Positions 1 through 64,000 of a DNA stretch of 64,000 bases are shown one piece after another. Position 1 is the first letter of the stretch; the number at the start of each line of letters is the position of its first letter. Under the pieces are notes generated by a model. The model did no database searches, had not been told where the DNA came from, and saw only the letters and a list, made by a program, of their open reading frames with translations. Both the position numbers and the translations under genes were made by a program. Source of the DNA: an archaeon (GTDB lineage: Archaea > B1Sed10-29 > JAJSAI01); contig JAJSAI010000019.1 of the NCBI GenBank assembly GCA_024274695.1, forward strand, positions 1-64,000, written 5' to 3'.

Positions 1-62
1 CCGTACACTACCGCGTGCTCTCCTGAGAAGAAAATGTTCCCAGGAGCCGAGCTCTGTTCCAC
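1..62 (-). CDS. mvk: mevalonate kinase, N-terminal fragment (cut by window edge)
   Basis: Read on the minus strand from a GTG at 62, the frame gives VEQSSAPGNIFFSGEHAVVY. This matches the N-terminal signature of GHMP-family mevalonate kinases (APGK-x3-FGEHAVVYG). A TATA-like TTTTAAGAA lies around 87-95, about 27-29 bp upstream, so GTG is probably a leaderless start. The enzyme phosphorylates mevalonate in isoprenoid synthesis and fits the HMG-CoA synthase/thiolase genes at 36.6-39.2 kb. Only about 20 codons are visible, so the family call rests on this one motif; another GHMP kinase is possible but less likely. Confidence 0.72.
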   Translation of the reverse strand, partial: MEQSSAPGNIFFSGEHAVVY

Positions 63-128
63 GAAGAGTATTAGGGGCCCAGCCAGTTCTTAAAACTGCC
101 CACGGCAATCGCCGCCAAAAGAGAGTAG

Positions 129-137
129 AGTATAAAA
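129..137 (+). promoter_or_regulatory. TATA box of the mscS-like gene
   Basis: AGTATAAAA is centred about 27 bp before the ATG at 161, the archaeal spacing from TATA box to transcription start. The mRNA would therefore start at or next to the ATG (leaderless). Confidence 0.6.
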
Positions 138-160
138 AAGGGAACGGTGTTTATACTAGC

Positions 161-1216
161 ATGGTTCCCGAGTTCCTGACGGTCAGCGTGTACGGGTTCA
201 AGGCGTACGAGCTGTTGATCGCAGCGGTGGTGTTCTTCGTTACCCTTGTTATAGCGAAGGCCGTCGTGACAATAATAAAGAGGAGGGTGCACGAGCTCTC
301 CAAGAAGACCAAGACAGAAGTTGACGATATCGTGGCGGCCATGATCTCAATATTCGGGTGGCCGTTCTACGTTCTCATAGCGTTTTACGTGACCCTTCAC
401 GCTGTCAGCGCCCCTGAGTATGTCAGAACCTGGTTCGGCTACCTTACCGTGGTGGTGACCGCGTACTATGCAGCCAAGGCTGTGAACAAGGCGCTTGACA
501 TGAGCATCACGGTCCTGGTCAAGGAAAAGCGCAGGAGGGGAGAGAAGATAGACCGGACGATCCTGGACTTTTTCGCGAAGATCGTGAAGGGCGTGGTGGC
601 TGCAGTGGCAGTGCTTTTCGCGCTCTCAGGCCTTGGTTACAATGTCACGGGAATCGCTGCCGGGCTAGGGATCGGGGGAATAGCGGTGGCCTTCGCGGTC
701 CAGAACATTCTGTCAGACTTGTTCAGCGCCCTTTCAATCTACTTTGACAGGCCCTTCGAGCTAGGGGACTTCATTTCATTTGACGGTGTCAGCGGGACCG
801 TGAAAAGAATAGGCATAATGACCACAAGACTCACGAGCCTCACAGGAGAAGAGCTCGTGGTTTCTAACAACGACCTGCTGTCCACCCGTATACACAACTA
901 CGGCAGGCTCAAGGAAAGAAGAGTTTCCTTCAAAGTAGGGATAGAATACGGGACCCCCCTGAAAAAGGTTGAGAAGGCCAAAAAGATAATCAGGGAGATA
1001 ATAGAAAAGCAGGAGGGGGTCAGGCTTGAGAGGGTCTACTTCACCGAGCTCGGGGAGTACAGCCTGGTCTTTGAGGTTGTCTACTACGTGCTCTCCCCAG
1101 CTTACGAGGACTACCTCAAGGCCCAGGAGAAAATAAACACCGAGATCCTGCGCAGGTTCGAGAAGGCGGGGATAACCCTGGCGTACCCGACGCAGACCGT
1201 TTTCGTGAGGAAGTGA
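161..1216 (+). CDS. MscS-family mechanosensitive ion channel
   Basis: The 351-residue protein has hydrophobic segments near residues 12-38, 62-90 and 135-160. These lead into a Gly/Ala-rich pore helix (GIAAGLGIGGIAVAFAVQNI, about 162-181) and then the MscS beta domain, starting FDRPFELGDFI. The charged C-terminal half forms the cytoplasmic vestibule. In the family such channels open under membrane tension to release osmolytes during hypo-osmotic shock. Length and motif order are those of a small, complete MscS. The next gene (DUF1003 membrane protein) starts 6 bases after the stop, suggesting one transcript. Confidence 0.93.
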   Translation: MVPEFLTVSVYGFKAYELLIAAVVFFVTLVIAKAVVTIIKRRVHELSKKTKTEVDDIVAAMISIFGWPFYVLIAFYVTLHAVSAPEYVRTWFGYLTVVVTAYYAAKAVNKALDMSITVLVKEKRRRGEKIDRTILDFFAKIVKGVVAAVAVLFALSGLGYNVTGIAAGLGIGGIAVAFAVQNILSDLFSALSIYFDRPFELGDFISFDGVSGTVKRIGIMTTRLTSLTGEELVVSNNDLLSTRIHNYGRLKERRVSFKVGIEYGTPLKKVEKAKKIIREIIEKQEGVRLERVYFTELGEYSLVFEVVYYVLSPAYEDYLKAQEKINTEILRRFEKAGITLAYPTQTVFVRK

Positions 1217-1222
1217 TGACTG

Positions 1223-1624
1223 ATGGATCCTCCTGAGAACCTGCCTTGGACCAGGGAGAAGAGGACCCTTGGGCAGATCGCGGCTGACAAGATGACAGAA
1301 TGGGTCGGGAGCTGGACGTTCATCTTCCTCCTCCTGCTCTTCATGGGAGTATGGATAGCGGTGAACTTGTACGCGTGGTTCATGGTCTGGGACCCGTACC
1401 CCTTCATCCTGCTGAACTTCGTGCTCAGCACTCTCGCGGCAATACAAGCGCCCATAATACTCATGAGCCAGAACAGGGCCGCGGAGAGGGACCGGCTCAT
1501 GGCAGTGTACGATTACGAGGTTGACAGGAGGGCTGAAGCAGAGGTCGCGGACATGCAGAGGGATCTTGACGAGATAAAAGAAATGCTCCGTGACCTGAAG
1601 AAAGAGATCAGAAGGAGGAGGTAA
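1223..1624 (+). CDS. DUF1003 small membrane protein
   Basis: The 133-residue protein fits the DUF1003 family. It has a polar N-terminus with an ADKMTEWVGSW motif, two hydrophobic segments (about 30-50 and 58-78, the second ending in LSTLAAIQAPIILMSQNR) and a highly charged helical C-terminus (about 85-133) predicted to form a coiled coil. The family's function is unknown. It lies between the MscS channel and a small basic protein with 6- and 2-base gaps, so the three are probably one operon. Confidence 0.85.
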   Translation: MDPPENLPWTREKRTLGQIAADKMTEWVGSWTFIFLLLLFMGVWIAVNLYAWFMVWDPYPFILLNFVLSTLAAIQAPIILMSQNRAAERDRLMAVYDYEVDRRAEAEVADMQRDLDEIKEMLRDLKKEIRRRR

Positions 1625-1626
1625 AA

Positions 1627-2013
1627 ATGCCTGTGAAAAAGCACAGGATCCTGAGAAAGGAAAAGGGGCCCAAGGAGGTTTTCAAGAAGCACCTGGAGTT
1701 GCTGAAAATGCTTGACGCTGTTGAAGGAGTCAAGAAAGGAGCGCATCCATTGGTCAGGAAGGAGGAGCAGCTCAGGGAAGCGGTGCAGGTCTCTTCAAAC
1801 TATCCGTTCATGAAAGAACGAATAGAACAGACCGCGAGGGTCTTGTACCGTGACCTTAAGAGACAGGCCCTGAAACTGACAGGTTGGAACGAGGAGAAAG
1901 CTGACAGGCTCGTGAAAGAGTACCTTCTTGATGTGATAAGGGAAGAATACAAACGTAAGGGAAAGCGGCTGCCCAAGGGCATGAAACAGAAGATAGAGTC
2001 CCTGGGAGAATAG
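1627..2013 (+). CDS. small basic helical protein, unknown
   Basis: This is a 128-residue, Lys/Arg/Glu-rich protein with no membrane segment and no family I recognise. It starts at an ATG 2 bases after the DUF1003 stop, with GGAGG just upstream. The N-terminus MPVKKHR resembles the basic MPVRRRK and MPARKKG starts of other small charged helical proteins at 12.2 and 18.1 kb. The middle (about 60-110) could form amphipathic helices. It may bind nucleic acid or a membrane surface, but nothing in the sequence decides this. Confidence 0.7.
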   Translation: MPVKKHRILRKEKGPKEVFKKHLELLKMLDAVEGVKKGAHPLVRKEEQLREAVQVSSNYPFMKERIEQTARVLYRDLKRQALKLTGWNEEKADRLVKEYLLDVIREEYKRKGKRLPKGMKQKIESLGE

Positions 2014-2025
2014 GCTCCCATGGCC

Positions 2026-2574
2026 TCAGCCGAACAGCCTCATCCTGTGCCAGTGAGAGTATATGCCCATGGCCAGCATTCCCAGGGTGAAGAACAGCAA
2101 GAACATGGGTAGCAGGAACGCCTGCACGCTCGCCAGGCCAGTGGCCCTTGAAACGTCCTGCTCCTCAGTGTCAGGAGTGGCGAACGCCTGCCACGTGAAC
2201 TGAGGCTGCTTGGCAGGCTCTCCCGTGATCTTCTGAGGAGGATAATACGTGCTTTCCTGCCCCGGCATGAACAAGAACACCGAGAACGCGAAGAACGCGA
2301 GCACGGTCAGGACCAGAACGACCCTGACGAACTCCTGAGCCTCTTTCAAGGTCTTCGTCATCCTGGGCTTCCGGATTTTCTTTGGAGTGAACTTGAGTTT
2401 CTTGTACTGGCTCTCGGTCACCTCCAGAGGAAGCCCGAGATAACCGCAGTTGTGACAGTAGTACTTTTCAGGGAGCCCGAGCCCAACCATTCCGGCTCCT
2501 GTGAGGCTCGCGATTTCTATTTCCCTGCTCCCGCAGTTAGGACACACGAGAAACGTCCGGCTCTTCCTTCTCAT
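2026..2574 (-). CDS. zinc-ribbon membrane protein, unknown
   Basis: The 182-residue protein begins with a four-cysteine zinc ribbon: CPNCGSREIE at residues 11-20 and YCHNCGY at about 39-45. Two hydrophobic segments follow (about 85-105 and 152-172), with a polar loop between them that would lie outside. It shares a 4-base overlap with the upstream gene at 2571-2927, which has an Ig-like fold, so the two are probably translated together. No specific function can be assigned. Confidence 0.72.
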   Translation of the reverse strand: MRRKSRTFLVCPNCGSREIEIASLTGAGMVGLGLPEKYYCHNCGYLGLPLEVTESQYKKLKFTPKKIRKPRMTKTLKEAQEFVRVVLVLTVLAFFAFSVFLFMPGQESTYYPPQKITGEPAKQPQFTWQAFATPDTEEQDVSRATGLASVQAFLLPMFLLFFTLGMLAMGIYSHWHRMRLFG

Positions 2575-2927
2575 TCCAGCACCCTCAGTATCGTCCTGTA
2601 CTCTTTTTCCATGCTGACCTTGTCGTACCTTCCCGGGTGGGTCAGGAGGGTCACGCTAACAGTGTACTCCCCGGGGGTCACGTTGAACTTGGGGTATATC
2701 CTGAAGCTCGCGGTCTTCTCTCCTTCGGCTGGAACATAGTCGAGCCTCTGCCTCTTTTCCCGGGAAATGCAGCTGGGATCAAGCCCGAGCCCGGGAGGTA
2801 CCCTCACGATAACCGTGGAAAGAACTTCCTCATCTCCCGGGTTCTTCACTATCACGTCAAGGTTCACAGGCTCTTTCTGGCCTATTATTATCCTTATCGG
2901 CGTGAACCTAGTCTTAACGGTCAGCAT
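2571..2927 (-). CDS. small Ig-like (CARDB/NEW3-type) beta-sandwich protein
   Basis: The 118-residue protein has alternating beta-strand patterns typical of archaeal CARDB/NEW3 domains: NLDVIVKNPGDEEV near 22-35, then a proline-rich strand and VTPGEYTVSVTLL near 84-96. There is no signal peptide or membrane segment, which is unusual because such domains are usually extracellular. The ATG is preceded by GGTGA on the minus strand. Its stop overlaps the start of the zinc-ribbon membrane protein. Confidence 0.6.
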   Translation of the reverse strand: MLTVKTRFTPIRIIIGQKEPVNLDVIVKNPGDEEVLSTVIVRVPPGLGLDPSCISREKRQRLDYVPAEGEKTASFRIYPKFNVTPGEYTVSVTLLTHPGRYDKVSMEKEYRTILRVLE

Positions 2928-3028
2928 CCCATTTCACCGCATCCTTTGTTAACACACTACTCACTTAAAAACAATTCCCCTGTCCCTCCCTATCACCTTT
3001 TTTAATAACCATTCCCTTATGTAGGCTC

Positions 3029-3478
3029 ATGACACGGATACCGGAGGCCGAACTGGTTAAGAAGACGGTCACGTTCAGGGTAATGAAGGTTCCTGACGAT
3101 CCCGTGATGCCCAAGGATTCCCTGCTCAGGTGGCTTTGCCTGTGCCTTGGGCTGATAAGCGAGAACGAGTCAAGGGACACTGTGGTCAGGGTGCTCGATT
3201 CTGTCCTGTCCTGGCAGGCCAAGGGCGTTGATCCTACCGCCGAAGAAATAGCAGAGGAGGTTCCTGGTGCTTCCGAGAAAACGGTAAGGTACCATCTGAA
3301 GAGAATGTGCGATGCTGGAGTGCTTGAGAAGAACGGGAAAAAGTACTCCCTGACGAGGGCCGACGATGATCCGAGACTGCTGTCCTTCCCGAAAGCGTTT
3401 TTTCTCAGGAACGCTGACGAGGCCTCTGCTCCCGCTGAAAAGGTATTCGCAAGGCTTCTTGAAAAGTACTCACGGTAA
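3029..3478 (+). CDS. winged-helix DNA-binding protein (putative transcription regulator)
   Basis: In this 149-residue protein, residues about 65-110 form a helix-turn-helix and wing: PTAEEIAEEVPGASEKTVRYHLKRM is followed by AGVLEKNGKKYSL, the usual ArsR/MarR-like order. A Cys-containing N-terminal segment (about 35-45) precedes it and may help dimerise. It is monocistronic: a TTTTTTAATAA box centred about 26 bp upstream implies a leaderless ATG. Target and ligand are unknown. Confidence 0.7.
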   Translation: MTRIPEAELVKKTVTFRVMKVPDDPVMPKDSLLRWLCLCLGLISENESRDTVVRVLDSVLSWQAKGVDPTAEEIAEEVPGASEKTVRYHLKRMCDAGVLEKNGKKYSLTRADDDPRLLSFPKAFFLRNADEASAPAEKVFARLLEKYSR

Positions 3479-3484
3479 GCGGGG

Positions 3485-4051
3485 TCACGGGTTGTAGATC
3501 CTTGCCTTGAGCAGTGTTTCTTTCAGGTCGTTCAGTACCTTCCTGGCGACGTCCTGCTTGTGCTTTAGCCCTGGTACGATGCTGTTCGGGTATGCTAGCC
3601 CTGCGTACTCTGCGTACAGGTCTTCCAGGCTCTCGTATAGGCTTCGTGCTTTCTCGTGCTCTCCTGCCGCCGCGAGTTCTAGTGCGTACCTCTTAAGTTC
3701 TCCTATAGCGTCTCCCAGCCCGAGCAGGAAGTACTTTGCTGGGACTCCTGGGTCCACTATCCTCCCTTTTTCAACCATCCCGAGGTAGACGACGAGCTCG
3801 GCGTACTCCTGGTAGGCGCTTCCCAGCACGCTGTCCCTAAGGTCAGGATACTGTTTCAGCATCTTCTCAATCTCTTTTATCCTGCGCTTTATTCTTTCAG
3901 CCTCCTCTCTCGCCTGCCCGAACTTTCTCAGCTGAACGAGCCTTATCGCCCTCGCGCACGTTGGAACGATTTCCCTGTTCGCTTTCAAGGCCCTTTCTCT
4001 TGCTTCAAACTTTTTGTCAAGCTCTCCTTCCACTTTCTTGAGTACTCTCAT
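3485..4051 (-). CDS. translin-family RNA/ssDNA-binding protein
   Basis: The 188-residue all-helical protein matches archaeal translin homologues. It contains PAKYFLLGLGDAIGELKR (about 104-121) and, near the C-terminus, NSIVPGLKHKQDVARKVL, both typical of the translin/TRAX fold. Translins form octameric rings that bind RNA or single-stranded DNA, and some members act as nucleases. The gene overlaps the upstream M16 peptidase gene by 4 bases, so it is the second gene of that operon. Confidence 0.82.
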   Translation of the reverse strand: MRVLKKVEGELDKKFEARERALKANREIVPTCARAIRLVQLRKFGQAREEAERIKRRIKEIEKMLKQYPDLRDSVLGSAYQEYAELVVYLGMVEKGRIVDPGVPAKYFLLGLGDAIGELKRYALELAAAGEHEKARSLYESLEDLYAEYAGLAYPNSIVPGLKHKQDVARKVLNDLKETLLKARIYNP

Positions 4052-5160
4052 GATACCACCAGTGTCAGTGGTTCTTCAAGAAGATCTCTCGCTCTGAGAA
4101 CTTCTTCCGGGCTGAGGGACATAATACTCTCAATCCTTTCCTCAGGCGTCCTGTTGCGCAGGCCTATTTCCCTCGCGTAGTCTCTCGCGAGTGACGAGGT
4201 CCTTTCCTGTTCATCGAGCCACAGGTAGTACTCCATTTTTTTGGATTTCCTGACGCTTCTTTCCGTGGGGACTGTTTCCTCAACAATCCTCCTGGCTATC
4301 CTGACAGCCTTTTCTCCCCTGCCCTTTTTCACGCCTCCTTCCACGCCGAACAAGGCGTAGTCCTTTCCGCTCGTGTCCATGAACGCTCTCACGCTGTAAG
4401 CCCAGCCTCTCTTCGTCCGTATCTCGGTGAACAGCTTGTTCTTCAGCCACAGCACCCTCCAGTACAATCTCAAAGCATCCTTGGTCCTTTCCTCACCCGT
4501 TTTCATGGGCCATAGTATTAGTATCCTCTCCTGCTCCAGCCCCCTTTCCTCGTGGTACTCTCCTACCTTGAAAACAGGCTTAGGATCTCTCGGTCTCCTG
4601 CCCCCTTTCCGGAAGGAGGGTATCACGGAGGGAAGTCTGGCGCCTGCGCTGACAATAAAACAGTTCTCCTGAGAATAGTACTTCTTGTAATGGTTTTCAA
4701 GATCATGCTTCGTGATATTTTTCACGGTCTCCTCTGCTCCCGCAGCGCCCACGCCAAGCCTTTTGCCCATTAGCAGGATCCTGCCCTTCTCGCGCGTGTA
4801 CGCTCCGGGGTTATTGTGCTTTCTCCTTATTTCCTCGATTATGACCTCCTTTTCTTTCTCGTAGTCGTCGAACACGGGTTCTTCCAGCATTCTTTTGAAC
4901 TCCTTCCACGGTGTTCTTTCAGAATAGTGGGCGCGCAGGTAGTAGTCGGTCATCCTGTCGGAAGTGGACGCGTTGAACCCTAGCGCATAGCACTCCTTCA
5001 TTCTCCTCATGATCCTGTTATTGTCATTCCTTCTGGACATCATGTGCTCAACAAAGTGGCTCAAGCCCTCCTTTCCTCTCGGGTCATGGTTTTTTCCAAC
5101 CCTGAAAAAAACGTGCAGGGCCAGAATCTCGTACCCTGTTTTTATGATGTACTCTCTCAT
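4048..5160 (-). CDS. M16-family zinc metallopeptidase
   Basis: The 370-residue protein contains the inverted zinc-peptidase motif HxxEH (HFVEH, about residues 35-39) that defines family M16, with EEIRRKHNNP downstream supplying the third ligand region. It corresponds to one two-domain M16 unit. I chose the ATG at 5160 because AATATAAAAC at 5183-5192 is centred 27 bp upstream, giving a leaderless start. The frame stays open to 5799, but that extension only reads the reverse frame of the Lys/Thr-rich tail of the neighbouring gene. The downstream translin gene is translationally coupled. Confidence 0.85.
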   Translation of the reverse strand: MREYIIKTGYEILALHVFFRVGKNHDPRGKEGLSHFVEHMMSRRNDNNRIMRRMKECYALGFNASTSDRMTDYYLRAHYSERTPWKEFKRMLEEPVFDDYEKEKEVIIEEIRRKHNNPGAYTREKGRILLMGKRLGVGAAGAEETVKNITKHDLENHYKKYYSQENCFIVSAGARLPSVIPSFRKGGRRPRDPKPVFKVGEYHEERGLEQERILILWPMKTGEERTKDALRLYWRVLWLKNKLFTEIRTKRGWAYSVRAFMDTSGKDYALFGVEGGVKKGRGEKAVRIARRIVEETVPTERSVRKSKKMEYYLWLDEQERTSSLARDYAREIGLRNRTPEERIESIMSLSPEEVLRARDLLEEPLTLVVS

Positions 5161-5182
5161 GAGAGTAACTGGCGCATGAGAG

Positions 5183-5192
5183 AATATAAAAC
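5183..5192 (-). promoter_or_regulatory. TATA box of the M16 peptidase operon
   Basis: On the minus strand this reads GTTTTATATT, centred about 27 bp before the ATG at 5160. It decides the start of the peptidase and predicts a leaderless mRNA. Confidence 0.55.
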
Positions 5193-5252
5193 AATTGTGC
5201 GGGAAAAGGGTTTTAAGCAGCGCCTTCCTAAAAAATAGTGGAGGAGAGGATC

Positions 5253-5729
5253 TCACTTCTTCTTCCTGGTTGTTTTCCTGGAGGTCGTTTTCCTTCTGGT
5301 GGTCTTCTTGCTTGCAGTCTTCTTCTTTGCTGTTGTTTTCCTGGAAGCCGTCCTTTTCTTGACTGTCTTCTTTGAGGTTGTCTTCCTCGTTTTTGCTGCA
5401 GTCACCTTCACTGGCTTCAGTTCTAGTTTCTCTATTTCCCTCTGCACTTCCTCGAGCTTCTTCAGGATCCTCTGTCTCGCCGCTCTTCTCGGAACGTACT
5501 CGAGGGCCAGGAAGGACATTACCGCCACCCCAAGGTTCAGCAGGGTGAACACAACATCTCCCAGCCAGTACGCGTACATGGTCAAAAGCACTGCTCCGAA
5601 GAACATCAGCAGCTCGAACTCTGGAGAGACCCTCCGGCCCCTTACAGAGTCCTTGAAGAGCGGTATCCACGCTAGGAATACTAGGAAAGCGCCTAGCGCT
5701 CCCACAAAGTATGCTCCTGGGTCTATCAT
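5253..5729 (-). CDS. membrane protein with histone-H1-like Lys/Thr-rich tail
   Basis: The 158-residue protein has three or four hydrophobic segments in residues 1-82, a short helical linker (about 83-105), and then about 45 residues made almost only of K, T, R, S and A in KTT/KKTA-type repeats. Such tails are known in H1-like nucleoid proteins, where they bind DNA nonspecifically. Joined to a membrane domain, the tail could hold DNA or RNA at the membrane (inference). It starts at ATG 5729, 27 bp from a TTTTTAAA box that also serves the divergent helicase gene. Confidence 0.72.
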   Translation of the reverse strand: MIDPGAYFVGALGAFLVFLAWIPLFKDSVRGRRVSPEFELLMFFGAVLLTMYAYWLGDVVFTLLNLGVAVMSFLALEYVPRRAARQRILKKLEEVQREIEKLELKPVKVTAAKTRKTTSKKTVKKRTASRKTTAKKKTASKKTTRRKTTSRKTTRKKK

Positions 5730-5751
5730 GTTTTCTGTGAAGGAATGCCTT

Positions 5752-5760
5752 GTTTTTAAA
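5752..5760. promoter_or_regulatory. shared bidirectional TATA element
   Basis: GTTTTTAAA is centred at about 5756.5, the midpoint between the ATG of the H1-tail protein (5729, minus) and the ATG of the helicase (5784, plus). It lies about 27 bp from each. The TTTAAA core is palindromic, so one element could direct leaderless transcription both ways. Confidence 0.55.
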
Positions 5761-5783
5761 GGTTATGGGCGGAGAATAAGGAA

Positions 5784-8462
5784 ATGCGCATGAAATCACT
5801 TGACCTGTTATTGAAAGAGTTCGGTAGACTAACGGTAGTGCAAGAGAAAGGGATTCCGGCAGTGTACTCTGGGAAGCACGTTCTCGTGATGGCTGGCACG
5901 GGAGAGGGTAAGACTGAGACTGCAGTGCTTCCTGTTTTCGAGAGAATCTCCGGCAGAACCGTGTCGGGAGTGAGCGTGCTTTACATTACTCCCTTAAGGG
6001 CCCTGAACAGGGATCTTACCAAAAGGATAACAAAATGGGCCAAGGCCTTCGGGCTGACCGTATCGGTCAGGCACGGGGACACGAGCCAGTACAACAGGAG
6101 CAAGCAACTCCGTTCTCCCCCTGACGTTCTGGTCACGACCCCTGAAAGCCTTGCGGCCATGCTCTCCGCTCCCAAGATGTCCGGAAACCTGAAGACTGTC
6201 AGGCACGTGATCGTTGACGAGGCCCACGAGCTGTACCCTAGCAAGAGGGGAACGATGCTCGCTGTCCTGCTTGAAAGACTTGCTGAAAAGGCGGGAGACT
6301 TCCAGAGAATCCTCCTGTCGGCCACAATATCTGATCCTGAGAAGACCGCGGAATACTTTTTCGGAGGAAGAGAGCACGAGATCATCACAGGATTCTCTGG
6401 CAGGAAGCCTGTGCTGATGGTAGAGCTTATTGACCCGGAAGAGAATGACAGGACACTGGCCCGGGCGCTTGACACTCCAGCGGAGGTCATAGCAAGGGCC
6501 AGGAGGATAATAGAGCTCTCTGACTCAAGCATCTGCTTCGTTAACACCAGGTCAGTGGCTGAACTGCTGGCCAGCAGGATCAAGGCCCTCGGAGGAAATC
6601 TTAGAGTGCACCACTCCAGCCTCGGCAGGACAGAGAGGCTGGACGTAGAAGCTGCCTTGAAAAAAGGGGAAGTGAAAGGAGTTATAGCCACGAGCTCGCT
6701 AGAGCTGGGAATAGACGTTGGAAGAATAAGCAGAGTAATACAATACGGGAGCCCGAGGCAGGCTGCCAGGCTCCTGCAGAGGGTCGGAAGATCAGGACAC
6801 TCAAGGGATAAGACCCCTGAAGGGGTCATAATCGCCACAAGCCCTTTTGACGCGCTGGAGTCAGGCGTCCTGTGCGAGCTAGCCCTAGAGGGGTTCCTTG
6901 AACACGATCCCCCTCCTGAAAAACCGTACGATGTGGCAGCGGTACAGTCCGCCGGAATGCTCCTGTCAAAAGGAAGACAGAAGACGAGCGCATTGCTTGC
7001 CCTGCTCCGCAGGACAATCCCCTACAAGAGTCTTGAGCCAGAGGAATACTCAAGGATCCTGAAACAACTGGACTCGGAGGGCCTTGTGTGGCTTGGTCAG
7101 GAAGAGGCGGGCCAGACCAGGCTCACAAGAAAATACTACTACGAGAACCTTTCCATGATCCCCGACGAGAAAAAGTTTTTTGTCAAGGAAGCTGGAACAG
7201 GGAAAACGATAGCCGTGCTGGACGAGGCCTTTGTCGAGGACGGCCTGTCCGACAAGAAGGTCTTCATAGTAAAAGGCCAGGCGTGGGAGGTCATAGAAGT
7301 TACTGACCAGGAAGTGATAGTAGAGCCGAGAACAGAGTACCAAGCAGCAATACCAGCCTGGGAAGGAGAAAACATTCCCGTGTCACACGAGACAGCAGAG
7401 AGGGTGAGGCAGGTCATTGCCGGAGAAAGGCCTGTTCCAGAAGTCATAGTGCATAAGAACAGGGTAAGCCGGTTCGTGCGCGATCAGAGGAAGTGCTTCG
7501 TGCCACGGAAAAACGTGTTCTGGACAGAACAGGCGGAAGACTTCCTGATAGTACACTCTTTCTTGGGAACAAAGGCCAACAACACGCTGGCAAGATACTT
7601 CGGCTTCTTGGCTTCAGAGCTTCTCGGCAGGACAGTGGCCGTGTCAAGCGGAGCGTACCACATCGTGTTCCAGGGCCTAGAAGGGCCCGGCGTGCTGGAA
7701 GAAATACTCTCAGGAGAACACGACCTCGAGCCAGTGCTCAGGAAAGCCGTCATCCAAACAGGCTTGTACCAGCACAGGCTACTGCACGTGGCCAAGAGGT
7801 TCGGCCTGATCCCTAAAGACTCTCGGGTGCGCTCGCTCAAACGAATTTCCCGAATCCTGTCAGGCACGGTGATACAAGAGGAGGCTGTGAAAGAAGTCTT
7901 CTCCCAAAAGTTCGACCTGCGCAAGGCAGGAGAAGCGCTTTCCAGGGCAAGAGTGAAACACCATACCGGAAGGCTCTCGCCCCTGGGTCTGAGGGTCATG
8001 CTGGAAGAGCTGAGGCTCCCTGAACTGATGATCCCGGACAGGCCAGTCGAGCAGATCATCCAAGCAGTGAAGAAAGCGCTCGACGAGAAGATCGTCATGC
8101 TCTACTGCACGTACTGCCGGAAGCCCTTCTATCGGAGAGTGGCTGACCTTCCCGAGAAAATCGTGTGCCCTTACTGCAACAGCACGCAGGTCGCGCTCGT
8201 GAAAAGAGAAAGGATGTCAGCCGCGCTGAAAAGGAAGCGGCTCTCAACAGAAGAGAAAGAGTTCGTCAGGGAAGTGATGGACACCGTTCCCGTAATAGAC
8301 TCTTACGGGAAGAAAGGAGTCTACGCTCTCCTCATGCGAGGAATAGGCCCGAGCACGGCCAAGAGAGTGCTCGCAAGGTCAAGAGCTGATGAGAGAATGT
8401 TCTGGAAGGACCTGCTCGACGCCCAGAGGGAGTACTACCAGCACAGGCAGTACTGGGACTGA
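5784..8462 (+). CDS. lhr: Lhr-type superfamily 2 DNA/RNA helicase
   Basis: The 892-residue protein has the helicase motifs in order: Walker A AGTGEGKTE (about 38-46), DEAH box in VIVDEAHELY (about 144-153), SAT in LLSATIS (about 177-183) and QRVGRSGH (about 333-340). The GTMLAVLLERL stretch after DEAH and the winged-helix region are typical of Lhr. Unusually visible is a C-terminal four-cysteine zinc ribbon (CTYC ... CPYC, about 776-802), followed by an HhH-like GIGPSTAKRV (about 854-863). Lhr proteins unwind replication or repair intermediates 3' to 5'. The gene is monocistronic, with a leaderless start. Confidence 0.9.
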   Translation: MRMKSLDLLLKEFGRLTVVQEKGIPAVYSGKHVLVMAGTGEGKTETAVLPVFERISGRTVSGVSVLYITPLRALNRDLTKRITKWAKAFGLTVSVRHGDTSQYNRSKQLRSPPDVLVTTPESLAAMLSAPKMSGNLKTVRHVIVDEAHELYPSKRGTMLAVLLERLAEKAGDFQRILLSATISDPEKTAEYFFGGREHEIITGFSGRKPVLMVELIDPEENDRTLARALDTPAEVIARARRIIELSDSSICFVNTRSVAELLASRIKALGGNLRVHHSSLGRTERLDVEAALKKGEVKGVIATSSLELGIDVGRISRVIQYGSPRQAARLLQRVGRSGHSRDKTPEGVIIATSPFDALESGVLCELALEGFLEHDPPPEKPYDVAAVQSAGMLLSKGRQKTSALLALLRRTIPYKSLEPEEYSRILKQLDSEGLVWLGQEEAGQTRLTRKYYYENLSMIPDEKKFFVKEAGTGKTIAVLDEAFVEDGLSDKKVFIVKGQAWEVIEVTDQEVIVEPRTEYQAAIPAWEGENIPVSHETAERVRQVIAGERPVPEVIVHKNRVSRFVRDQRKCFVPRKNVFWTEQAEDFLIVHSFLGTKANNTLARYFGFLASELLGRTVAVSSGAYHIVFQGLEGPGVLEEILSGEHDLEPVLRKAVIQTGLYQHRLLHVAKRFGLIPKDSRVRSLKRISRILSGTVIQEEAVKEVFSQKFDLRKAGEALSRARVKHHTGRLSPLGLRVMLEELRLPELMIPDRPVEQIIQAVKKALDEKIVMLYCTYCRKPFYRRVADLPEKIVCPYCNSTQVALVKRERMSAALKRKRLSTEEKEFVREVMDTVPVIDSYGKKGVYALLMRGIGPSTAKRVLARSRADERMFWKDLLDAQREYYQHRQYWD

Positions 8463-8499
8463 CCTAAAGAATAAATACTCTTCCTGAGAATTTTTTGGT

Positions 8500-8950
8500 A
8501 TGGTCAGGAGAACAAGAGAAATGTTAAAGCGCAGGAAAGAGGTACTGCGGAAGATAGGGCTTCCTGAAGAGAAGGCTGGAAGATGGCTTGTTCTGGAAAG
8601 CCCTCCTAAGAACATTGAAGAGTACAAGGCAATCCTCAGAGAGGTCAAGGAAGAACTGAACTCCGTGAGCCAGAGGCTTAAAAAAAACCAAGGGAGAAAG
8701 CGCCAGGAGAGATCTTGAAGAAAGGCAGAAGCTCTTAGAAGCCGTGATCAATAAGGCCGAAAATAAGATAGCAGAATACGAGAGCAGGGAACTGGGCAAA
8801 AAGATAACCGAGAAGGCCGTGGAAGAACTCAAGGAAGAAGAGTACGCTGCTAGGAAGAGGAAGCGGGGATCACAGGAAGGAGAAAAGAGGAAAAAGGCTT
8901 ACGAGGACCTCAAGGACCTCCTCAAGAGCCTGAGAAAGAAAGGATTATAA
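8500..8950 (+). pseudogene. small coiled-coil protein gene with an apparent +1 frameshift
   Basis: Two adjacent reading frames (8500-8718 and the frame ending at 8950) join into one protein of about 150 residues if one A is removed from the A8 run at 8680-8687. The joined reading continues smoothly as LKKTKGESARRDLEERQKLL and on through NKAENKIAEYES. The whole is a charged coiled coil like others in the window. ATAAATAC centred 27 bp upstream supports ATG 8500. The shift may be a sequencing error in the homopolymer, a real inactivation, or slippage during expression; raw reads would decide. Confidence 0.6.
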
Positions 8951-8951
8951 A
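8944..8951 (+). promoter_or_regulatory. TATA box of the large surface-protein gene
   Basis: ATTATAAA is centred about 26.5 bp before ATG 8974 and overlaps the stop codon (TAA, 8948-8950) of the coiled-coil gene. The surface-protein mRNA should be leaderless. Confidence 0.55.
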
Positions 8952-8973
8952 GCTAGGGGATCCTGCTTATCCC

Positions 8974-11900
8974 ATGGCGCGCTTGGCCACACTGCTGTTA
9001 GTGTTACTCGTCCTGTCAACAGCAGGACTTCCCTGGTCGAACAACTGGCCGATGTTCAAGCATGACCTCACGAGAACAGGCCGCAACCTAGGAGCAGGGC
9101 CCCTGTCTCCTCACCTGATCTGGAAGTATGCTACTGACAGCGGGGTCTTTACAGGGTCTTATTCTTCTCCTGCGGTCGTGGACAACATAGTCTACGTGGG
9201 GTCCAACAACGGCTCGTTCTACGCGATCTACGCGAACAACGGTAGTCTGCTCTGGACGTACGTCACAGGGGGAGACATAGACTCGTCCCCGGCGGTCTCT
9301 AACGGGATAGTGTACTTCGGGTCATGGGACGGCAACGTTTACGCCTTGAACGCGAGCACGGGAGCCAAGATATGGAACTACACCACGATCAGCAGTAACA
9401 GCATAGTCTACTCTTCTCCCGCAGTCTATAACGGAATCGTGTACATTGGGGCGAATGACAACAACACGTACGCTCTTAACGCCAGCACTGGAGTCAAGAT
9501 ATGGAACTACTCCACCGGAGACATAATCAGGTCTTCTCCGGCGGTGTACAATGGAGTGGTCTACGTCGGGTCAGTTGACTACAACGTTTACGCTCTTAAC
9601 GCGAGTACAGGAGCGAAAATATGGAACTATACCACTGGAGGGATAATAGACCAGTCCTCTCCAGCCATTGCGGACGGCGTGCTGTACATCGGCTCCAACG
9701 ACTACAACGTTTACGCCTTGAACGTGAGCACCGGAGTGAGGATATGGAACTATTCTACCGGCGGAAGCATTCAGTCCTCTCCCACCGTGGCGGGAGGTGT
9801 TGTCTACGTGGGCTCAGGAGACAACAACCTGTACGCCTTGAACGCGACTACTGGTGCCAAGATCTGGAACTACACAACCGGAGGGAGCGTTGACTCATCC
9901 CCTGCTGTTGTCAACGGAGTTGTGTACTTCGGTTCAGGGGACAACAAAATCTATGCCTTGAACGCCAGTACGGGAGCGGTCATCTGGGTTTACACTACTG
10001 GAAATTCTGTGTGGTCGTCTCCTGCTGTTGTGAACGGCGCGCTCTACGTCGGGTCATACGACAATTACTTGTACGCTGTAGGCACTGACGTTTATGTTGA
10101 CAGGTGCACTCCACTCAACATTTCAGGAGTCACGTATCACCTTGTTGCAAACCTCTCCAGCGTCCAGGGATCGTGCTTCAGTCCCGCTAACGACACCGTG
10201 CTGGACTGCGGAGGGAACAGAATAGAAGGAGACGGCACTGGTTTGGACGCTGGAATAAAGCTTGCTTCCAGGAACAATGTTACAATCAGAAACTGTAACG
10301 TTTCACTGTTTGAGACAGGGATTCACGTCCAAGATTCCAACAACGTTGTGGTGGAGGACAGTGAGAGCAGGGACTGTAAGTCAGCGTTCGGGTCGTGCAA
10401 GGTCTTTTACCTTTACGCTTCCAAGAACGTTAGCATCTCGGACTCAAGCCTTTACAACGGAGAAGCTAGCCTTCAGGCCAACCCTTCGGGAGGAGGATAC
10501 AACCTTTCAGCCAACAACCTGTACGGGTACAATGTCTCACTATACCTTTCAGGAGACAATTCCACCACCATATCCGGCCTGAACCTCACAGGAGACAGCA
10601 AGCTCAGTTTCTCGTCACAGGTAGACGAGCTAAGGTTCAATGTCCAGAACTCCTACATTAACGGAAAACCAATATATTGGATAAAGAACAAGAACGGGTA
10701 CAGCGTCCCGGCGGACGCGGGCGTTGTTGGGATAATAGACTCTTCTAACGTGAACGCTTCAGGCCTTGTCCTGGACAAGAACAAGGAGTACTCTCTCGTC
10801 ATAGGAAACTCTTCCTACATTAACCTTGTGTCCCTCACCCTGGCGAACACCACAATCCTTGTTACAGACTATTCCAACAACATTTCGGTGTCAGGCTCCA
10901 CTTTTGACAACGCCAGCTTCTCCGTCAGCAACAGCGTAAGCAATGCTTACAACATAACCGTAGAAAGCTCCTCCTTTTATGTTGACGGCAATGCTGACAC
11001 TTGGAACACCGCAGTGGAAGACGGGGGTTGCATGGCGTACGGTTTCAGCGTCTCCAATGTTAACATCACGATGGTGAATGACGCTACAGGAGTTTACTAC
11101 TGTACTGACGGTTCCATGACCCTGTCAAACGTTAGGATCACAGGAACGGGAAGAGGGATTGATATTGACGGTGATCCATCATATCCCGCGGTCACGCTGT
11201 CCCAGGTTACTGATTCATCATCAGTAGGGGTAAGATTCCTTAGCCCGGCGGTGATAGATGGAACCAACTTCTCAAAACTGTATTCTTACGCGACCGTGAA
11301 CATATCAAACGCAGTATCCGGATTTTTCCAGGCAGGGGACCAGTTCACTCCTGGCACGATAAACCTACTGTCCAACACGAGCCTTGACGGAGTCGGAATG
11401 ACCGGCTCTCTTGTGAACAAGACAGTCTACAAGGTCTCAAGCCCGCCGGCAGGATACCCTGCTGACGCGAACAAGAGCATCAGCAAGTACGTGAACATCA
11501 CGAACAACACAGCGTTCTACGGAGTGTTTTCTTTCAGGATGTACTATTCCAGTTCTGATCTTGTCGCCGTGAACGAAAGCACCCTGCGGTGTTACTGGTA
11601 TAATGAGTCTTCTGGCGCGTGGGAGAATGTTAGTGCCTCGAGCGTGAACACGGCTGAGAATTATGTTGAGTGTAACACCACTCACTTCAGCGTTTTCGGG
11701 GTTTTCGGCCAGGCCCTGCCTGACAATCCTCCGAGCGTCACGCTAAGCTCTCCCTCTGACGGCGCGACGGTGCAGCCCGGGAACATCACGTTCACGTACG
11801 TTCCCTCTGACGATTACGGGCTCGTGAACTGTACGCTCTGGGCTAACTTCTCCGGATCATGGCAGGCTAATCAGACGGACACGAGCCCGGTTAACGGGAC

Positions 11901-12144
11901 CGCGAACAATTTCACGGTCTCAGGATTGTCTGAAGGAGTCTACACATGGAACGTGCAGTGCTACGACAACAGGGGACAGGAAGGCTGGGCGTCCAGCAAC
12001 TACACCCTGACCGTCAGCTCTCAGGCAGGCCAGGTGTCCGGCGCTGTCAGTGTCGTGAGCGCTCCGGGAACAGATCTCTCAGTGGTTATTCTTTTGTTCG
12101 CGGCAGCCATTCTGCTCCTGGCCAGTACCGGGCAAATAAAATAA
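8974..12144 (+). CDS. large secreted surface protein: PQQ-like beta-propeller, beta-helix, Ig-like domain, C-terminal anchor
   Basis: The 1056-residue protein opens with a signal peptide (about 1-20: hydrophobic LATLLLVLLVLSTAG). Residues about 35-370 hold eight tandem repeats of roughly 40 residues with the PQQ-propeller pattern VYxGSxDxxxYALNASTGxxIW. Residues about 375-790 look like a right-handed beta-helix of the NosD type, with repeated VTIRNCNVS-like strands. Next comes a region like archaeal PGF-pre-PGF domains (about 820-910), an Ig-like domain (PPSVTLSSPSDGATV, about 925-1015) and a final membrane segment followed by a short polar tail (SLSVVILLF..., about 1030-1051). Many N-x-S/T sequons point to N-glycosylation outside the cell. 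It is probably a cell-surface or adhesion protein. Confidence 0.85.
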   Translation: MARLATLLLVLLVLSTAGLPWSNNWPMFKHDLTRTGRNLGAGPLSPHLIWKYATDSGVFTGSYSSPAVVDNIVYVGSNNGSFYAIYANNGSLLWTYVTGGDIDSSPAVSNGIVYFGSWDGNVYALNASTGAKIWNYTTISSNSIVYSSPAVYNGIVYIGANDNNTYALNASTGVKIWNYSTGDIIRSSPAVYNGVVYVGSVDYNVYALNASTGAKIWNYTTGGIIDQSSPAIADGVLYIGSNDYNVYALNVSTGVRIWNYSTGGSIQSSPTVAGGVVYVGSGDNNLYALNATTGAKIWNYTTGGSVDSSPAVVNGVVYFGSGDNKIYALNASTGAVIWVYTTGNSVWSSPAVVNGALYVGSYDNYLYAVGTDVYVDRCTPLNISGVTYHLVANLSSVQGSCFSPANDTVLDCGGNRIEGDGTGLDAGIKLASRNNVTIRNCNVSLFETGIHVQDSNNVVVEDSESRDCKSAFGSCKVFYLYASKNVSISDSSLYNGEASLQANPSGGGYNLSANNLYGYNVSLYLSGDNSTTISGLNLTGDSKLSFSSQVDELRFNVQNSYINGKPIYWIKNKNGYSVPADAGVVGIIDSSNVNASGLVLDKNKEYSLVIGNSSYINLVSLTLANTTILVTDYSNNISVSGSTFDNASFSVSNSVSNAYNITVESSSFYVDGNADTWNTAVEDGGCMAYGFSVSNVNITMVNDATGVYYCTDGSMTLSNVRITGTGRGIDIDGDPSYPAVTLSQVTDSSSVGVRFLSPAVIDGTNFSKLYSYATVNISNAVSGFFQAGDQFTPGTINLLSNTSLDGVGMTGSLVNKTVYKVSSPPAGYPADANKSISKYVNITNNTAFYGVFSFRMYYSSSDLVAVNESTLRCYWYNESSGAWENVSASSVNTAENYVECNTTHFSVFGVFGQALPDNPPSVTLSSPSDGATVQPGNITFTYVPSDDYGLVNCTLWANFSGSWQANQTDTSPVNGTANNFTVSGLSEGVYTWNVQCYDNRGQEGWASSNYTLTVSSQAGQVSGAVSVVSAPGTDLSVVILLFAAAILLLASTGQIK
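9163..10085 (+). repeat. eight tandem ~120-bp repeats encoding propeller blades
   Basis: About eight in-frame units of roughly 120 bp encode blades ending SSPAVxNG[VI]VYxGS. The segment encoding YALNASTGxKIWNYTT is nearly the same in units 2-6, at the DNA level as well, suggesting recent duplication or recombination between units. Confidence 0.7.
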
Positions 12145-12226
12145 ATACCTTGAACTCCTTTTCTTCTTCTAGTAGGAATACCAGACTCTCCTGAAATGAG
12201 GGAACTGGTTTAGAGGGCGATGCGCT

Positions 12227-12769
12227 TTGCCTGTCCGGAGGAGAAAAAGAACGTTCAAGAATCTTCCTGGGTATGACGAGGAAGGGACAGTCCGCCTGCG
12301 AGAGCAGGTTTTCCGGGACCTGGTGGACAGTGGCGTCAGCCCAGAAAAAGCCAGGAGAATGGTCTGGCAGGCGTTCGAGTCAACCGTGAAGCTGAAAAAA
12401 CCAGGGGCTGGCGAGGGCCTTCCTGAGAAAAAGAAGGAGTACAACGAGCTAGTGCGCGCGATGAAGAGGGAGAGGTCAAGGCTCAAGAGGCTGCTGAAGG
12501 ACGTCTCGTCCGAAGAGCGTAAGAGAGCGCTCGTGAGAGAGCTTGTCATCCTCTCCAACGCGATAGAAGAAGCGGAGTACAAGCACGTGCGGGCTATTGA
12601 AAAAGAAAGCGTTCCTCTGGACGAGAGGATAAAAACCTTTGACCGGCTTTTCAAGAACGCCACCTCAGACAAGTTCTACGACGAAAAAGAAGCCAGCTTT
12701 TACAAGGAGTACCGGGATTTTCTCAAGGAACTGAAGGAATGGCTTGAGGAAAAGGAAGGGGGAGAATGA
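12227..12769 (+). CDS. small charged coiled-coil protein, unknown
   Basis: The 180-residue protein begins MPVRRRKRTFK, is rich in Lys, Arg and Glu, and is predicted almost entirely helical; a region around 70-130 is probably a coiled coil. The only workable start is TTG at 12227, with AGAGGGCG about 8 bases upstream; the ATG at 12220 is out of frame. Its stop overlaps the dtdA start by 4 bases, so the two are co-translated. Residues 30-50 (DLVDSGVSPEKARRMVW) resemble the RKIGLPEEKAGRWLV segment of the frameshifted gene at 8500, hinting at paralogy. Confidence 0.72.
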   Translation: MPVRRRKRTFKNLPGYDEEGTVRLREQVFRDLVDSGVSPEKARRMVWQAFESTVKLKKPGAGEGLPEKKKEYNELVRAMKRERSRLKRLLKDVSSEERKRALVRELVILSNAIEEAEYKHVRAIEKESVPLDERIKTFDRLFKNATSDKFYDEKEASFYKEYRDFLKELKEWLEEKEGGE

Positions 12770-13539
12770 ACGCGATCGTGTGCTCTGTCAAGGATCCTGC
12801 AGGAATGAGAATATTCGATTTCCTCACGCAGACAGAGTTCTCTCCTTCTGACGACAGGTGGGAGGGCATGACAGTCTACGAGAACGGCAGGGGATGGATT
12901 CTGGTCAGGACAGAAAGCGAGCTCGTGTACGCTGACAACCTGAATGATCTTGATGTTGAAAGAATTGTTTTCGCCAGCAAGCACGCTGCTGTTTCAGGAA
13001 AGCCCACGCTCACGACCCACGTTAACGGGAACTTCGGGCCAGCGGACTACGGCGGCAGGCCAGCCGAGCTGGCGGCGGCTGACGCGCTCACCGAGCTCAA
13101 CATCTTCCTGCAGCTCTCACAGGATCCTCCCAGGGGGTATGAAGTGTCCCTGGAGGCAACGCATCACGGGCCGGCTCTCGACATCCCCTCCTGCTGGGTA
13201 GAGCTCGGGTCGGCCCCTGAACAGTGGAAGGATGAGAGAGCGGCAGAATATCTTGCTAACGCGATACTCGAGGGCATCAGGTCAAAGGAAACCGCTCCAG
13301 TTGCAGTGGGCGTCGGCGGAGGGCACTACTGTCCAAAGCTCACTCCCCGCGAGGGAGAGTACGCCTTCGGTCACATTTGCCCAAAGTACGCAATAGATTA
13401 TCTTGACGAGAACACCGCGGGCCAGATGATCGGACGAACAGTCCCGAACCCTGAGTATCTTGTTGTTGACACGCAGGGAGTAAAACAGAAGACCCGAATC
13501 CTTTCACTGTTCGAGGGCATTGACGTGATTATGGTTTGA
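12766..13539 (+). CDS. dtdA: D-aminoacyl-tRNA deacylase, archaeal/plant type (DtdA/GEK1)
   Basis: The 257-residue protein matches the archaeal DtdA family. It has the central THHGPALDIPSCWVELGS (about 124-141) and the signature GVGGGHYCPKLT ... FGHICPKYA (about 182-206), whose His/Cys residues bind zinc. The enzyme hydrolyses D-amino acids mis-charged on tRNA. Its length is that of a complete enzyme. It is coupled by a 4-base overlap to the upstream coiled-coil gene; the transketolase cluster follows with its own promoter inside or after its 3' end. Confidence 0.93.
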   Translation: MNAIVCSVKDPAGMRIFDFLTQTEFSPSDDRWEGMTVYENGRGWILVRTESELVYADNLNDLDVERIVFASKHAAVSGKPTLTTHVNGNFGPADYGGRPAELAAADALTELNIFLQLSQDPPRGYEVSLEATHHGPALDIPSCWVELGSAPEQWKDERAAEYLANAILEGIRSKETAPVAVGVGGGHYCPKLTPREGEYAFGHICPKYAIDYLDENTAGQMIGRTVPNPEYLVVDTQGVKQKTRILSLFEGIDVIMV

Positions 13540-13558
13540 CGTTCACCGTGGAAAATGG

Positions 13559-13566
13559 TTTTATAG
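13559..13566 (+). promoter_or_regulatory. TATA box of the transketolase/transaldolase operon
   Basis: TTTTATAG is centred at about 13562.5, 27 bp before the in-frame ATG at 13590. This favours 13590 over upstream in-frame starts at 13536 and 13581. Confidence 0.5.
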
Positions 13567-13589
13567 GAAAGCAGCTTCCTATGACGAGG

Positions 13590-14363
13590 ATGGACTTGAG
13601 GCAGACCGCCTGCAGGGTCAGGGCAAAGGCCCTAAGGGCAATAACCCGAGCTGGTTCAGGACATCCCGGAGGCTCCCTATCCTGCGCAGACCTGCTTGTT
13701 TTCTTGTACTTCGAGTGGATGAAACCGGTGGACGAGTTCATACTCTCGAAAGGTCATGCGGCCCCAGCATTGTACGCAGTGCTGGCAGAAAAAGGAGTGA
13801 TAAAAGAAAAGGAGCTTGAAGGACTCAGGAAACCGTGGTCCAGGCTGCAGGGTCATCCTAACCGGAAGACTCTTCCCCTGCTTCCCGTTTCCACAGGAAG
13901 TCTTGGTCACGGACTGGCAGTCGGGACGGGTATCGCGCTAGCAAAAAAACTTGACAAGAGTCCTGCGAGGGTCTTCGTGATGCTCGGGGACGGCGAGCTT
14001 GATGAGGGGGAAGTATGGGAGGCGCTCGCCCTCGCGGGCCACAAAAATCTTGATAACCTCATCGCCGTTGTGGACAGGAACAACCTTCAGCTTGACGGCC
14101 GCACTGAGGAAATTCTCTCGCTGGAGCCCCTGAAGGAAAAAATCTCGTCATTCAAGTGGGCTGTCACAGAATGTGATGGGCACGATTTCGAGAGCATAAG
14201 AAGAGCGTTCTCAGAACCGCACCCTGGCAGGCCATTGTGCGTGATAGCCAGGACTGTGAAGGGAAAAGGTGTTTCGTTCATGGAAGGCAATCCCGCGTAC
14301 CACGGGAAGCCTCTGACAGAAGAAGAACTGGAGAGGGCATTGGATGAGATTAGACTCTGCTAG
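13590..14363 (+). CDS. transketolase, N-terminal (TPP-binding) subunit
   Basis: This is the first half of a split transketolase, about 257 residues. It shows GSGHPGGSLSCADLL, the SKGHAAPALYAVL His motif and the TPP-binding signature GDGELDEGEVWEALALAGH...DRNNLQLDG (G-D-G-x~26-N-N). It transfers two-carbon units in the non-oxidative pentose phosphate pathway and works with the C-terminal subunit encoded directly downstream, which overlaps by 20 bases. Start chosen from the TATA spacing (leaderless at 13590); 13581 and 13536 are in-frame alternatives. Confidence 0.93.
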   Translation: MDLRQTACRVRAKALRAITRAGSGHPGGSLSCADLLVFLYFEWMKPVDEFILSKGHAAPALYAVLAEKGVIKEKELEGLRKPWSRLQGHPNRKTLPLLPVSTGSLGHGLAVGTGIALAKKLDKSPARVFVMLGDGELDEGEVWEALALAGHKNLDNLIAVVDRNNLQLDGRTEEILSLEPLKEKISSFKWAVTECDGHDFESIRRAFSEPHPGRPLCVIARTVKGKGVSFMEGNPAYHGKPLTEEELERALDEIRLC

Positions 14364-15282
14364 GAAAGCGTACGCTGAAGAGCTTGTCAGGATAGGAGAG
14401 GAGGATGAGAGGGTAGTGGTGCTTGATGCTGATCTGAGTTCCAGCACGGGCACCAGAGAGTTCGGGAAAATGTTTCCTGACAGGTTCTTTAACGTGGGAG
14501 TTGCCGAGCAGTGCCTGGTGGACGTGGCCGCAGGCCTTGCCGTATCAGGAAAAACCGTTTTCGCAAGCTCTTTCGCGATGTTCCTTGCGGGAAGAGCGTT
14601 CGAGCAAGTCAGGAACACTGTAGCACACGATCACCTGAACGTGAAGCTCGTGGCCACTCACGCGGGGATAACAGTGGGGGAGGACGGGTCAAGCCACCAG
14701 TGCGTTGAGGACCTCGCCCTGATGAGGGCAGTACCAGGAATGAGGGTTATCGCCCCAGCTGACCCTGAAGAAACGAGGCAGGCTGTCAGGACCGCGCACT
14801 CAGAAGAAGGCCCGTTCTACCTGAGAATCCCAAGACCAAAGGTACCCGTAATTTTTGACAGCTCGCATGAGTTCAGATTAGGGAAGGTGTACGTTGTCAG
14901 GGACGGAAGCGATCTCACGATCGCGAGCACGGGAATGATGTTGTACAATTCTCTGGAGACAGCCAATGCCCTTGAAAAGGAAGGCTATTCTGTGAGGGTA
15001 TTGCACGTCCCCACCCTAAAGCCAGTCACAAAAACAGAGATAGTGAAAGCAGCTTCAGAGACCGGAACAATATTCACAATCGAGGATCATAATGTGATCG
15101 GAGGGCTTGGGTCCCTCGTCACAGAAATAGTTTCGAAACACAGGCCCTGCCAGGTCCACAGGTTCGGAATCCCTGATGTTTTCGGAAGATCAGGCAAACA
15201 CGATCTCCTTCTCGAGGAATTCGGCCTGTCTCCTGACAGGCTGCGCAACAGGATAAAAAAGATTTTGGAGGAGAGAGTATGA
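14344..15282 (+). CDS. transketolase, C-terminal (pyrimidine-binding) subunit
   Basis: The 312-residue second half of transketolase includes VLDADLSSSTG, FFNVGVAEQCLVDVAAGLA (with the catalytic Glu that activates TPP) and THAGITVGEDGSSHQCVEDLA. The C-terminal part (about 190-300) is the ligand-binding transketolase C domain. It completes the active site with the upstream subunit. It overlaps that gene by 20 bases and the transaldolase gene by 4, so the three are one operon. Confidence 0.93.
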   Translation: MRLDSARKAYAEELVRIGEEDERVVVLDADLSSSTGTREFGKMFPDRFFNVGVAEQCLVDVAAGLAVSGKTVFASSFAMFLAGRAFEQVRNTVAHDHLNVKLVATHAGITVGEDGSSHQCVEDLALMRAVPGMRVIAPADPEETRQAVRTAHSEEGPFYLRIPRPKVPVIFDSSHEFRLGKVYVVRDGSDLTIASTGMMLYNSLETANALEKEGYSVRVLHVPTLKPVTKTEIVKAASETGTIFTIEDHNVIGGLGSLVTEIVSKHRPCQVHRFGIPDVFGRSGKHDLLLEEFGLSPDRLRNRIKKILEERV

Positions 15283-15923
15283 AAATCTTCCTTGACACCG
15301 CGAACCCGGAAGAAATAAGAAAGGCTTGTGACACGGGCCTTGTTGATGGGATCACCACGAACCCCACGCTTGCCAGCAGGGAGGACAAGCCCTTCCAGGA
15401 ACTAATAAAAGAGATACTAGACATCGTCAATGGCCCAGTGAGTGTTGAGGCAGTGTCACGCGATTCAGCCGGTATGGTGAGAGAGGCGAAAGGGTACTCC
15501 GACTGGGGAGAGAACGTTATTGTGAAGATCCCGATGACCGTGGAGGGAATGAAGGCAGTGAAAGCCCTCTCAAGGGAGGGAGTAAAAACTAACGTCACGC
15601 TGGTGTTCTCAGCCAACCAGGCTTTTCTGGCCGCGAAAGCAGGAGCAACATACGTTTCTCCTTTTTTAGGAAGGCTGGATGACAGGGGGCACTCTGGGAC
15701 CATTCTCCTGCAGGACATAATGCAAGTGTACAAGGCCAACGGGTTTGGCACGCAAGTGATTGCTGCAAGTGTCAGGAGCCCGACTCACGTGCTGCATGCC
15801 GCAAGGCTAGGAGTCCATGTGGCCACCCTGCCCCCGAGGGTGTTCTGGCAGTTGTTCGAACATCCTCTCACAAAAGAGGGTCTTGAAAAATTCGAGAGGG
15901 ACTGGCAGAAAGTAAAACCCTGA
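15279..15923 (+). CDS. tal: transaldolase, small (TalC/MipB) type
   Basis: The 214-residue protein has the compact transaldolase barrel: FLDTANPEEIR at the start, GITTNPTL (about 25-32), the Schiff-base lysine in VIVKIPMT (about 82-89) and FLGRLDDRG (about 130-138). Small members are either transaldolases or fructose-6-phosphate aldolases; sitting in an operon with both transketolase subunits favours transaldolase in pentose synthesis. Start overlaps the previous stop by 4 bases. Confidence 0.92.
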   Translation: MKIFLDTANPEEIRKACDTGLVDGITTNPTLASREDKPFQELIKEILDIVNGPVSVEAVSRDSAGMVREAKGYSDWGENVIVKIPMTVEGMKAVKALSREGVKTNVTLVFSANQAFLAAKAGATYVSPFLGRLDDRGHSGTILLQDIMQVYKANGFGTQVIAASVRSPTHVLHAARLGVHVATLPPRVFWQLFEHPLTKEGLEKFERDWQKVKP

Positions 15924-15927
15924 CCTT

Positions 15928-16626
15928 TCATTTTATTCTCTTGTAAATGTATTTCGTGCGGTAAGACTTTTCTTCTTCCACCACCTTCTCCAGTTTTATT
16001 CTCTTGTCCCTTATCTTGTCGGGCTCCACGTCAGTGACTATGTACCCTCCCTTCTTTGTCGAGTCAACAACGTGCCTTATCGCCACTTCCCTCTCGTCCC
16101 TTGTCAGATAATGCTTTACGTTCAAGAACACGGTCACGTCCGCTTTCCTGCTAGGCACTGCAGTCACTATATCCATGCCCGCAAACTTCGCCTTTTCCCT
16201 GTACTTCTCAGGCTTTTGTTCTTCTGTCAGCCTTGCCTTGAACGGGTAGTAGTCGTAGCCCCAGTAGTCTACTCTCGCGCCGGTGTTCTCCAGCGCGTTT
16301 ATAAGCTCCCAGGGTTGTTTCGTCCTGCTCTTCCTGAACCCCGGCTCCCCGTACCCTATGTCATTAACGATTATCTTTTTCTTCCCTTGCAAGAGCTCTG
16401 CAAGTTCTCTGAAGGTTTTCGAGTGCCTTTTTGGGTATGTTGTTTCCCGTGGTGCAAGAAGCTCTTGCGAGAGGTCCTTTATCCCAGGAAGCCTTGCAGC
16501 GTTGCCCATGAGTTCTAGTTCTTCGCGGGACAGTTTTTCCCCAGCACTCCTTCTTGCTGCCAGAGTGTGATATCTGCGTTTCCAGGCTCTGAGTAGCATG
16601 ATTTCAACGTATTTTTTCCATCTCAT
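15928..16626 (-). CDS. putative SAM-dependent methyltransferase-like protein
   Basis: The 232-residue protein has a basic N-terminal helical part (1-70) and then a Rossmann-like segment. KIIVNDIGYGEPGF (about 83-96) resembles methyltransferase motif I, ADVTVFLNVKHYL (about 160-172) motif IV, and GGYIVTDVEPD (about 193-203) motif V. No specific target is evident. Its start overlaps the DHH phosphoesterase stop by 4 bases. The fold assignment is an inference from motif order only. Confidence 0.55.
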   Translation of the reverse strand: MRWKKYVEIMLLRAWKRRYHTLAARRSAGEKLSREELELMGNAARLPGIKDLSQELLAPRETTYPKRHSKTFRELAELLQGKKKIIVNDIGYGEPGFRKSRTKQPWELINALENTGARVDYWGYDYYPFKARLTEEQKPEKYREKAKFAGMDIVTAVPSRKADVTVFLNVKHYLTRDEREVAIRHVVDSTKKGGYIVTDVEPDKIRDKRIKLEKVVEEEKSYRTKYIYKRIK

Positions 16627-17966
16627 ACTGTCATCTCCTTGCTCACCACTAATAAAAACTCTTCTAATTTTTCCTCTGGGATGGTGGCCCCTGCCGCGAT
16701 CCTGTGGCCTCCTCCCACACCTCCTGTTTTCTCGGCCGCGGCCCTCATTATTCTTCCCAGGTTCAGGCCGTTCCGCACCAGCGCCCAGGTGCCTCTGGCA
16801 CTGATTTTTATCATGCCTCCGTCGGTCCGGCTTCCTGCGAGCACGGGCTTGTTCAGGGGGATTATTCCTCCCTGCGCCATTCCCGCGACAGTGCCTATGA
16901 TCGTTTCAGGAATCTCGTCCGCCTCAAAATAGTAAAAGCTTCCCATGTCCTCGTACCCTTTTTCCTGCACGAGCTCTATACCGCGCCTCAGGTTCTCCCT
17001 ATGTTTTCTGAGCAATGCCAGGGCTCTTCTGGCGGTCTCCCCCCGTTCTCCCATGCAGATTCTTACTCCAAGGTCGTACGCTTGGTTCCTGCCGCACGCG
17101 TTGAGCAGGGTAGCGAACTCTTTGGCCTCGCTGAATACCGTGCGAGGTTCTTCCTTTGGGAGATCGTACACTTCCCCGATCAGGCTCTTGAGCAGGTCTT
17201 CTGGAACTCCTGCTGAAAGGGCTGTCTTGTAAAGCTCGGTGAAGAGAGCCGTCTTCTCCGCCTGGGACAGGTCGCAGTAGTACCTCCACTCGTCTCCTTG
17301 TTTGAGTCTTATCCCAGCCCTCCTTAGCAAGTCAAGACTGCCTCGCTCGCTCCCGCTAACCCCTGGAATGAAGGGATCGGTCGCGTAGAACAAGAACTGC
17401 ACCAGAGGCCTGCTGTTCCTGCCGAACAGCACCAGGTCTTTCTTGACCTCCACCTCCCCAGAATCCACAGCATCAAGCAACACAGTCCTGTTCATGCTGA
17501 CAAGACCAGTTCTCCTGTCCTGCATGTCTCCTACAGAGCCTATCACAGCAAGCTTGGCCACTTCCTTGCCAACGCCGAGCTCTCTCGCGACAAGATAGCA
17601 CGCGGTGCTCCCTGAAAACTCCTTGTCCCCATTATACCCCTCCTCGCGCGGGTTGTACTGGACTCCCTTCAGGACCCCGTTCGCCTGGTGGTGGTCTATG
17701 ACCGCGTACTCGTTCAAGAACTCGTTTATCATGCCCAGAGACCCTGACCCGAGGTCAACGAACACCGTTCTCCTGTCCTCCTCTTTCACTCTCTTCATGC
17801 TCTCTGGGTCAAGCTGTTTGACGCCCATGAACTTGTACTCCTTACCAAGTTTCTCGAGCGCCAGACCCAGGATCCCAGCCGAGCACAGGCCGTCCGCGTC
17901 GTGATGGTGCACAATAAGAAAACCGTCATTCTCGCGGATGAACCTGGCGACTTCCAGCAAGGGCAT
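16623..17966 (-). CDS. DHH-family phosphoesterase (RecJ-like/GAN)
   Basis: The 447-residue protein carries the DHH motifs: HHHDADGLCSAG (about 21-32), VFVDLGSGS (about 69-77) and VIDHHQANG (about 89-97). The DHHA1 substrate-binding domain follows, ending with GGVGGGHRIAAGATIP (about 413-428). Archaeal members include GINS-associated nuclease (GAN) and RNA-processing RecJ-like exonucleases; which role applies is undecided. TAAATAATAAAA centred 27 bp upstream of ATG 17966 predicts a leaderless mRNA covering this gene and the methyltransferase-like gene. Confidence 0.9.
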   Translation of the reverse strand: MPLLEVARFIRENDGFLIVHHHDADGLCSAGILGLALEKLGKEYKFMGVKQLDPESMKRVKEEDRRTVFVDLGSGSLGMINEFLNEYAVIDHHQANGVLKGVQYNPREEGYNGDKEFSGSTACYLVARELGVGKEVAKLAVIGSVGDMQDRRTGLVSMNRTVLLDAVDSGEVEVKKDLVLFGRNSRPLVQFLFYATDPFIPGVSGSERGSLDLLRRAGIRLKQGDEWRYYCDLSQAEKTALFTELYKTALSAGVPEDLLKSLIGEVYDLPKEEPRTVFSEAKEFATLLNACGRNQAYDLGVRICMGERGETARRALALLRKHRENLRRGIELVQEKGYEDMGSFYYFEADEIPETIIGTVAGMAQGGIIPLNKPVLAGSRTDGGMIKISARGTWALVRNGLNLGRIMRAAAEKTGGVGGGHRIAAGATIPEEKLEEFLLVVSKEMTV

Positions 17967-18075
17967 ACCAGAAATTATGGGTGGTAAATAATAAAATAAG
18001 AGGAGGTTTTCCCTTCACCAGGTCCGATGCCCTTAAATACTTTGCATTCCTCTTGACTAAGGAGGGTGGTTGTGA

Positions 18076-18603
18076 ATGCCTGCAAGGAAGAAGGGGGCTG
18101 TGAAAAGGGTTTTGAGAAAGCCTGACGTGGTGAAGGTAAGTCTTTCTCCGGAAGAAAAGCAAGCGGCCTTGAAGGAAACGTTTGACGTTCTTAATAGCCT
18201 GAAGAAGGAAGAGTTCAATCTTATCGCGAGCCTGGGCAAGCCGGGGGTTGACAGGAAGGCTGTCGAGCAGAGGCTCATGGAACTCAGCAAGGAGATAGAA
18301 TCTCTGAAGAAGACGATAACAGAAGCCCCGAGCCTAAGGTCAAAGACATTCCAGAAGGCCTTGGAGCCTCAGATAGGCTCGTTATTCGTGTCAAAGCCAG
18401 GGCGAGAAGGGTACGCGGAAGTCAAGCGGAACATGAACCAGATCCAGGACTTTATCAACAATGCGAAGGACATAATCACGAGCGGCAGGCTCGGTCCAGA
18501 GACACGGAAGAGCTTGAGCAAAATGATATCAGAGTACGAGAAACAGCTGGAAATCCTCAGAGAGTACGAGAAGAAGTACCTGAAAAGAAAAGGGTTGAGG
18601 TGA
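18076..18603 (+). CDS. small coiled-coil protein, unknown
   Basis: The 175-residue protein has a basic start (MPARKKGAVKRVLRK) and is otherwise a helical, Lys/Glu-rich protein with likely coiled coils at about 28-100 and 145-170. A GGAGG lies 11 bases before ATG 18076 and a TTAAATAC box about 40 bp upstream, so this gene has a short leader. I recognise no family. It belongs with the other short charged helical proteins at 1.6, 8.5, 12.2, 23.6 and 61.9 kb. Confidence 0.72.
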   Translation: MPARKKGAVKRVLRKPDVVKVSLSPEEKQAALKETFDVLNSLKKEEFNLIASLGKPGVDRKAVEQRLMELSKEIESLKKTITEAPSLRSKTFQKALEPQIGSLFVSKPGREGYAEVKRNMNQIQDFINNAKDIITSGRLGPETRKSLSKMISEYEKQLEILREYEKKYLKRKGLR

Positions 18604-18611
18604 ATGGGTTT

Positions 18612-19973
18612 TCAGTAAAGCCCTTGGTCCAGCATCGCGTCCGCAACCCTCTTGAACCCAGCGATGTTCGCGCCCACCACAAGGTTTCCTGGGCTCCCGT
18701 ACTCTTTTGCAGCGTTCCAGGCCTGCTCGTGTATCCTTTTCATTATCTGCTTTAGTCTCTCGTCAACCTCTTCGGCTGTCCACTGCAGGCGCATGCTGTT
18801 CTGGCTCATTTCAAGCCCGCTTACCGCCACTCCTCCCGCGTTAGCCGCTTTCGCCGGGCCGAACAGCACGCTGTTTTCCAAGAACAAGCGGACCGCTCCA
18901 GGTACGGAAGGCATGTTGGCTCCTTCAACCACTGCCTTCAGCCCGTTGTCTATCATTTTCTTGGCGTCCTGTTCTTTTATCTCGTTCTGCGTGGCGCACG
19001 GCATTGCAATGTCTATCTTTTCCAGTTTTTCAGCGATCTCCCATGGCATTTTTCCAGGATAGTACTGGACCCCGTACTCTTCAGCGTACTCTTTTATCCT
19101 GCCTCTCCTGACGTTCTTCAGTTCCATCACGTACTCCCACTTCTCTCCTTTTATGCCCTCGGGATCGTACACCGTGCCGTCCGAGTCTGACAGGGTTACC
19201 ACTATTCCTCCCAGCTGGCTGACCTTCTGAGCAGCGTACTGGGCGACATTCCCTGCTCCGGATATTGCCACGACCTTCCTTTCTACTCCCTCTCCTCTCG
19301 TTTTTAGCATTTCTTCCAGGAAGTAAGTGACCCCGTACCCGGTGGCCTCCGGCCGGATGAGCGAGCCTCCCCACTCGTACGCCTTTCCTGTCAGCGCTCC
19401 CTCAAACCGGTTCACTATCCGCTTGTACTGTCCGAACAGGTACCCTATCTCCCTGGCTCCTACTCCAATGTCTCCTGCCGGGACGTCCGTGTCCGGGCCT
19501 ATGTGCCTGTAAAGCTCGGTCATGAAAGCCTGGCAGAACCTCCTGACCTCTGAATCGCTCTTCCCCTTGGGGTCAAAGTCAGAGCCTCCCTTGCCAGCCC
19601 CCAGGGGCAGTCCAGTGAGAGAGTTCTTGAAGATCTGCTCGAACCCCAGGAACTTGACCAGCCCCAGGTAGACGGAGGGATGGAACCTAAGGCCTCCCTT
19701 GTACGGGCCAAGGGCGCTGTTGAACTGCACCCTGTACCCTCTGTTAACGTGCACTTCCCCGTTGTCATCCTCCCACGCGACCCTGAACATGACCACTCTC
19801 TCGGGCTCTGTAATCCTTTCAAGTATCTTTGCTTTCATGTACTCTGGTTTTTCTTTTAGCAGGGGCGTCACGGACTCCAGGACTTCCCTGACAGCCTGGT
19901 GAAACTCTTTCTCGCCAGGATTCTTTTCCTCAATCTTTTGTATCACACTCTCCACGTACTCTTCTGCGTTCAT
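18612..19973 (-). CDS. gdhA: glutamate dehydrogenase, bacterial/eukaryal NADP type
   Basis: The 453-residue protein begins with the helical N-terminus typical of 450-residue hexameric GdhA and shows RVAWEDDNGEVHVNRGYRVQ, GPYKGGLRFHP, the active-site lysine motif PLGAGKGGSDFDP (about 123-135) and PAGDIGVGAREIG. It makes glutamate from 2-oxoglutarate and ammonia. Length and motifs are those of the bacterial/fungal class I enzyme rather than the ~420-residue enzyme common in archaea, suggesting transfer (inference). AGGAGG sits 7-8 bases before the ATG. Confidence 0.94.
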   Translation of the reverse strand: MNAEEYVESVIQKIEEKNPGEKEFHQAVREVLESVTPLLKEKPEYMKAKILERITEPERVVMFRVAWEDDNGEVHVNRGYRVQFNSALGPYKGGLRFHPSVYLGLVKFLGFEQIFKNSLTGLPLGAGKGGSDFDPKGKSDSEVRRFCQAFMTELYRHIGPDTDVPAGDIGVGAREIGYLFGQYKRIVNRFEGALTGKAYEWGGSLIRPEATGYGVTYFLEEMLKTRGEGVERKVVAISGAGNVAQYAAQKVSQLGGIVVTLSDSDGTVYDPEGIKGEKWEYVMELKNVRRGRIKEYAEEYGVQYYPGKMPWEIAEKLEKIDIAMPCATQNEIKEQDAKKMIDNGLKAVVEGANMPSVPGAVRLFLENSVLFGPAKAANAGGVAVSGLEMSQNSMRLQWTAEEVDERLKQIMKRIHEQAWNAAKEYGSPGNLVVGANIAGFKRVADAMLDQGLY

Positions 19974-20108
19974 GATCAGTCCTCCTTTTCAGAACTAATT
20001 ATGACGAGTGGAGAGGTTCAGGAGAGCTTATTTTAAATTCTGATGTTGCCCAAGCAACAACTTTTTTATGCTCCTCTCCCGGATGATCTTCAGAGGAGGT
20101 GTCATGTT

Positions 20109-20990
20109 TTGCGTTGCGTTAGGTGCGGGGAAAAGGCAGTGGCCTTGGCTGCAGGGCGGACAGCGTACTGCAGGCAGCACTACCTGGAATGGTTTGAGGA
20201 AAAGGTTTCGAGAACAATAAAAAAGCTGGGCATGTTTGGGACACGGGACAGGATCCTGGTGGCCGTTTCAGGAGGCAAGGACTCCCTCGTGTTATGGCAC
20301 GTTCTCAACAGGCTGGGTTATTCCGCGGACGGAGTGTTCGTGCACCTGAAGATCCCGGAGTATTCTGACAAGAGTTTTGAAGTGACAAAACGTTTTGCCG
20401 AGAAGGAAGGCCTGCGCCTGCTGGTTGTGGAGTCCTCATCTCCCGTGAGGATCCTCGCGAGGAAGAGCAGGAGGAAGACGTGCTCTGCCTGCGGGATAGT
20501 CAAGAGGCACGAGCTCAACAGACTCGCTCACGAGCAGGGGTACTCTGTCCTGGCCACCGGACACAATCTTGATGACGAGACCGCAGTGCTCTTGGCGAAT
20601 GTCATGAAATGGGACTCTCAGGCCCTGGCCAGGCAGTCTCCCGTGCTCCCTGGTTCTGGAAAACTGGTCAAAAGGGTCAAGCCATTATGCTTCTTGACAG
20701 AGAAACATTCTGCCCAGTACGCGTTGCTCGCAGGAATAGACTACGTGCAAGAAGAATGTCCTTTTTCGCGCAACGCCTCGACCACGTTTTACAAGAAGAT
20801 GTTGAATGCCCTGGAGCAAAGGTTTCCTGGAACCAAGAAAAACGTTTACAAGAGGTTCCTGGAGTTCAGGAAAAACATTCCCCAGGAAGAGATGGTACTG
20901 AAGGACTGCAGAGAATGCGGTTATCCCACGACAGGAGACATTTGTTCTTTCTGCAGGATTGTCAGGGGATCACTTCAACCCCGTTGTTAG
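20109..20990 (+). CDS. ttuA: TtuA-type tRNA 2-thiolation enzyme (PP-loop ATPase)
   Basis: The protein begins with a CxxC zinc finger (CVRCG ... YCRQH), then the PP-loop SGGKDS (about 53-58), the iron-sulfur CSAC pair (about 122-125) with a further Cys in EECPFS, and a C-terminal four-Cys zinc finger (CRECG...CSFC). This is the TtuA layout, which thiolates U54 of tRNA for heat stability; Ncs6-like enzymes are relatives. I prefer TTG 20109: AGGAGG lies 9 bases upstream, TTTTTTATG gives a TATA box, and family members begin just before the first CxxC. An in-frame ATG exists at 20043. Confidence 0.86.
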   Translation: MRCVRCGEKAVALAAGRTAYCRQHYLEWFEEKVSRTIKKLGMFGTRDRILVAVSGGKDSLVLWHVLNRLGYSADGVFVHLKIPEYSDKSFEVTKRFAEKEGLRLLVVESSSPVRILARKSRRKTCSACGIVKRHELNRLAHEQGYSVLATGHNLDDETAVLLANVMKWDSQALARQSPVLPGSGKLVKRVKPLCFLTEKHSAQYALLAGIDYVQEECPFSRNASTTFYKKMLNALEQRFPGTKKNVYKRFLEFRKNIPQEEMVLKDCRECGYPTTGDICSFCRIVRGSLQPRC

Positions 20991-22047
20991 GATTAGGGTA
21001 GTCAAATTCCCCGAGCCTTATCCTGCCCTTTTTTATAAGGTCCTCCACTTCCGGTTTTATCTCCTGAAGGACGTTCACCAGGTGCCTCACGCTCTGGCAT
21101 ACTTTCTTGAAGCCTTCTTCTCCCCACAGTTTCGTCCGGTTGGCGAACAAGCACCTTCCCCCGCACGCCCACAGGATATCGCAGGAAGTGCACGGCTCGA
21201 CGAGCCCTACCGTGTTCCTCAACTGTTCAGGCTTCTTTTCCCTGATGTTCCCGAGTCTTAGGAAGTCCCAGTCAGGGCCTATCGGGCACGCGAGCACGGT
21301 CCCGTCAGGCGCTATCGCGAACGCGTCCTGGCCCGATCCGCACCTCAGCCCAGAAGGCTTTCCTGTCAGCAGGGTGTGCATGACCCCTTGGAAGGGTGCG
21401 ATCCCGAGCACTGTCCCGTCCCGCATCCAGTCCAGCCAGAGTCCCGCGAGCCTGGTGACTCCCTTGTTGTACTCCTGGAGCCAGGAGTCAAAATCCACTT
21501 CCTCCCACGTCCCAGGAGCGCTCCAGAACACGTCAAGCTGCCAGTGCACGTGATCGTACAACCTCCTGCCATCGTGCTCCAGGAAGAGCAGGTGGGTCAC
21601 GTCATCGTACACGCTTGAGTGGTCAGAGACAGCCATCCTCGCGACAAGGTCTCTTGTGAATCCCCTCTCGCGCGCGTTCCTCGCGTTCCTGATGGCAGCC
21701 TCGTACACTCCTTTTCCCCTGTAATGGTTCGTGACGTTCTTGTCCCCGTCCACGGACGTTAGTATTGTGTCAAGCCTGTGCAGGTACTCGTCCGGGAGCT
21801 CGTGCAACAAGAGCGCGTTGGTCTGCAGATGCCAGTACCTTGCGGGCACCTCGTCCATGATCCTTTCAACCAGGTCCAGCGCGAGCAGCGGCTCTCCGCC
21901 GTAAAAGCTTATCCCTGCCTCAGGATCCCTTGAGATGAACCGTTTGAGCAGGCTCACGTCAATCTCCCCGGGCTTCCCTGGCCAGTCTCCTCCGCAGTAC
22001 CTGCACCTGAGGTTACATTTTCCTGTGACGATAACGTGGTAGAGCAA
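20962..22047 (-). CDS. radical SAM/SPASM enzyme of the AF1577 (putative peptide-modifying) family
   Basis: The 361-residue protein opens with the radical SAM cluster motif CNLRCRYC (about 12-19), has GISFYGGEPLLA (about 45-56), and ends with SPASM-type cysteines (CGSG, CPIG, CTSCDILWACGGRC, a later Cys) for auxiliary clusters. Overall it fits the archaeal AF1577-like family, proposed to modify peptides; no substrate is known to me. TTG at 22047 follows GGAG. It is the second gene after the AAA ATPase (14-base gap), and its 3' end overlaps the convergent ttuA gene by 29 bases. Confidence 0.83.
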   Translation of the reverse strand: MLYHVIVTGKCNLRCRYCGGDWPGKPGEIDVSLLKRFISRDPEAGISFYGGEPLLALDLVERIMDEVPARYWHLQTNALLLHELPDEYLHRLDTILTSVDGDKNVTNHYRGKGVYEAAIRNARNARERGFTRDLVARMAVSDHSSVYDDVTHLLFLEHDGRRLYDHVHWQLDVFWSAPGTWEEVDFDSWLQEYNKGVTRLAGLWLDWMRDGTVLGIAPFQGVMHTLLTGKPSGLRCGSGQDAFAIAPDGTVLACPIGPDWDFLRLGNIREKKPEQLRNTVGLVEPCTSCDILWACGGRCLFANRTKLWGEEGFKKVCQSVRHLVNVLQEIKPEVEDLIKKGRIRLGEFDYPNPNNGVEVIP

Positions 22048-22061
22048 AATCTCCGCTCCCT

Positions 22062-23252
22062 TCAGTTTAGTAGTCCTATCAGGTACAAGGGTATGCTGTT
22101 TCCTGACGTGTCAAGACTCTCTTTTAATATGTACCCTTTTGTTCCTGTTTGCGCCCTTCCTTTTGACCTTCCGCCTATCTCAAAGATCTTGCTATCGGCC
22201 ATGTAGTCAGGGGCTTTTCTGCCCGATTCTCTCACGTAGCACGCGTTCTTCACGAACTCTGTGAAAAAGTCTTCTCTGACCCCCCCTACATTCTCAGGAG
22301 CCCCATACTCCGTGCACAACTGTTTCCTGAACGGAAACGCTAGTAGGAATTTCGCCTGTTTCCTGACGCTCTTGTGACCCCTACCGCAGGCGTTCACTTT
22401 CCTGAGTATCCCTATGCTATTTAGGTCTTCCAAGAGCGAGATCACGAACTTCGTGCTTTTCATTAAAGTTCTCGCGAGTCTGTTGTAACTCACTTGTCCC
22501 GGAGGGGAAGTGGCTATCACGCGCATGATCTTGAACGCCGCGTCCACTGTCTCCTTGTCGACCTCTCTCACGTATGCGAGGTCATTGTTTATCATTCTTT
22601 CAAGGATGCTCATGAAGACGTCTGGGTTTTTCGTGGAATAGTATGCTGGGAGTGCTTCTCCTCCAGCGTATTTCTCAAAGGACGGCACAAAGGGCGCGAT
22701 CTGCCTGGCAAGTTCCCTTTTTTGAGAGATTATCTCGTCAAGCGTTTTCTTGGGCAAGAGCCTGCCATGCTTTAGGAAAACGTATTCCCTGAAAGAGAGG
22801 GGACCCAAGAATATTTTGCGCACCCTTCTTGAAAGCTCTGTAGCCTGTGCTATAAGTCCTATCATGGACGATCCGCTGGCCCACACTACCGTCCGGGTGG
22901 AATCGTAGAAGATCTTAACGTCCTTTTCCCACTCTTGGAAGGAGTGCACTTCGTCCACGAGCACTCTGGAGTACCCTCTGTCGTGCACTTCTTGCAGAAA
23001 GTCAAGAAGGTCAACACCTAACCTGACAAGAACTTCTGCGTTAACGTAAAAGCTTTGAGGATCTCTTCTTGCGATCTCTGTCAAGAGTGTTGTCTTGCCC
23101 ACTCCCCTGATTCCGTATAGGACGACAACGTCTTTGCAGTCTTGGGTCTCCTTGATTATTTCCTCTGTCGCCGGCCTTAGCCTGTCAACCCTCTGAGACT
23201 CTACCTGGGATTGTGACAGTGAGAATATTCTTGTGAAAATTTTTTCCTCCAT
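22062..23252 (-). CDS. AAA ATPase with C-terminal DUF4143-like domain
   Basis: The 396-residue protein has Walker A GIRGVGKTT (about 46-54), Walker B RVLVDEVH (about 94-101) and a sensor-like VWASGSS. A winged-helix-like middle (about 245-300) and an ExG-type end (IFEIGGRSK) follow. This is the common archaeal AAA_14/DUF4143 family, often found beside mobile or defence loci, of unclear function. It leads an operon with the radical SAM enzyme. ATATAAAA centred 26.5 bp upstream of ATG 23252 gives a leaderless start, and two palindromes lie just upstream of that box. Confidence 0.83.
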   Translation of the reverse strand: MEEKIFTRIFSLSQSQVESQRVDRLRPATEEIIKETQDCKDVVVLYGIRGVGKTTLLTEIARRDPQSFYVNAEVLVRLGVDLLDFLQEVHDRGYSRVLVDEVHSFQEWEKDVKIFYDSTRTVVWASGSSMIGLIAQATELSRRVRKIFLGPLSFREYVFLKHGRLLPKKTLDEIISQKRELARQIAPFVPSFEKYAGGEALPAYYSTKNPDVFMSILERMINNDLAYVREVDKETVDAAFKIMRVIATSPPGQVSYNRLARTLMKSTKFVISLLEDLNSIGILRKVNACGRGHKSVRKQAKFLLAFPFRKQLCTEYGAPENVGGVREDFFTEFVKNACYVRESGRKAPDYMADSKIFEIGGRSKGRAQTGTKGYILKESLDTSGNSIPLYLIGLLN

Positions 23253-23286
23253 GTTTTTAAATAACTCAAATCACATATAAAAACTT

Positions 23287-23332
23287 TTTCCTAAAGGAAA
23301 CAAAAATAGCAAATTTTGTTGCCTTAAGGAAA
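23287..23332. promoter_or_regulatory. paired palindromes, candidate operators
   Basis: Two similar palindromic sites flank an AT-rich spacer: TTTCCTAAAGGAAA (23287-23300) and TTGCCTTAAGGAAA (23319-23332). They are 32 bp apart, close to three helical turns. They lie upstream of the ATPase/radical SAM operon's TATA box (about 23275-23282), where an archaeal repressor or activator dimer could bind. Confidence 0.4.
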
Positions 23333-23354
23333 TAAAAAACTAAAAAAAGGGGTT

Positions 23355-23531
23355 TCAGAGGTCGTGAGCTCTCACGGTCTGCCTGCCGTTCTCCTTTGCT
23401 CTCCTGGCAGCTTTTTTGACAAGCTCTTCAACCTGCCTGCTGAGAGCATCAGTGAAATCGCTGCTTGTCCTCATGTTGAGCTTCTTAACGAGCTCTTTGA
23501 TCTTGCTCTGTACCACGAGAGTTTCAGCCAT
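23355..23531 (-). CDS. short archaeal histone-fold protein
   Basis: A 58-residue protein runs from ATG 23531 (GGAGGAGG eight bases upstream) to TGA at 23355. It contains SKIKELVKKLNMRTSSDFTD, then a long helix with EELVKKAARRAKENGR, and ends QTVRAHDL. The pattern of a helix, a long central helix and a terminal R/K-TV-xxxDL strand-helix is that of archaeal histones and short histone-fold relatives. It probably packages DNA or acts as a small DNA-binding factor. It is slightly shorter than the usual 65-70 residues. Confidence 0.75.
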   Translation of the reverse strand: MAETLVVQSKIKELVKKLNMRTSSDFTDALSRQVEELVKKAARRAKENGRQTVRAHDL

Positions 23532-23634
23532 ACGCCATTCCTCCTCCTTTTTTCTGGGGACAAACCAGGAACCAGGGGTATAAAAGGTTTTTCACGGGCA
23601 AACAATAAAAAAGTTTTAAAAAGTATTCTCTCGC

Positions 23635-24345
23635 GTGAGAGCCAAGAGAATGCAGGCTTCCCTGAAGCGCGCTGCCAAGGAAGAGCTTGAGAAAAAGAAG
23701 AGGAGGAGAGAATTCCTGCTGGACTGGCTGGGCGTCCTGTCAAGCAGGGCTAGGACAGAGGGATACCTGCAGGTGCAGGAAGAGGTTCTTGAGGTCCTGG
23801 AAAAGCTGGACGAGGTTACCCGGGAGATAAGAGAGCTTGAGGAAGACCTTGAGAAAGGAGCGCCCGGCCTCGGGCTAAGAGAGTTCCAGGAGCACTTGCA
23901 AGGAAAGTACAACATCGTGTTCACTCGGGGAGTGGGGGAGGAAGCCCGCAGAGAAGTTGAAGAAAAAATAAGGAAAAAGAAGCAGAGAATCGAGTCCATT
24001 GAGGAAGGCATCCTGCTTGCGACAGACCTTCCCACCCGGAACGTTCTTTCAAGAATTCTTGCCAAGGAGAAAGAAGAGCTGAGCGTGCTGGAGAACGCCA
24101 TGAACGCGTTCAAGAGAAGAAGAGGTCTCCTGATCCCAGAACTTGAGGAGAGGATAAGAAACCTTGAGAAAGAGCTTGAGGTCGCGAGAAAAGAACGGGA
24201 GAAGCTCGTTAACGAGTACAAGAGGACAGGCAGGGAAGAGCTCGCTGACCTGTTCACGAAGCTGAGGGGCGTTGAACAGTCAATCCAGCACAGGATTAAC
24301 CTGTTGAAGGAAGAGCTTGCAAGAGAAAAAGAAAAGCAAGGGTAA
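23635..24345 (+). CDS. coiled-coil protein, unknown
   Basis: The 236-residue protein is almost wholly predicted coiled coil (about 15-85 and 105-235), dominated by Glu, Lys, Arg and Leu heptads, with no membrane segment. The start is GTG 23635 or ATG 23650. An AATAAAA box about 28 bp before the GTG favours a leaderless GTG start. No family recognised; it resembles the other long charged helices in the window in composition only. Confidence 0.7.
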   Translation: MRAKRMQASLKRAAKEELEKKKRRREFLLDWLGVLSSRARTEGYLQVQEEVLEVLEKLDEVTREIRELEEDLEKGAPGLGLREFQEHLQGKYNIVFTRGVGEEARREVEEKIRKKKQRIESIEEGILLATDLPTRNVLSRILAKEKEELSVLENAMNAFKRRRGLLIPELEERIRNLEKELEVARKEREKLVNEYKRTGREELADLFTKLRGVEQSIQHRINLLKEELAREKEKQG

Positions 24346-24378
24346 TCTTTTTATCCGAGCGCCTTTTGGTACACTAGC

Positions 24379-25494
24379 ATGCACTTCACTCTGCACAGAC
24401 TGAACATCCTTTTGTCCGGGACAGAGACGAGAAGCATTTACGTTAACGGAATGATAAGATCTCTTGCCTTCGGAATAGCAGGGGTCTTCATACCCATATT
24501 CCTGCTGGAAAACGGCCTGCCCCTGCCAGGAATAGGCCTGTTTTACGTGACCCAGTACCTGTTTTTCGCGATATTCGCCCTGCAGAACACCTTTTTCGAG
24601 GAGCTCTTGGGAGGGATAAAGAAGATGATCATCGCAGGAACAGCGTGTTCCGCGATCTTCCTGGCCACTCTGGGAAGAGTCCCTGTCTGGATGTCTGCAA
24701 TGCTCGCAGGAGCAGGGCTGGGGCTCTACTGGGTGTCAGTGAACACGGACTTTTCTCTGCACGTCCGGAAAGGGAAGGCTGGGAGCACGTTCGGGAAATG
24801 GACTTCCCTCGCCTCGGTCCCTGCCCTGTTCGCTCCCCTGCTCGGCGGCTGGCTGCTTGACGTGATAGGCTTCAGGCTCGTGCTGTTCATTTCCTCAGGA
24901 ATCCTCGCGCTGTCCCTCATTCCCTTCGTCCTGTCAGAAGACATTTTTGTGAGGCCCAGGAGGAAAATCAGAGAGGTCCTGGGAGGAGAGCTCTCGGCAG
25001 AGTTCATCCTGCAGGGAGTTGTGTTCATCGCCTTCATCCTCTGGCCGGTGTACATCTTCTCCACCGGGAAAGACCTGCTCGTGGTGGGTGGTTTGTCAGT
25101 CCTCTCCTCCCTCGCCCTCATCCTCTTCAAGTACTCTTACGGCAGGCTGGCGGACAGGCTGAGCAGGCTCGCCCTCATGAAAGCAGGGGCTCTTCTTAAC
25201 GCTGTAGTCTGGGTTCTGGCAATGCTCTCCGAGGACGTGGTGTCCCTTTCTGTGGTGTCCGTGCTGCTCGGGTTCACAGGGTCTCTTGTGGGCACGCCTT
25301 TGTTCGTCTTCTTCTCAGAGTACTCAAAAAAAGACCCTCTCGCCTGGATGTCCCTCAGAGAAGTCTCCCTGTGCCTGGGGAGGATAACAGCGGCCCTGCT
25401 GTTCTTCTGGTTCCCTTCCTTTGATTTCGCGTTCGCCCTGGCGGCCTTAGCCTCCGTGGGGCTTGCAATGGTAAAGCCAGTGCACTCTGAATAA
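24379..25494 (+). CDS. MFS-type transporter
   Basis: The 371-residue protein has about eleven or twelve hydrophobic segments throughout and a charged central loop (about 185-205: EDIFVRPRRKIREVLGG) separating two six-helix halves, as in the major facilitator superfamily. GRLADRLSRLALMKAG (about 255-270) resembles the MFS loop motif A of the second half. Substrate unknown. TTTTTATC centred 27 bp upstream of ATG 24379 marks a leaderless start. It is the last normal-GC gene before the AT-rich island. Confidence 0.85.
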   Translation: MHFTLHRLNILLSGTETRSIYVNGMIRSLAFGIAGVFIPIFLLENGLPLPGIGLFYVTQYLFFAIFALQNTFFEELLGGIKKMIIAGTACSAIFLATLGRVPVWMSAMLAGAGLGLYWVSVNTDFSLHVRKGKAGSTFGKWTSLASVPALFAPLLGGWLLDVIGFRLVLFISSGILALSLIPFVLSEDIFVRPRRKIREVLGGELSAEFILQGVVFIAFILWPVYIFSTGKDLLVVGGLSVLSSLALILFKYSYGRLADRLSRLALMKAGALLNAVVWVLAMLSEDVVSLSVVSVLLGFTGSLVGTPLFVFFSEYSKKDPLAWMSLREVSLCLGRITAALLFFWFPSFDFAFALAALASVGLAMVKPVHSE

Positions 25495-25524
25495 AATTTA
25501 AAGGAGTGTGTGATATAATTCCGC

Positions 25525-26565
25525 ATGGAGCCAATAGTTATAGTTGGTGCAGGCCCTGCTGGCCTATCCCTTCATGAGAAACTGTGCGAGTCTGGGATCA
25601 AAAGTTTGATCATAGAGCGTAAGAAAAGCGTTGGAGAATATGGCAATAGGGTAATAAATCTTGATACTTTCAAGTTATTTGGATCTCCTGAAGAAATAAT
25701 CTCTTATAAAATAGATGAAGTCGTGTTTTCTTCCCCTTCTGGTGAAAAGTTACGCGCCAAAAAAGAAAGGGGGTACGTTATTAATAAGAGGGATCTAGAA
25801 TTATGCTTGCTTGATAGGATTTCTGAGCCTAACATAGTATATGGTAAGGCAGTAATAAAATTAAATAAGAAAAAGAAAAAACTTCTTACTTCTGATGGGA
25901 CGATCTTTTCTTATTCTATACTTGTAGGATGCGATGGAGTCCATTCTACAGTACGAAGTTCTGTGACAGATGAACAGATTAAGACAATAAATTGTTACGC
26001 GGAAGAATACGATGGCCAGGAACCCACTACCGTATTCGTAGAACCTGATTTGGCAAAAGGCTTTTATGGTTGGATAATGCCCCTGTCAGATAAGAGAATT
26101 GAGATAGGTATAGGTAGTGTCAACAGAGGAGTTTCCCAAAAAGAACTTTTTCATATCTTGAAAAAAAAACATGGATTAGATAAATATTCTAGGTCACTTA
26201 AGATAACGGGAGGAACACTTCCTGTAGACTTTCTGAAAAGAGAAGTGTATTCTGATATTGTTCTGATAGGGGATGCTAGTGGAGGAGAACCCGCAATGGG
26301 GGGATCACTTCACAAGACTGTTGATGAAGTTAATCTACTTTTCAATATTCTTTCTGAGAAAAAAAATTTAGAGGAGTATGATATCTTATGGAACGGATTT
26401 TTCCTTGAAGAGTTTAAAACTCAAAGAAAACTTAGAAATGCGATTGACTCTGCTACAGAGAAAGATATTGACAAAGTGTTCAAAAAGTTACATAAAAAAA
26501 GATTACCTGATAAGGGGCTCGTTACCACTATATTTAAAGAGATTGCTCTTAATCTTGAAAAGTAA
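25525..26565 (+). CDS. FAD-dependent oxidoreductase, geranylgeranyl reductase type
   Basis: The 346-residue protein starts with the FAD-binding Rossmann motif IVGAGPAGLSLHEKL (about 6-20), has LVGCDGVHSTVR (about 131-142), and later the second FAD motif VLIGDASGGEPAMGGS (about 247-262). This is the geranylgeranyl reductase/BchP/aromatic hydroxylase flavoprotein class. It is about 55 residues shorter than, and clearly distinct from, the standard archaeal reductase at 33014-34222. It opens the AT-rich island and is followed by the V4R protein on the same strand. AAATTTAAA centred 26 bp upstream predicts a leaderless start. Substrate unknown. Confidence 0.82.
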   Translation: MEPIVIVGAGPAGLSLHEKLCESGIKSLIIERKKSVGEYGNRVINLDTFKLFGSPEEIISYKIDEVVFSSPSGEKLRAKKERGYVINKRDLELCLLDRISEPNIVYGKAVIKLNKKKKKLLTSDGTIFSYSILVGCDGVHSTVRSSVTDEQIKTINCYAEEYDGQEPTTVFVEPDLAKGFYGWIMPLSDKRIEIGIGSVNRGVSQKELFHILKKKHGLDKYSRSLKITGGTLPVDFLKREVYSDIVLIGDASGGEPAMGGSLHKTVDEVNLLFNILSEKKNLEEYDILWNGFFLEEFKTQRKLRNAIDSATEKDIDKVFKKLHKKRLPDKGLVTTIFKEIALNLEK

Positions 26566-26600
26566 AACTTTTTAATTTCTTTTAATTCTTTTGAAGAGAT

Positions 26601-27251
26601 ATGTTGACATATCCAGAATTAGTAAAGTTAATGCTTTCTGGGAAAATGAAGCTTTCTTTCGGAGAAATACTATTCCTTGGACATCCTTTTTCTCTGATGC
26701 CGATGTACTTTTACGAAGAACTTACTAAGAGACTTATTGAAGATCCTGAAGAAAGAGAAAAGGTATATTTTGACGCATGGAAAGCGGGGTTTAAGTTTAC
26801 CTTAGATATAGTGAACAAGTACTCTCTAGAAAGCTTTGAAGATAGATACAAACTTGCGATGGACTTGGTGAGCATGTCTGGTTTTGGGGATTATAGAACG
26901 ATTGAATTCTTTCCAGGTTACGCTATTTTCAAGATAATAAACAATCCATTTCCAAAATTATTCTATCCCTCAAATCTTAAAGTTGATCACATTTTGAGAG
27001 GCATTAATGCGGGCGGCGGAACCGTTGTTCATGAAAGAATAATAAATTGTGTTGAATTGGAATGCGCTGCTGAGAACAGTAAATATTGCTTGCATGTGAA
27101 CGGGAGTCAAAAATATTTAGAAGAAAGAATAGAAAATGAAAAAATTCTGGAAGAACAACTTGGAGATATTAAAAATCTTCAAAAGAAACAAGTTTCTTAT
27201 TTGAAAAGGAATTACAAAAAAATATATAAAAAATATTCTATAGAAAAATAA
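26601..27251 (+). CDS. V4R (4-vinyl reductase-like) domain protein
   Basis: In this 216-residue protein, residues about 25-165 resemble the V4R domain of BchJ-like proteins and of small-molecule sensor domains. GGTVVHERIINCVELECAAE is followed by NSKYCLHVNG, which carries the E-x2-C-x7-C pattern seen as zinc ligands in phenol-sensing V4R domains. A charged helix (about 175-216) ends the protein. It may bind a hydrophobic ligand or help reduce one. It is co-directional with the FAD reductase (35-base gap) and overlaps the convergent UbiA gene by 14 bases. Its composition is extremely AT-rich. Confidence 0.65.
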   Translation: MLTYPELVKLMLSGKMKLSFGEILFLGHPFSLMPMYFYEELTKRLIEDPEEREKVYFDAWKAGFKFTLDIVNKYSLESFEDRYKLAMDLVSMSGFGDYRTIEFFPGYAIFKIINNPFPKLFYPSNLKVDHILRGINAGGGTVVHERIINCVELECAAENSKYCLHVNGSQKYLEERIENEKILEEQLGDIKNLQKKQVSYLKRNYKKIYKKYSIEK

Positions 27252-28083
27252 CAAACAATATTAAGAATAATAAAATTATTAAAATTCTTTCATAAGCATA
27301 TACTTTAGTATAATTTTTTTGCCATGTTATTATTAGAGCTAAAATAATAAACAATAAACTAACAAGGGATATCACATGTTGATTAATGATTAATGTAAAT
27401 AATCCTAATAAAAATCCTGAAGAAAGTATCCATTTTCGAACTATTCTCATACCCTTTTTTGTACCATATTTTGTTGCCAAAGTCTTTTTTCCGTATACTG
27501 CATCGTATTTAGCATCTTTGAAGTCTTTAGTTGAGATGAGCGCGGAAATAAATAGCGTTAACAAAAAGAGGTTAACGATGAACTGAAAGCTAATCTGCTC
27601 AGTTAAAATTATTAGTCCCAATACTCCTGTCACAAAAAATGAGCCGTAAGCTAAGGTGATTGGCCCTACAAAAGGAATTCTCGCAAGCCATAGTGAGTAA
27701 GATATCCCTATTATAAGTAGTGAAAGAGCAAGCATTATACCCCAAAATCCTCCCATAACCCCAACAACTAATCCAGAACTCCAGAGTATATACATCACTC
27801 TTTTAGCTTCGTGTATGCTGATTCTTCCAGAGGTAAGAGGTCTGTAGGGCATGCTTTTTTTATCTATCTTGTAATCAATTATATCATTTAGGATTGCTCC
27901 TGCAGAATACATGGAAAAGATGATTGCTGCAGAAATAGCAATTTTTGACCAATCAAATTCCTGAGCAAATGCTGCAGCATAGAACAATGCCAAGAAATAA
28001 ATAAGGCTATTCCAAGGGCGCATAAGGTCTATGAAAGAAAGGATCTTATTTTTGGAGAGTTTTTCGGAAAAGAATTCTTCCAT
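27238..28083 (-). CDS. UbiA-family prenyltransferase
   Basis: The 281-residue, nine-segment membrane protein has the two Asp-rich UbiA motifs: NDIIDYKIDKK (about 66-76) and STKDFKDAKYDAVYGKKTLA (about 184-203). After the first motif, MPYRPLTSGRIS resembles the PYRPxxSG run of (bacterio)chlorophyll synthases more than the usual DRPxPSG of archaeal lipid synthases; that is a short-motif hint, not proof. It would transfer an isoprenyl group to a lipid or aromatic acceptor. It lies 4 bases downstream of the KaiC-like gene, within the AT-rich island. Confidence 0.88.
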   Translation of the reverse strand: MEEFFSEKLSKNKILSFIDLMRPWNSLIYFLALFYAAAFAQEFDWSKIAISAAIIFSMYSAGAILNDIIDYKIDKKSMPYRPLTSGRISIHEAKRVMYILWSSGLVVGVMGGFWGIMLALSLLIIGISYSLWLARIPFVGPITLAYGSFFVTGVLGLIILTEQISFQFIVNLFLLTLFISALISTKDFKDAKYDAVYGKKTLATKYGTKKGMRIVRKWILSSGFLLGLFTLIINQHVISLVSLLFIILALIITWQKNYTKVYAYERILIILLFLILFVIFL

Positions 28084-28087
28084 AATT

Positions 28088-28909
28088 TCACTTTAGTAAC
28101 AGGCTTCTTCCTTTTTCTGTGTTCACAACAATCCCTTTACCTCTTATTATGTCAAATGAGAAAAATGCTTTTTCATGCTGAGTTAGTCTCATCTTTCTGA
28201 TCTGTAAGTTTCGGGAGGACTCTCCTGCAATTCCAGTAAAGTATAGCAGAATTACTCCATCTACCATAAACTCACTGAATGAGTCTCTACTAAGAGACTT
28301 AGAGTCTTCTAGCAATTCTGACGTGATCAGAACACTTGCTTTGGTATCTCTCAATGTTTTGAAGAGTCTCATGAGGATAAATTTGTTTATTAGTTTGTCG
28401 TTTAATGGAAGGGGTATTACAGTATCCTCTACAACGGTATAAGGTGTAGAAATAAAATGAGAAAAAATAGCGTTAAGGTCTCTAATCCCTTTTTGTGAAA
28501 GTATTGTTTCATATTTTTTTGGCAGGACCATAGAATAACTGTCTAACAGGGTTGTGACAGAATCTATCACAACTCTTTTTGGGCCAAACTTTTTACATTC
28601 CTCTTTAATTTTGTTGATCATACAACCCTCTTCAGGATTGAGAGAAATAACACGAAGTTTCTTGGATTTTTCATCTTTTTTCAAGTCTATATTAAACTGT
28701 TTGGCTTGTTGAATTATCATTTCTTCGGATTCTTCAGTGGTAAAGAAAAGAGTTTTCTCATTATTTTCCGCCCCTGCATGTGCATAATGTATGGCAAATG
28801 TTGATTTTCCAGTTCCTGCCCCTCCAGATATGAGAATAATGCTTCCTTGAGGAAACCCTCCTTGTACAAGTTTGTCAAAGCCTTCGACACCTGTTTTTAT
28901 TCTTTTCAT
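28088..28909 (-). CDS. KaiC-like RecA-superfamily ATPase
   Basis: The single-domain protein of about 273 residues has MKRIKTGVEGFDKLVQGGFPQGS at the start, Walker A GGAGTGKST (about 28-36), the paired catalytic Glu in FTTEESEEM (about 56-64) and Walker B RVVIDSVTTLLDS (about 110-122). Archaeal KaiC-like proteins regulate many processes; a clock role cannot be assumed. ATG 28909 is preceded by GGTGGTG; GTG 28918 is an in-frame alternative that fits an upstream AAATTTATTT box for a leaderless start. It is the promoter-proximal gene of a KaiC-UbiA operon. Confidence 0.87.
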   Translation of the reverse strand: MKRIKTGVEGFDKLVQGGFPQGSIILISGGAGTGKSTFAIHYAHAGAENNEKTLFFTTEESEEMIIQQAKQFNIDLKKDEKSKKLRVISLNPEEGCMINKIKEECKKFGPKRVVIDSVTTLLDSYSMVLPKKYETILSQKGIRDLNAIFSHFISTPYTVVEDTVIPLPLNDKLINKFILMRLFKTLRDTKASVLITSELLEDSKSLSRDSFSEFMVDGVILLYFTGIAGESSRNLQIRKMRLTQHEKAFFSFDIIRGKGIVVNTEKGRSLLLK

Positions 28910-28966
28910 AAGCACCACCGCTTATTAACCTCAAAAGATAAATTTATTTAAAACTTTTTTGATTGC

Positions 28967-30274
28967 TCATATGACGATCTCTTCCCCGGGCTCGGGAATG
29001 CTGTTCTGTATTCCCTTCTTTTCCAGGGTCCTGGAAAAGCTCTTCTGTTTCTCTTTCTCCCCGTGAACCAGGAACACCTGCTCCCGCGGATGGTTCTCTT
29101 TTATCCAGTTCAGCAGATCGTTCCTGTCAGCGTGGGCTGAGAGCCTGAGCTGGTGTACCCTGAGCTTTATTTCCACTTCCTCGTCCCCGATGATCACGTT
29201 CCTCGCTCCCTCTGATATCTGTCTTCCGAGAGTGCCTTCGGCCTGGTACCCTACGAGTATGACCGAGTTGTCCTTGTCTCCCGCCAGTTTTTTCAGGTAG
29301 TATACGCTAGGCCCTCCTGTCAGCATCCCGCTCGTGCTGACTATTATCGCCCTCTCTTTCTCCAGCACGTCCCTCCTGTCCTTGGTTCTCGGGGTCTTCC
29401 AGAACCTTGACTTGAATGGATCGTCGTCCGCGAGCAGGATCCTTCTTGGTATTTCCTCTTTTAGCCAGAGGACGTTGTGCCTGTATATCCTGCTCGCCTT
29501 TTTCACCATCCCGTCCGCGTAACCGTGCTCGTTGGAAAGGAATCCTGACCTGACGTAGTTGTCTATGATCATCATGACCTCCTGTCCTCTTCCCACCCCG
29601 AAAACGGGGATGAGCACTTTCCCAGGAGTGCTCCTGATTATTTCGGCCAGTTCCCTTGAAACTGTTTTCAGGCTCGGCAGGAGATCGTCAGGACCAGAAT
29701 AGGTTGACTCTGTTATAAGATAGTCTGTCCTGGGGATCTTTTTCTCCGCCCCGTACAAGAGGTTGGTTTCCCTCGTGTTCATGTCCCCAGTGTAGTACAG
29801 GCTCTTCCGACCCTTTTTCACCCTGAACCCTGCGGCCCCGAGTATGTGTCCTGCGTTGTAAGCGGTGACCTCGAACCCTGCCACCCTGACAGGCTTCTTG
29901 TACTCCAGGAAAGAGAACCTGGACAGGATCTTTTTGACATCGTTCCTGCTGAAGTTAATGTCCTTTTTCGCCACGCCCAGCCTGTAGTAGTCTGCCAGCA
30001 GGACCTGGACGAGGTCAAAGGTCGGCTTGGTGCTGTACACTTTCCCCCTGAACCCGAGCCTTTCCAGGTCAGGCAGGAACCCTGAGTGGTCAAGGTGGGC
30101 GTGGGTCACGAAAACGGCCTTAAGCGACCTCGCAATCCTCTCGTCCAGCAGGGGATACTCTTTAGGGTCTCCTAGTTTGACCCCGCAGTCCAAGAGAATC
30201 CTTTTCCCCTTGTCCTCCAGCATTACCGCCGATCTTCCGACTTCTCCGCAGGCTCCCAGAAAACAGACCTTCAT
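28967..30274 (-). CDS. beta-CASP metallo-beta-lactamase RNase (aCPSF2 type, no KH domains)
   Basis: The 435-residue protein has the MBL motifs THAHLDHSG (about 57-65), AGHILGAAG (about 146-154), YTGDMN and the beta-CASP signatures LIPVFGVGRGQE, STSGMLTGGPSVYYL and HQLRLSAHADRNDL. It lacks the N-terminal KH extension of aCPSF1, which is encoded separately at 57.0 kb. Such enzymes have 5'-3' exo- and/or endoribonuclease activity in RNA processing and decay. ATG 30274 lies about 29 bp from a TTTAAA element shared with the divergent gene. Confidence 0.92.
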   Translation of the reverse strand: MKVCFLGACGEVGRSAVMLEDKGKRILLDCGVKLGDPKEYPLLDERIARSLKAVFVTHAHLDHSGFLPDLERLGFRGKVYSTKPTFDLVQVLLADYYRLGVAKKDINFSRNDVKKILSRFSFLEYKKPVRVAGFEVTAYNAGHILGAAGFRVKKGRKSLYYTGDMNTRETNLLYGAEKKIPRTDYLITESTYSGPDDLLPSLKTVSRELAEIIRSTPGKVLIPVFGVGRGQEVMMIIDNYVRSGFLSNEHGYADGMVKKASRIYRHNVLWLKEEIPRRILLADDDPFKSRFWKTPRTKDRRDVLEKERAIIVSTSGMLTGGPSVYYLKKLAGDKDNSVILVGYQAEGTLGRQISEGARNVIIGDEEVEIKLRVHQLRLSAHADRNDLLNWIKENHPREQVFLVHGEKEKQKSFSRTLEKKGIQNSIPEPGEEIVI

Positions 30275-30298
30275 CAGAACTTAAGTAGGGGGCCAGTG

Positions 30299-30306
30299 TT
30301 TTTAAA
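30299..30306. promoter_or_regulatory. shared bidirectional TATA element
   Basis: TTTTTAAA (palindromic TTTAAA at 30301-30306) is centred about 29 bp from the minus-strand ATG at 30274 and 27.5 bp from the plus-strand ATG at 30331. It could serve both the aCPSF2 gene and the coiled-coil gene. Confidence 0.5.
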
Positions 30307-30330
30307 CTCTCCAGGCTTATTTAGCCTTTA

Positions 30331-31716
30331 ATGGATCCGTTTGTAGTACTCGGGCTTGCCGCGCTGGCGGCCTTGGGAGCGTTCGTGGCCGCGATAGTTT
30401 ACAAGGCGAGGAAGACCTCAGGGCCTACTGTTAAGGAGATAGAGTCCTTGTACGCCGAGTTCGACAGGCTGATAAAAAGAAAGGCGAAGTACCTGTCAAT
30501 GCTCGAGGTTCTTGATGACGCGAAGAAGTACGGGAGGATCTCCACGTCCCAGTACGCCGAGCAAGCGGGCAGGATAAAAAAGAAGGTTCAAGAGACAGAC
30601 AAGAAAATTGATGAAGTGATCAGCAGGCTGGCGCTACCATACTACAAGAAGATACTGAAGCAAGAGACTGCTGTTGAAGGAAAGAAACTGAACTATCTGC
30701 TCGTGCTGCAGGAGGACAAGAAAAAACTGCAGCAGAAAGTGCTTGAACTAGAAAAGACCCTTGACGCCCTCAGGCGGAAGCTCAAGATAACAGAAGAAGC
30801 TAGGGACGAGCTTGAAGAAGAGGTTAGGTCCCTGGAGGAAAAGCACAAGAACAGCATGCTCGAGATGGAGTCCAGGCTTGATGCGGCAAGCAAGAAGATA
30901 GCTGCACTGCAGAACGAGCTTGAGGCCCTGCGCAAGGAAAAGGAAGAGATTGAAAGGAAACTGGTTGAAGTGTCGGAAAAAGAGAAGGAGTACAAGAAGA
31001 GAGCGTGGGCCGCTGAAAAACAGCTTGAGGCAAGGGGGGCTAAAGAGGAGGAAGTTAGCAGGGTTGTTGAAAAGTACAGCGCGGAGGAAGAGGAGCTGAA
31101 GAAGAGTCTTGAGAAGGCCAAGAAGAGGATGGAGGAGTACTATCACAAGATCCTGTTGTTGCAGACCATAATAGACAGGTACGCTGACAAGATAGAAACA
31201 GAAGAGGCCAGGACCATTCAGCAGGTGAAGGAGAGCGTGCAGCCGAAGAACAAGAAAGTGCTTGAAGTGTGCGAGATAATAACGTCAGAAATCCCCGAGT
31301 ACGATCCCAAGAGAGATCTTTTGAAAGCCTGCCAGCTCGCGTACGAGAGGGTTTCGGAAAGAATAGCGTCCGTGAAGGGCCCGGGTATAACGTTCTGGAT
31401 GACAATAGACGAGATCCTTGACAAGAGGATCGCGGACTACGAGGACAAGGCGATCCTCTTGTGCTCTGTCCTGAGGGCCTTAGGGGCCGACGCGAGCGTT
31501 CTCATACTCCAGATGTCGGACGGGGCCAACTTTCCGGTGGTAGAACTCAGGCACGGGGAAAAAGTTTACTGGCTTGACCCCAACCACCCGCACGAGTTCA
31601 ACAAGTACTCTGCAGGTTCCCGGGAAGAGGTAATGAAAGAGTTCTCGGCAGAAGGAGCAAAGCCCGTGAGCGTGTTGTACGAGTTCAACGATCAGGAGTA
31701 CAAGCAGAAGGAGTGA
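30331..31716 (+). CDS. membrane-anchored coiled-coil protein with transglutaminase-like C-terminal domain
   Basis: The 461-residue protein has an N-terminal membrane segment (about 4-26), a long coiled coil (about 90-295) and a C-terminal domain (about 305-455) that resembles transglutaminase-like folds: ITFWMTIDEILDKRIADYEDKAILLCSVLRALGAD, then VVELRHGEKVYWLDPN. In active members the segment reads G-D-C-x-D-x-A; here it is ADYEDKA, with Tyr at the usual Cys position, so it may be catalytically dead. The domain call is an inference. The ZIP transporter gene follows after 6 bases. Confidence 0.65.
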   Translation: MDPFVVLGLAALAALGAFVAAIVYKARKTSGPTVKEIESLYAEFDRLIKRKAKYLSMLEVLDDAKKYGRISTSQYAEQAGRIKKKVQETDKKIDEVISRLALPYYKKILKQETAVEGKKLNYLLVLQEDKKKLQQKVLELEKTLDALRRKLKITEEARDELEEEVRSLEEKHKNSMLEMESRLDAASKKIAALQNELEALRKEKEEIERKLVEVSEKEKEYKKRAWAAEKQLEARGAKEEEVSRVVEKYSAEEEELKKSLEKAKKRMEEYYHKILLLQTIIDRYADKIETEEARTIQQVKESVQPKNKKVLEVCEIITSEIPEYDPKRDLLKACQLAYERVSERIASVKGPGITFWMTIDEILDKRIADYEDKAILLCSVLRALGADASVLILQMSDGANFPVVELRHGEKVYWLDPNHPHEFNKYSAGSREEVMKEFSAEGAKPVSVLYEFNDQEYKQKE

Positions 31717-31722
31717 CCTCTG

Positions 31723-32406
31723 TTGCTGCAGGTGCTGCTCGCCACCCTGGCCGACAGTGTCATTGCACTTGTAGGAGTAGCAGCCCTCAAGGCCAAGAAT
31801 CTTGAAAAAACATCCTCTCTTCTGGCTGCTTTTGCCGCAGGCACCCTGCTCGTCGGAGGCCTTGCCCACCTGTTCGCAGAATCTCTTGATGGGATAGGCG
31901 CGGACGCCGCAGTGCTCTTCTTTTTGATAGGGTTCTCCTTCTTCCTGTTGTTAGAGTTCTTCCTGAAATGGCACAAGTGCGGGTGCAAGGCAGAGCCCTT
32001 CACTTACATGATACTCTTGGCCGACGGGGTGCACAACTTTTTTGACGGCGTTATAATCGGGGCCAGCTTTCTGGTGAACCCCTTGTTCGGCTGGATCACC
32101 ACCGGGCTCATAATACTGCACGAGGTGCCCCAGGAACTGGGAGACTTTGGGATCCTTGTCCAAGGAGGGCTCGGGCCGGCCAAGGCCCTGGCATACAATC
32201 TCGCTTCCCAGCTCTCGTGCGTTCTCGGAGGGGTCCTGGGATGGTTTGCTGTTGTTGGGGTGGTCCCGCATGCCCTTGCGTTCTCTGCAGGCGGGTTCGT
32301 GTACATAAGCGCGGCTGACCTCGTGCCCAGGATGAGGGACAATGCAGCTGTGATCGCCTTCTTTTCTGGCCTGATCCTGTTAGAAGCGCTCAAGATAGTT
32401 TTATAA
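31723..32406 (+). CDS. ZIP-family metal transporter
   Basis: The 227-residue protein has about seven or eight hydrophobic segments and the two metal-binding transmembrane motifs of ZIP carriers: LADGVHNFFDGVIIG (about 104-118) and ILHEVPQELGDFGIL (about 136-150). It probably imports zinc, iron or manganese into the cytoplasm. It starts at TTG 31723 with GGAGTGA upstream, the latter overlapping the previous stop. A MarR-like regulator gene follows, but with its own promoter. Confidence 0.9.
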   Translation: MLQVLLATLADSVIALVGVAALKAKNLEKTSSLLAAFAAGTLLVGGLAHLFAESLDGIGADAAVLFFLIGFSFFLLLEFFLKWHKCGCKAEPFTYMILLADGVHNFFDGVIIGASFLVNPLFGWITTGLIILHEVPQELGDFGILVQGGLGPAKALAYNLASQLSCVLGGVLGWFAVVGVVPHALAFSAGGFVYISAADLVPRMRDNAAVIAFFSGLILLEALKIVL

Positions 32407-32430
32407 ATTAATAAAATTATAAAATTTGTG

Positions 32431-32835
32431 ATGGATGTTCTCGCCAATTTTGAGGTCTTGTTCAAAGCAAGGGGCCTCTCAGCGGTCCACGGCAGAGTGT
32501 TCGGCACCCTGCTCTTGTCAGGAGCGCAGATGACGCAAAAGCAGATAGCCAGAGAATCAGGGTATTCCGTCCCAGCGGTGAGCATTGCCCTTGACGAGCT
32601 CGTCAAGCTTGGGCTGGTAAAAAAGAGGAAAAAACAGAGGACCTTCTACTACTCTGCCGACGCGGACCTCCCTAAAATAATGCACGACTTCCTTAAAACA
32701 ATAAAAAAGGACTACGTGGAGCCCTTCCTCCGGGAGATAAAAGAGTACCCGAGGACGGAGCCCGTGAAAAAGTTTGAGAAGAGCATGAAAAACCTTGACA
32801 ATTACCTGTCAAGATTACTGGAGGTGCGAGTATGA
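32431..32835 (+). CDS. MarR/GbsR-like winged-helix regulator
   Basis: The 134-residue protein has a winged helix at about 15-75: GRVFGTLLLSGAQMTQKQIA, ESGYSVPAVSIALDELVKLG, VKKRKKQRTFYYSA. A C-terminal helical part (about 85-134) probably dimerises. This is the MarR/GbsR type. It overlaps the ferredoxin gene by 4 bases, so it heads the ferredoxin-geranylgeranyl reductase operon and may control it. An AT-rich TATA (TATAAATT/ATTATAAAA) precedes the ATG; GTG 32428 is in frame. Confidence 0.82.
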   Translation: MDVLANFEVLFKARGLSAVHGRVFGTLLLSGAQMTQKQIARESGYSVPAVSIALDELVKLGLVKKRKKQRTFYYSADADLPKIMHDFLKTIKKDYVEPFLREIKEYPRTEPVKKFEKSMKNLDNYLSRLLEVRV

Positions 32836-33017
32836 CCAAAGGAGTTTTTATTGACAAGACCAAGTGCATGTACTGCGGAGGGTGCACAGCAGTATGTCCT
32901 GTCAACGCCCTCGAACTTAAGGAGACGTACATAGAGTGGGATCCTGAAAAGTGCATATACTGCGGGGCGTGCGAGAGGTTCTGCCCCGCTGGAGCAATAA
33001 AGGTGGTGAGAGAATGA
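32832..33017 (+). CDS. 2[4Fe-4S] ferredoxin
   Basis: The 61-residue protein has two complete cluster motifs, CMYCGGCTAVCP and CIYCGACERFCP, so it binds two [4Fe-4S] clusters. It overlaps both the regulator upstream and the geranylgeranyl reductase downstream by 4 bases, so it is probably the electron donor for the reductase. Confidence 0.93.
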   Translation: MTKGVFIDKTKCMYCGGCTAVCPVNALELKETYIEWDPEKCIYCGACERFCPAGAIKVVRE

Positions 33018-34222
33018 GACAATGGCTTCAGGAAGAGTATGATGTCATAGTCGTCGGGGCCGGGCCCGCTGGAAGCACTGCCGCGAGAGAGTGCGCTAAA
33101 CGGGGCCTGAAAACCCTGGTCCTTGAAAAAAGACAGGAGGTAGGAGTCCCGAAAAGGTGCGGGGAAGGACTAGGAGAAGGCTGGTGCAGGATAGCAGGAA
33201 TAACCCCTGACCCGAAGTGGGCGAGGTACGAAATGCACGGGGCAGTGCTCTGGTCCCCCTCCGGCAAAAAAGTGGTGATACCCACGCCCACGAAAGGCTG
33301 GATAATAGAAAGAAGAGTCTTCGACAAGTGGCTGGCCGAGAAAGCGGTCATGGCAGGAGCGAGGATGATAACCAAGGCAAGAGTCATAGGAGTCATAAAA
33401 GAAGAAGACACAGTAAAGGGTGTGATCGTGGAAACCCCTGACGGGGACTTCGAAGTCATGGCAAAGATAGTGATAGCCGCTGACGGGGTTGACAGCAAGA
33501 CCGCAAAGTATGCTGGGCTTAACACAGTAAACCCCGCCACCGAAATAGACTCAGGGTACCAGTACGAGATGGTCGGTCTCAAGATCCCAGAGCCCACGGA
33601 CATGATACACCTGTACTTCGGGTGGGACGTTGCCCCCAGGGGATACGTCTGGATATTCCCGAAAGGACCTGACCACGCGAACGTGGGAATAGGGATAGGC
33701 GGGCACATTGACAAGGGAACCGCAAAAGAATACCTTGACAGGTTCATAGAGTCCCATCCCGAAATCTTTGAGAACGCTGGGATAGTAGAAGTGAACGCGG
33801 GAGGAATCCCTGTAGGCGCTCCCCTGAAAAAACCGTACGCGAACGGCCTGCTCGTGATAGGAGACGCCGCGCACATGGTCAACCCCATACACGGCGGAGG
33901 AATAGGCACTGGCATGGAAGCAGGAATACTCGCGGCAGAGATAGCTGAAAAAGCAGTGAGGTCCGGCAATGTTTCAGAAGACGTCCTGAAAGAGTTCGCG
34001 GAAAAGTGGTACGAGAAGAGAGGAAACCAGTTGCTCCAGGTGCTCAAGGTCAGGAAGTTCTTCGAAGACCTCACGGACCAGGACATGGAAAAACTAGCGG
34101 ACATACTGGACGACAAACAGCTCCTGCTGGACTTCGCGGACGGCAGGAGGACAGCCGCGTTCCTGAAGTTCCTGGCCAAAGCGCCCAGGATCGCGCTGAA
34201 GGCGGCAAAGCACCTCAAGTGA
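33014..34222 (+). CDS. geranylgeranyl reductase of archaeal lipid synthesis
   Basis: The 402-residue protein has the FAD motif VIVVGAGPAGSTAAREC (about 11-27), the KRCGEGLGEG catalytic-loop Cys motif (about 48-57), and GDAAHMVNPIHGGGIGTG (about 282-299). This is the archaeal digeranylgeranylglycerophospholipid reductase family, which saturates the isoprenoid chains of membrane lipids. I use ATG 33014, which overlaps the ferredoxin stop; an upstream in-frame ATG at 32951 lies inside the ferredoxin gene and gives a non-family extension. Ferredoxin from the same operon probably supplies electrons. Confidence 0.93.
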   Translation: MRQWLQEEYDVIVVGAGPAGSTAARECAKRGLKTLVLEKRQEVGVPKRCGEGLGEGWCRIAGITPDPKWARYEMHGAVLWSPSGKKVVIPTPTKGWIIERRVFDKWLAEKAVMAGARMITKARVIGVIKEEDTVKGVIVETPDGDFEVMAKIVIAADGVDSKTAKYAGLNTVNPATEIDSGYQYEMVGLKIPEPTDMIHLYFGWDVAPRGYVWIFPKGPDHANVGIGIGGHIDKGTAKEYLDRFIESHPEIFENAGIVEVNAGGIPVGAPLKKPYANGLLVIGDAAHMVNPIHGGGIGTGMEAGILAAEIAEKAVRSGNVSEDVLKEFAEKWYEKRGNQLLQVLKVRKFFEDLTDQDMEKLADILDDKQLLLDFADGRRTAAFLKFLAKAPRIALKAAKHLK

Positions 34223-34270
34223 AACCCAAAAACCCTCCTTTTATAATCTTCTCCTGAGTCTATTACCAGG

Positions 34271-35200
34271 ATGAAGACAAGACCTGTCCTAACGATAGCA
34301 CTGATCCTTCTCACGCTGGGCACCTACTTCGCCTTCAGTAACGCGTACCTGTACATCCGCCAAGACAGGCTGCTTGCTCTGGCGTTCTCCTGGCACAACG
34401 TCTTCCCTGGAATAATCACGTACATGTTCGCTCACATAGGACTAAAGCACCTGTTCGGCAACATGCTCCTCCTCCTTCTGGTAGGAGCAATCTGCGAGGA
34501 AAAACTCAGGAAAAAAGACTATCTTGCGATATACTTTGCCTCGGGGGCGGCGGGAGCTGTGCTGTTCTCGGCAATAAACCCTAACGTCGCGCTGGCAGGA
34601 GCCAGCGCATGCATCGCGGGCCTTATGGTTCCTGCAATGATAATAAACACGCGGCGGTTCGTGCTGGGAATGATCCTGGTTGCGGTTTTCTCCACGACAG
34701 TCATGATGCCGGTCCTGACAGTATTCTCAGAATCCTTGCACCAGAAGACGGTTAAGGAATACACTGTCCTGAAACAGGAGTACGAGAACGTAACAAAAGA
34801 AAAGCAAGAGCTTCAGACAATAATACTGGAGCTGAACAAGACCGAAGAAAAGGTTAGGGAAAAGCTTGAGAAGGGAGAGATAACGGAAAGAGAGTATATG
34901 ATTATAATCCAGAACGTGAGCTTGCAAAGGAACGCCACGCTGGCCAAGCTCGCTGAAAAAGAACAGGAAGAGAAAAAGGTCAGTGAAGGGGTGAACAAGA
35001 CCCTTGAGCTCAAGGAAAACCTTGAGCAGGGGATAGAAAGAGAAAAAAGGATGGTCACCAGCGTGCTGGTGCACGCTCTCGGGTCGGTGGTTGGTGCAAC
35101 ATACCTGCTGTTGTTCAGGAGGGACATCCTGTACGACGCTGTCTTCGAATGGAAGAACGCTGCATGGAGGTTGAAAAAACGCTTAGCACGATCTTCTTGA
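34271..35200 (+). CDS. rhomboid-family intramembrane protease with inserted coiled coil
   Basis: The 309-residue protein has rhomboid features: HIGLKHLFGNMLLLLLVGAI (about 56-75), the serine helix ALAGASACIAGL (about 105-116; GxSA instead of GxSG) and the histidine helix VLVHALGSVVGATYLLL (about 261-277). Between the helix after the serine and the histidine helix sits a charged coiled coil of about 105 residues (about 155-255), absent from typical rhomboids. It probably cleaves membrane proteins, with the insert binding substrate (inference). TTTTATAATC centred 28 bp upstream gives a leaderless start. Confidence 0.8.
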   Translation: MKTRPVLTIALILLTLGTYFAFSNAYLYIRQDRLLALAFSWHNVFPGIITYMFAHIGLKHLFGNMLLLLLVGAICEEKLRKKDYLAIYFASGAAGAVLFSAINPNVALAGASACIAGLMVPAMIINTRRFVLGMILVAVFSTTVMMPVLTVFSESLHQKTVKEYTVLKQEYENVTKEKQELQTIILELNKTEEKVREKLEKGEITEREYMIIIQNVSLQRNATLAKLAEKEQEEKKVSEGVNKTLELKENLEQGIEREKRMVTSVLVHALGSVVGATYLLLFRRDILYDAVFEWKNAAWRLKKRLARSS

Positions 35201-36168
35201 GGCACCTGGCAAGAGAACTGGACTCTGAGCTATCAGGAGGGTTCTTCGATAAAGCGCAGCAGATAGGGCCCGCGGAGTTCAAGCTCTCATTCCGCACGAA
35301 GGCAGGGAAGAAGGATGTTATTGTAAGGCTCCCTGGGCTCGTGAACATCACCTCATACAAGATCCCTGCCCCGAGAAAGCCGAGCAACTTCGCCATGAAG
35401 CTGAGGAAGGAGATCTCAGGCAAGAAAGTTCTGGCAGTGAAGCAGCACGACTTCGACAGGGTCATCGTGCTCGACTTCGGCGAAAAAAAGCTCGTGATAG
35501 AGCTCTTCTCAAAAGGGAACCTGGTCCTGACAAAGGACGGCAGGATACTCGCCGTTTTCAGGTCAGAAGAGTGGAGGGACAGAAAACTACGGTTCGGGGA
35601 AGAGTATGTCTTCCCGAAGAAAAAAGCAGACCCAGAGTCAGAAGACTTCCGGGAAATGCTCTGCAGAGAAGGAGAAAGGGCCCTCGCCCTTGCTGTGGGC
35701 AAGGAGAACGCGAGGCTCCTGCTGAAATCGCTTGGCATCCCGCAAGGTCAGAAGGAGTACTCTGAAGAACAGGCCGGCAGAATACTCTCCCGGCTGGAAG
35801 AGATTCTAAACTCTGACACCAAGCCAGTGGTGCAAGAGGGCATACTGCTGCCGGTCCCCATCCTGTCCTCAGAGCCGGAGAAGGAGTACAGGACAGCGAG
35901 CCAGGCAGTGGACGAAGAGCACCCTCCTGAACTGAGAAGAGAGGAAGGGAAAGAGTCCAAGCTTCAGAGGATGCTGGAAATGCAGAAGAAGACCCTGCAA
36001 GAGTACCAGAAGAAAGCAGAGGAAGAAAAGCAGATAGGTGACCTGATAATGCAGAACGCTCACGTGATAGCAGAGGCCATAAGGCTATTCAAAGAAAAGG
36101 ACGTTAAGGGCCTGGAAAGGCTGGGGGCGAGGATAACCAAGGACGGAAAAATAGAGATAGACCTCTGA
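35164..36168 (+). CDS. short NFACT (RqcH/Tae2-like) protein lacking the C-terminal half
   Basis: The protein of about 334 residues matches the NFACT-N domain of RqcH/Tae2/NEMF: ELDSELSGGFFDKAQQIGP at the start, FKLSFRTKAGKKDVIVRLPG, and later FGEEYVFP. It ends in a coiled coil (about 265-325). Full-length archaeal proteins have about 650 residues with an NFACT-R RNA-binding domain, missing here. The family binds 60S/50S-like stalled ribosome complexes. It overlaps the rhomboid gene. ATG 35149 is an alternative start. Confidence 0.75.
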   Translation: MEVEKTLSTIFLRHLARELDSELSGGFFDKAQQIGPAEFKLSFRTKAGKKDVIVRLPGLVNITSYKIPAPRKPSNFAMKLRKEISGKKVLAVKQHDFDRVIVLDFGEKKLVIELFSKGNLVLTKDGRILAVFRSEEWRDRKLRFGEEYVFPKKKADPESEDFREMLCREGERALALAVGKENARLLLKSLGIPQGQKEYSEEQAGRILSRLEEILNSDTKPVVQEGILLPVPILSSEPEKEYRTASQAVDEEHPPELRREEGKESKLQRMLEMQKKTLQEYQKKAEEEKQIGDLIMQNAHVIAEAIRLFKEKDVKGLERLGARITKDGKIEIDL

Positions 36169-36213
36169 CCTGCTGACGAAGATTCTGAGAAACGGTTCGG
36201 CTGGACGAAAAAA

Positions 36214-36474
36214 TCAGGAGATCAGGCTCTCGTCAACCACTATAACGTCACTGACGGCGAAAACAGACTTGTAAGGAACGTGCCCGAGTTTTCCCACTTT
36301 CTGGAGTCTGCTGGCAGTCCTTGAGTCGCTGTTCACCTCTATGAGCAGGCCTTCTATCCTCCCTGTCTCCTCGTCTATGGTCAGGTCCGCGAGCCTGCCC
36401 AGTTCCTCACCAGAGTTTGTGATCACCCGTTTTCCCCCGAGCTGCCTGGCTATCACGAACTTCTTTGAAGCCAT
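36214..36474 (-). CDS. PRC-barrel protein (CdpB-like)
   Basis: The 86-residue protein consists of a single PRC barrel: VITNSGEELGRLADLTID followed by GRIEGLLIEV, and VPYKSVFAVSDVIVVD. Such short archaeal PRC-barrel proteins include the cell-division factors CdpB; a role in division is plausible but not shown here. ATG 36474 is preceded by GGTGGTG; the upstream ATG at 36537 is out of keeping with the family and lies beyond the TTTAAA promoter box (about 36511-36518). Confidence 0.82.
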   Translation of the reverse strand: MASKKFVIARQLGGKRVITNSGEELGRLADLTIDEETGRIEGLLIEVNSDSRTASRLQKVGKLGHVPYKSVFAVSDVIVVDESLIS

Positions 36475-36602
36475 TAAACACCACCTTCTGGAATAAAATG
36501 CCTGCACTGTATTTAAACATTTCCCCCAAAAAACCATGTTACGTCAAAAGACGAACCCGAATCCGTTAGTTATTTAAACTTGTTCTTGTCTTATGCTTGC
36601 TC

Positions 36603-37640
36603 GTGGCAGGCATTGTTGGTTACGGAGCGTACGTGCCCAGGTACCGGATAAAGGTTGAAGAGATCGCGAGAGTGTGGAACAAGGACCCTGAGGCGATCAA
36701 AAAGGGATTGAACCTTCTAGAGAAAAGTGTTCCCGGTCTGGACGAGGATTCCGTGACAATCGCTGTTGAAGCGAGCAGGAACGCGCTTTCCCGCGCTGGA
36801 ATAAGCCCTGAAAAAATAGGGGCTGTTTTCGTCGGTTCAGAGTCTCCTCCTTATGCTGTCAAGCCCTCTGCCACCATAGTAGCTGAAGCAATAGGCTCTG
36901 TCCCAGTGATGATGGCTGCTGACCTGGAGTTCGCGTGCAAGGCCGGGACCCAGGCGGTTCTGAACTGTATCGGGCTCGTGGACTCAGGGATGATAGATTA
37001 CGGACTGGGAGTAGGATCTGACACGAGCCAGGGCAGGCCTGGAGACGCGCTTGAGTACTCTGCTTCAGCCGGAGGGGCGGCGTTCATCATAGGGAAGAAG
37101 GACGCGCTCGCGGAAGTGGAAGAATTCTACTCCTACACCACGGACACTCCCGACTTCTGGAGGAAAGAAGGTCAGGAGTACCCGCGGCACGGGGCAAGGT
37201 TCACGGGAAGGCCCGCGTACTTCAAGCACGTGCTCAGCGCGAGCAAGGGGGTCATGGAAAAAGGAGGATACTCTCCCAGCGATTTTGACTACGCTGTCTT
37301 CCACCAGCCCAACGGAAAATTTCCCCTGCTCGCGGCAAAACAGTTGGGCATACCAAAAGAAAAAGTCCTGCCAGGCCTCCTGAGCCCGGTGATAGGGAAC
37401 ACGTACTCAGGAGCGACCCTGTTGGGTCTCGCGGCAGTCCTTGACAGGGCAGGTCCCGGGGACTTGATCCTCGCAACCTCTTACGGTTCTGGCGCGGGAT
37501 CAGACGCGATGGTTATCAGGGTCACTGACAGGATAGAAGAAAAAAGGGACAAGGCACCCAAGGTTGAGGAGTACGTCTCACGCAAGAAGCACGTGACGTA
37601 CGGGGAGTACGTGAAGCTCAGACGCAAGCTCAAGGTGTGA
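36603..37640 (+). CDS. hydroxymethylglutaryl-CoA synthase, archaeal type
   Basis: The protein of about 345 residues starts [16 protein letters not shown] and has the nucleophilic Cys in [10 protein letters not shown] (about 108-117), catalytic Glu and His (HQPNGKFP, about 235-242), and [13 protein letters not shown]. It condenses acetyl-CoA with acetoacetyl-CoA in the mevalonate pathway. GTG 36603 is 28 bp from TTATTTAAAC, suggesting a leaderless GTG start; TTG 36597 is an alternative. Directly followed by thiolase and DUF35 genes, the conserved archaeal trio that forms one complex. Confidence 0.94.
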
Positions 37641-38824
37641 TGATCATGAGAAGAGTCGCGGTCATAGGCGCTGGCATGACCCGGTTCGGGGAAAGATGGG
37701 AAGAGGGAATGAGAGAGCTAGCAGTAGAAGCGGGAGTAAGAGCACTAGAGAGTGCTGGGGTGAGAGGAAGCCAGATACAAGCCCTGTACGTGGGGAACAT
37801 GAGCGGAGGCAGGTTCATTGGACAAGAGCACATAGGAGCCCTCGCGGCAGACTACCTCGGGCTGAACCCCATCCCGAGCACAAGAATTGAGGCTGCTTGC
37901 GCGAGCGGCGGCCTGGCTTTCAGGCAAGCCTACCTCAGCATCGCGGGCGGAGAGTTCGACCTGGTGGTCGCGGGAGGAATAGAAAAAATGACGGACGTTC
38001 TCACAGGACAGGCCACAACAACCCTGGGAGGCGCTGCTGACCAGGAGTGGGAGACCTTCTTCGGGGCAACCTTTCCCAGCATATACGCGCTCATGGCAAG
38101 AAGGCACATGCACGAGTACGGGACTACAGAAGAACAGCTTGCCATGGTAGCGGTCAAGAACCATGACAATGGTCTGAAAAACCCCTACGCCCAGTTCAGG
38201 AAAAAGATTACTGTCGAGGACGTGCTAAACTCTTCTCCGGTGGCCACTCCCCTCAAGCTGCTTGACTGTTCTCCCATCACTGACGGGGCCGCGGCAGTCG
38301 TACTCGCGAGTGAGGAAATGGCCAGGAAGATCACGGATGACCCCGTGTGGATTAACGCTTCAGCCCAAGCGAGTGACACTCTAGCCCTTCATTCCAGGAG
38401 CTCGTTTACTTCAATTCCTGCCACGCGCCTGGCAGCAGAAAAAGCGTACCAGAAAGCAGGAATAAAACCGAAAGACGTTGACGTTGCCGAGGTGCACGAC
38501 TGCTTCACCATCGCAGAGATAATGGCTGTTGAAGACCTTGGGTTCGTGCCAAAAGGAGAAGGGGGGAAAGCGTACGAAGAAGGGATGTTCGAGCTGGGGT
38601 CTGACATTTCAGTGAACACGTCAGGAGGACTCAAGGCCTGCGGGCACCCTGTTGGGGCCACGGGAATAAAACAGGTCGCGGAAGTGTTCTGGCAGCTCAG
38701 GGGAGAAGCAGGCGAGCGGCAGATTCCTGACGCAGAGATAGGGCTCACGCACAACGTCGGAGGGTCTGGAGCCACAGTAGTCGTGCACGTGCTCTCAAGA
38801 TATCCTGACCTCAGGCAGAGGTGA
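37640..38824 (+). CDS. acetyl-CoA acetyltransferase (thiolase) of the HMG-CoA synthase complex
   Basis: The protein of about 394 residues has the acyl-accepting Cys in EAACASGGLAFRQ (about 83-95), a His in VHDCFTIAE, and CGHPVGATG (about 334-342). Archaeal members make acetoacetyl-CoA and pass it to HMG-CoA synthase through the DUF35 scaffold, pulling an unfavourable reaction. ATG 37640 overlaps the HMG-CoA synthase stop; ATG 37646 is possible. Its 3' end is coupled to the DUF35 gene. Confidence 0.93.
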   Translation: MIMRRVAVIGAGMTRFGERWEEGMRELAVEAGVRALESAGVRGSQIQALYVGNMSGGRFIGQEHIGALAADYLGLNPIPSTRIEAACASGGLAFRQAYLSIAGGEFDLVVAGGIEKMTDVLTGQATTTLGGAADQEWETFFGATFPSIYALMARRHMHEYGTTEEQLAMVAVKNHDNGLKNPYAQFRKKITVEDVLNSSPVATPLKLLDCSPITDGAAAVVLASEEMARKITDDPVWINASAQASDTLALHSRSSFTSIPATRLAAEKAYQKAGIKPKDVDVAEVHDCFTIAEIMAVEDLGFVPKGEGGKAYEEGMFELGSDISVNTSGGLKACGHPVGATGIKQVAEVFWQLRGEAGERQIPDAEIGLTHNVGGSGATVVVHVLSRYPDLRQR

Positions 38825-38829
38825 AAAGC

Positions 38830-39243
38830 ATGGCAGAACAGGGGAGCATTCCACTCATTTGGAGGAGGTATCCTCAGAGGTACAGGCTGGAAGGGAACAA
38901 GTGCGAGAACTGCGGGACCTACTTTTTCCCTCCCAGGCTCGTGTGCCCGAATTGCAGGAGGAGAGGAAGCCTTACCAAGCACGTTTTCTCAGGGAAGGGA
39001 GTTGTGGAATCCTACACGGTGGTCCACGTTCCTCCTGACGAGATGGCGGGCCAGGAGCCCTACGTGCTCGCACTAGTGAGACTGGAAGAAGGTCCTGTAG
39101 TTACAGCAGTAGTAACAGACGTTGACCCAGAAGACGTGAAAATCGGGACAAGGGTCAGGCTCGCGTTCAGGAGAATATCAGAACAAGGAGAGAGCGGTCT
39201 GGTGTGCTACGGGTACAAGTTCGCGCCCGAGAAAGGATTTTAA
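38830..39243 (+). CDS. DUF35 zinc-ribbon/OB-fold scaffold protein
   Basis: The 137-residue protein has a rubredoxin-like zinc ribbon (CENCGTYFFPPRLVCPNC, about 25-42) and then an OB fold (SYTVVHVPPDE onward). In archaea this protein bridges thiolase and HMG-CoA synthase into a channelling complex. It follows both genes directly. ATG 38830 is used; GTG 38821 is in frame and overlaps the thiolase stop. Confidence 0.92.
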   Translation: MAEQGSIPLIWRRYPQRYRLEGNKCENCGTYFFPPRLVCPNCRRRGSLTKHVFSGKGVVESYTVVHVPPDEMAGQEPYVLALVRLEEGPVVTAVVTDVDPEDVKIGTRVRLAFRRISEQGESGLVCYGYKFAPEKGF

Positions 39244-39269
39244 AAGAGGCCTGCTGAACACCAGAACGC

Positions 39270-40214
39270 ATGGACAACAAGACCTATCTTGAGGCTCTCA
39301 GGAAACAGCACTACGCGATATTCGGGAAGAGAGAGCATTCTGCAGCAAAACTGTGCACCTGGACCAAAAAAAGCCTGAGGGGAGAGGGGGTCTGCTACAA
39401 GCAGCTCTTTTACGGGGTGCAGTCCCACAGGTGCCTGCAGATGACCCCTAACATTTACTGCAACCAGAGGTGCGTGTTCTGCTGGAGGTCCTGGGAGCAC
39501 GCTCCAACGGTATTCCAGCCGACGGAATGGGACGATCCCGCGGAGATTGTTGAAGAATCAATACGCGCCCAAAGGAAACTGCTGTCAGGGTACGGGGGCC
39601 TGCCTGGGCTTGACCAGAAAAAGTACCACGAGGCCCTGAACCCGAACCAGGTCGCGATCTCCCTGGCCGGAGAGCCCACGATATACCCGAGGATCTGGGA
39701 TCTGGTGCACGAGTACAAGAAAAGGGGTTTCACGACCTTCCTCGTGTCCAACGGGATGCTGCCAGAACGGTTTGAGAACATGACCGAGAAGCCCACCCAG
39801 TGGTACCTTTCCCTGGACGCGCCTGACGAGCAGACTCACAAGAAAGTGAACGTTCCAATGCTGCCGGACTCCTGGCAGAGGCTCAACCGGAGCCTGGAGA
39901 TAATGAGCACCCTGCCCGACGTCAGGCGGGTAATAAGAATAACAGTGGTCAAGGGATTGAACGACAGGGATCCTGAAGGATATGCCAGGCTCGTGGAAAA
40001 GTCAGGAGCTGATTTTCTGGAGGTCAAAGCGTACATGTTCGTGGGAGGGAGCAGGCAAAGGCTGTCAATAGCCAACATGCCAAGCCACGATTACGTGAAA
40101 GAGTTCGCGGGCAAGATAAACGAGGTTCTCGGCTGGGAGTACGGGGGAGAACAGCCGGCCAGCAGGGTTGTGGTTTACTCCAGGGGAAGCAAAAAGCTTA
40201 GAATAAGAGGATGA
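39270..40214 (+). CDS. taw1: 4-demethylwyosine synthase (Taw1/TYW1)
   Basis: The 314-residue radical SAM enzyme has the cluster motif CNQRCVFCW (about 66-74), an early Cys pair region (KLCTWTKKS and VCYKQLFYG) for the second cluster, and LAGEPTIYPRI (about 132-142), all typical of TYW1. It condenses pyruvate with N1-methylguanosine-37 of tRNA-Phe to make demethylwyosine. A TTTTAAAA box overlapping the DUF35 stop is centred 27 bp upstream, so the start is leaderless and the gene has its own promoter. Confidence 0.94.
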   Translation: MDNKTYLEALRKQHYAIFGKREHSAAKLCTWTKKSLRGEGVCYKQLFYGVQSHRCLQMTPNIYCNQRCVFCWRSWEHAPTVFQPTEWDDPAEIVEESIRAQRKLLSGYGGLPGLDQKKYHEALNPNQVAISLAGEPTIYPRIWDLVHEYKKRGFTTFLVSNGMLPERFENMTEKPTQWYLSLDAPDEQTHKKVNVPMLPDSWQRLNRSLEIMSTLPDVRRVIRITVVKGLNDRDPEGYARLVEKSGADFLEVKAYMFVGGSRQRLSIANMPSHDYVKEFAGKINEVLGWEYGGEQPASRVVVYSRGSKKLRIRG

Positions 40215-40256
40215 TACCAAGCGGTTTATATTCTCCTGGGCCCCTATTTCTTGGTG

Positions 40257-40757
40257 ATGGTCAGGAAGACAAGGCGGCGGGACCTTGCGGAAGAAATGAT
40301 GAGAGAGATAAAAAGAAGGCTCTCTTCAAGGGGTTACTCTCCGAGCGTTGAGGAACTGAAGCAGCGTTTTCCCGGAGTGTCCAAGGGAGAGCTTTACATC
40401 GTTTTCAGGAAACTGGTTGAGGAGGGCAGGCTCCCTGAGGCCGTGATCGGGAAAACTCTTGAGAAGAGAGAAGTCCCTCTCAGTATTAATGATCTTGCTC
40501 TTCTCACAGCAGCCCAAGAGTTCAGGGCAAAGTACGGCAGGAAGCCCACGATAGAAGAAGCGGCCGAAATGGTGGAGCTCCACACCAAAAGAAGCCTGAA
40601 AAGGTACAGGCGCGTTCTGGAGGAAAAGCTTGGTAAGGAGACGTTCAGCCAAATCTTTTCCCTTCAGAAGAAGGGCCGTGTGCCTCCTAAGACAAGGCTT
40701 GCTGCCCGGGACGAGGAGCACGAGAAAGAGCTTTTCGAAGAATTATACCGGGACTGA
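40257..40757 (+). CDS. small basic protein with HTH-like repeats, unknown
   Basis: The 166-residue basic protein (starts MVRKTRRRDLAEEM) has two helix-turn-helix-like stretches: SPSVEELKQRFPGVSKGELYIVF (about 28-50) and KPTIEEAAEMVELHTKRSLKRY (about 95-116). They suggest nucleic-acid binding. No known family recognised. GTG 40254 and ATG 40257 are adjacent; TTTATAT centred about 27-29 bp upstream supports a leaderless start at either. Confidence 0.65.
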   Translation: MVRKTRRRDLAEEMMREIKRRLSSRGYSPSVEELKQRFPGVSKGELYIVFRKLVEEGRLPEAVIGKTLEKREVPLSINDLALLTAAQEFRAKYGRKPTIEEAAEMVELHTKRSLKRYRRVLEEKLGKETFSQIFSLQKKGRVPPKTRLAARDEEHEKELFEELYRD

Positions 40758-40769
40758 GGCGTGCTGTCC

Positions 40770-40966
40770 ATGAAACTGTTCGGATTCCTCAAGGGAGGTA
40801 AAGAAAAAGTCCTGTCAGAAGAAAAGCAGGAAGAGCCTGTTCCAAAGTACGCGGACAAGGAATGCGCGTTATGCGGCAAGCCAGAGGCGGACAAGAAGTG
40901 AGGAGGCAGTACTGGCACAAGAAGTGTCTCAGGAAAGCCAGGAAAATGGCCAAGAACGCGTTCTGA
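40770..40966 (+). pseudogene. small C2HC zinc-finger protein with apparent frameshift
   Basis: From ATG 40770 the frame stops at TGA 40899-40901 after 43 residues, just past ECALCGKPEADKK. The next frame continues as RRQYWHKKCLRKARKMAKNAF and stops at 40964. Joined by a -1 shift (or one missing base near 40898), this gives a protein of about 64 residues with C-x2-C and H-x3-C zinc ligands. The halves make a sensible zinc finger only together, so a sequencing error, recent mutation or translational frameshift is likely. Confidence 0.5.
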
Positions 40967-40982
40967 ACCAGGGCACCAAAAA

Positions 40983-40990
40983 AATTATAT
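40983..40990 (+). promoter_or_regulatory. TATA box of the thyX-like gene
   Basis: AATTATAT is centred 27.5 bp before ATG 41014. It makes 41014 the likely leaderless start instead of the in-frame ATG at 40924, which overlaps the zinc-finger gene. Confidence 0.5.
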
Positions 40991-41013
40991 TCGGGCAGTG
41001 TTTTAGTGTGCTG

Positions 41014-42354
41014 ATGCCCGTAGTAAAACTGTTTTCTGTGACCGGGCGCGAAGGCCCTGGCCCGGAAGAAACCTCCGCCTTCGGGGCCCTCGGCTGCTTT
41101 GAACAAGACGACTCGTTCTCGTTGTACCAGAAGCTAGCAGGGGACCAGAAGAAGGTAAAAGGGGTGCTCAAGAATTCTGCGGGCAGGGGCCACGGGTCGG
41201 TACAGGACCAGAACCTGTTCATATTCAGCATCCGGGATCTGTCCAGGGCGGCGACACTGCAGTTGTGCCTGCCCCAGTACCTGATGCACCTGCAACAATC
41301 CCTCAGGAGGGCCAACGCGGACAGAGGCTTCCACGTCCCAGAAGGCATGAGCAGGGAGTCCACAGAACTCATGTCAGACGCCTTCAGGCTCTACGAGAAA
41401 ATGAAGGAAGAAGGGATCCCGGGAGAAGACGCGAGGTACATACTCCCTTTGTACACTAAGACGAACATCCAGACCGCGGGTAACGCCAGAGAACTTTCCC
41501 ACCTGTTCTGGATGACAGAACACTCTGACGCGCCCTCTGAAGTAAAAGCAGTCGTGAGGAGCATGCGCACGTTAGCTGAAGAGATCGCGCCGAACCTTTT
41601 CAGGGACTGGGGGTACAACTACGAGGCCCTCGCGTGGTACCCTTCAGCACAGCTCTACTCAGACAATCCAGTCATGGACGAGATCGTGCGCAGAAAAGGA
41701 GCAGGGGGAGTAAGGCTCGTGGAGTACGATATTCCCGAGGAGCAGGTGAGCAGGGCAGTGCTGGAAAGGGACGAGGCAATACTCTCTGTCTTAAAGCACT
41801 CTCACAACGGGGGCAGCGTGCAAGGGTTTCTGGCCAGGATGTCCCTGGCCGCGTTCCACCAGGCGATAAGACAGAGGACCTGGGACCAGGCCGTTGAATC
41901 GGTCTTCTCTGCAGCAGAGAGAGGAGAGCTGATCATACCCAGGACAGTCCGGGCGAGAGGCTTTGAGAGGGAGTTCACTGAGCTTGCCAGGAGCATGCTG
42001 ATAGCATACCGTGAGGAAAAGGAAAGAATAGGAAGGCATGACGCGATAGGAGTGGTGCCGCACGCGCTCGCCCTGTACGACCTGATACACGTTAACGGAT
42101 GGAACGCGATACACTCCATAGGAAAGAGAACGTGCATGGAAGCCCAGTGGGAGATAAGAGAAATCGCGGCAGGGATTTCCAGGATCATAAAAGAAAAGAA
42201 CCCTGCGATAGGCAGGTGGTCAGAGCCCCAGGGGGTGGTCTACGGGTACTGCCCTGAAAGAAACCCCTGCGGCTACTGCGAGAAAGTGTTGGACAACAGG
42301 GGAAAAAAGAGAGGTGGAGGGGAAGAGAGTGAGCCTGAAGGAATTAGACCCTGA
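41014..42354 (+). CDS. tandem ThyX-like (flavin-dependent thymidylate synthase) protein
   Basis: The 446-residue protein has two ThyX-like halves. The first (about 1-230) has [20 protein letters not shown], then LPQ-x7-S where ThyX has RHR-x7-S, and keeps [15 protein letters not shown] and GNARELSH. The second (about 245-425) has [20 protein letters not shown], a near-canonical RQR-x7-S, and [12 protein letters not shown]. ThyX makes dTMP from dUMP using FAD and methylene-folate. Here the motifs are split between halves, so activity is uncertain. SHMT, which makes the methylene donor, is directly downstream and overlaps by 26 bases. Confidence 0.75.
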
Positions 42355-43576
42355 ACTCGCAGGAGTGCTTCAAAAAGAGCTCGAGAGGCAGAGGAACACC
42401 GTGGAGCTAATAGCATCTGAAAACTTTGTCCCTGAAGAGATCCTACTCGTGATGGGCTCGGTCCCGACAAACAAGTACGCGGAAGGATACCCCGGCAGAA
42501 GATACTACGGGGGAAACCAGTACATTGACGAGATAGAGCGGCTCGCGATAGAACGGGCGAAACAGTTGTTCGGGGCAGAGCACGCTAACGTGCAGCCCCT
42601 CTCAGGATGCCCGGCAAACCTGGCCGCGTACGCTGCTTTCCTGGAGCCGGGAGACAAGATACTTGGAATGAGCCTCGCGTCAGGAGGTCACCTGAGCCAC
42701 GGCTACAAGATGAGCATCACCGGAAAATACTACAGGGGGATCGCGTACGACGTTGATCCTGAAACAGAAACTCTTGACTATGACGCAATACTAGAACAGG
42801 CCAGGAGAGAAAAGCCGAGGATGATAGTGTGCGGGGCCAGCGCTTATCCCAGGATAATAGACTTCAAGGCATTCAAGGAAATCGCTGATGACGTGGGCGC
42901 GTACCTGATGGCTGACATCGCGCACATCGCTGGCCTTGTAGCCGCAGGCTTGCACCCCAGCCCGGTCCCCTACTGTGACGTGGTCACCACGACCACTCAC
43001 AAGACTCTCAAGGGCCCGAGAAGCGGTCTTATAATGTGCAAGCAAGAGCACGCCAAGAAAATAGACAGGGCCGTTTTCCCAATGCTGCAAGGAGGACCTC
43101 ACGAGCACACGATAGCCGCGAAAGCCCTTTGCTTCAAGCTCGCCATGCGGCCGGAGTTCAAAGAATACCAAGCACAGGTTGTGAAGAATGCTAAGGCGAT
43201 GGCAGAAGTGTTCCTGGACCACGGTTACCGGCTGGTCACAGGAGGCACGGACAACCACCTGCTGCTCGTGGACGTGGCCCAAAAAGGAATAGGGGGAAAA
43301 CAAGCGCAGGACGCTCTTGAAGAGGTTGGAATAACAGTGAACAAGAACATGATCCCCTTTGACAAGCGAAAACCAGTGGACCCGAGTGGGATAAGAATCG
43401 GGACGCCCGCGATAACAACAAGAGGCATGAAAGAAGACGCGGCAGCCAGGATTGCAGAACTGGTGGTAAAGGTCTTGGAGAACGTTGATGACGCGAGCGT
43501 GAAAGAAAGGGTCGCGGGGGAAGTTAGAGAACTGCTAGAGGAATACCCCCTGTACCCTGGCTTGTCCTACGCGTGA
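42329..43576 (+). CDS. glyA: serine hydroxymethyltransferase
   Basis: The 415-residue protein has [12 protein letters not shown], the tetrahydropterin-site [13 protein letters not shown], and the PLP lysine in [14 protein letters not shown] (about 223-236). It converts serine to glycine and provides methylene-tetrahydropterin. I use GTG 42329, giving the family start [11 protein letters not shown] with GGAGGGG upstream; GTG 42314 is in frame. Overlap with the thyX-like gene links it to thymidylate synthesis. Confidence 0.95.
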
Positions 43577-43588
43577 ACAGCGGAAGCA

Positions 43589-44824
43589 CTATTCCCAGAA
43601 CCCCTTCACTTTTTCCAGAACCTCCTGCTCGTCCACTCCAAGAACCCTCTCACCATCGTACGCTATTCTCCCGTTGACCATGGTCATGACAACGTCAGAC
43701 CCTGACCCAGAGTACACGAGGTTCGAGAGCGCATCGTGCACCGGCTGCATGTGCGGTTTCTTCAAACTAACCAGAACAAGGTCGGCCAGAGCCCCTTCAA
43801 AAATTCCTGCATCCAGGCCCAGGGTCCTGTACGCGTTCTCAGTAGCCATCTTGAAAACCTGCTCTGCCTTAAGGCAGGAGGGGTCCTTGTGAAGCGCCTT
43901 TTGCAGGAAAAGGGCTGTTCTCATCTCCTGCACCATGTCAAGGTTATTGTTGCTGGCGCACCCGTCAGTCCCGAGGGTCACGTTCACTCCTTCCCTCAGG
44001 TACTCCACCACGGGCGCGACCCCGCTCCCGAGCTTGGCATTGCTCTCGGGATTGTGCGAGACACTAGCCCCAGCCTCTTTCAATAGCCCGATCTCCTGGT
44101 CAGTCACCCAGACCCCGTGGGCGATCATGGTCCTGTTGTCCAGGACTCCTATCGCGTGCAGGTACTCCACGGGCCTCATGCCCGTCTTCTCCATGAACTC
44201 CTTGACCTCTGTCATGTTCTCCGCCGCGTGTATCTGCAGGAGAAGACCGCGCTCCTCAGCAAACTCCTTCGCTCTAACGAGTTCTTCTTCGCTACACCCG
44301 TAAACCGAGTGAGGCGTGACGATCACCCTCGCGAGTTCCGTAGCGTTATCCAGGAGGCTCTTCACCCTGTCAAGAGTCCTGTCCACAGGCTCCATGACCC
44401 CAAGGATCCCTTCTCCTGCCCATACCCTGATCCCTGTTTTTTCGCTGGCCTGCATGACCTTATCCTCATGAAAGTACATGTCAACAAATCCAGTGGTCCC
44501 GCTCCTGAGCATTTCAACGCAGGCGAGCAGGGTGTTCCAGTAAACGAATTCAGGATTAACCTTTTCTTTTTCAGCGGGCCATATGTGGCCTTCAAGCCAC
44601 TCCTGCAGGGGCAGGTCGTCGGCTATTCCCCTGAACCCTGTCATGGCCGCGTGAGTGTGAGTGTTCACGAGCCCTGGGATGAGCAGGCAGCCTCTCCCGT
44701 CAACCACGTGCTCGTGTTCTCCGCTTATCCTCCTGCCGATCTCAGCAATCCTGTTCCCTATCACGCTCACGTCCGCCTTTTCTCCCCACGGGAGCGCAAC
44801 ATCCTTTATGAGAACGCTCGTCAT
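43589..44824 (-). CDS. mtaD: amidohydrolase: methylthioadenosine/S-adenosylhomocysteine deaminase type (MtaD)
   Basis: The 411-residue protein has the metal ligands VNTHTHAAMTGF (about 54-65), LQIHAAENMTE (about 197-207), a later His and LGTDGCASNNNLDM (about 281-294). These fit the archaeal MtaD/DadD deaminases, which act on adenosyl compounds after methylation and polyamine reactions. It overlaps the AMMECR1 gene upstream by 4 bases. Confidence 0.9.
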   Translation of the reverse strand: MTSVLIKDVALPWGEKADVSVIGNRIAEIGRRISGEHEHVVDGRGCLLIPGLVNTHTHAAMTGFRGIADDLPLQEWLEGHIWPAEKEKVNPEFVYWNTLLACVEMLRSGTTGFVDMYFHEDKVMQASEKTGIRVWAGEGILGVMEPVDRTLDRVKSLLDNATELARVIVTPHSVYGCSEEELVRAKEFAEERGLLLQIHAAENMTEVKEFMEKTGMRPVEYLHAIGVLDNRTMIAHGVWVTDQEIGLLKEAGASVSHNPESNAKLGSGVAPVVEYLREGVNVTLGTDGCASNNNLDMVQEMRTALFLQKALHKDPSCLKAEQVFKMATENAYRTLGLDAGIFEGALADLVLVSLKKPHMQPVHDALSNLVYSGSGSDVVMTMVNGRIAYDGERVLGVDEQEVLEKVKGFWE

Positions 44825-45399
44825 CCTACCTCCTCCTCAACTACTTTCCCCCCAGGCTCCTCTTCTGAGAACACCTGGGCAGTGAAAAGGTAGACCATCG
44901 TGTCAAAGTCCTTCCACGCGCTCGCCTCAATCCCTGCCTTCAGGCATGCGTCCGACAAGAACTCCTCAGGACCGAGATCGTACTCCACCGCTACTTGGGG
45001 GAGGAGCAGTCCAGAATATTGGCCCTTCCTGATTATTATCCCATGCTTTCCTATGACAACATGCTCCGGCCTTTCCTCTGGCCTGCAGTCAAGCCGCTTT
45101 GGTTCTGAGAGCACGCTTACTTCTACCACTATCTTGTCCAGCTCGTCAGGGGATACTGGGAAGAACCGGGGGTCTTCAAAAGCCGCTGCCCGCGCGGCCT
45201 CTCTGACCGCTTCCCCCAAGGGCTTCACAGGGTAAGGGAATCCTATGCACCCCCTCAGGGTTTTGTCAGGGAAAGAGTAGAGTGTCACGAACACCCCCTT
45301 CTTCTCCTTCAAGAACTCGTCACGATGTTCTCTTTCTTCTCCTTTTATGGCTTCTCTGGCCATTCTGACCAGCAGAGCTCCCTGCTCCAGTGACAGCAT
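44821..45399 (-). CDS. AMMECR1 family protein
   Basis: The 192-residue protein has the family signature TLRGCIGFPYP (about 48-58) and AAAFEDPRFFPVSPDEL, and is of normal length. The role is unknown; in archaea it sometimes accompanies MEMO-like or radical SAM proteins. GTTTTAAAAGG centred about 25 bp upstream of ATG 45399 suggests a leaderless start. It is the first gene of an operon with mtaD. Confidence 0.92.
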   Translation of the reverse strand: MLSLEQGALLVRMAREAIKGEEREHRDEFLKEKKGVFVTLYSFPDKTLRGCIGFPYPVKPLGEAVREAARAAAFEDPRFFPVSPDELDKIVVEVSVLSEPKRLDCRPEERPEHVVIGKHGIIIRKGQYSGLLLPQVAVEYDLGPEEFLSDACLKAGIEASAWKDFDTMVYLFTAQVFSEEEPGGKVVEEEVG

Positions 45400-45494
45400 G
45401 AATACACTACCCCCGACTGTTTTAAAAGGTTAACCAGGTCAAACCCTCACCGTTTTGCGAAAGATTATATCAGCACCAGGCAAGACAGGGTATC

Positions 45495-47780
45495 ATGAGC
45501 GCTCTCGCCTACACGGTCCTCGCGCTACTGGCTGTTAACAGCCTGTTCTCTGTTTCGGACTACTACGCGCGGGTCACGACCCTGAAGACTCCTGAAAACA
45601 TTCCTGCTGCTGTCATGCAGTACTCCATGCCCGGGAAAGAGTACTACCTCTCCTCCCTTAGGACCGCGTGGGAGAAGGCAGCTGACGCCAAGAGAGAAGC
45701 GGGAAACATGTTAGAAGTGTACATAAAGGAATCTCTTTCTAACCTCGCCTTTTCCAGCTACTGCCGGTCCAAGCTCTCCGAGGTATACGGTTATGCCGGG
45801 TCAGCGTTCTACGCGACGGTCTCGCTCTTGGAAAGGGACGCCGCGGTCCTGAGGGACGCGGGCGTGGAAAACCCCAAGTACTCGGGCAGGGCCAGGCCAG
45901 TGTATCTCAGCCTGCTCCAGGCGGTCAGCGCGGTAGAGCATCCTGACAACCTCTCCTCGTCAGAATCGTCCCGCAGGATAAGGGAAGGGCTGAAGGCAGG
46001 AAACTCAGACTACTTCAACGCGCTCGTAGGATACCCTGACGGTCTCTTCAGGGTAATGCTTGACGAGCACAGGATGTTCCTGCTGGCCCTTGACTACCTT
46101 GACGCTGAGTACAAACAAGCGCTAGCAGAAGTGGAGTACAGGAACAGGCTACTGTCCTACAGGGCGAGAGAGTACGAGGCCAACAGGCTGGACGAGGTGG
46201 CGTGGAACAGGATCAGGCTAAGGGGAGGGATACTGTCCGGGGAAAGCTCTCCGGAGAACCCTGCCAGAGCATACCAGACCGCTAGGGAGTGGTCCCTGAA
46301 AACAACCGCTGTCACTGGCTCTGCTAGGGCGCTGTACTCAGCCGGAAGAAAGGCTGACGCCATAGTCCTGCTGCACGATCACTGCCTGGAAACAGAAAAG
46401 GTGATACGCGCTCTTGAGGGCGCGGTGGAAGCGGCCCGCGCGGTTGAAGAACAACTGCACCGCAGAGCGGTTAAGGCGTTTTCAAGCGCTTCAAGAGAGA
46501 GCGCGGGGTACTCGCTGGCGGAAAAAGCCTGTTCAGAGCAGAGTCCTCTTCTGGGAGAAAGCATCCTCCTCTTACAGAAGTGCATCCGCTTGTCCGAGAA
46601 GACAAGAGAACCTGACCCTTCCTCGCTTGAGGGGGAAGAACTGGCGGATAACCTTTCAAGACTTGCCTGGGACAAGTACTACCAGCTGGAACAGTACCTT
46701 GACGATCCTGTCTTCCTGGACAGGATCAGGACAAGCCTTCAGCTGTTGGACGCGTCGTCGGACGATCCGCTGCAGGCCGCTGCAGGATACCAGAAGCTCG
46801 TGCTGGAAATGGATGAGAAGCGCGCGGGGCTTGAGTCAGAGTATTCCGTGGTGCTGGAGAGCAGGGTGCTGGATTGCGGGAAGGAACAGGAAGTGAACGC
46901 CACAGTGTACTTCTCAGGCCCGCGCACCAGCGTTTACAGGGCAAGGGTCTTTCTCCCTGAACGAGTAGCGTTCCCTGACGGGTCAAAAAGCAAGATACTG
47001 TCTTCAGAAAACCAGTCCCTGAAGATCCCTGTGCACGTGTCCCCTGAATGCGTCAAGGTTTCTGAAGAACAGGTGAAGGCTGACGATACAAGGGTGTACT
47101 ACGAGGAAGAGTGGAAGGTGAGATCCCCTCTGCCCGTGAGGCTTGCTGACGGGACGGTGACAGCGTCCCTCGCGAAGGTGCTCGTGTCACGCCCCTCGTG
47201 GCTGGTGGTGGGCAGGAAAGAACAGGGCAGCATGCTCGTGCTCACAGTCTTCAACCCAGGAGACACTCTGAAGAACGTGGTCCTGTCAGCAGACACTACC
47301 CGGGAAGTGGAGGAGTGCAGCTCCTGCATACTCAGGCAGGGGAAAGTTCTTTTCTTCATTCCATTAGTCCGCGGAGGAGAGAAAAAAGTGCTGGAGGCCA
47401 GGCTCTCGGGGAACAGGACAAACGCCCTTTCCGAAAGTGTTCCCGAAGAACAGGAGGACTACAAGAACACTCTGCTGCTAGGACCCTTGAACACGAGCGG
47501 TTACAACGCCTTCATAGAGTCACGCGTGTTCGCTCCAGCGGCAGACGCTGGGAGCGAGGGCACGAACATCACTCTACAGGGTGAGGGCAAGAAAGACATT
47601 GTCCAGAGAAGAAACGTGTTGAAACCAGTCTCCCTGGAGGCACGTGAGGCCAGAGAACCTGACGAGCGTTCTAGCGGCAACTCCTACAAGTACTACGTGA
47701 TACCCCTTGGTTTTGCTGTGCTTTCGTTCATGCTCCTGAAGAGGAAGCCCGCGAGGAAGAAGATTGGGAGGGTCATATGA
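45495..47780 (+). CDS. large membrane-anchored extracellular protein, unknown
   Basis: The 761-residue protein begins with a signal anchor (SALAYTVLALLAVNSLFSV, 2-20) and ends with one membrane segment (VIPLGFAVLSFMLL, about 735-748) plus a basic tail. Between them lie a long helical region (about 40-450) and two beta-rich domains (about 455-560 and 570-650) with CARDB-like features such as LVLTVFNPGDTLKNVVLSAD. Several Cys and N-x-S/T sites fit an extracellular place. No family recognised. GATTATATC centred 28 bp upstream supports the start; a 67-residue gene overlaps its stop by 4 bases. Confidence 0.75.
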   Translation: MSALAYTVLALLAVNSLFSVSDYYARVTTLKTPENIPAAVMQYSMPGKEYYLSSLRTAWEKAADAKREAGNMLEVYIKESLSNLAFSSYCRSKLSEVYGYAGSAFYATVSLLERDAAVLRDAGVENPKYSGRARPVYLSLLQAVSAVEHPDNLSSSESSRRIREGLKAGNSDYFNALVGYPDGLFRVMLDEHRMFLLALDYLDAEYKQALAEVEYRNRLLSYRAREYEANRLDEVAWNRIRLRGGILSGESSPENPARAYQTAREWSLKTTAVTGSARALYSAGRKADAIVLLHDHCLETEKVIRALEGAVEAARAVEEQLHRRAVKAFSSASRESAGYSLAEKACSEQSPLLGESILLLQKCIRLSEKTREPDPSSLEGEELADNLSRLAWDKYYQLEQYLDDPVFLDRIRTSLQLLDASSDDPLQAAAGYQKLVLEMDEKRAGLESEYSVVLESRVLDCGKEQEVNATVYFSGPRTSVYRARVFLPERVAFPDGSKSKILSSENQSLKIPVHVSPECVKVSEEQVKADDTRVYYEEEWKVRSPLPVRLADGTVTASLAKVLVSRPSWLVVGRKEQGSMLVLTVFNPGDTLKNVVLSADTTREVEECSSCILRQGKVLFFIPLVRGGEKKVLEARLSGNRTNALSESVPEEQEDYKNTLLLGPLNTSGYNAFIESRVFAPAADAGSEGTNITLQGEGKKDIVQRRNVLKPVSLEAREAREPDERSSGNSYKYYVIPLGFAVLSFMLLKRKPARKKIGRVI

Positions 47781-47980
47781 ACACCATAGTGCAAGTGCTC
47801 GGGGAGAACGTGCTGACTGTTCTCTGGGACGAGGAAAGAAAAGAGTACGCCCCTATTTCTAACGGCAGGAGAAGAGTTTTTATGGACAAGCAGGAGCTCC
47901 AGAGAACGCTTGCAGAGTCATGTGGTGAGGAGGCGGCGGAGATTGTTTTACATTATCTTGAAGACAGTGGTGTACTTTAG
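47777..47980 (+). CDS. small protein, unknown
   Basis: The 67-residue soluble protein (starts MNTIVQVLGENVLTVLWDEE) is translationally coupled to the large membrane-anchored protein by a 4-base overlap, so it probably works with or regulates it. It may form a small strand-rich N-terminus and two helices. No family recognised. Confidence 0.6.
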   Translation: MNTIVQVLGENVLTVLWDEERKEYAPISNGRRRVFMDKQELQRTLAESCGEEAAEIVLHYLEDSGVL

Positions 47981-48054
47981 GGTGATGGGCCTCAGTCCTC
48001 CTGTCAGGCTGGTGAGAATTAATCTCTTAAACCTGCCTCTCCTTTAGAGTAGAT

Positions 48055-48432
48055 ATGAAAGGTCTTACTCCCGTGGTCTCGGTTGTTCTCATAATAGGGA
48101 TGATGGTCGTCGCCTCCGTGGCGTTCTACTACTGGATAATGCCGTACACCGGAAAAAAGGCGACCCCTGAAACAACGTACTACTCCATGCATGTTGAATC
48201 GTGCAACCGGAGCCACATAACAGTCCGGAACACAGGGCTCCCGAGGTTCCATGACGCGAACGTTTCAGTCTATGATTCAACAGGGTCCAAGGTCGCCTGG
48301 TTTTATATTGACAGCCTGAACACGAGCGAGTCAAAATCCTTCCAGCTGAACCAGTCGCTCGAGCTCGGGCAAGAGTACACCCTCAGGTACGAGAAGATCC
48401 CGGGAGTCACGTTCGTGTGCAACGAGTACTAG
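48055..48432 (+). CDS. archaeal type IV pilin-like protein
   Basis: The 125-residue protein starts with a class III signal-like sequence: MKGLTPVVSVVLIIGMMVVA. A short charged stretch, G-L-T-P and a hydrophobic helix are typical of archaeal pilins and related DUF1628 proteins, processed by PibD. A beta-rich extracellular part follows (about 40-125) with N-glycosylation sites and two Cys. It may form a pilus or a surface anchor. A CTCTTAAAC box centred 26-27 bp upstream supports the start. Its end overlaps the convergent AK6 gene by 4 bases. Confidence 0.75.
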   Translation: MKGLTPVVSVVLIIGMMVVASVAFYYWIMPYTGKKATPETTYYSMHVESCNRSHITVRNTGLPRFHDANVSVYDSTGSKVAWFYIDSLNTSESKSFQLNQSLELGQEYTLRYEKIPGVTFVCNEY

Positions 48433-48953
48433 GCTCTTTCAAGAATCCAGTCAGAAAAATCAACACGCTCTTTCTTCCTTTTCTTCCCTTCTGCTATTCT
48501 GGCGCATTCCTCCACCACTTCCTCCACTGTTTTTCCTGTGGTGTCCACCTGGAAGACCCTCTTGCTCCCGTACTCCTCAATCGCTCTGATGGTGCAGTAG
48601 TCCAGGGCTTCTGCCTCCGCGTTCTCAAGAACCTTTTTCTTGCTGTACCCTCTTCCAGAAATCCTCTTCATGAGCTCCTCAGGATGGGCTCTCAGCACGA
48701 TAACGATAGAATCAGGCAGTCTCACCTCGCACGCTATGTGCCCTTCTATTATCACGTCCTCCTCTTTTGACAGTTCTTTCCTAAGCCTTTTCAGGTCTAC
48801 CACGAGCTCTCCTTCATGCGTTCCTGTGTAAAGCTTTTTTTTCTTGATGTACTCTGTAAGGTGGATTACTGGTTTTTTCAGACGCTTCCCAAGCTCTTCA
48901 GCGACAGTCGTTTTCCCGGTCCCAGGGGATCCTGTGATCACAAGCCTTTTCAT
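48429..48953 (-). CDS. AK6/Fap7-like adenylate kinase
   Basis: The 174-residue P-loop kinase has GSPGTGKTT (about 8-16) and a lid region with RGYSKKKVLENAEAEALDYC, typical of AK6/Fap7 proteins. These act as adenylate kinases and in maturation of the small ribosomal subunit RNA. ATG 48953 is 28 bp from TTTAAA (48979-48984), predicting a leaderless start. Confidence 0.9.
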   Translation of the reverse strand: MKRLVITGSPGTGKTTVAEELGKRLKKPVIHLTEYIKKKKLYTGTHEGELVVDLKRLRKELSKEEDVIIEGHIACEVRLPDSIVIVLRAHPEELMKRISGRGYSKKKVLENAEAEALDYCTIRAIEEYGSKRVFQVDTTGKTVEEVVEECARIAEGKKRKKERVDFSDWILERA

Positions 48954-49008
48954 CCAGTATGCTACTCTCTTCTCATTATTTAAAACGGTTCCCAGGAGAA
49001 TCAGGTTT

Positions 49009-49067
49009 TGGGAGGATCCTTCTTGTGAAAGGATCCTCCAGGGTTAGGTGAGCCTCTCCTCTTTTTT
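49009..49067 (+). ncRNA. candidate small RNA: perfect 11-bp hairpin followed by a T-run
   Basis: GGAGGATCCTT (49011-49021) and AAGGATCCTCC (49029-49039) form a perfect 11-bp stem around a 7-base loop. The palindromic TTTAAA at 48979-48984, used by the divergent AK6 gene, would place a plus-strand start near 49009, right at the hairpin. A T6 run at 49062-49067 could end transcription. No protein is encoded here. The gap 48954-49191 holds this and otherwise AT-rich DNA only. Confidence 0.35.
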
Positions 49068-49191
49068 GGCAGCATATACTGACGCTGATCTGGTATAAAA
49101 ATTTTACTATCCACAAAACACGATAATGAAAAAATGTTTACTTTTTGACGCTTAATTTTTAATCCTGTTCATTTTGAGGGTGTTTTTTTGT

Positions 49192-49929
49192 TCAAAAGTA
49201 TTTTTCGAGTTTCGCCTGTTTCTGGCGGGAGTTGGCGACCTTGGTGGTACTGCCCACCTCGTACTCTATCTTCTTGTACTCCATGCCTTCCTTTTCCAGG
49301 AACCTTTTCGCGTGGGCTGTAATGTCAGGAGCGCACAGGATACCCCTTACCCTGGAGCCCTTTCTCTTCCTGACCTCTTCCACGTACCTCTTCAGTTGTG
49401 AGACCGCGTTAAGCCCTGCCTTTCTTCTCTTGACCTCTATCAGCACGGTGTTGCCCTGCGCGTCCTCCGCCCAAATATCCACCATGCCCTTCGGGAGGAT
49501 CCCCTCTCTTTTTACTGGCCTGAGCCCCTCTTCTATCACGCTCAGGTCCTGGGCGAGGGCGTCAGAAAGATGGGACTCTACCCCCACGACACAGGACCTC
49601 TGACGGTCCCTCAGGTCAAGAACGTGTAGTGCTATTATCCTGGAAAATGATACTGAGAGGACCTCCCCCTTGTTCCTCCCTGTTATTGTGATCTTCTCCC
49701 CGTCATAGTCCGTTGTGAACACTGTCCCTGTCTTCTGATAATTCACTGGAGGGGTCTTGAACGGCTGATGCACCAGGAACGTCCCGTCAGGCTTTATTAT
49801 CACGATCCTCTCTCCAGGACCGAGCTTTGAAGCAGCCCTCCCGGCGTACGAGACCGTGCACTCTCCCACTATTATTATCGTCTTCTTCTGCTCCAGCCCC
49901 CTGTCTATGTCCCTCTTGCTTGAAAGCAT
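49192..49929 (-). CDS. nucS: NucS/EndoMS mismatch endonuclease
   Basis: The 245-residue protein has the NucS order: N-terminal beta domain (IIIVGECTVSYAGRAASKLGPGER, about 18-41), then the RecB-like nuclease with GMVDIWAED and LIEVKRRKAGLNAV (about 147-176). The C-terminus QAKLEKYF resembles a PCNA-binding PIP box. NucS cuts both strands at mismatches or branched DNA. ATG 49929 is preceded by a TATA-like TTTTATACC at about 49955-49963. Confidence 0.92.
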   Translation of the reverse strand: MLSSKRDIDRGLEQKKTIIIVGECTVSYAGRAASKLGPGERIVIIKPDGTFLVHQPFKTPPVNYQKTGTVFTTDYDGEKITITGRNKGEVLSVSFSRIIALHVLDLRDRQRSCVVGVESHLSDALAQDLSVIEEGLRPVKREGILPKGMVDIWAEDAQGNTVLIEVKRRKAGLNAVSQLKRYVEEVRKRKGSRVRGILCAPDITAHAKRFLEKEGMEYKKIEYEVGSTTKVANSRQKQAKLEKYF

Positions 49930-50018
49930 TAGACTCTTCTTCCTCTCGGGTGGTATAAAAAAGCAGGGGCGAAAAGGTTAAAAAACACCCGGCCGGAATT
50001 CTTCAAGGGTGTTGTTTT

Positions 50019-50489
50019 TTGTTCAAGAAGAGCATGTCCTTTCCGGAGAAAGAGCTTTTCATCCGAATGTGTCTGCCCGCGTATTCTCTCACCGAGGACG
50101 TCAGGGGAAGGCTCCTCTACTACCTGAAGAAAAGAAGCGTCCCGGACAATCTCCTGCGCGAGGCGTTCCCTGAGGACTATGACAGGATAATGTCGACAGT
50201 GATGCTGGAGAAGGGCTTCTTTTCCCTTAAGCCAAGGCTTGACCTGGTGATCAAGTACTTTCTGGAATACCACAACAGGGAAACGCCTTGCAAGGTTGAG
50301 GAAGGAAGGGTTGTTGGGTTCAGAGCGGAAAGAAAGGGAGGAGAGAACACCCTCATCGCAAGAGTCGCCCTTAAGTCAGGTCGCACGGTTAACGCGTCAA
50401 CCAAGCTGGCTCCCGGGCTTGTTGTTAGAATAAACTTGAACGACAGGGTTTTCGTGCATAACAAGAAGGTCTGCCACGTGTTAGAATGA
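50019..50489 (+). CDS. HypC-like domain fused to an N-terminal helical domain (putative)
   Basis: In this 156-residue protein the N-terminal half (about 1-85) is helical. Residues about 90-156 read like HypC: C-x4-G-R-V-V (HypC has C-x4-G-K-V-V) and a final DRVFVHNKKVCHVLE (HypC: GDYVLVH-x~6-hydrophobic). HypC carries the Fe(CN)2CO group to [NiFe]-hydrogenase, and the next gene is the hydrogenase maturation protease (4-base overlap). If so, the key Cys is internal instead of N-terminal. TTG 50019 has AGGGTG upstream. The HypC assignment is an inference. Confidence 0.5.
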   Translation: MFKKSMSFPEKELFIRMCLPAYSLTEDVRGRLLYYLKKRSVPDNLLREAFPEDYDRIMSTVMLEKGFFSLKPRLDLVIKYFLEYHNRETPCKVEEGRVVGFRAERKGGENTLIARVALKSGRTVNASTKLAPGLVVRINLNDRVFVHNKKVCHVLE

Positions 50490-50917
50490 ACAGGATAGCC
50501 GTCGCGTCCCTCGGCAACCCCCTGAGAAGGGATGATGGGATTACAGAGGTTGCCTGCAGGATGATGGAAGAGAGAAACCGTTTTAAGGCAGACTACTACT
50601 ACGGGGATCCCTTGAACTACCTGGGCAGGCTCGTTTCTTACGATCTCGTGTTCCTTGTGGACGCCGTGCTCTCAGAGGACCCTCCTGGGAGGGTCAAGCT
50701 CCTGGACATTGACTCTGTTTCAGGCCCTGGCCTTTCAACACACTCAGCGTCACTGGACCTCGTTAGAAGAATGCTTTCGGGAAAAAAAGTTTTCCTGATA
50801 GGCGTGACAGTCAGGGACACGGGATACGGGACCGGCCTGAGCCCGGGTGTGGATCCTCAGAGGATCGCTGAAGAAATAGAGAGGATCATACTCGCCCGCG
50901 CTTCCGTCAGGCATTGA
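50486..50917 (+). CDS. hydrogenase maturation protease (HycI/HyaD family)
   Basis: The 143-residue protein has the family start IAVASLGNPLRRDDG (the Asp/Glu that binds nickel), DLVFLVDAV (about 55-63) and THSASLDL with a further His. It trims the C-terminus of [NiFe]-hydrogenase large subunits after nickel insertion. The large subunit at 52.1-53.3 kb has the matching DPCFSCLER site and a tail. It overlaps the HypC-like gene by 4 bases and is divergent from the NucS gene. Confidence 0.85.
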   Translation: MNRIAVASLGNPLRRDDGITEVACRMMEERNRFKADYYYGDPLNYLGRLVSYDLVFLVDAVLSEDPPGRVKLLDIDSVSGPGLSTHSASLDLVRRMLSGKKVFLIGVTVRDTGYGTGLSPGVDPQRIAEEIERIILARASVRH

Positions 50918-50927
50918 TCTCATTTCT

Positions 50928-51260
50928 TCATTTTACCAGGTTCTTCAAATCCTCTTTCCTGGTGCTGGAGTAGTCGTACTCTGTGGAGAACGCTATCGCC
51001 TTAGGTCTCGCGGGGCACACGTCCCGGCACAGCCCGCACAGTATGCACTTTCCCATGTCAAAGTCTATCCTCCCCTTCTCGTGGAAGACTATCGCGTTAA
51101 CAGGACAGTTCCTCTCGCACAGCCTGCATCCTATGCACCGTTTGGAATAGTATACTATTCTTCCCCTAAACCTCTGGTAGGGTTTCTTCTTCTGCTCGGG
51201 ATAGTTCTCTGTCACCGGCCTCCTGAAAAGCCACGCGAGCACCTCTGTTTTCAAGCCCAT
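50928..51260 (-). CDS. group 4 hydrogenase 2[4Fe-4S] subunit (NuoI/EchF-like)
   Basis: The 110-residue protein has two cluster motifs, CIGCRLCERNCP (about 42-53) and CILCGLCRDVCP (about 71-82), preceded by a short membrane-surface helix like NuoI/EchF. It passes electrons from ferredoxin to the NuoB-like subunit. It is the last gene of the operon. ATG 51260 overlaps the NuoH-like stop by 10 bases; an upstream in-frame start at 51326 would reach deep into that gene. Confidence 0.87.
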   Translation of the reverse strand: MGLKTEVLAWLFRRPVTENYPEQKKKPYQRFRGRIVYYSKRCIGCRLCERNCPVNAIVFHEKGRIDFDMGKCILCGLCRDVCPARPKAIAFSTEYDYSSTRKEDLKNLVK

Positions 51261-52108
51261 GAGCCCACCCACAGTACCCTCATCAAGTCTATTACCGCGA
51301 CAAAGAACGCTGCCAGCACGTACCACACGGTGGTGTGCAGCGTAAACCTTGGAGTGGTCGCGTCTGAATACGCCATCGCCATGAACAGGATCACGAAACT
51401 CACTATCCAGAAGAGCAAGTTTCCTCCTGCGAACAGGCTTGACAGCAGGCTTATGAAAAAGAACCTTTTCAGCATCTCCCCGAGGTCCAGGAAGAACAGG
51501 GACCTTCCGGAGTACTCCGTGCTAACCCCTGGAAGGATCTCGCTTTCCGCGGCCCCGGTGTCGAACTGGGTTACCTTGCTTTCCACGAGGGCCACGGCTA
51601 TCAGGGCAACGGCTGACGGGACCAGTCCCAGAATGCTCAGGTCCTTTATTCCTGCAAGCGTGATCGTGCTAGAGTACACGACGAACGAGATGATCGCGGC
51701 GGCGAGGGCCGTCTCGTATATTATCATGAGCCTCATTTCCCTCATGCTGGCGAGCATGCCGTAGGGGGAGTCAGAGCTTATTCCCGCGAGCACGTAAAAA
51801 GCGCTTGAGAGCACGGTCACGTACAATAGGAAAATGAAGTCGTACGGGAAAGAAATCACCTGGAACGGGACCAGCATCAGTCCCACGAAAAGGGTGGTGC
51901 AGTACATGAATGGCGAGATCATGAAGAACCAGTCGTTCTTGGTCGGGATCCTCTTCTTTGCCCAGAGTTTCCTGAGATCGTAAAAAGGTTGTACTACGGG
52001 AGGGCCTCTCCTGCTCTGCATTCTCGCGATCACCTTGCGGTACACCCCGTCAGCGAGGACCGCGAGGAAAGGGGATGCAACCCAGAGCACCAGGTTCAGC
52101 CAGGGCAC
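51251..52108 (-). CDS. group 4 hydrogenase membrane subunit (NuoH/EchB-like)
   Basis: The 285-residue, eight-segment membrane protein has RMQSRRGPPVVQPFYDLRKLWAKK (about 29-52), the NuoH signature loop, and later VESKVTQFDTGAAESEIL and STEYSGRSLFFLDLGE, both typical. It links the soluble arm with the membrane and forms part of the ion path. It overlaps its neighbours on both sides. Confidence 0.93.
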   Translation of the reverse strand: MPWLNLVLWVASPFLAVLADGVYRKVIARMQSRRGPPVVQPFYDLRKLWAKKRIPTKNDWFFMISPFMYCTTLFVGLMLVPFQVISFPYDFIFLLYVTVLSSAFYVLAGISSDSPYGMLASMREMRLMIIYETALAAAIISFVVYSSTITLAGIKDLSILGLVPSAVALIAVALVESKVTQFDTGAAESEILPGVSTEYSGRSLFFLDLGEMLKRFFFISLLSSLFAGGNLLFWIVSFVILFMAMAYSDATTPRFTLHTTVWYVLAAFFVAVIDLMRVLWVGSWA

Positions 52109-53253
52109 GAGTACTTCCTCCTGAACTCTTTTTCCCTGAGCTCTTCAACCCTGCCGTTCTTTTCTACAAGGACTCTTTCAAGGCAGGAGAAGCAGGGGTC
52201 AAGGGACGCTACTATGACGGGCACGTCTCCTACGACCATGCCTGGAAGCAGTTCTTCAAGGATCTTCATGTAAGAAAAGCTGGGTGTTCTTATCTTCGCT
52301 CTCTCCACCCTGTTGTTCTTGAACCTTAGGTAGTAGAAGAGCTCTCCTCTCGGCGCTTCCACCCGGGCGTGACCCTCTCCCTCAACCCTGGAAAGAGAGT
52401 GGGGAGGGATCTTCTCGTCCGGGAGTCCTGAGAGCACGCGTTCTACTATCCTCGCGGATTCCATGACCTCCGTGAGCCTGACCTTCAGCCTTTCCAGCGC
52501 GTCCCCCCTCTTCCCGGCCGCCATTTCAAAGTCTATCCTGGAGTACCAGTCGTACGGGTCTATCTTACGGGTGTCTATCCTCACTCCTGACGCCCGGGCT
52601 ATGGGGCCTGTCAGCCCCCATTCCAAGGCCATGCTCTTCGGGATCGTTCCAACGTTCTTGAGCCTTGACACGACAACTTCTTCCTTCATGCAGTCGTTGT
52701 AGTAATCTCTGGTTTTCCTTGCCACGCTCCGAACCTGCTGTAGTATGAACTCGGGATCCTCTTCTTCCATGTCGTACCGCAGTGTTCTTATCTTGTTAAT
52801 GTTATGATGGACCCTGCCCCCGGTTATTTTTTCAAAGCAGTCAAGCACCTTTTCTCTTTCCCTCCAGAAGTAGTTGAAAAGGGTTTCAAGGCCTATCTCG
52901 TGCATCATGAACCCTGCCCAGAGAAGGTGGCTCTGCATCCTCTCAAGCTCGAACAGCACTGTCCGGATGGCCTTCACTCTTTCAGGAGCATCGTACCCGA
53001 GAATGTTTTCCACCGTGCGCACGTACGCCCTCTCGTGAGTAATACTGCATATACCGCATACCCTTGAAGCAACGTACAGGGCCTGGTCAGGGTTTTTCCC
53101 CTCCAGCAGGTACTCTATCCCCCTGTGAGTGTACCCCGTTACCATCCTGACCTTCTGGACCTCCTCTCCCTCAAGGCAGACCTTGAGGAGTATGGGCTCT
53201 TTTATCGCAGGGCTCTGTGGCCCGACGGGCATTACGAAGTCATGCACTCTCAT
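52096..53253 (-). CDS. [NiFe]-hydrogenase large subunit, group 4 type (NuoD/EchE-like)
   Basis: The 385-residue protein keeps both nickel-binding motifs: RVCGICSITHE (L1, about 63-73) and DPCFSCLER near the C-terminus (L2, about 352-360). Complex I NuoD has lost these Cys residues, so this is a real hydrogenase. About 25 residues follow L2; they are probably removed by the HycI-like protease. It should evolve or oxidise H2. It overlaps the NuoC- and NuoH-like genes by 14 and 13 bases. Confidence 0.94.
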   Translation of the reverse strand: MRVHDFVMPVGPQSPAIKEPILLKVCLEGEEVQKVRMVTGYTHRGIEYLLEGKNPDQALYVASRVCGICSITHERAYVRTVENILGYDAPERVKAIRTVLFELERMQSHLLWAGFMMHEIGLETLFNYFWREREKVLDCFEKITGGRVHHNINKIRTLRYDMEEEDPEFILQQVRSVARKTRDYYNDCMKEEVVVSRLKNVGTIPKSMALEWGLTGPIARASGVRIDTRKIDPYDWYSRIDFEMAAGKRGDALERLKVRLTEVMESARIVERVLSGLPDEKIPPHSLSRVEGEGHARVEAPRGELFYYLRFKNNRVERAKIRTPSFSYMKILEELLPGMVVGDVPVIVASLDPCFSCLERVLVEKNGRVEELREKEFRRKYSCPG

Positions 53254-53557
53254 CCCTCCTCATGGGCGGCTTGCCCTTCCAGTCCTCGGGCAGGAAGAGT
53301 TTCAGGTGCAGGTTCTTGTTGCCCTCGAACTCAACCCCGTAAAAGTCGTGGATCTCCCTCTCATAGAAGTCCGCGGGAGGAAACTCTTCCGCCAGGCTTT
53401 CCACGACCGGGGACTCTTTAGGCACCCTCAGTTCCTTGAAGAAAATGTTGTGATCCTTCCCGTCAAAGTAGTACCTCAGCCTGAACTCCTCCCCCATGTC
53501 GTCGCACACTATCGCGATAAGCCTGTTATCCTTTAGAAGCTCTTTCAAGAACCTCAA
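53240..53557 (-). CDS. group 4 hydrogenase NuoC/EchD-like subunit
   Basis: The 105-residue protein has the NuoC signature EREIHDFYGVEFEGN (about 67-81) and a proline-rich end (LFLPEDWKGKPPMRRDE). It is shorter than the usual 30-kDa subunit (about 150-200), as in Ech-type enzymes. It sits between the NuoB and NuoD subunits and overlaps both genes. Confidence 0.9.
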   Translation of the reverse strand: MRFLKELLKDNRLIAIVCDDMGEEFRLRYYFDGKDHNIFFKELRVPKESPVVESLAEEFPPADFYEREIHDFYGVEFEGNKNLHLKLFLPEDWKGKPPMRRDESA

Positions 53558-53942
53558 CCCCCTTTAGTATGCCGTCTATTACAGCTTCCGGTCGCGGCGG
53601 GCATCCTGGGACGTACACGTCCACGGGTATTATCCTGTCCAATGGCCCCGCGTGATTGTACGATTCCGCGAAAGGCCCGCCTGACACCGCGCACGCTCCC
53701 ACAGCCACCACCACCTTCGGGCTTGCCATCTGGTCGTACACCGTTCTTATCCTGTCAGCGTTTTTCTTGTTTACCATCCCCTCCACCACGAGGATGTCAG
53801 CATTCCTCGGGCTGTGCTTTATCACTATCCCGAGCCTTTCCACGTCGTACCTGGGCGTGGCCACGGCGAGCACTTCAAGATTGCACCCGTTACAGCCAGC
53901 CCCGTGGAACACGAACACCCACGGAGATTTTTTGAAAGTCAT
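53526..53942 (-). CDS. group 4 hydrogenase small subunit (NuoB/EchC-like)
   Basis: The 138-residue protein has the proximal [4Fe-4S] ligands: GAGCNGCNLE (about 15-24), GACAVSGGPF (about 82-91) and VPGCPPRPE (about 111-119). It lies beside the large subunit and passes electrons to it. ATG 53942 gives the family start; an in-frame start at 54002 reaches into the small membrane-protein gene. Confidence 0.92.
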   Translation of the reverse strand: MTFKKSPWVFVFHGAGCNGCNLEVLAVATPRYDVERLGIVIKHSPRNADILVVEGMVNKKNADRIRTVYDQMASPKVVVAVGACAVSGGPFAESYNHAGPLDRIIPVDVYVPGCPPRPEAVIDGILKGVEVLERASKG

Positions 53943-54094
53943 ACGAGCATCACCGAGATGGAGAGTACTGCCAGCGAGATGAGCACTGCCGCGAGCTCCC
54001 ATGGCTCGAAGAACGCTTCATAGCTCTCCGGAAGCACTCTGCCAACATCCCTCTCCCCTCCGAGGTATACTGTGACCTTCTCTTTTCCGTTCAT
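53939..54094 (-). CDS. 51-residue membrane protein of the hydrogenase operon
   Basis: The 51-residue protein starts MNGKEKVTVYLGGER and ends with one hydrophobic segment (PWELAAVLISLAVLSISVMLV, 31-51). It overlaps the antiporter-like gene by 4 bases (ATGA) and the NuoB-like gene by 4, so it is certainly translated in this operon. It does not match a standard Ech/Mbh subunit by size. It might take the place of a missing part of the membrane arm (inference). Confidence 0.65.
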   Translation of the reverse strand: MNGKEKVTVYLGGERDVGRVLPESYEAFFEPWELAAVLISLAVLSISVMLV

Positions 54095-54957
54095 GTCATC
54101 AGCCCCAGGATGGTCTCCTGCAGCCAGGGGAACACGCCTAAGAGTATGACTGCTGCCGCCAGCGCGCCCGCGAACGCGAGGCGCGCTCTGTCTTCCTTTT
54201 TCCGTCTCCCCGGGCCTGCCAGCAGGTAGTACGCCACCTTGTAGTACATTATGAACAGCATCATGGCAAGGAATATTCCAAGAAGTGTTATAAGCGGGTC
54301 CATCGCGAACCCTTTCGTGAAAAGAATCCACTCAGAGACGAAGATGTTGAACCCGGGAAGTCCTGCCAGGGAAAGGCAGGCTATTACAGTGAACAGGTCC
54401 GCCCACCTGCTCACGAACCAGCTTCCCATAAGGTCGCTCAGCCTCTCCTTCCTACGCGCGACCATTCCAATTCCCAGGAACAAGAGGGATCCTGCGATCG
54501 TGTAGTCGAACACTTGTATCGTCTTCAAGAGGCCAGGGTCTGCTGACGCGAACGCAACACTCAGATCAAGGGCCACGAAACCTATCTGCGCGAGGCTGCT
54601 TGCCGCCAGGAACCTGTACATCCGCGGCTCAAGGATACCGTACACCGCAAGCCCTCCTATGCCGAGAGCGAACAGTATCGCGAGCTGCTTTGACCCTGGG
54701 AGCAGCCCGTGCTCGTAGTACCAGAGGAGAGAGCTTGACACCAGTACAGCGGAGAGCATGTTAGCGTGCGCGAAAACAGAATAAGATCTTATTCTCGGGG
54801 ACGCTATCACGATCCCCAGCGCCAGGACTCCTGCAGGAGAGTCCATCAGGAGCAGGGCCGCAGCAGAAGAGGCGAGTATCACTACTGCCTCCTTTTTCCC
54901 GCGCGCCAGCAGGAGGCTTGCGACCGTGACCAGTCCTGTGAGGAACGTCCAGAGCAT
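54091..54957 (-). CDS. half-length NuoM/NuoN-like antiporter subunit of the hydrogenase
   Basis: The 288-residue protein has about nine hydrophobic segments. YRFLAASSLAQIGFVALDL (about 113-131) and SLAGLPGFNIFVSEWILF (about 202-219) match the second half of NuoM/NuoN/MrpD, and the Glu in VSEW matches the NuoM-type Glu of that helix. Normal subunits have 450-500 residues with two half-channels, so the N-terminal half-channel seems absent. TTAATAATG centred 27 bp upstream marks this as the first gene of the operon with a leaderless start. Confidence 0.8.
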   Translation of the reverse strand: MLWTFLTGLVTVASLLLARGKKEAVVILASSAAALLLMDSPAGVLALGIVIASPRIRSYSVFAHANMLSAVLVSSSLLWYYEHGLLPGSKQLAILFALGIGGLAVYGILEPRMYRFLAASSLAQIGFVALDLSVAFASADPGLLKTIQVFDYTIAGSLLFLGIGMVARRKERLSDLMGSWFVSRWADLFTVIACLSLAGLPGFNIFVSEWILFTKGFAMDPLITLLGIFLAMMLFIMYYKVAYYLLAGPGRRKKEDRARLAFAGALAAAVILLGVFPWLQETILGLMT

Positions 54958-55009
54958 GCTATAAGAGGAAGGGCAGGCTGGTTAATAATGCTTTAGGGTT
55001 TTTCTGGTC

Positions 55010-56293
55010 TCACGGGTAGTACCTGTTCACGGTCCTTGGGAAGGGCACTACGTCACGAATGTGGGGCAGGTCCAGAATCCACTTCAGTGTTCTCTCGGTC
55101 CCTAGCCCGAAGCCAGAGTGGGGCACTGACCCGTACCTCCTGAGGTCAACGTACCACTCGTACGCTTTCGGGTCAAGCCCGAACTCTTTTATCTTTTTCT
55201 CCAAAAGGTCCTTATCCCATATCCTCTCACTGCCTCCTATTATCTCCCCGTGCCCCTTCGGGGCCAGCATGTCCGCTGCCTTTACCTTGCCAGGATTCTT
55301 CTCGTCAGGCTGCATGTAGAATGCCTTCATGTCCTCTGGGAACGAGTGAATGAACAGGGGCTTGTCCAGGTCTTTGGTCAAGGCTTCTTCGTGTGGTGCT
55401 CCGGGGTCGTCCCCGTACTCTATGTCAAACCCTTTCTTCTGAAGCTCTTCTATGGCCTCGTCGTAGGACATTCTCGGGAAGGGAGGCTCGACCTTCTTTA
55501 GATCAGCAGGATCCCTGCCGAAGTACTCGAGCAGCGCTTTCTCGTTCTCCGCCATCTTCTGGCAAACGTAGGAGATCATTCTCTCCTGGAAGTCCATGTT
55601 CTTCTCCTGGTCCCACCACGCCATTTCAGCCTCAAGATGCCAGTACTCTGTCAGGTGTTTGGAAGTGTGGCTCTTTTCTGCCCTGAAGCTGGGCGTCAGG
55701 GAGTACACTTTTTCCAGGGAGAATATGAGCGCTTCCAGGTAAAGCTGGGCGCTCTGTGACAAGTAAACCTTTTTCCCGAAGTAGGGGACTTCGAAAAGGG
55801 TAGCACCTCCTTCCGCTCCCGCGACAGTGAATATGGGTGGGAACACCTCATGGAACCCTTCCTTTTCGAAGAACTCCCTGAAGTACTTCATCATCTTCTC
55901 CCTGGCTATCATCGCCCTTGTGATCTTCTGGGCCCTCACGCTCAAGTGCCGCACGTCCATCAAGAACTCGGTGGACTGGTCCTTTGTTATCACGAAAGGC
56001 TCTCTGTTGCACACTACCTCAAGCTTCTCTGCTTTCAGCTCCGCGCCCCCAGGAGCCCTCTCGTCAGGCCTGACCTCTCCTTCTATTATCACGCTCGATT
56101 CTATGTACAGGTCAGACGCCTTCTGGAAGTCCGGGTTATCAGGCTTGAAAACGCACTGTATCACTCCTGTGGAGTCCCTTAGCAGCACGAACACCGCGTT
56201 CTTGGTGACCCTGTGCCTGTACACCCATCCCCTTAGCCTGAACCCGCCCTGCTTTTTTTCAAGGGCCTCCTGGACGCTGGCGAAGGATTCCAT
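55010..56293 (-). CDS. asnS: asparaginyl-tRNA synthetase
   Basis: The 427-residue class II synthetase has an N-terminal OB fold (about 15-100), motif 2 FRAEKSHTSKHLTEYWHLEAEM (AsnRS pattern, about 204-225) and motif 3 GFGLGTERTL (about 397-406). It charges tRNA-Asn. TTTTAAAA centred 27 bp upstream of ATG 56293 gives a leaderless start. Confidence 0.94.
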   Translation of the reverse strand: MESFASVQEALEKKQGGFRLRGWVYRHRVTKNAVFVLLRDSTGVIQCVFKPDNPDFQKASDLYIESSVIIEGEVRPDERAPGGAELKAEKLEVVCNREPFVITKDQSTEFLMDVRHLSVRAQKITRAMIAREKMMKYFREFFEKEGFHEVFPPIFTVAGAEGGATLFEVPYFGKKVYLSQSAQLYLEALIFSLEKVYSLTPSFRAEKSHTSKHLTEYWHLEAEMAWWDQEKNMDFQERMISYVCQKMAENEKALLEYFGRDPADLKKVEPPFPRMSYDEAIEELQKKGFDIEYGDDPGAPHEEALTKDLDKPLFIHSFPEDMKAFYMQPDEKNPGKVKAADMLAPKGHGEIIGGSERIWDKDLLEKKIKEFGLDPKAYEWYVDLRRYGSVPHSGFGLGTERTLKWILDLPHIRDVVPFPRTVNRYYP

Positions 56294-56335
56294 GGATCAT
56301 TATACCCTGTCACGTTTTAAAACACTTGCCTGTTC

Positions 56336-56617
56336 CTACCACACCTGCGCGCTCGGGGGGAACACGAGGCCAGCCAGAACGCTCGCCAGCACAATAACCC
56401 TGAGAACCAGCCTAAGCTTTTTACCTATTCTCGCAGGACTCTCTTGGGTTCTTGCGCTCAAGAGTTCGTCGAACTCTATGACTGCTATCATGACCGGGTA
56501 CACTATCCTCTGGAACCCGAGAATCCAGTCCCCCACGGTCCTCGTCCCGAGCAGCATGCTCCCGAGGATAACGCTTGGGATGACTGAGAACAGGAGAACA
56601 AGCACCCCGGTTACCAC
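56336..56617 (-). CDS. small membrane protein, unknown
   Basis: The 93-residue protein has hydrophobic segments at about 3-22, 33-48 and 70-88. It starts at GTG 56617, overlapping the upstream membrane-protein gene by 7 bases, with no clear ribosome site. Its frame continues open upstream inside that gene, so it may be the C-terminal half of one longer protein separated by a frameshift. Confidence 0.5.
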   Translation of the reverse strand: MVTGVLVLLFSVIPSVILGSMLLGTRTVGDWILGFQRIVYPVMIAVIEFDELLSARTQESPARIGKKLRLVLRVIVLASVLAGLVFPPSAQVW

Positions 56618-57018
56618 CAGGCTCTTAAGGTCCCTCGCCAGGGTTTCACGTTCTTCTCGGCCAGCACGCTGGCCTGGTCCACAGCCAGGTACACGATCCC
56701 CAGGGAAGTGCCGATGCTAAACCCCAGCGTTCTCGGGACGAAGGTAAAGAAAAGCTCGGGCCCGAAGAGGAAAAGGGTGAACACCGTGTTAAGGTAGGAG
56801 AAGATCTTCAAAAGGCCCGCTGGATCAGGCCTGCTGCCGTTAGCGTACCAGTCCAGGGCCTTCAGCCCTGCCGCGATAACACCGCAAGCCATGAGGCCCG
56901 TGTAGTAGAATCCTGTGATCCAGTAGACGCGCGATGAATGCTTTACTAGTTCGGCCAGCCCGACGAGAAGGGTGTTCCAAGCCAGTAACAGCAGAACCCT
57001 TTCAGCCCTCGTGTTCAT
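56611..57018 (-). CDS. membrane protein, unknown
   Basis: The 135-residue protein has about four hydrophobic segments (about 7-24, 33-53, 72-88, 95-112). The C-terminal residues (VKPWRGTLRAWW) look unlike a natural end, and the following gene's frame would give ETLARDLKSLVV, a more usual sequence. The gene starts 7 bases after aCPSF1 ends. No family recognised. Confidence 0.55.
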   Translation of the reverse strand: MNTRAERVLLLLAWNTLLVGLAELVKHSSRVYWITGFYYTGLMACGVIAAGLKALDWYANGSRPDPAGLLKIFSYLNTVFTLFLFGPELFFTFVPRTLGFSIGTSLGIVYLAVDQASVLAEKNVKPWRGTLRAWW

Positions 57019-57024
57019 CCAGCA

Positions 57025-58917
57025 TTACCTTAGCCTGATGCTGTCAAGGTTCCTCGGGCTCATGGTTTCTACCCTGAACTTGTACCCGATGCTCCTCGCG
57101 AGGTTAAGGCACTTTGATTCTTCCCCGTGGACGGTCAGGACCCTTTCAGGCTTGGGGGTGAGTTTCTTGTAGAACCCGAGCAGCTGGTTATAGTCCGCGT
57201 GGCCTGAGAGCCCGTCTATTGTTTCTATCCTCATGTTTATCTTGTACTGTTTCAGCCTGCCGTTGTCCTCCAGCGCGACTTCTCTCGCTCCCCTTTGGAT
57301 TTTCCTTCCAAGGCTTCCTTCCGCCTGGTATCCTGCGAACATGAGCGTGTTCCTCTCGTCCTCGGCAAGGTGCTTGAAGTATTCTATCACCGGGCCTCCT
57401 GACATCATTCCAGCAGGAGAGAGTATGATCGCTCTTCCCTCGTCTATTATGCTCTGTCTCTTCTTGGGGTCAACGTTCTGGAATACCGGAGAATCGAAAG
57501 GAGAGTCATCGTGCAGTATCCTCCTCTTGACGCTCTTTTTCAGGTACTCCGGGTACGCTGAGTGTATGGCGCTGGCTTCTTTTATCATCCCGTCAAGGTA
57601 TACTGGGATGTCCCAGTCGTTCTCCCGGGATGCCTTTTCTATTATCAGCATTATCTCCTGCGCTCTTTCCACGGCAAAGCTGGGTATGAGGACGATGCCG
57701 TTCTTTTCTATTGTTTCCTTTACTATGTCAAGCATTTTCTTTTCTGCCACGTACCTTGGAGGGTGAACGTCCTTGTTACCCCCTCCGTACGTTGATTCTA
57801 TTATCAGGGTTTCTATCCTCGGGTAGCTTACGTCAGCAGGGTCAAGGAGTTCGGTGTACCCGAACTTCATGTCACCAGTGTACACGAGGTTGTGTGCGCC
57901 TTCTCCGACGTGCAGGTGGATTATGCTTGACCCGAGTATGTGTCCTGCGTTGTGCAGGGTGAGCCTTATGTCAGGGGCGATGTCCGTGACCTCCCCGTAC
58001 TCTCTCGGGATGCAGTATTTTATCTCTTTTTTTATCTCCTTCTGCGAGTACGGAGCCTCTTCAGCGTTCCGGTACGCTATGTTAACGTAGTCTTTCTGGA
58101 GCAGGGCCATCACGTCCCTAGTTGCTGGAGTGCAGTACACTGGTCCCTTGTACCCGTACTGGAACAAGTAGGGCAGGAACCCTGAGTGGTCAAGGTGGCC
58201 GTGAGAGATTATCACGGCGTCAAGCTCGTCCAGGGAAAAGTCTACGGAGCTCATGTAAGGGAATGCTCTCTTGGGGTCGCTGGTGGCCACGTTCACGCCG
58301 CAGTCCAGCAGGACCTTGCTCTCAGGAGTTTCCAGCAAGAAGCAGCTTCTCCCAACTTCTCTTGCTCCTCCCAGTGCCGTGAGCCTTATCCACTCTGTCT
58401 TCTTCCCCTCGCGGTAGATGTTCTTCCCAACATTCTTCAGGAACTTTTTGATGTCCTTGCTCTCCTTGATGAGCGTGTTCCTTATTCCTTCCATCATGTC
58501 TGACTTTGCGGTGGGCACTCTCCAGAGTCTCGGGCTCCAGCCTGTTTCCTTTGTTATCTGCTTGAGCGTGGACCCTCTGGGGCCTATAACGAGCCCAAGC
58601 TTTTTGGCTTCTATCACGACCTCGTGGAACTCTGGCCTGAAGCTGATCCTGGTTATCTCTGCTTCGGGGGGAACGATTTCTCTTATCTTCTTTTCAGCCT
58701 TTTCAGGGTCTGCCAGAAGGCCTGCTGACGCCCTTAGTATAAAGTGCTTTTTGAGCTTGCTCGCAAGGCCCCTTATTATGCTCTCGTCGTTCATGAACTC
58801 TTCTATCTTGCTCGTATAGAGCACTATCTCCGGGCCTTCCACTTCTACCTTGTCCACCAGGCTCTTGTCAGGCAGACTTTCAAGTACCCTTTTCTCTATT
58901 TCCTTCGCAAAATCCAC
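57025..58917 (-). CDS. aCPSF1 (FttA): KH-domain beta-CASP RNase / transcription termination factor
   Basis: The 630-residue protein has two KH-like domains (about 1-140, with VIGPRGSTLKQITKETGW), then the MBL domain (ISHGHLDHSG, about 240-249), HNAGHILGSS, YTGDMKFG, and beta-CASP motifs ending with GLSGHADYNQLL (about 580-591). This is the universal archaeal CPSF73 relative that cleaves nascent RNA and drives termination. GTG 58917 is preceded by GAGGAGG just after the proteasome stop, so it shares the proteasome beta transcript. Confidence 0.95.
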   Translation of the reverse strand: MDFAKEIEKRVLESLPDKSLVDKVEVEGPEIVLYTSKIEEFMNDESIIRGLASKLKKHFILRASAGLLADPEKAEKKIREIVPPEAEITRISFRPEFHEVVIEAKKLGLVIGPRGSTLKQITKETGWSPRLWRVPTAKSDMMEGIRNTLIKESKDIKKFLKNVGKNIYREGKKTEWIRLTALGGAREVGRSCFLLETPESKVLLDCGVNVATSDPKRAFPYMSSVDFSLDELDAVIISHGHLDHSGFLPYLFQYGYKGPVYCTPATRDVMALLQKDYVNIAYRNAEEAPYSQKEIKKEIKYCIPREYGEVTDIAPDIRLTLHNAGHILGSSIIHLHVGEGAHNLVYTGDMKFGYTELLDPADVSYPRIETLIIESTYGGGNKDVHPPRYVAEKKMLDIVKETIEKNGIVLIPSFAVERAQEIMLIIEKASRENDWDIPVYLDGMIKEASAIHSAYPEYLKKSVKRRILHDDSPFDSPVFQNVDPKKRQSIIDEGRAIILSPAGMMSGGPVIEYFKHLAEDERNTLMFAGYQAEGSLGRKIQRGAREVALEDNGRLKQYKINMRIETIDGLSGHADYNQLLGFYKKLTPKPERVLTVHGEESKCLNLARSIGYKFRVETMSPRNLDSIRLR

Positions 58918-58927
58918 GGTTTCCTCC

Positions 58928-59548
58928 TCACAAGAGTTTTTCTATCTCGTGCTTTGTGAGCTTCCTGAACCCTTTCTCGTCTATCACGGCAATGTTTATT
59001 CCTTCTCCTGAAGCTGAGTCCCTTTGCATGGCAGCCCAGACAGCCTTGGCTGCTACTGGAAGAGCTTCCTTCACGGTGTACGTTTTCTTGTCCCTCAGCT
59101 TTTCTTCCAGCACACCGTAGGCCACAGGAGAACCTGAGCCGGTGCTCATGAAGCCTGCGGACATTTTCCCGCCCGCAGCATCAATCTCGTACAAGGCGGG
59201 CCCGTTGTCATCATATCCGCCCATTAGTATCTCTACCCAGTAAGGGAAGTACTTTGACTCCTGCAGTATGTTCGCGAGAAGCGTTGACGCTGCCTCCACG
59301 GAGATCCTTTTTCTCTTCTGCTTCTCGTAGAGAGAGCAGTTAACTGACATTATCCTTGCGAGACTCTGGTTGTCTCCCACAAGCCCTGCTGTTGTTATCG
59401 CGATGTGGGGCTGGATGGGCAGGATCTTTTCAACTTCCTTGTTTGCTATGAAGTGTCCCATGGTTGCTCTCATGTCAGCGGCGAGTATAACCCCGTCACT
59501 GCACTTTATTCCAACTGTAGTAGTACCAGTCTTGATTGAATCGCGCAT
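58928..59548 (-). CDS. psmB: 20S proteasome beta subunit
   Basis: The 206-residue precursor has an 8-residue propeptide MRDSIKTG before the catalytic Thr of TTTVGIK, the same length as in Thermoplasma; Lys and Asp active-site partners follow (DMRAT). It forms the proteolytic rings of the proteasome. ATG 59548 has GGTGG upstream; GTG 59557 is in frame. A CTTTAAATA box around 59612-59620 gives a leader of about 40 bases. Confidence 0.95.
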   Translation of the reverse strand: MRDSIKTGTTTVGIKCSDGVILAADMRATMGHFIANKEVEKILPIQPHIAITTAGLVGDNQSLARIMSVNCSLYEKQKRKRISVEAASTLLANILQESKYFPYWVEILMGGYDDNGPALYEIDAAGGKMSAGFMSTGSGSPVAYGVLEEKLRDKKTYTVKEALPVAAKAVWAAMQRDSASGEGINIAVIDEKGFRKLTKHEIEKLL

Positions 59549-59673
59549 GAAATCCACCTAAAAATTTGGTGTTGTCTCTTGGGTGAGCTCTAACAGTTTT
59601 CCTGCAGTGAGTATTTAAAGGTTATGGTTTTGAGGGGTTTACGGTTATTGCCGTGGTCCTGTTCCCGCGCGCT

Positions 59674-60321
59674 TTAGTACTCTTCCACTATCCTGACCTT
59701 CTTTTTCTTCAAGTGCTTTTTGACGAGCTCCGCGAACAGCGCCTTTCTCACGTCAAGACTTCCAAGCTTTCTTGCTTCTTCTGGAAGGGTTATCTCCAGC
59801 ACATCTCCCTCAATCTTCCAGCTTGGCTTGACTCCCGGAAACGCGAGCTCTGCCATTATCTTGACCTTATCGTCGTCGGTCTCAGCCTTTTCAACCACCT
59901 TGACCCAGTACTCAACCTCTTTTCCAGCCAGCTCGTGGTTGAAGTCTATCTGGACCCTACCGCTTGACACGCTGAGCACTCTCGCCCTTCTTCCCTCTAC
60001 TTCCACAGGCATTCCTGGGACGGGAGTGATATTGTTCTTTTTGAAAACACTCTCCGGCACGACTGTTATCAGGCTAGGATCTCTCTTGCCGAACGCTTTC
60101 TCAGGAGGAATCTTAACAGTCTTCTCCTCTCCCTTTTTCATTCCCTTCAAAGCCTCTTCAAGCCCAGGGATAACCTGCCCGTCGCCGACGATTACAGGGA
60201 GAGGCTCGTACTTTATCTTGTCAGAGTAGATGTTCTCCTTTTTCGCGACCTCTGCTATTGTCGTGTCGAACACTTTTCCATCCGCTTTTGCGGTAAAGTC
60301 TATTTTTACAAATTCTGCCAT
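59674..60321 (-). CDS. FKBP-type peptidyl-prolyl isomerase, long archaeal (SlyD-like) type
   Basis: The 215-residue protein has an FKBP core (KVFDTTIAEV, VIPGLEEALKGMKKGEE, about 16-85) with the inserted IF chaperone flap (about 86-140) and an archaeal C-terminal extension (about 155-215). It catalyses proline isomerisation and acts as a folding chaperone. AATTTAATAA centred about 25 bp upstream of ATG 60321 supports the start. Confidence 0.93.
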   Translation of the reverse strand: MAEFVKIDFTAKADGKVFDTTIAEVAKKENIYSDKIKYEPLPVIVGDGQVIPGLEEALKGMKKGEEKTVKIPPEKAFGKRDPSLITVVPESVFKKNNITPVPGMPVEVEGRRARVLSVSSGRVQIDFNHELAGKEVEYWVKVVEKAETDDDKVKIMAELAFPGVKPSWKIEGDVLEITLPEEARKLGSLDVRKALFAELVKKHLKKKKVRIVEEY

Positions 60322-60399
60322 GCTTGCAACCTCCGAAACGAATTTAATAAGCTTTCTTGTATAACCTTCCTATCCTCACGTTTAAAAGGGTGTTGTTTG

Positions 60400-61524
60400 A
60401 TGAAGACGGAGACAAAAATTCTGATACTCGCGCTCGTGCTCACCCTCTCAGCGGGTCCTCTTGCCTGGGTGTTCAGCTCGCCCGCAGTGAAGCAGCTTCC
60501 TCCAGTAAGCCCTGAGAAGGAGCACGGGGTGTCCAGTCTTGTGTCCTCGGTGAGCTTTGTTGTTCCCGCGAACATAACCCGTGCCGGGGACACTCTCGTG
60601 GTCTCGGGAAAATCACTGTTCGCCATGAAGGACACGGCAGAAGAGCTCGCCTGCGGTGTTGCTAAAGAGTACAACATCTCACAGGACAACTGCGAGGTGC
60701 TGATGGCCTTGAACCCTGACGGGCCGGGATACGTGTACACGGTCCAGGTTTCAGGGGTTAATGACAGCATAAGAAAAGAGCTCGGTTTCAGGATAGTTTA
60801 CAGGCTCAGGAGAGCGGGAGTTTTCGGCTCGGCGGTCGTGCCCCCCGTGTTCTCGGCGGTAGTCAGCCTGCCTGACACGATAGTCCTTCCTGATAACACC
60901 ACGCTGAACAACTCAAAGCACATGGCCCTGTCAGGAGTGCCTGTGGTGTACTCTAGCAGGACCAACGAGACAGTGCTACTGAACTGCACCGCGGCGGTTA
61001 TAAGGAACAAGATACTCTCCCTCTCCGCGTGCAGGGACGTGAGAGCAGTTCCGGACGACAGGTTCATGGGACTGTCCCCCTTTGACCTCATGATAACCCC
61101 CCTGAAGTACTCTGAAGAGAACATTACCGTCGTGGCACAGAACGAGACCAGGATCACAGCATCCTTTGACCCGTCACTTAACATAACAGAGGAACAGGTG
61201 AAAAGCGCGCTGAACTGGACGAACGTTTACTCCGTGGCTATAGGGAACGGGTCCATGTCACTGCTCATAGCGCCTCTTGCCAATGTCTCCAGGGCAAGAT
61301 CATCCCTGCAGGCCCTCGGTGCGTCGGTTGACTCGGTGGAGTGGAACACCAAGTTCCTGCTGGACAAGCCCAAGATTACTTTGGACGGGAAGGAGTACCT
61401 GCTCCTGATAAACTTTTTCCAGGAATGGGTTAACGAGTCCCTTTCTCCTGGAACCGTCCTAGAAAAAAGGCTGGAGTTCAGCACCAAGTACGGGGAGATA
61501 ATAGGCGTTGGGCTCGCTAGCTAA
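60400..61524 (+). CDS. secreted or membrane-anchored protein, unknown
   Basis: The protein of about 374 residues has an N-terminal signal anchor (ILILALVLTLSAGPLAWVF, about 7-25) and a long extracellular part with many N-glycosylation sites and four to six Cys. There is no C-terminal membrane segment. No family recognised. ATG 60400 follows AAGGGTG; TTG 60397 is in frame. Its 3' end overlaps the convergent NAC gene by 8 bases. Confidence 0.7.
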   Translation: MKTETKILILALVLTLSAGPLAWVFSSPAVKQLPPVSPEKEHGVSSLVSSVSFVVPANITRAGDTLVVSGKSLFAMKDTAEELACGVAKEYNISQDNCEVLMALNPDGPGYVYTVQVSGVNDSIRKELGFRIVYRLRRAGVFGSAVVPPVFSAVVSLPDTIVLPDNTTLNNSKHMALSGVPVVYSSRTNETVLLNCTAAVIRNKILSLSACRDVRAVPDDRFMGLSPFDLMITPLKYSEENITVVAQNETRITASFDPSLNITEEQVKSALNWTNVYSVAIGNGSMSLLIAPLANVSRARSSLQALGASVDSVEWNTKFLLDKPKITLDGKEYLLLINFFQEWVNESLSPGTVLEKRLEFSTKYGEIIGVGLAS

Positions 61525-61840
61525 GCCGGAGTATCGCCTCTGCAATGTCCCCTCCGGTTTCACGCAGCGCTTTTTCAGCCTCTTCTGCTGTTCTCCCTGT
61601 CTTTTCTGCCACGAGCTTCACGTCATCCTCAGAGAACGGTTTAAGCTCCTCCTCAACCGCGTTACCCATAACCTGCCAGGTCTTCTGGCCCTGCGCCTCG
61701 ATAAGAAGCACCTGAGGATTCGTTATCCTGATTATCTTGTCTGATGACTTGATTATCACCTCGTCCGCCGGGACGGGAGACTGTTTTATTCCAAGCTGCT
61801 TCATCATCTTTTCCATCATCTTCGGATTCATTCCCATCAT
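61517..61840 (-). CDS. nac: nascent polypeptide-associated complex protein
   Basis: The 107-residue protein has a Met-rich start (MMGMNPKMMEKMMKQLG), the NAC beta domain (VIIKSSDKIIRITNPQVLLIE, about 28-48) and a UBA domain (about 70-107: SEDDVKLVAEKTGRTAEEAEKAL). It binds nascent chains at the ribosome. Confidence 0.95.
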   Translation of the reverse strand: MMGMNPKMMEKMMKQLGIKQSPVPADEVIIKSSDKIIRITNPQVLLIEAQGQKTWQVMGNAVEEELKPFSEDDVKLVAEKTGRTAEEAEKALRETGGDIAEAILRLS

Positions 61841-61914
61841 GAACCTTCTTCTAAACGTTCTGTTTTAAAGCACTTGTCGTTACTTTTTTAACCGCCTGCT
61901 GCCTAACCTTCCAC

Positions 61915-62544
61915 ATGATAGTTATCGGTAACCTGAAGGCTTACGAGAAGGTGTTTCAAGGGACTGACGTTGACAGCGCTGTGCTTGAGGCAATAAGGGA
62001 ATACGTTTCCTCAGGAGGTGTGATCAAGCTTGAGAGTGTTACCCCCATGAAAATCGCGTACCCCAGCAGGAACAGGCTCAAGGCCCAGCTTGACGAGGTC
62101 AGGGCAAAAAAGAGGAAGATCACAGAGGAAATGAGGAACCTGCGCAGAAAACAGGAGAAAGGAAAGAAAGCCCTCCGGAAAATAAAGGTTATCGCAGACC
62201 CCTTGTATTGGAAGCACAGGATAAAACTGCTCGCCGATCCAGGATACCGGAAAGCGTACGAGACCGTTGAAATGCCGGTAGCGGCCATGACAGACCCTAA
62301 GCACAGGAAAATGGTGGAGATGTTTGTCACGAACCCAGAGTACCGCGAGAGGCTGGTGGAGGCCAGGACATCTGTCATAGGAAGGTCCAGGGGTTCCATA
62401 AGAGAGAGTGTGGAAAAGTCGGACAAGTTCAAGGAAGAAGTGATAAGCGAGAGGCTCGGCAAGCTAGAGAAGGAACTTGAAAAGTACGAGCGGAGGGAGA
62501 AGGCCCTCAACACACTGCTACAGTTTTCAAGCAAGGTTTTCTAA
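61915..62544 (+). CDS. coiled-coil protein, unknown
   Basis: The 209-residue protein has a short N-terminal domain (about 1-50, IAYPSRNRLKAQL), a basic helix (about 60-95), a repeat-like middle with two similar segments (VIADPLYWKHRIKLL/ADPGYRKAYE and AMTDPKHRKMVEM/VTNPEYRERLVE, about 88-150) and a final coiled coil (about 165-205). No family recognised. CTTTTTTAACC centred 27 bp upstream gives a leaderless ATG. Confidence 0.68.
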   Translation: MIVIGNLKAYEKVFQGTDVDSAVLEAIREYVSSGGVIKLESVTPMKIAYPSRNRLKAQLDEVRAKKRKITEEMRNLRRKQEKGKKALRKIKVIADPLYWKHRIKLLADPGYRKAYETVEMPVAAMTDPKHRKMVEMFVTNPEYRERLVEARTSVIGRSRGSIRESVEKSDKFKEEVISERLGKLEKELEKYERREKALNTLLQFSSKVF

Positions 62545-62723
62545 AACCAGAGTGGTCTTCCTTTTGCGATGAATGCGATTACTTCCAGGATCGTGGGAAG
62601 CGCGAACAGTATCACGGCTCCCTTTGCCTGATTCTTTTCCAGCACGTTTCCCCTGTCAGCAGCGCCCACGAGCACCGCGAGCAAGAGCATGCTAAAGAGC
62701 CAGCTGAACACCCACTCTATCAT
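62541..62723 (-). CDS. small membrane protein, unknown
   Basis: The 60-residue protein has two hydrophobic segments (about 5-22 and 36-53) and a polar loop GAADRGNVLEKNQAKG. ATG 62723 lies about 27 bp from an AT-rich element shared with the divergent helicase gene. The stop overlaps the end of the coiled-coil gene by 4 bases. Confidence 0.6.
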   Translation of the reverse strand: MIEWVFSWLFSMLLLAVLVGAADRGNVLEKNQAKGAVILFALPTILEVIAFIAKGRPLWF

Positions 62724-62744
62724 AGGATACGAAAGGAAGCGATC

Positions 62745-62755
62745 GTTTTTATTGT
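62745..62755. promoter_or_regulatory. shared bidirectional TATA element
   Basis: GTTTTTATTGT is centred at 62750, the midpoint between ATG 62723 (minus) and GTG 62777 (plus), so it is about 27 bp from each leaderless start. Confidence 0.48.
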
Positions 62756-62776
62756 TTTCCAGCGGAGAATACTCTC

Positions 62777-64000
62777 GTGGACAAGGAGGAGATAATAAGA
62801 AGAGTGCTGGAAGCGCACGGGATACAAAGGCTGAACCCTGTCCAGGAAGAGGCCGTGACCAAGGGCCTTTTCAAGCACAGGAACATGGTCATCTCAGCCC
62901 CGACAGGATCAGGGAAAACGCTGTGCGCTGAAATGGCTGCCCTGCACACAGCCTACTCAGGAGGGAAAACGGTCATCCTTTCTCCCCTTCGCGCTCTTGC
63001 TTCAGAGCACTACGAGACATTTTCAGAAATCCACCCCAGCACAGCCCTCAGCATAGGAGACTATGACAGCCAGGACGCCTACCTGAAAAAGTACGACATC
63101 ATCAGCTGCTCGTACGAAAAGTTCGACTCTCTCCTCAGGCACAGGAGCCCGTGGATAAGGGACGTGAGGCTTCTTGTTGTCGACGAGGTCCACGAGATAG
63201 ACTCTGACAGGGGGCCGGTGCTCGAGACTGTCATGTCAAGAATAATGCACATGGTTCCCGAAGCGAGGATACTCGCGCTCAGCGCCACGATCCCTAACGC
63301 GTTCGAGATCGCGGAATGGCTTGACGCCGCGCTAGTGATATCTGAGTACAGGGCAGTGCCCCTGAAGGAGGGAGTTTACTTTGAGAGGGTGATAGACTAC
63401 GGTGACCACGCAGAGAAAGTGGAGTCAAGCAGGTCCGAGGACATCCTCTCGATCCTGGAGCACGCGGTGCGCAAGGGACAGCAGGCCCTCGTGTTCGCCA
63501 ACACCCGGAGGAACGCAGAATCCCTCGCCAAAAAGGCAGCGGCCATAACAGCCGGGCACGCTCCTCCTGAGGCCGGCGAGGCCGCAGAAAAGGTTCTGAG
63601 CGTGCTCGATCCGCCCACAGAACAGTGCGCTAAGCTCGCAGGCCTTGTGAAAAAGGGTGTGGCGTTCCACCACGCAGGGCTCGTGCAGAAGCAGAGGAAG
63701 ATAATAGAGGACGCCTTCAGGGAAGGTGTGATAAGAGTGCTCTGCTCAACTCCCACCGTGGCCGCGGGCGTGAACCTTCCAGCGCACTACGTGATAATCC
63801 CCTCCGTGCACGTTTACAGGGACGGCCCCACCCTCATGAGCGTGAGGGAATACAAGCAAAAGGTGGGAAGGGCTGGGCGCATAAAGTACGATTCTCTTGG
63901 AGAAGCGATAACAATAGCCAGGTCAGAACCCGAAAAAAAGATGATCTTCGACAAGTACATCAACGGGGTGCCCGAGAGAGTGGACTCCAGGCTCGGGAGC
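62777..64000 (+). CDS. Ski2/Hel308-like helicase, N-terminal part (cut by window edge)
   Basis: An uninterrupted frame of 408 codons runs from GTG 62777 to the window end. It has a Q-type start (LNPVQEEAVTKGL), Walker A SAPTGSGKT (about 39-47), LLVVDEVHEID (about 133-143), LSATIPN, VAFHHAGL and QKVGRAGR. This is the Ski2/Hel308 superfamily 2 class, which acts on stalled forks or RNA; the ratchet and C-terminal domains lie beyond the window. GTG is supported by the shared TATA element. Confidence 0.88.
   Translation, partial: MDKEEIIRRVLEAHGIQRLNPVQEEAVTKGLFKHRNMVISAPTGSGKTLCAEMAALHTAYSGGKTVILSPLRALASEHYETFSEIHPSTALSIGDYDSQDAYLKKYDIISCSYEKFDSLLRHRSPWIRDVRLLVVDEVHEIDSDRGPVLETVMSRIMHMVPEARILALSATIPNAFEIAEWLDAALVISEYRAVPLKEGVYFERVIDYGDHAEKVESSRSEDILSILEHAVRKGQQALVFANTRRNAESLAKKAAAITAGHAPPEAGEAAEKVLSVLDPPTEQCAKLAGLVKKGVAFHHAGLVQKQRKIIEDAFREGVIRVLCSTPTVAAGVNLPAHYVIIPSVHVYRDGPTLMSVREYKQKVGRAGRIKYDSLGEAITIARSEPEKKMIFDKYINGVPERVDSRLGS

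Follow-up and report, generated by a model that had tools for sequence, protein, structure and literature searches.

KaiC-like ATPases are abundant in archaea, and we know of no targets controlled by these proteins beyond the archaellum and gas vesicles. Archaeal members have been proposed to serve as general signalling hubs (Makarova, Galperin and Koonin, 2017, as cited in PMC5847659), and the hubs as outlined in that citing article are single-domain ATPases located beside a putative sensor domain, archaeal, patchy in distribution and represented by many paralogues. V4R proteins (PF02830) include MJ1460, the phenol sensors MopR and DmpR, and BchJ, are related to Bet3, and share a GxG and E..C.......C signature. 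Two further groups of enzymes are pertinent: UbiA-superfamily prenyltransferases such as DGGGP synthase (PDB 6m31) and BchG/ChlG, and GGR-superfamily flavoproteins such as digeranylgeranylglycerophospholipid reductase, menaquinone reductase and BchP/ChlP.

Members of all four groups are encoded side by side in an AT-rich island within a 64,000-nucleotide stretch of DNA (hereafter the window) from an archaeon with a tiny genome. The island KaiC resembles the proposed hubs in the features listed above, but, unlike those outlined in PMC5847659, it belongs to a subfamily with an insertion following Walker B and with ties to V4R proteins and prenyl-diphosphate enzymes.

Four genes in two facing pairs

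The island spans 25.5 to 28.97 kb and carries four intact genes, which code for a GGR-type flavoprotein, a V4R protein, a UbiA protein and a KaiC-like ATPase. These form two facing tandem pairs (FAD-V4R rightward, KaiC-UbiA leftward), and the V4R and UbiA genes overlap tail to tail by 14 bp. An earlier note on this DNA had described four genes in two convergent pairs within a sharp change in composition. Both observations hold, as do its family assignments (PF01494/GG-red, PF01040 and PF06745 for the FAD, UbiA and KaiC proteins, with V4R assigned via a family profile). The features of the island and its surroundings are as follows.

25496..25524, + strand: TATA-like box TTTAAA, ~25 bp upstream of the FAD start, seen by eye
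25525..26565, + strand: GGR-superfamily FAD-dependent reductase, 346 aa (TIGR02032, PF01494)
26601..27251, + strand: 216-aa V4R-domain protein of the long core type, extended at the C terminus (family profile, signature residues)
27238..28083, - strand: UbiA-superfamily membrane prenyltransferase, 281 aa (PF01040, Asp-rich motifs)
28088..28918, - strand: 276-aa KaiC-like ATPase with one domain and an insert behind Walker B (PF06745, Walker motifs)
28919..28960, - strand: TATA-like box TTTTAAATAAATTTA, ~28 bp upstream of the KaiC start, seen by eye
28967..30274, - strand: host-type beta-CASP nuclease, right flank (synteny in G017 and G002)
33029..34222, + strand: GGR of the host, digeranylgeranylglycerophospholipid reductase type, outside the island (NF041160, TIGR02032, synteny)

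The TTTAAA box probably acts as a leaderless promoter for the FAD-V4R pair, and the TTTTAAATAAATTTA box probably serves as the promoter of the KaiC-UbiA pair. Because the two pairs lie on opposite strands, their co-expression is not guaranteed.

The FAD protein scores 103.7 bits against TIGR02032, which is below the cut-off of 158.8 and therefore indicates a divergent member of the GGR superfamily. Superfamily marks are nevertheless present, as evident by GxGxxG, YGWIMP (the YxWxxP segment) and GDASGG (the GDA motif). Like digeranylgeranylglycerophospholipid reductase and menaquinone reductase, it combines an FAD Rossmann fold with a YxWxxP-type catalytic segment, whereas it is shorter (346 aa) and falls in a clade apart from the host GGR at 33 kb. 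Its clade partners are the FAD proteins of L016 and G004 (support 100/99), both of which adjoin UbiA genes. The V4R protein alone yields no match to Pfam, PF02830 included; PF02830 is, however, matched by eight of the 12 aligned family members, and a profile built on the family retrieves MJ1460, a V4R structure (E=3e-7), and MopR (1e-5). Residues invariant with nine relatives comprise E152xxC155...C163, GxG and GGG. The island-type protein departs from known V4R proteins in being a long variant with a C-terminal extension that is co-inherited with a prenyl enzyme, and it falls in the UbiA-type V4R clade (98/98).

The UbiA protein matches PF01040 (E=2e-31; 109.6 bits, cut-off 34.2) and retains both Asp-rich motifs, NDxxDxxxD and KDxxDxxxD (KDFKDAKYD). 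The KaiC protein gives a split match to PF06745 (E=1e-50, 172 bits), and its Walker A (GGAGTGKST) and Walker B (D119-S120) motifs are intact. A circadian-clock KaiC, which has two tandem ATPase domains and KaiA/KaiB partners, was rejected as an identity for this single 276-aa domain.

Composition and origin of the island

The GC content of the island is 34.3%, versus 53.3% in the remainder of the window, where windows of the same size average 53.3% (SD 1.4%, minimum 50.6%). GC3 is ~30% in all four island genes, including those for soluble proteins, and 58-75% in the neighbouring genes examined. These contrasts reveal a composition break far beyond chance.

Alternatively, the cluster might be a long-standing resident, its low GC stemming from relaxed composition or from that of membrane proteins; this alternative bears only on origin, not on function. 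Indeed, 22 of 24 related clusters lie below the GC of their flanks, usually by 2-9 points, and homologues of the FAD and V4R proteins occur within the same order. However, the drop here is 19 points, extends to the soluble proteins and stops sharply at both edges. Moreover, the right-flank block (beta-CASP, coiled-coil, GGR, rhomboid) is conserved in relatives without the island, a DHH phosphoesterase occupies its place in G017 and G002, and the island KaiC, V4R and UbiA proteins are nearest to homologues from another phylum. We therefore judge long residence to be unlikely.

Acquisition of all four genes together, from an AT-rich archaeon, is probable. Horizontal acquisition of the pathway, as the earlier note proposed, is plausible and partly inferential, in that composition, the break in synteny and tree position agree; the proposal is weakened in that neither a donor nor a mobile element came to light and that the ancestry of the FAD gene differs from that of the other three. 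A viral or plasmid origin was rejected. No V4R or FAD relatives were confirmed in viral contigs, the plasmid search yielded no UbiA relatives and only distant FAD/BchP-type matches, PHROG gave no match except generic KaiC/helicase, and the island edges carry neither a tRNA nor terminal repeats.

Comparison with chlorophyll and membrane-lipid enzymes

The flavoprotein, V4R and UbiA proteins belong to the same three superfamilies as BchP, BchJ and BchG, and the possibility was considered that they form a chlorophyll-type terminal pathway acting on a tetrapyrrole. An archaeal BchG has been reported (Meng et al., 2009, as cited in PMC5359579), and the island UbiA is weakly similar to ChlG/BchG. 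However, its scores against the BchG/ChlG NCBIfam models are 50.6 and 44.2 bits (cut-offs 313 and 212 bits), whereas a Roseobacter BchG used as a control yields 411 and 372 bits (411 versus the cut-off of 313). The FAD protein likewise reaches only 74 bits against a BchP/ChlP cut-off of 343 bits. Island scores fall 4-8 times under the family cut-offs. The characteristic ChlG/BchG motif NDxxDRxxDxxxxxxR (PMC9066304) is altered in the island UbiA, where the site reads NDIIDYKIDKKSMPYR and the R is replaced by Y. None of the 19 class genomes has HemB, and CobN/BchH (Mg-chelatase) is absent from the host, whose genome is 91% complete; the search controls were detected. The phylogeny called for by the earlier note does not group the UbiA and FAD proteins with Roseobacter BchG and BchP, and the FAD protein forms a separate clade. 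Thus the shared superfamilies that the note had pointed out stand, but the special link to BchP, BchJ and BchG does not, and given these scores, the tree positions, the altered motif and the lack of tetrapyrrole genes we consider a role in chlorophyll synthesis to be, in practice, already refuted.

A second or replacement membrane-lipid set deserves greater weight; here UbiA would act as a DGGGP synthase and the FAD protein would be a lipid GGR, while V4R-KaiC would tune membrane composition. The closest solved structure to the island UbiA is the M. jannaschii DGGGP synthase (PDB 6m31; E=1e-10), with which it shares the superfamily and both Asp-rich motifs, and the FAD protein is of the GGR superfamily. 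The DGGGPS-type UbiA gene of the host (the C12 copy) also carries one in-frame TAG, which might be a reason for replacement. However, the frame stays conserved past this TAG, making an error or recent mutation likely. Recoding of TAG in the host is unlikely, since this codon terminates four of the 43 long ORFs in the window. The island UbiA scores under the NCBIfam cut-offs and lies outside the archaeal DGGGPS clade (96/94) that holds the C12 copy, which disfavours a plain duplicate of DGGGPS and GGR. Furthermore, three genomes with such clusters (G003, G129 and G298) retain a separate DGGGPS-clade UbiA, and half of the core loci described below carry as third gene a soluble TPS-like protein incapable of being a DGGGPS. 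The host itself keeps separate genes for GGGP synthase, a DGGGPS-type UbiA and GGR. The last of these, at 33 kb, is syntenic in relatives and scores 280.8 bits against NF041160 and 246.6 against TIGR02032 (cut-off 158.8), in agreement with the ordinary lipid GGR that the earlier note had assigned to this cell. Neither the UbiA nor the FAD protein falls inside ordinary lipid clades, an outcome that the earlier note had named as one that would refute it. Its expectation of isoprenoid chemistry distinct from the core lipid pathway is supported, and we regard a membrane-lipid set as a doubtful explanation for the island.

A recurrent gene set and its proposed role

Genes for KaiC and V4R proteins lie side by side across small-genome archaea, adjoining enzymes that use prenyl diphosphates. 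The KaiC subfamily of the island adjoins V4R in 20 of 24 V4R-centred loci. All 15 loci with the core V4R type have an adjacent KaiC gene, accompanied by UbiA in seven and by a DDxxD terpene-synthase-like (TPS-like) protein in eight; a GGR-type flavoprotein is also found in eight of the 15. Five of these loci came to light once the pattern had already been stated, and each of them conforms to it. The four island genes occur together in six other archaeal genomes from five families, which answers the earlier note's question of co-occurrence, and the island UbiA forms a clade with those of five KaiC-V4R operons (99/98). V4R-centred loci also carry genes for SQS/PSY (PF00494, phytoene-synthase-like), cis-prenyltransferase (PF01255) and trans-IPPS. 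The gene set is therefore wider than had been supposed, recurring across archaea with other prenyl enzymes included. For the TPS-like family, homology to trans-IPPS was not demonstrable by profile comparison (hhalign probability 3%; best PDB E=0.05), and its only support comes from two motifs, DDxxD and KDxxDxxxD, together with a Pfam match of marginal score.

It could be argued that KaiC and V4R are a general signalling pair that adjoins lipid genes in AT-rich regions by chance. KaiC-like genes abound, the host genome giving 15 strong matches, and the hub proposal as cited in PMC5847659 is a general one. Chance adjacency is highly improbable, however, given a prenyl enzyme in every core locus and six UbiA genes within 3 kb of V4R genes where 0.48 are expected (P=1e-5, own genome excluded). 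V4R and enzyme type also switch together while KaiC does not: a single change is enough to sort the V4R phylogeny by enzyme type, the KaiC phylogeny needs three, and monophyly of the UbiA type is rejected for KaiC (p-AU 0.02). Between two loci of family f48, KaiC and FAD proteins match at 65% and 44%, V4R proteins at only 29%, and the third genes are unrelated, indicating that V4R and enzyme were exchanged together. As judged from these phylogenies, V4R type tracks the prenyl enzyme and KaiC does not.

Membership in this recurrent set makes it probable that the island makes and controls a special isoprenoid, and nothing related to chlorophyll. We moderately favour a KaiC-V4R regulated isoprenoid side pathway whose product and regulatory step we infer. 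The UbiA, FAD and KaiC proteins all retain their catalytic motifs. UbiA would move a geranylgeranyl-type chain from GGPP onto a small acceptor, or cyclise the chain, in the membrane, and the flavoprotein would saturate chain double bonds. By analogy with ligand binding in its family (PMC2253512), the V4R protein may bind a lipophilic substrate or product of these steps. Its occupancy might then set the ATP state of a KaiC ATPase ring that signals or gates the enzyme, a proposal that leans on the 2017 hub model cited in PMC5847659. The KaiC-like regulator named in the earlier note is a KaiC-like ATPase recurrent beside V4R, with a putative regulatory role. Against this reading, the FAD and UbiA genes of the clusters are spread over several clades, and the chemistry may therefore differ between loci; moreover, some V4R-KaiC loci (L023, L066 and L070) have no prenyl enzyme nearby.

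More tentatively, a KaiC-type ATPase and a V4R protein might together form a control module that is widespread among archaea and devoted to isoprenoid secondary metabolism, in which V4R is matched to the prenyl enzyme, either UbiA or the undescribed DDxxD TPS-like family. If so, small-genome carriers would produce prenylated or terpenoid lipids that are as yet uncharacterised, with KaiC controlling their synthesis. The gene set connects a single KaiC subfamily with a lipid-binding domain and with enzymes that act on prenyl diphosphates, which gives it a concrete and testable output in isoprenoid metabolism. The DDxxD helical proteins are apparently an unrecognised family in archaea, and the set suggests that reduced archaea retain specialised lipid or terpenoid chemistry.

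Composition and origin of the island

The AT-rich island (25,510-28,965 of the window) carries four intact genes arranged as two facing pairs:

+ strand pair: flavoprotein (FAD) of the geranylgeranyl reductase (GGR) superfamily and V4R protein
minus-strand pair: KaiC-like ATPase and UbiA prenyltransferase
~25-28 bp upstream of the FAD start and the KaiC start: TATA-like boxes, read by eye

The V4R and UbiA genes share 14 bp at their converging 3' ends, and the catalytic motifs of the island enzymes are intact. The composition change described in the earlier note is borne out, as the island has 34.3% GC versus 53.3% for the remainder of the window, where segments of island size average 53.3% (SD 1.4%, minimum 50.6%). 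Boundaries are sharp on both sides, and GC3 is ~30% in every island gene versus 58-75% in the neighbour genes examined.

The right flank is syntenic with two other archaeal genomes (G017 and G002): its beta-CASP, coiled-coil, GGR and rhomboid genes are kept there, and a DHH phosphoesterase takes the position of the island. This synteny, the composition and the tree positions together favour acquisition from an AT-rich archaeon, and thus the horizontal gain proposed earlier, although searches gave no integrase, tRNA or terminal repeat and no viral or plasmid relative. A comparable AT-rich FAD-UbiA block lies in a high-GC archaeal contig (L016; 36% versus 60%). There, an SMR-type transporter gene accompanies those for the FAD protein and the UbiA homologue (5644-7986, at a contig end of a Euryarchaeota MAG). 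In the window (28088-30274) and at locus L162 (7423-9748) alike, KaiC is immediately preceded by a beta-CASP nuclease gene, which in the window is part of the host synteny; this shared adjacency is possibly a coincidence or a recombination target.

The window UbiA clusters with UbiA proteins of operons like that of genome G037 (support 99/98), and V4R falls within a UbiA-type V4R clade (98/98). KaiC belongs to the same wider subfamily as other V4R-linked KaiCs, and every V4R-linked KaiC examined has an insertion following Walker B (e.g. window 28088-28918). Core-type members, from loci with the long V4R of the window, mostly have a hydrophobic residue and Lys at the C-terminus, perhaps serving as a docking tail. 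The window FAD protein, by contrast, groups with those of L016 and G004 (100/99), likewise encoded beside UbiA genes. Because cluster FADs are spread over at least three clades, the flavoproteins were recruited more than once.

Chlorophyll chemistry and core lipid assembly

The earlier note had likened the island to the chlorophyll-finishing BchP and BchG families, a comparison that the scores do not sustain. The window UbiA yields 50.6 bits against ChlG (cut-off 313) and 44.2 bits against BchG (cut-off 212), versus 411 and 372 bits for a true Roseobacter BchG, and the FAD protein yields 74 bits against BchP (cut-off 343). Trees likewise keep both proteins apart from the Roseobacter BchG and BchP. 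In addition, the window UbiA has Y in place of R in the ChlG/BchG motif NDxxDRxxDxxxxxxR (PMC9066304). With search controls detected, HemB was absent from 19 of 19 genomes of the host's class, and CobN/BchH from the host genome (825 kb, archaeal, 91% complete), in which the window is contig 14. On these grounds we reject a chlorophyll pathway.

A role in core lipids is addressed by the phylogeny that the note had called for, which places the island UbiA outside the archaeal DGGGP synthase clade (96/94) containing the host's own UbiA:

contig 12, 8076-8747 (L103 6033-6808), - strand: host DGGGP-synthase-type UbiA, with one in-frame TAG (...FLFG*AASAG...)

The host also encodes a GGGP synthase and, as the note had claimed, a separate lipid GGR at 33 kb of the window. 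Core lipid assembly therefore does not need the island, unless the TAG is real and disabling. The frame downstream of it is conserved, and a MAG error, a recent mutation or readthrough are the alternatives. This contig-12 gene adjoins a KaiC-like gene, an arrangement common to G003 (L104).

Recurrence of KaiC and V4R with prenyl enzymes

A V4R search across archaeal genomes, followed by inspection of neighbourhoods, gave 24 V4R-centred loci. By hand count from the locus listing, KaiC adjoins V4R in 20, and a prenyl-diphosphate enzyme (UbiA, DDxxD terpene-synthase-like (TPS-like), squalene/phytoene-synthase-like, cis-prenyltransferase or trans-IPPS) lies within ~5 kb in 18. With the host genome excluded, UbiA occurs within 3 kb of V4R six times against 0.48 expected (P=1e-5). 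Loci with the long V4R type encode KaiC plus UbiA or a TPS-like protein in 10/10 cases, and five further core loci from a later search in G037's phylum all match. Among these 15, UbiA is present in seven, the TPS-like protein in eight and a GGR-type FAD protein in eight. The four genes sought together elsewhere do co-occur, in G037, G129, G394, G396 and G446, and in G188 with a shorter V4R. The association is likely, though not certainly, novel.

The UbiA slot is taken at L018, L020, L021, L022, L058, L060, L061 and L158 by an apparently undescribed family (~280-320 aa) whose DDxxD and KDxxDxxxD motifs suggest a terpene-synthase-like protein. A second subtype (L106, L107, L108) combines KaiC, UbiA and a 336-aa tandem V4R-like protein lacking a Pfam hit, and variously an FAD reductase, homocitrate-synthase-like or radical-SAM gene. 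Within a few kb of the core locus, L159, L162 and L022 recurrently carry an additional, short V4R gene and one for a PHP-domain protein, with a small winged-helix gene in places.

V4R-enzyme matching and a proposed mechanism

UbiA-type and TPS-type loci are separated by one change on the V4R phylogeny versus three on that of KaiC, where UbiA-type monophyly is rejected (p-AU 0.02). Two loci of one family share 65% identity in KaiC and 44% in FAD but just 29% in V4R, and their third genes are unrelated; V4R and enzyme were exchanged jointly. This joint exchange favours a V4R able to recognise either the enzyme or the lipid that belongs to it. A role in binding hydrophobic ligands has been proposed for V4R domains (PMC2253512), and the profile of the window's V4R family matches the phenol sensor MopR and MJ1460.

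Beyond the gene set, its intact motifs, its recurrence and the V4R-enzyme matching, which the analysis shows, we propose a mechanism in which UbiA would prenylate an acceptor or cyclise a prenyl diphosphate and the flavoprotein would saturate the prenyl chain. V4R would bind the lipid, and the KaiC-like protein, suggested earlier as a regulator, may exert control in response to its ATP state and to whether V4R is occupied.
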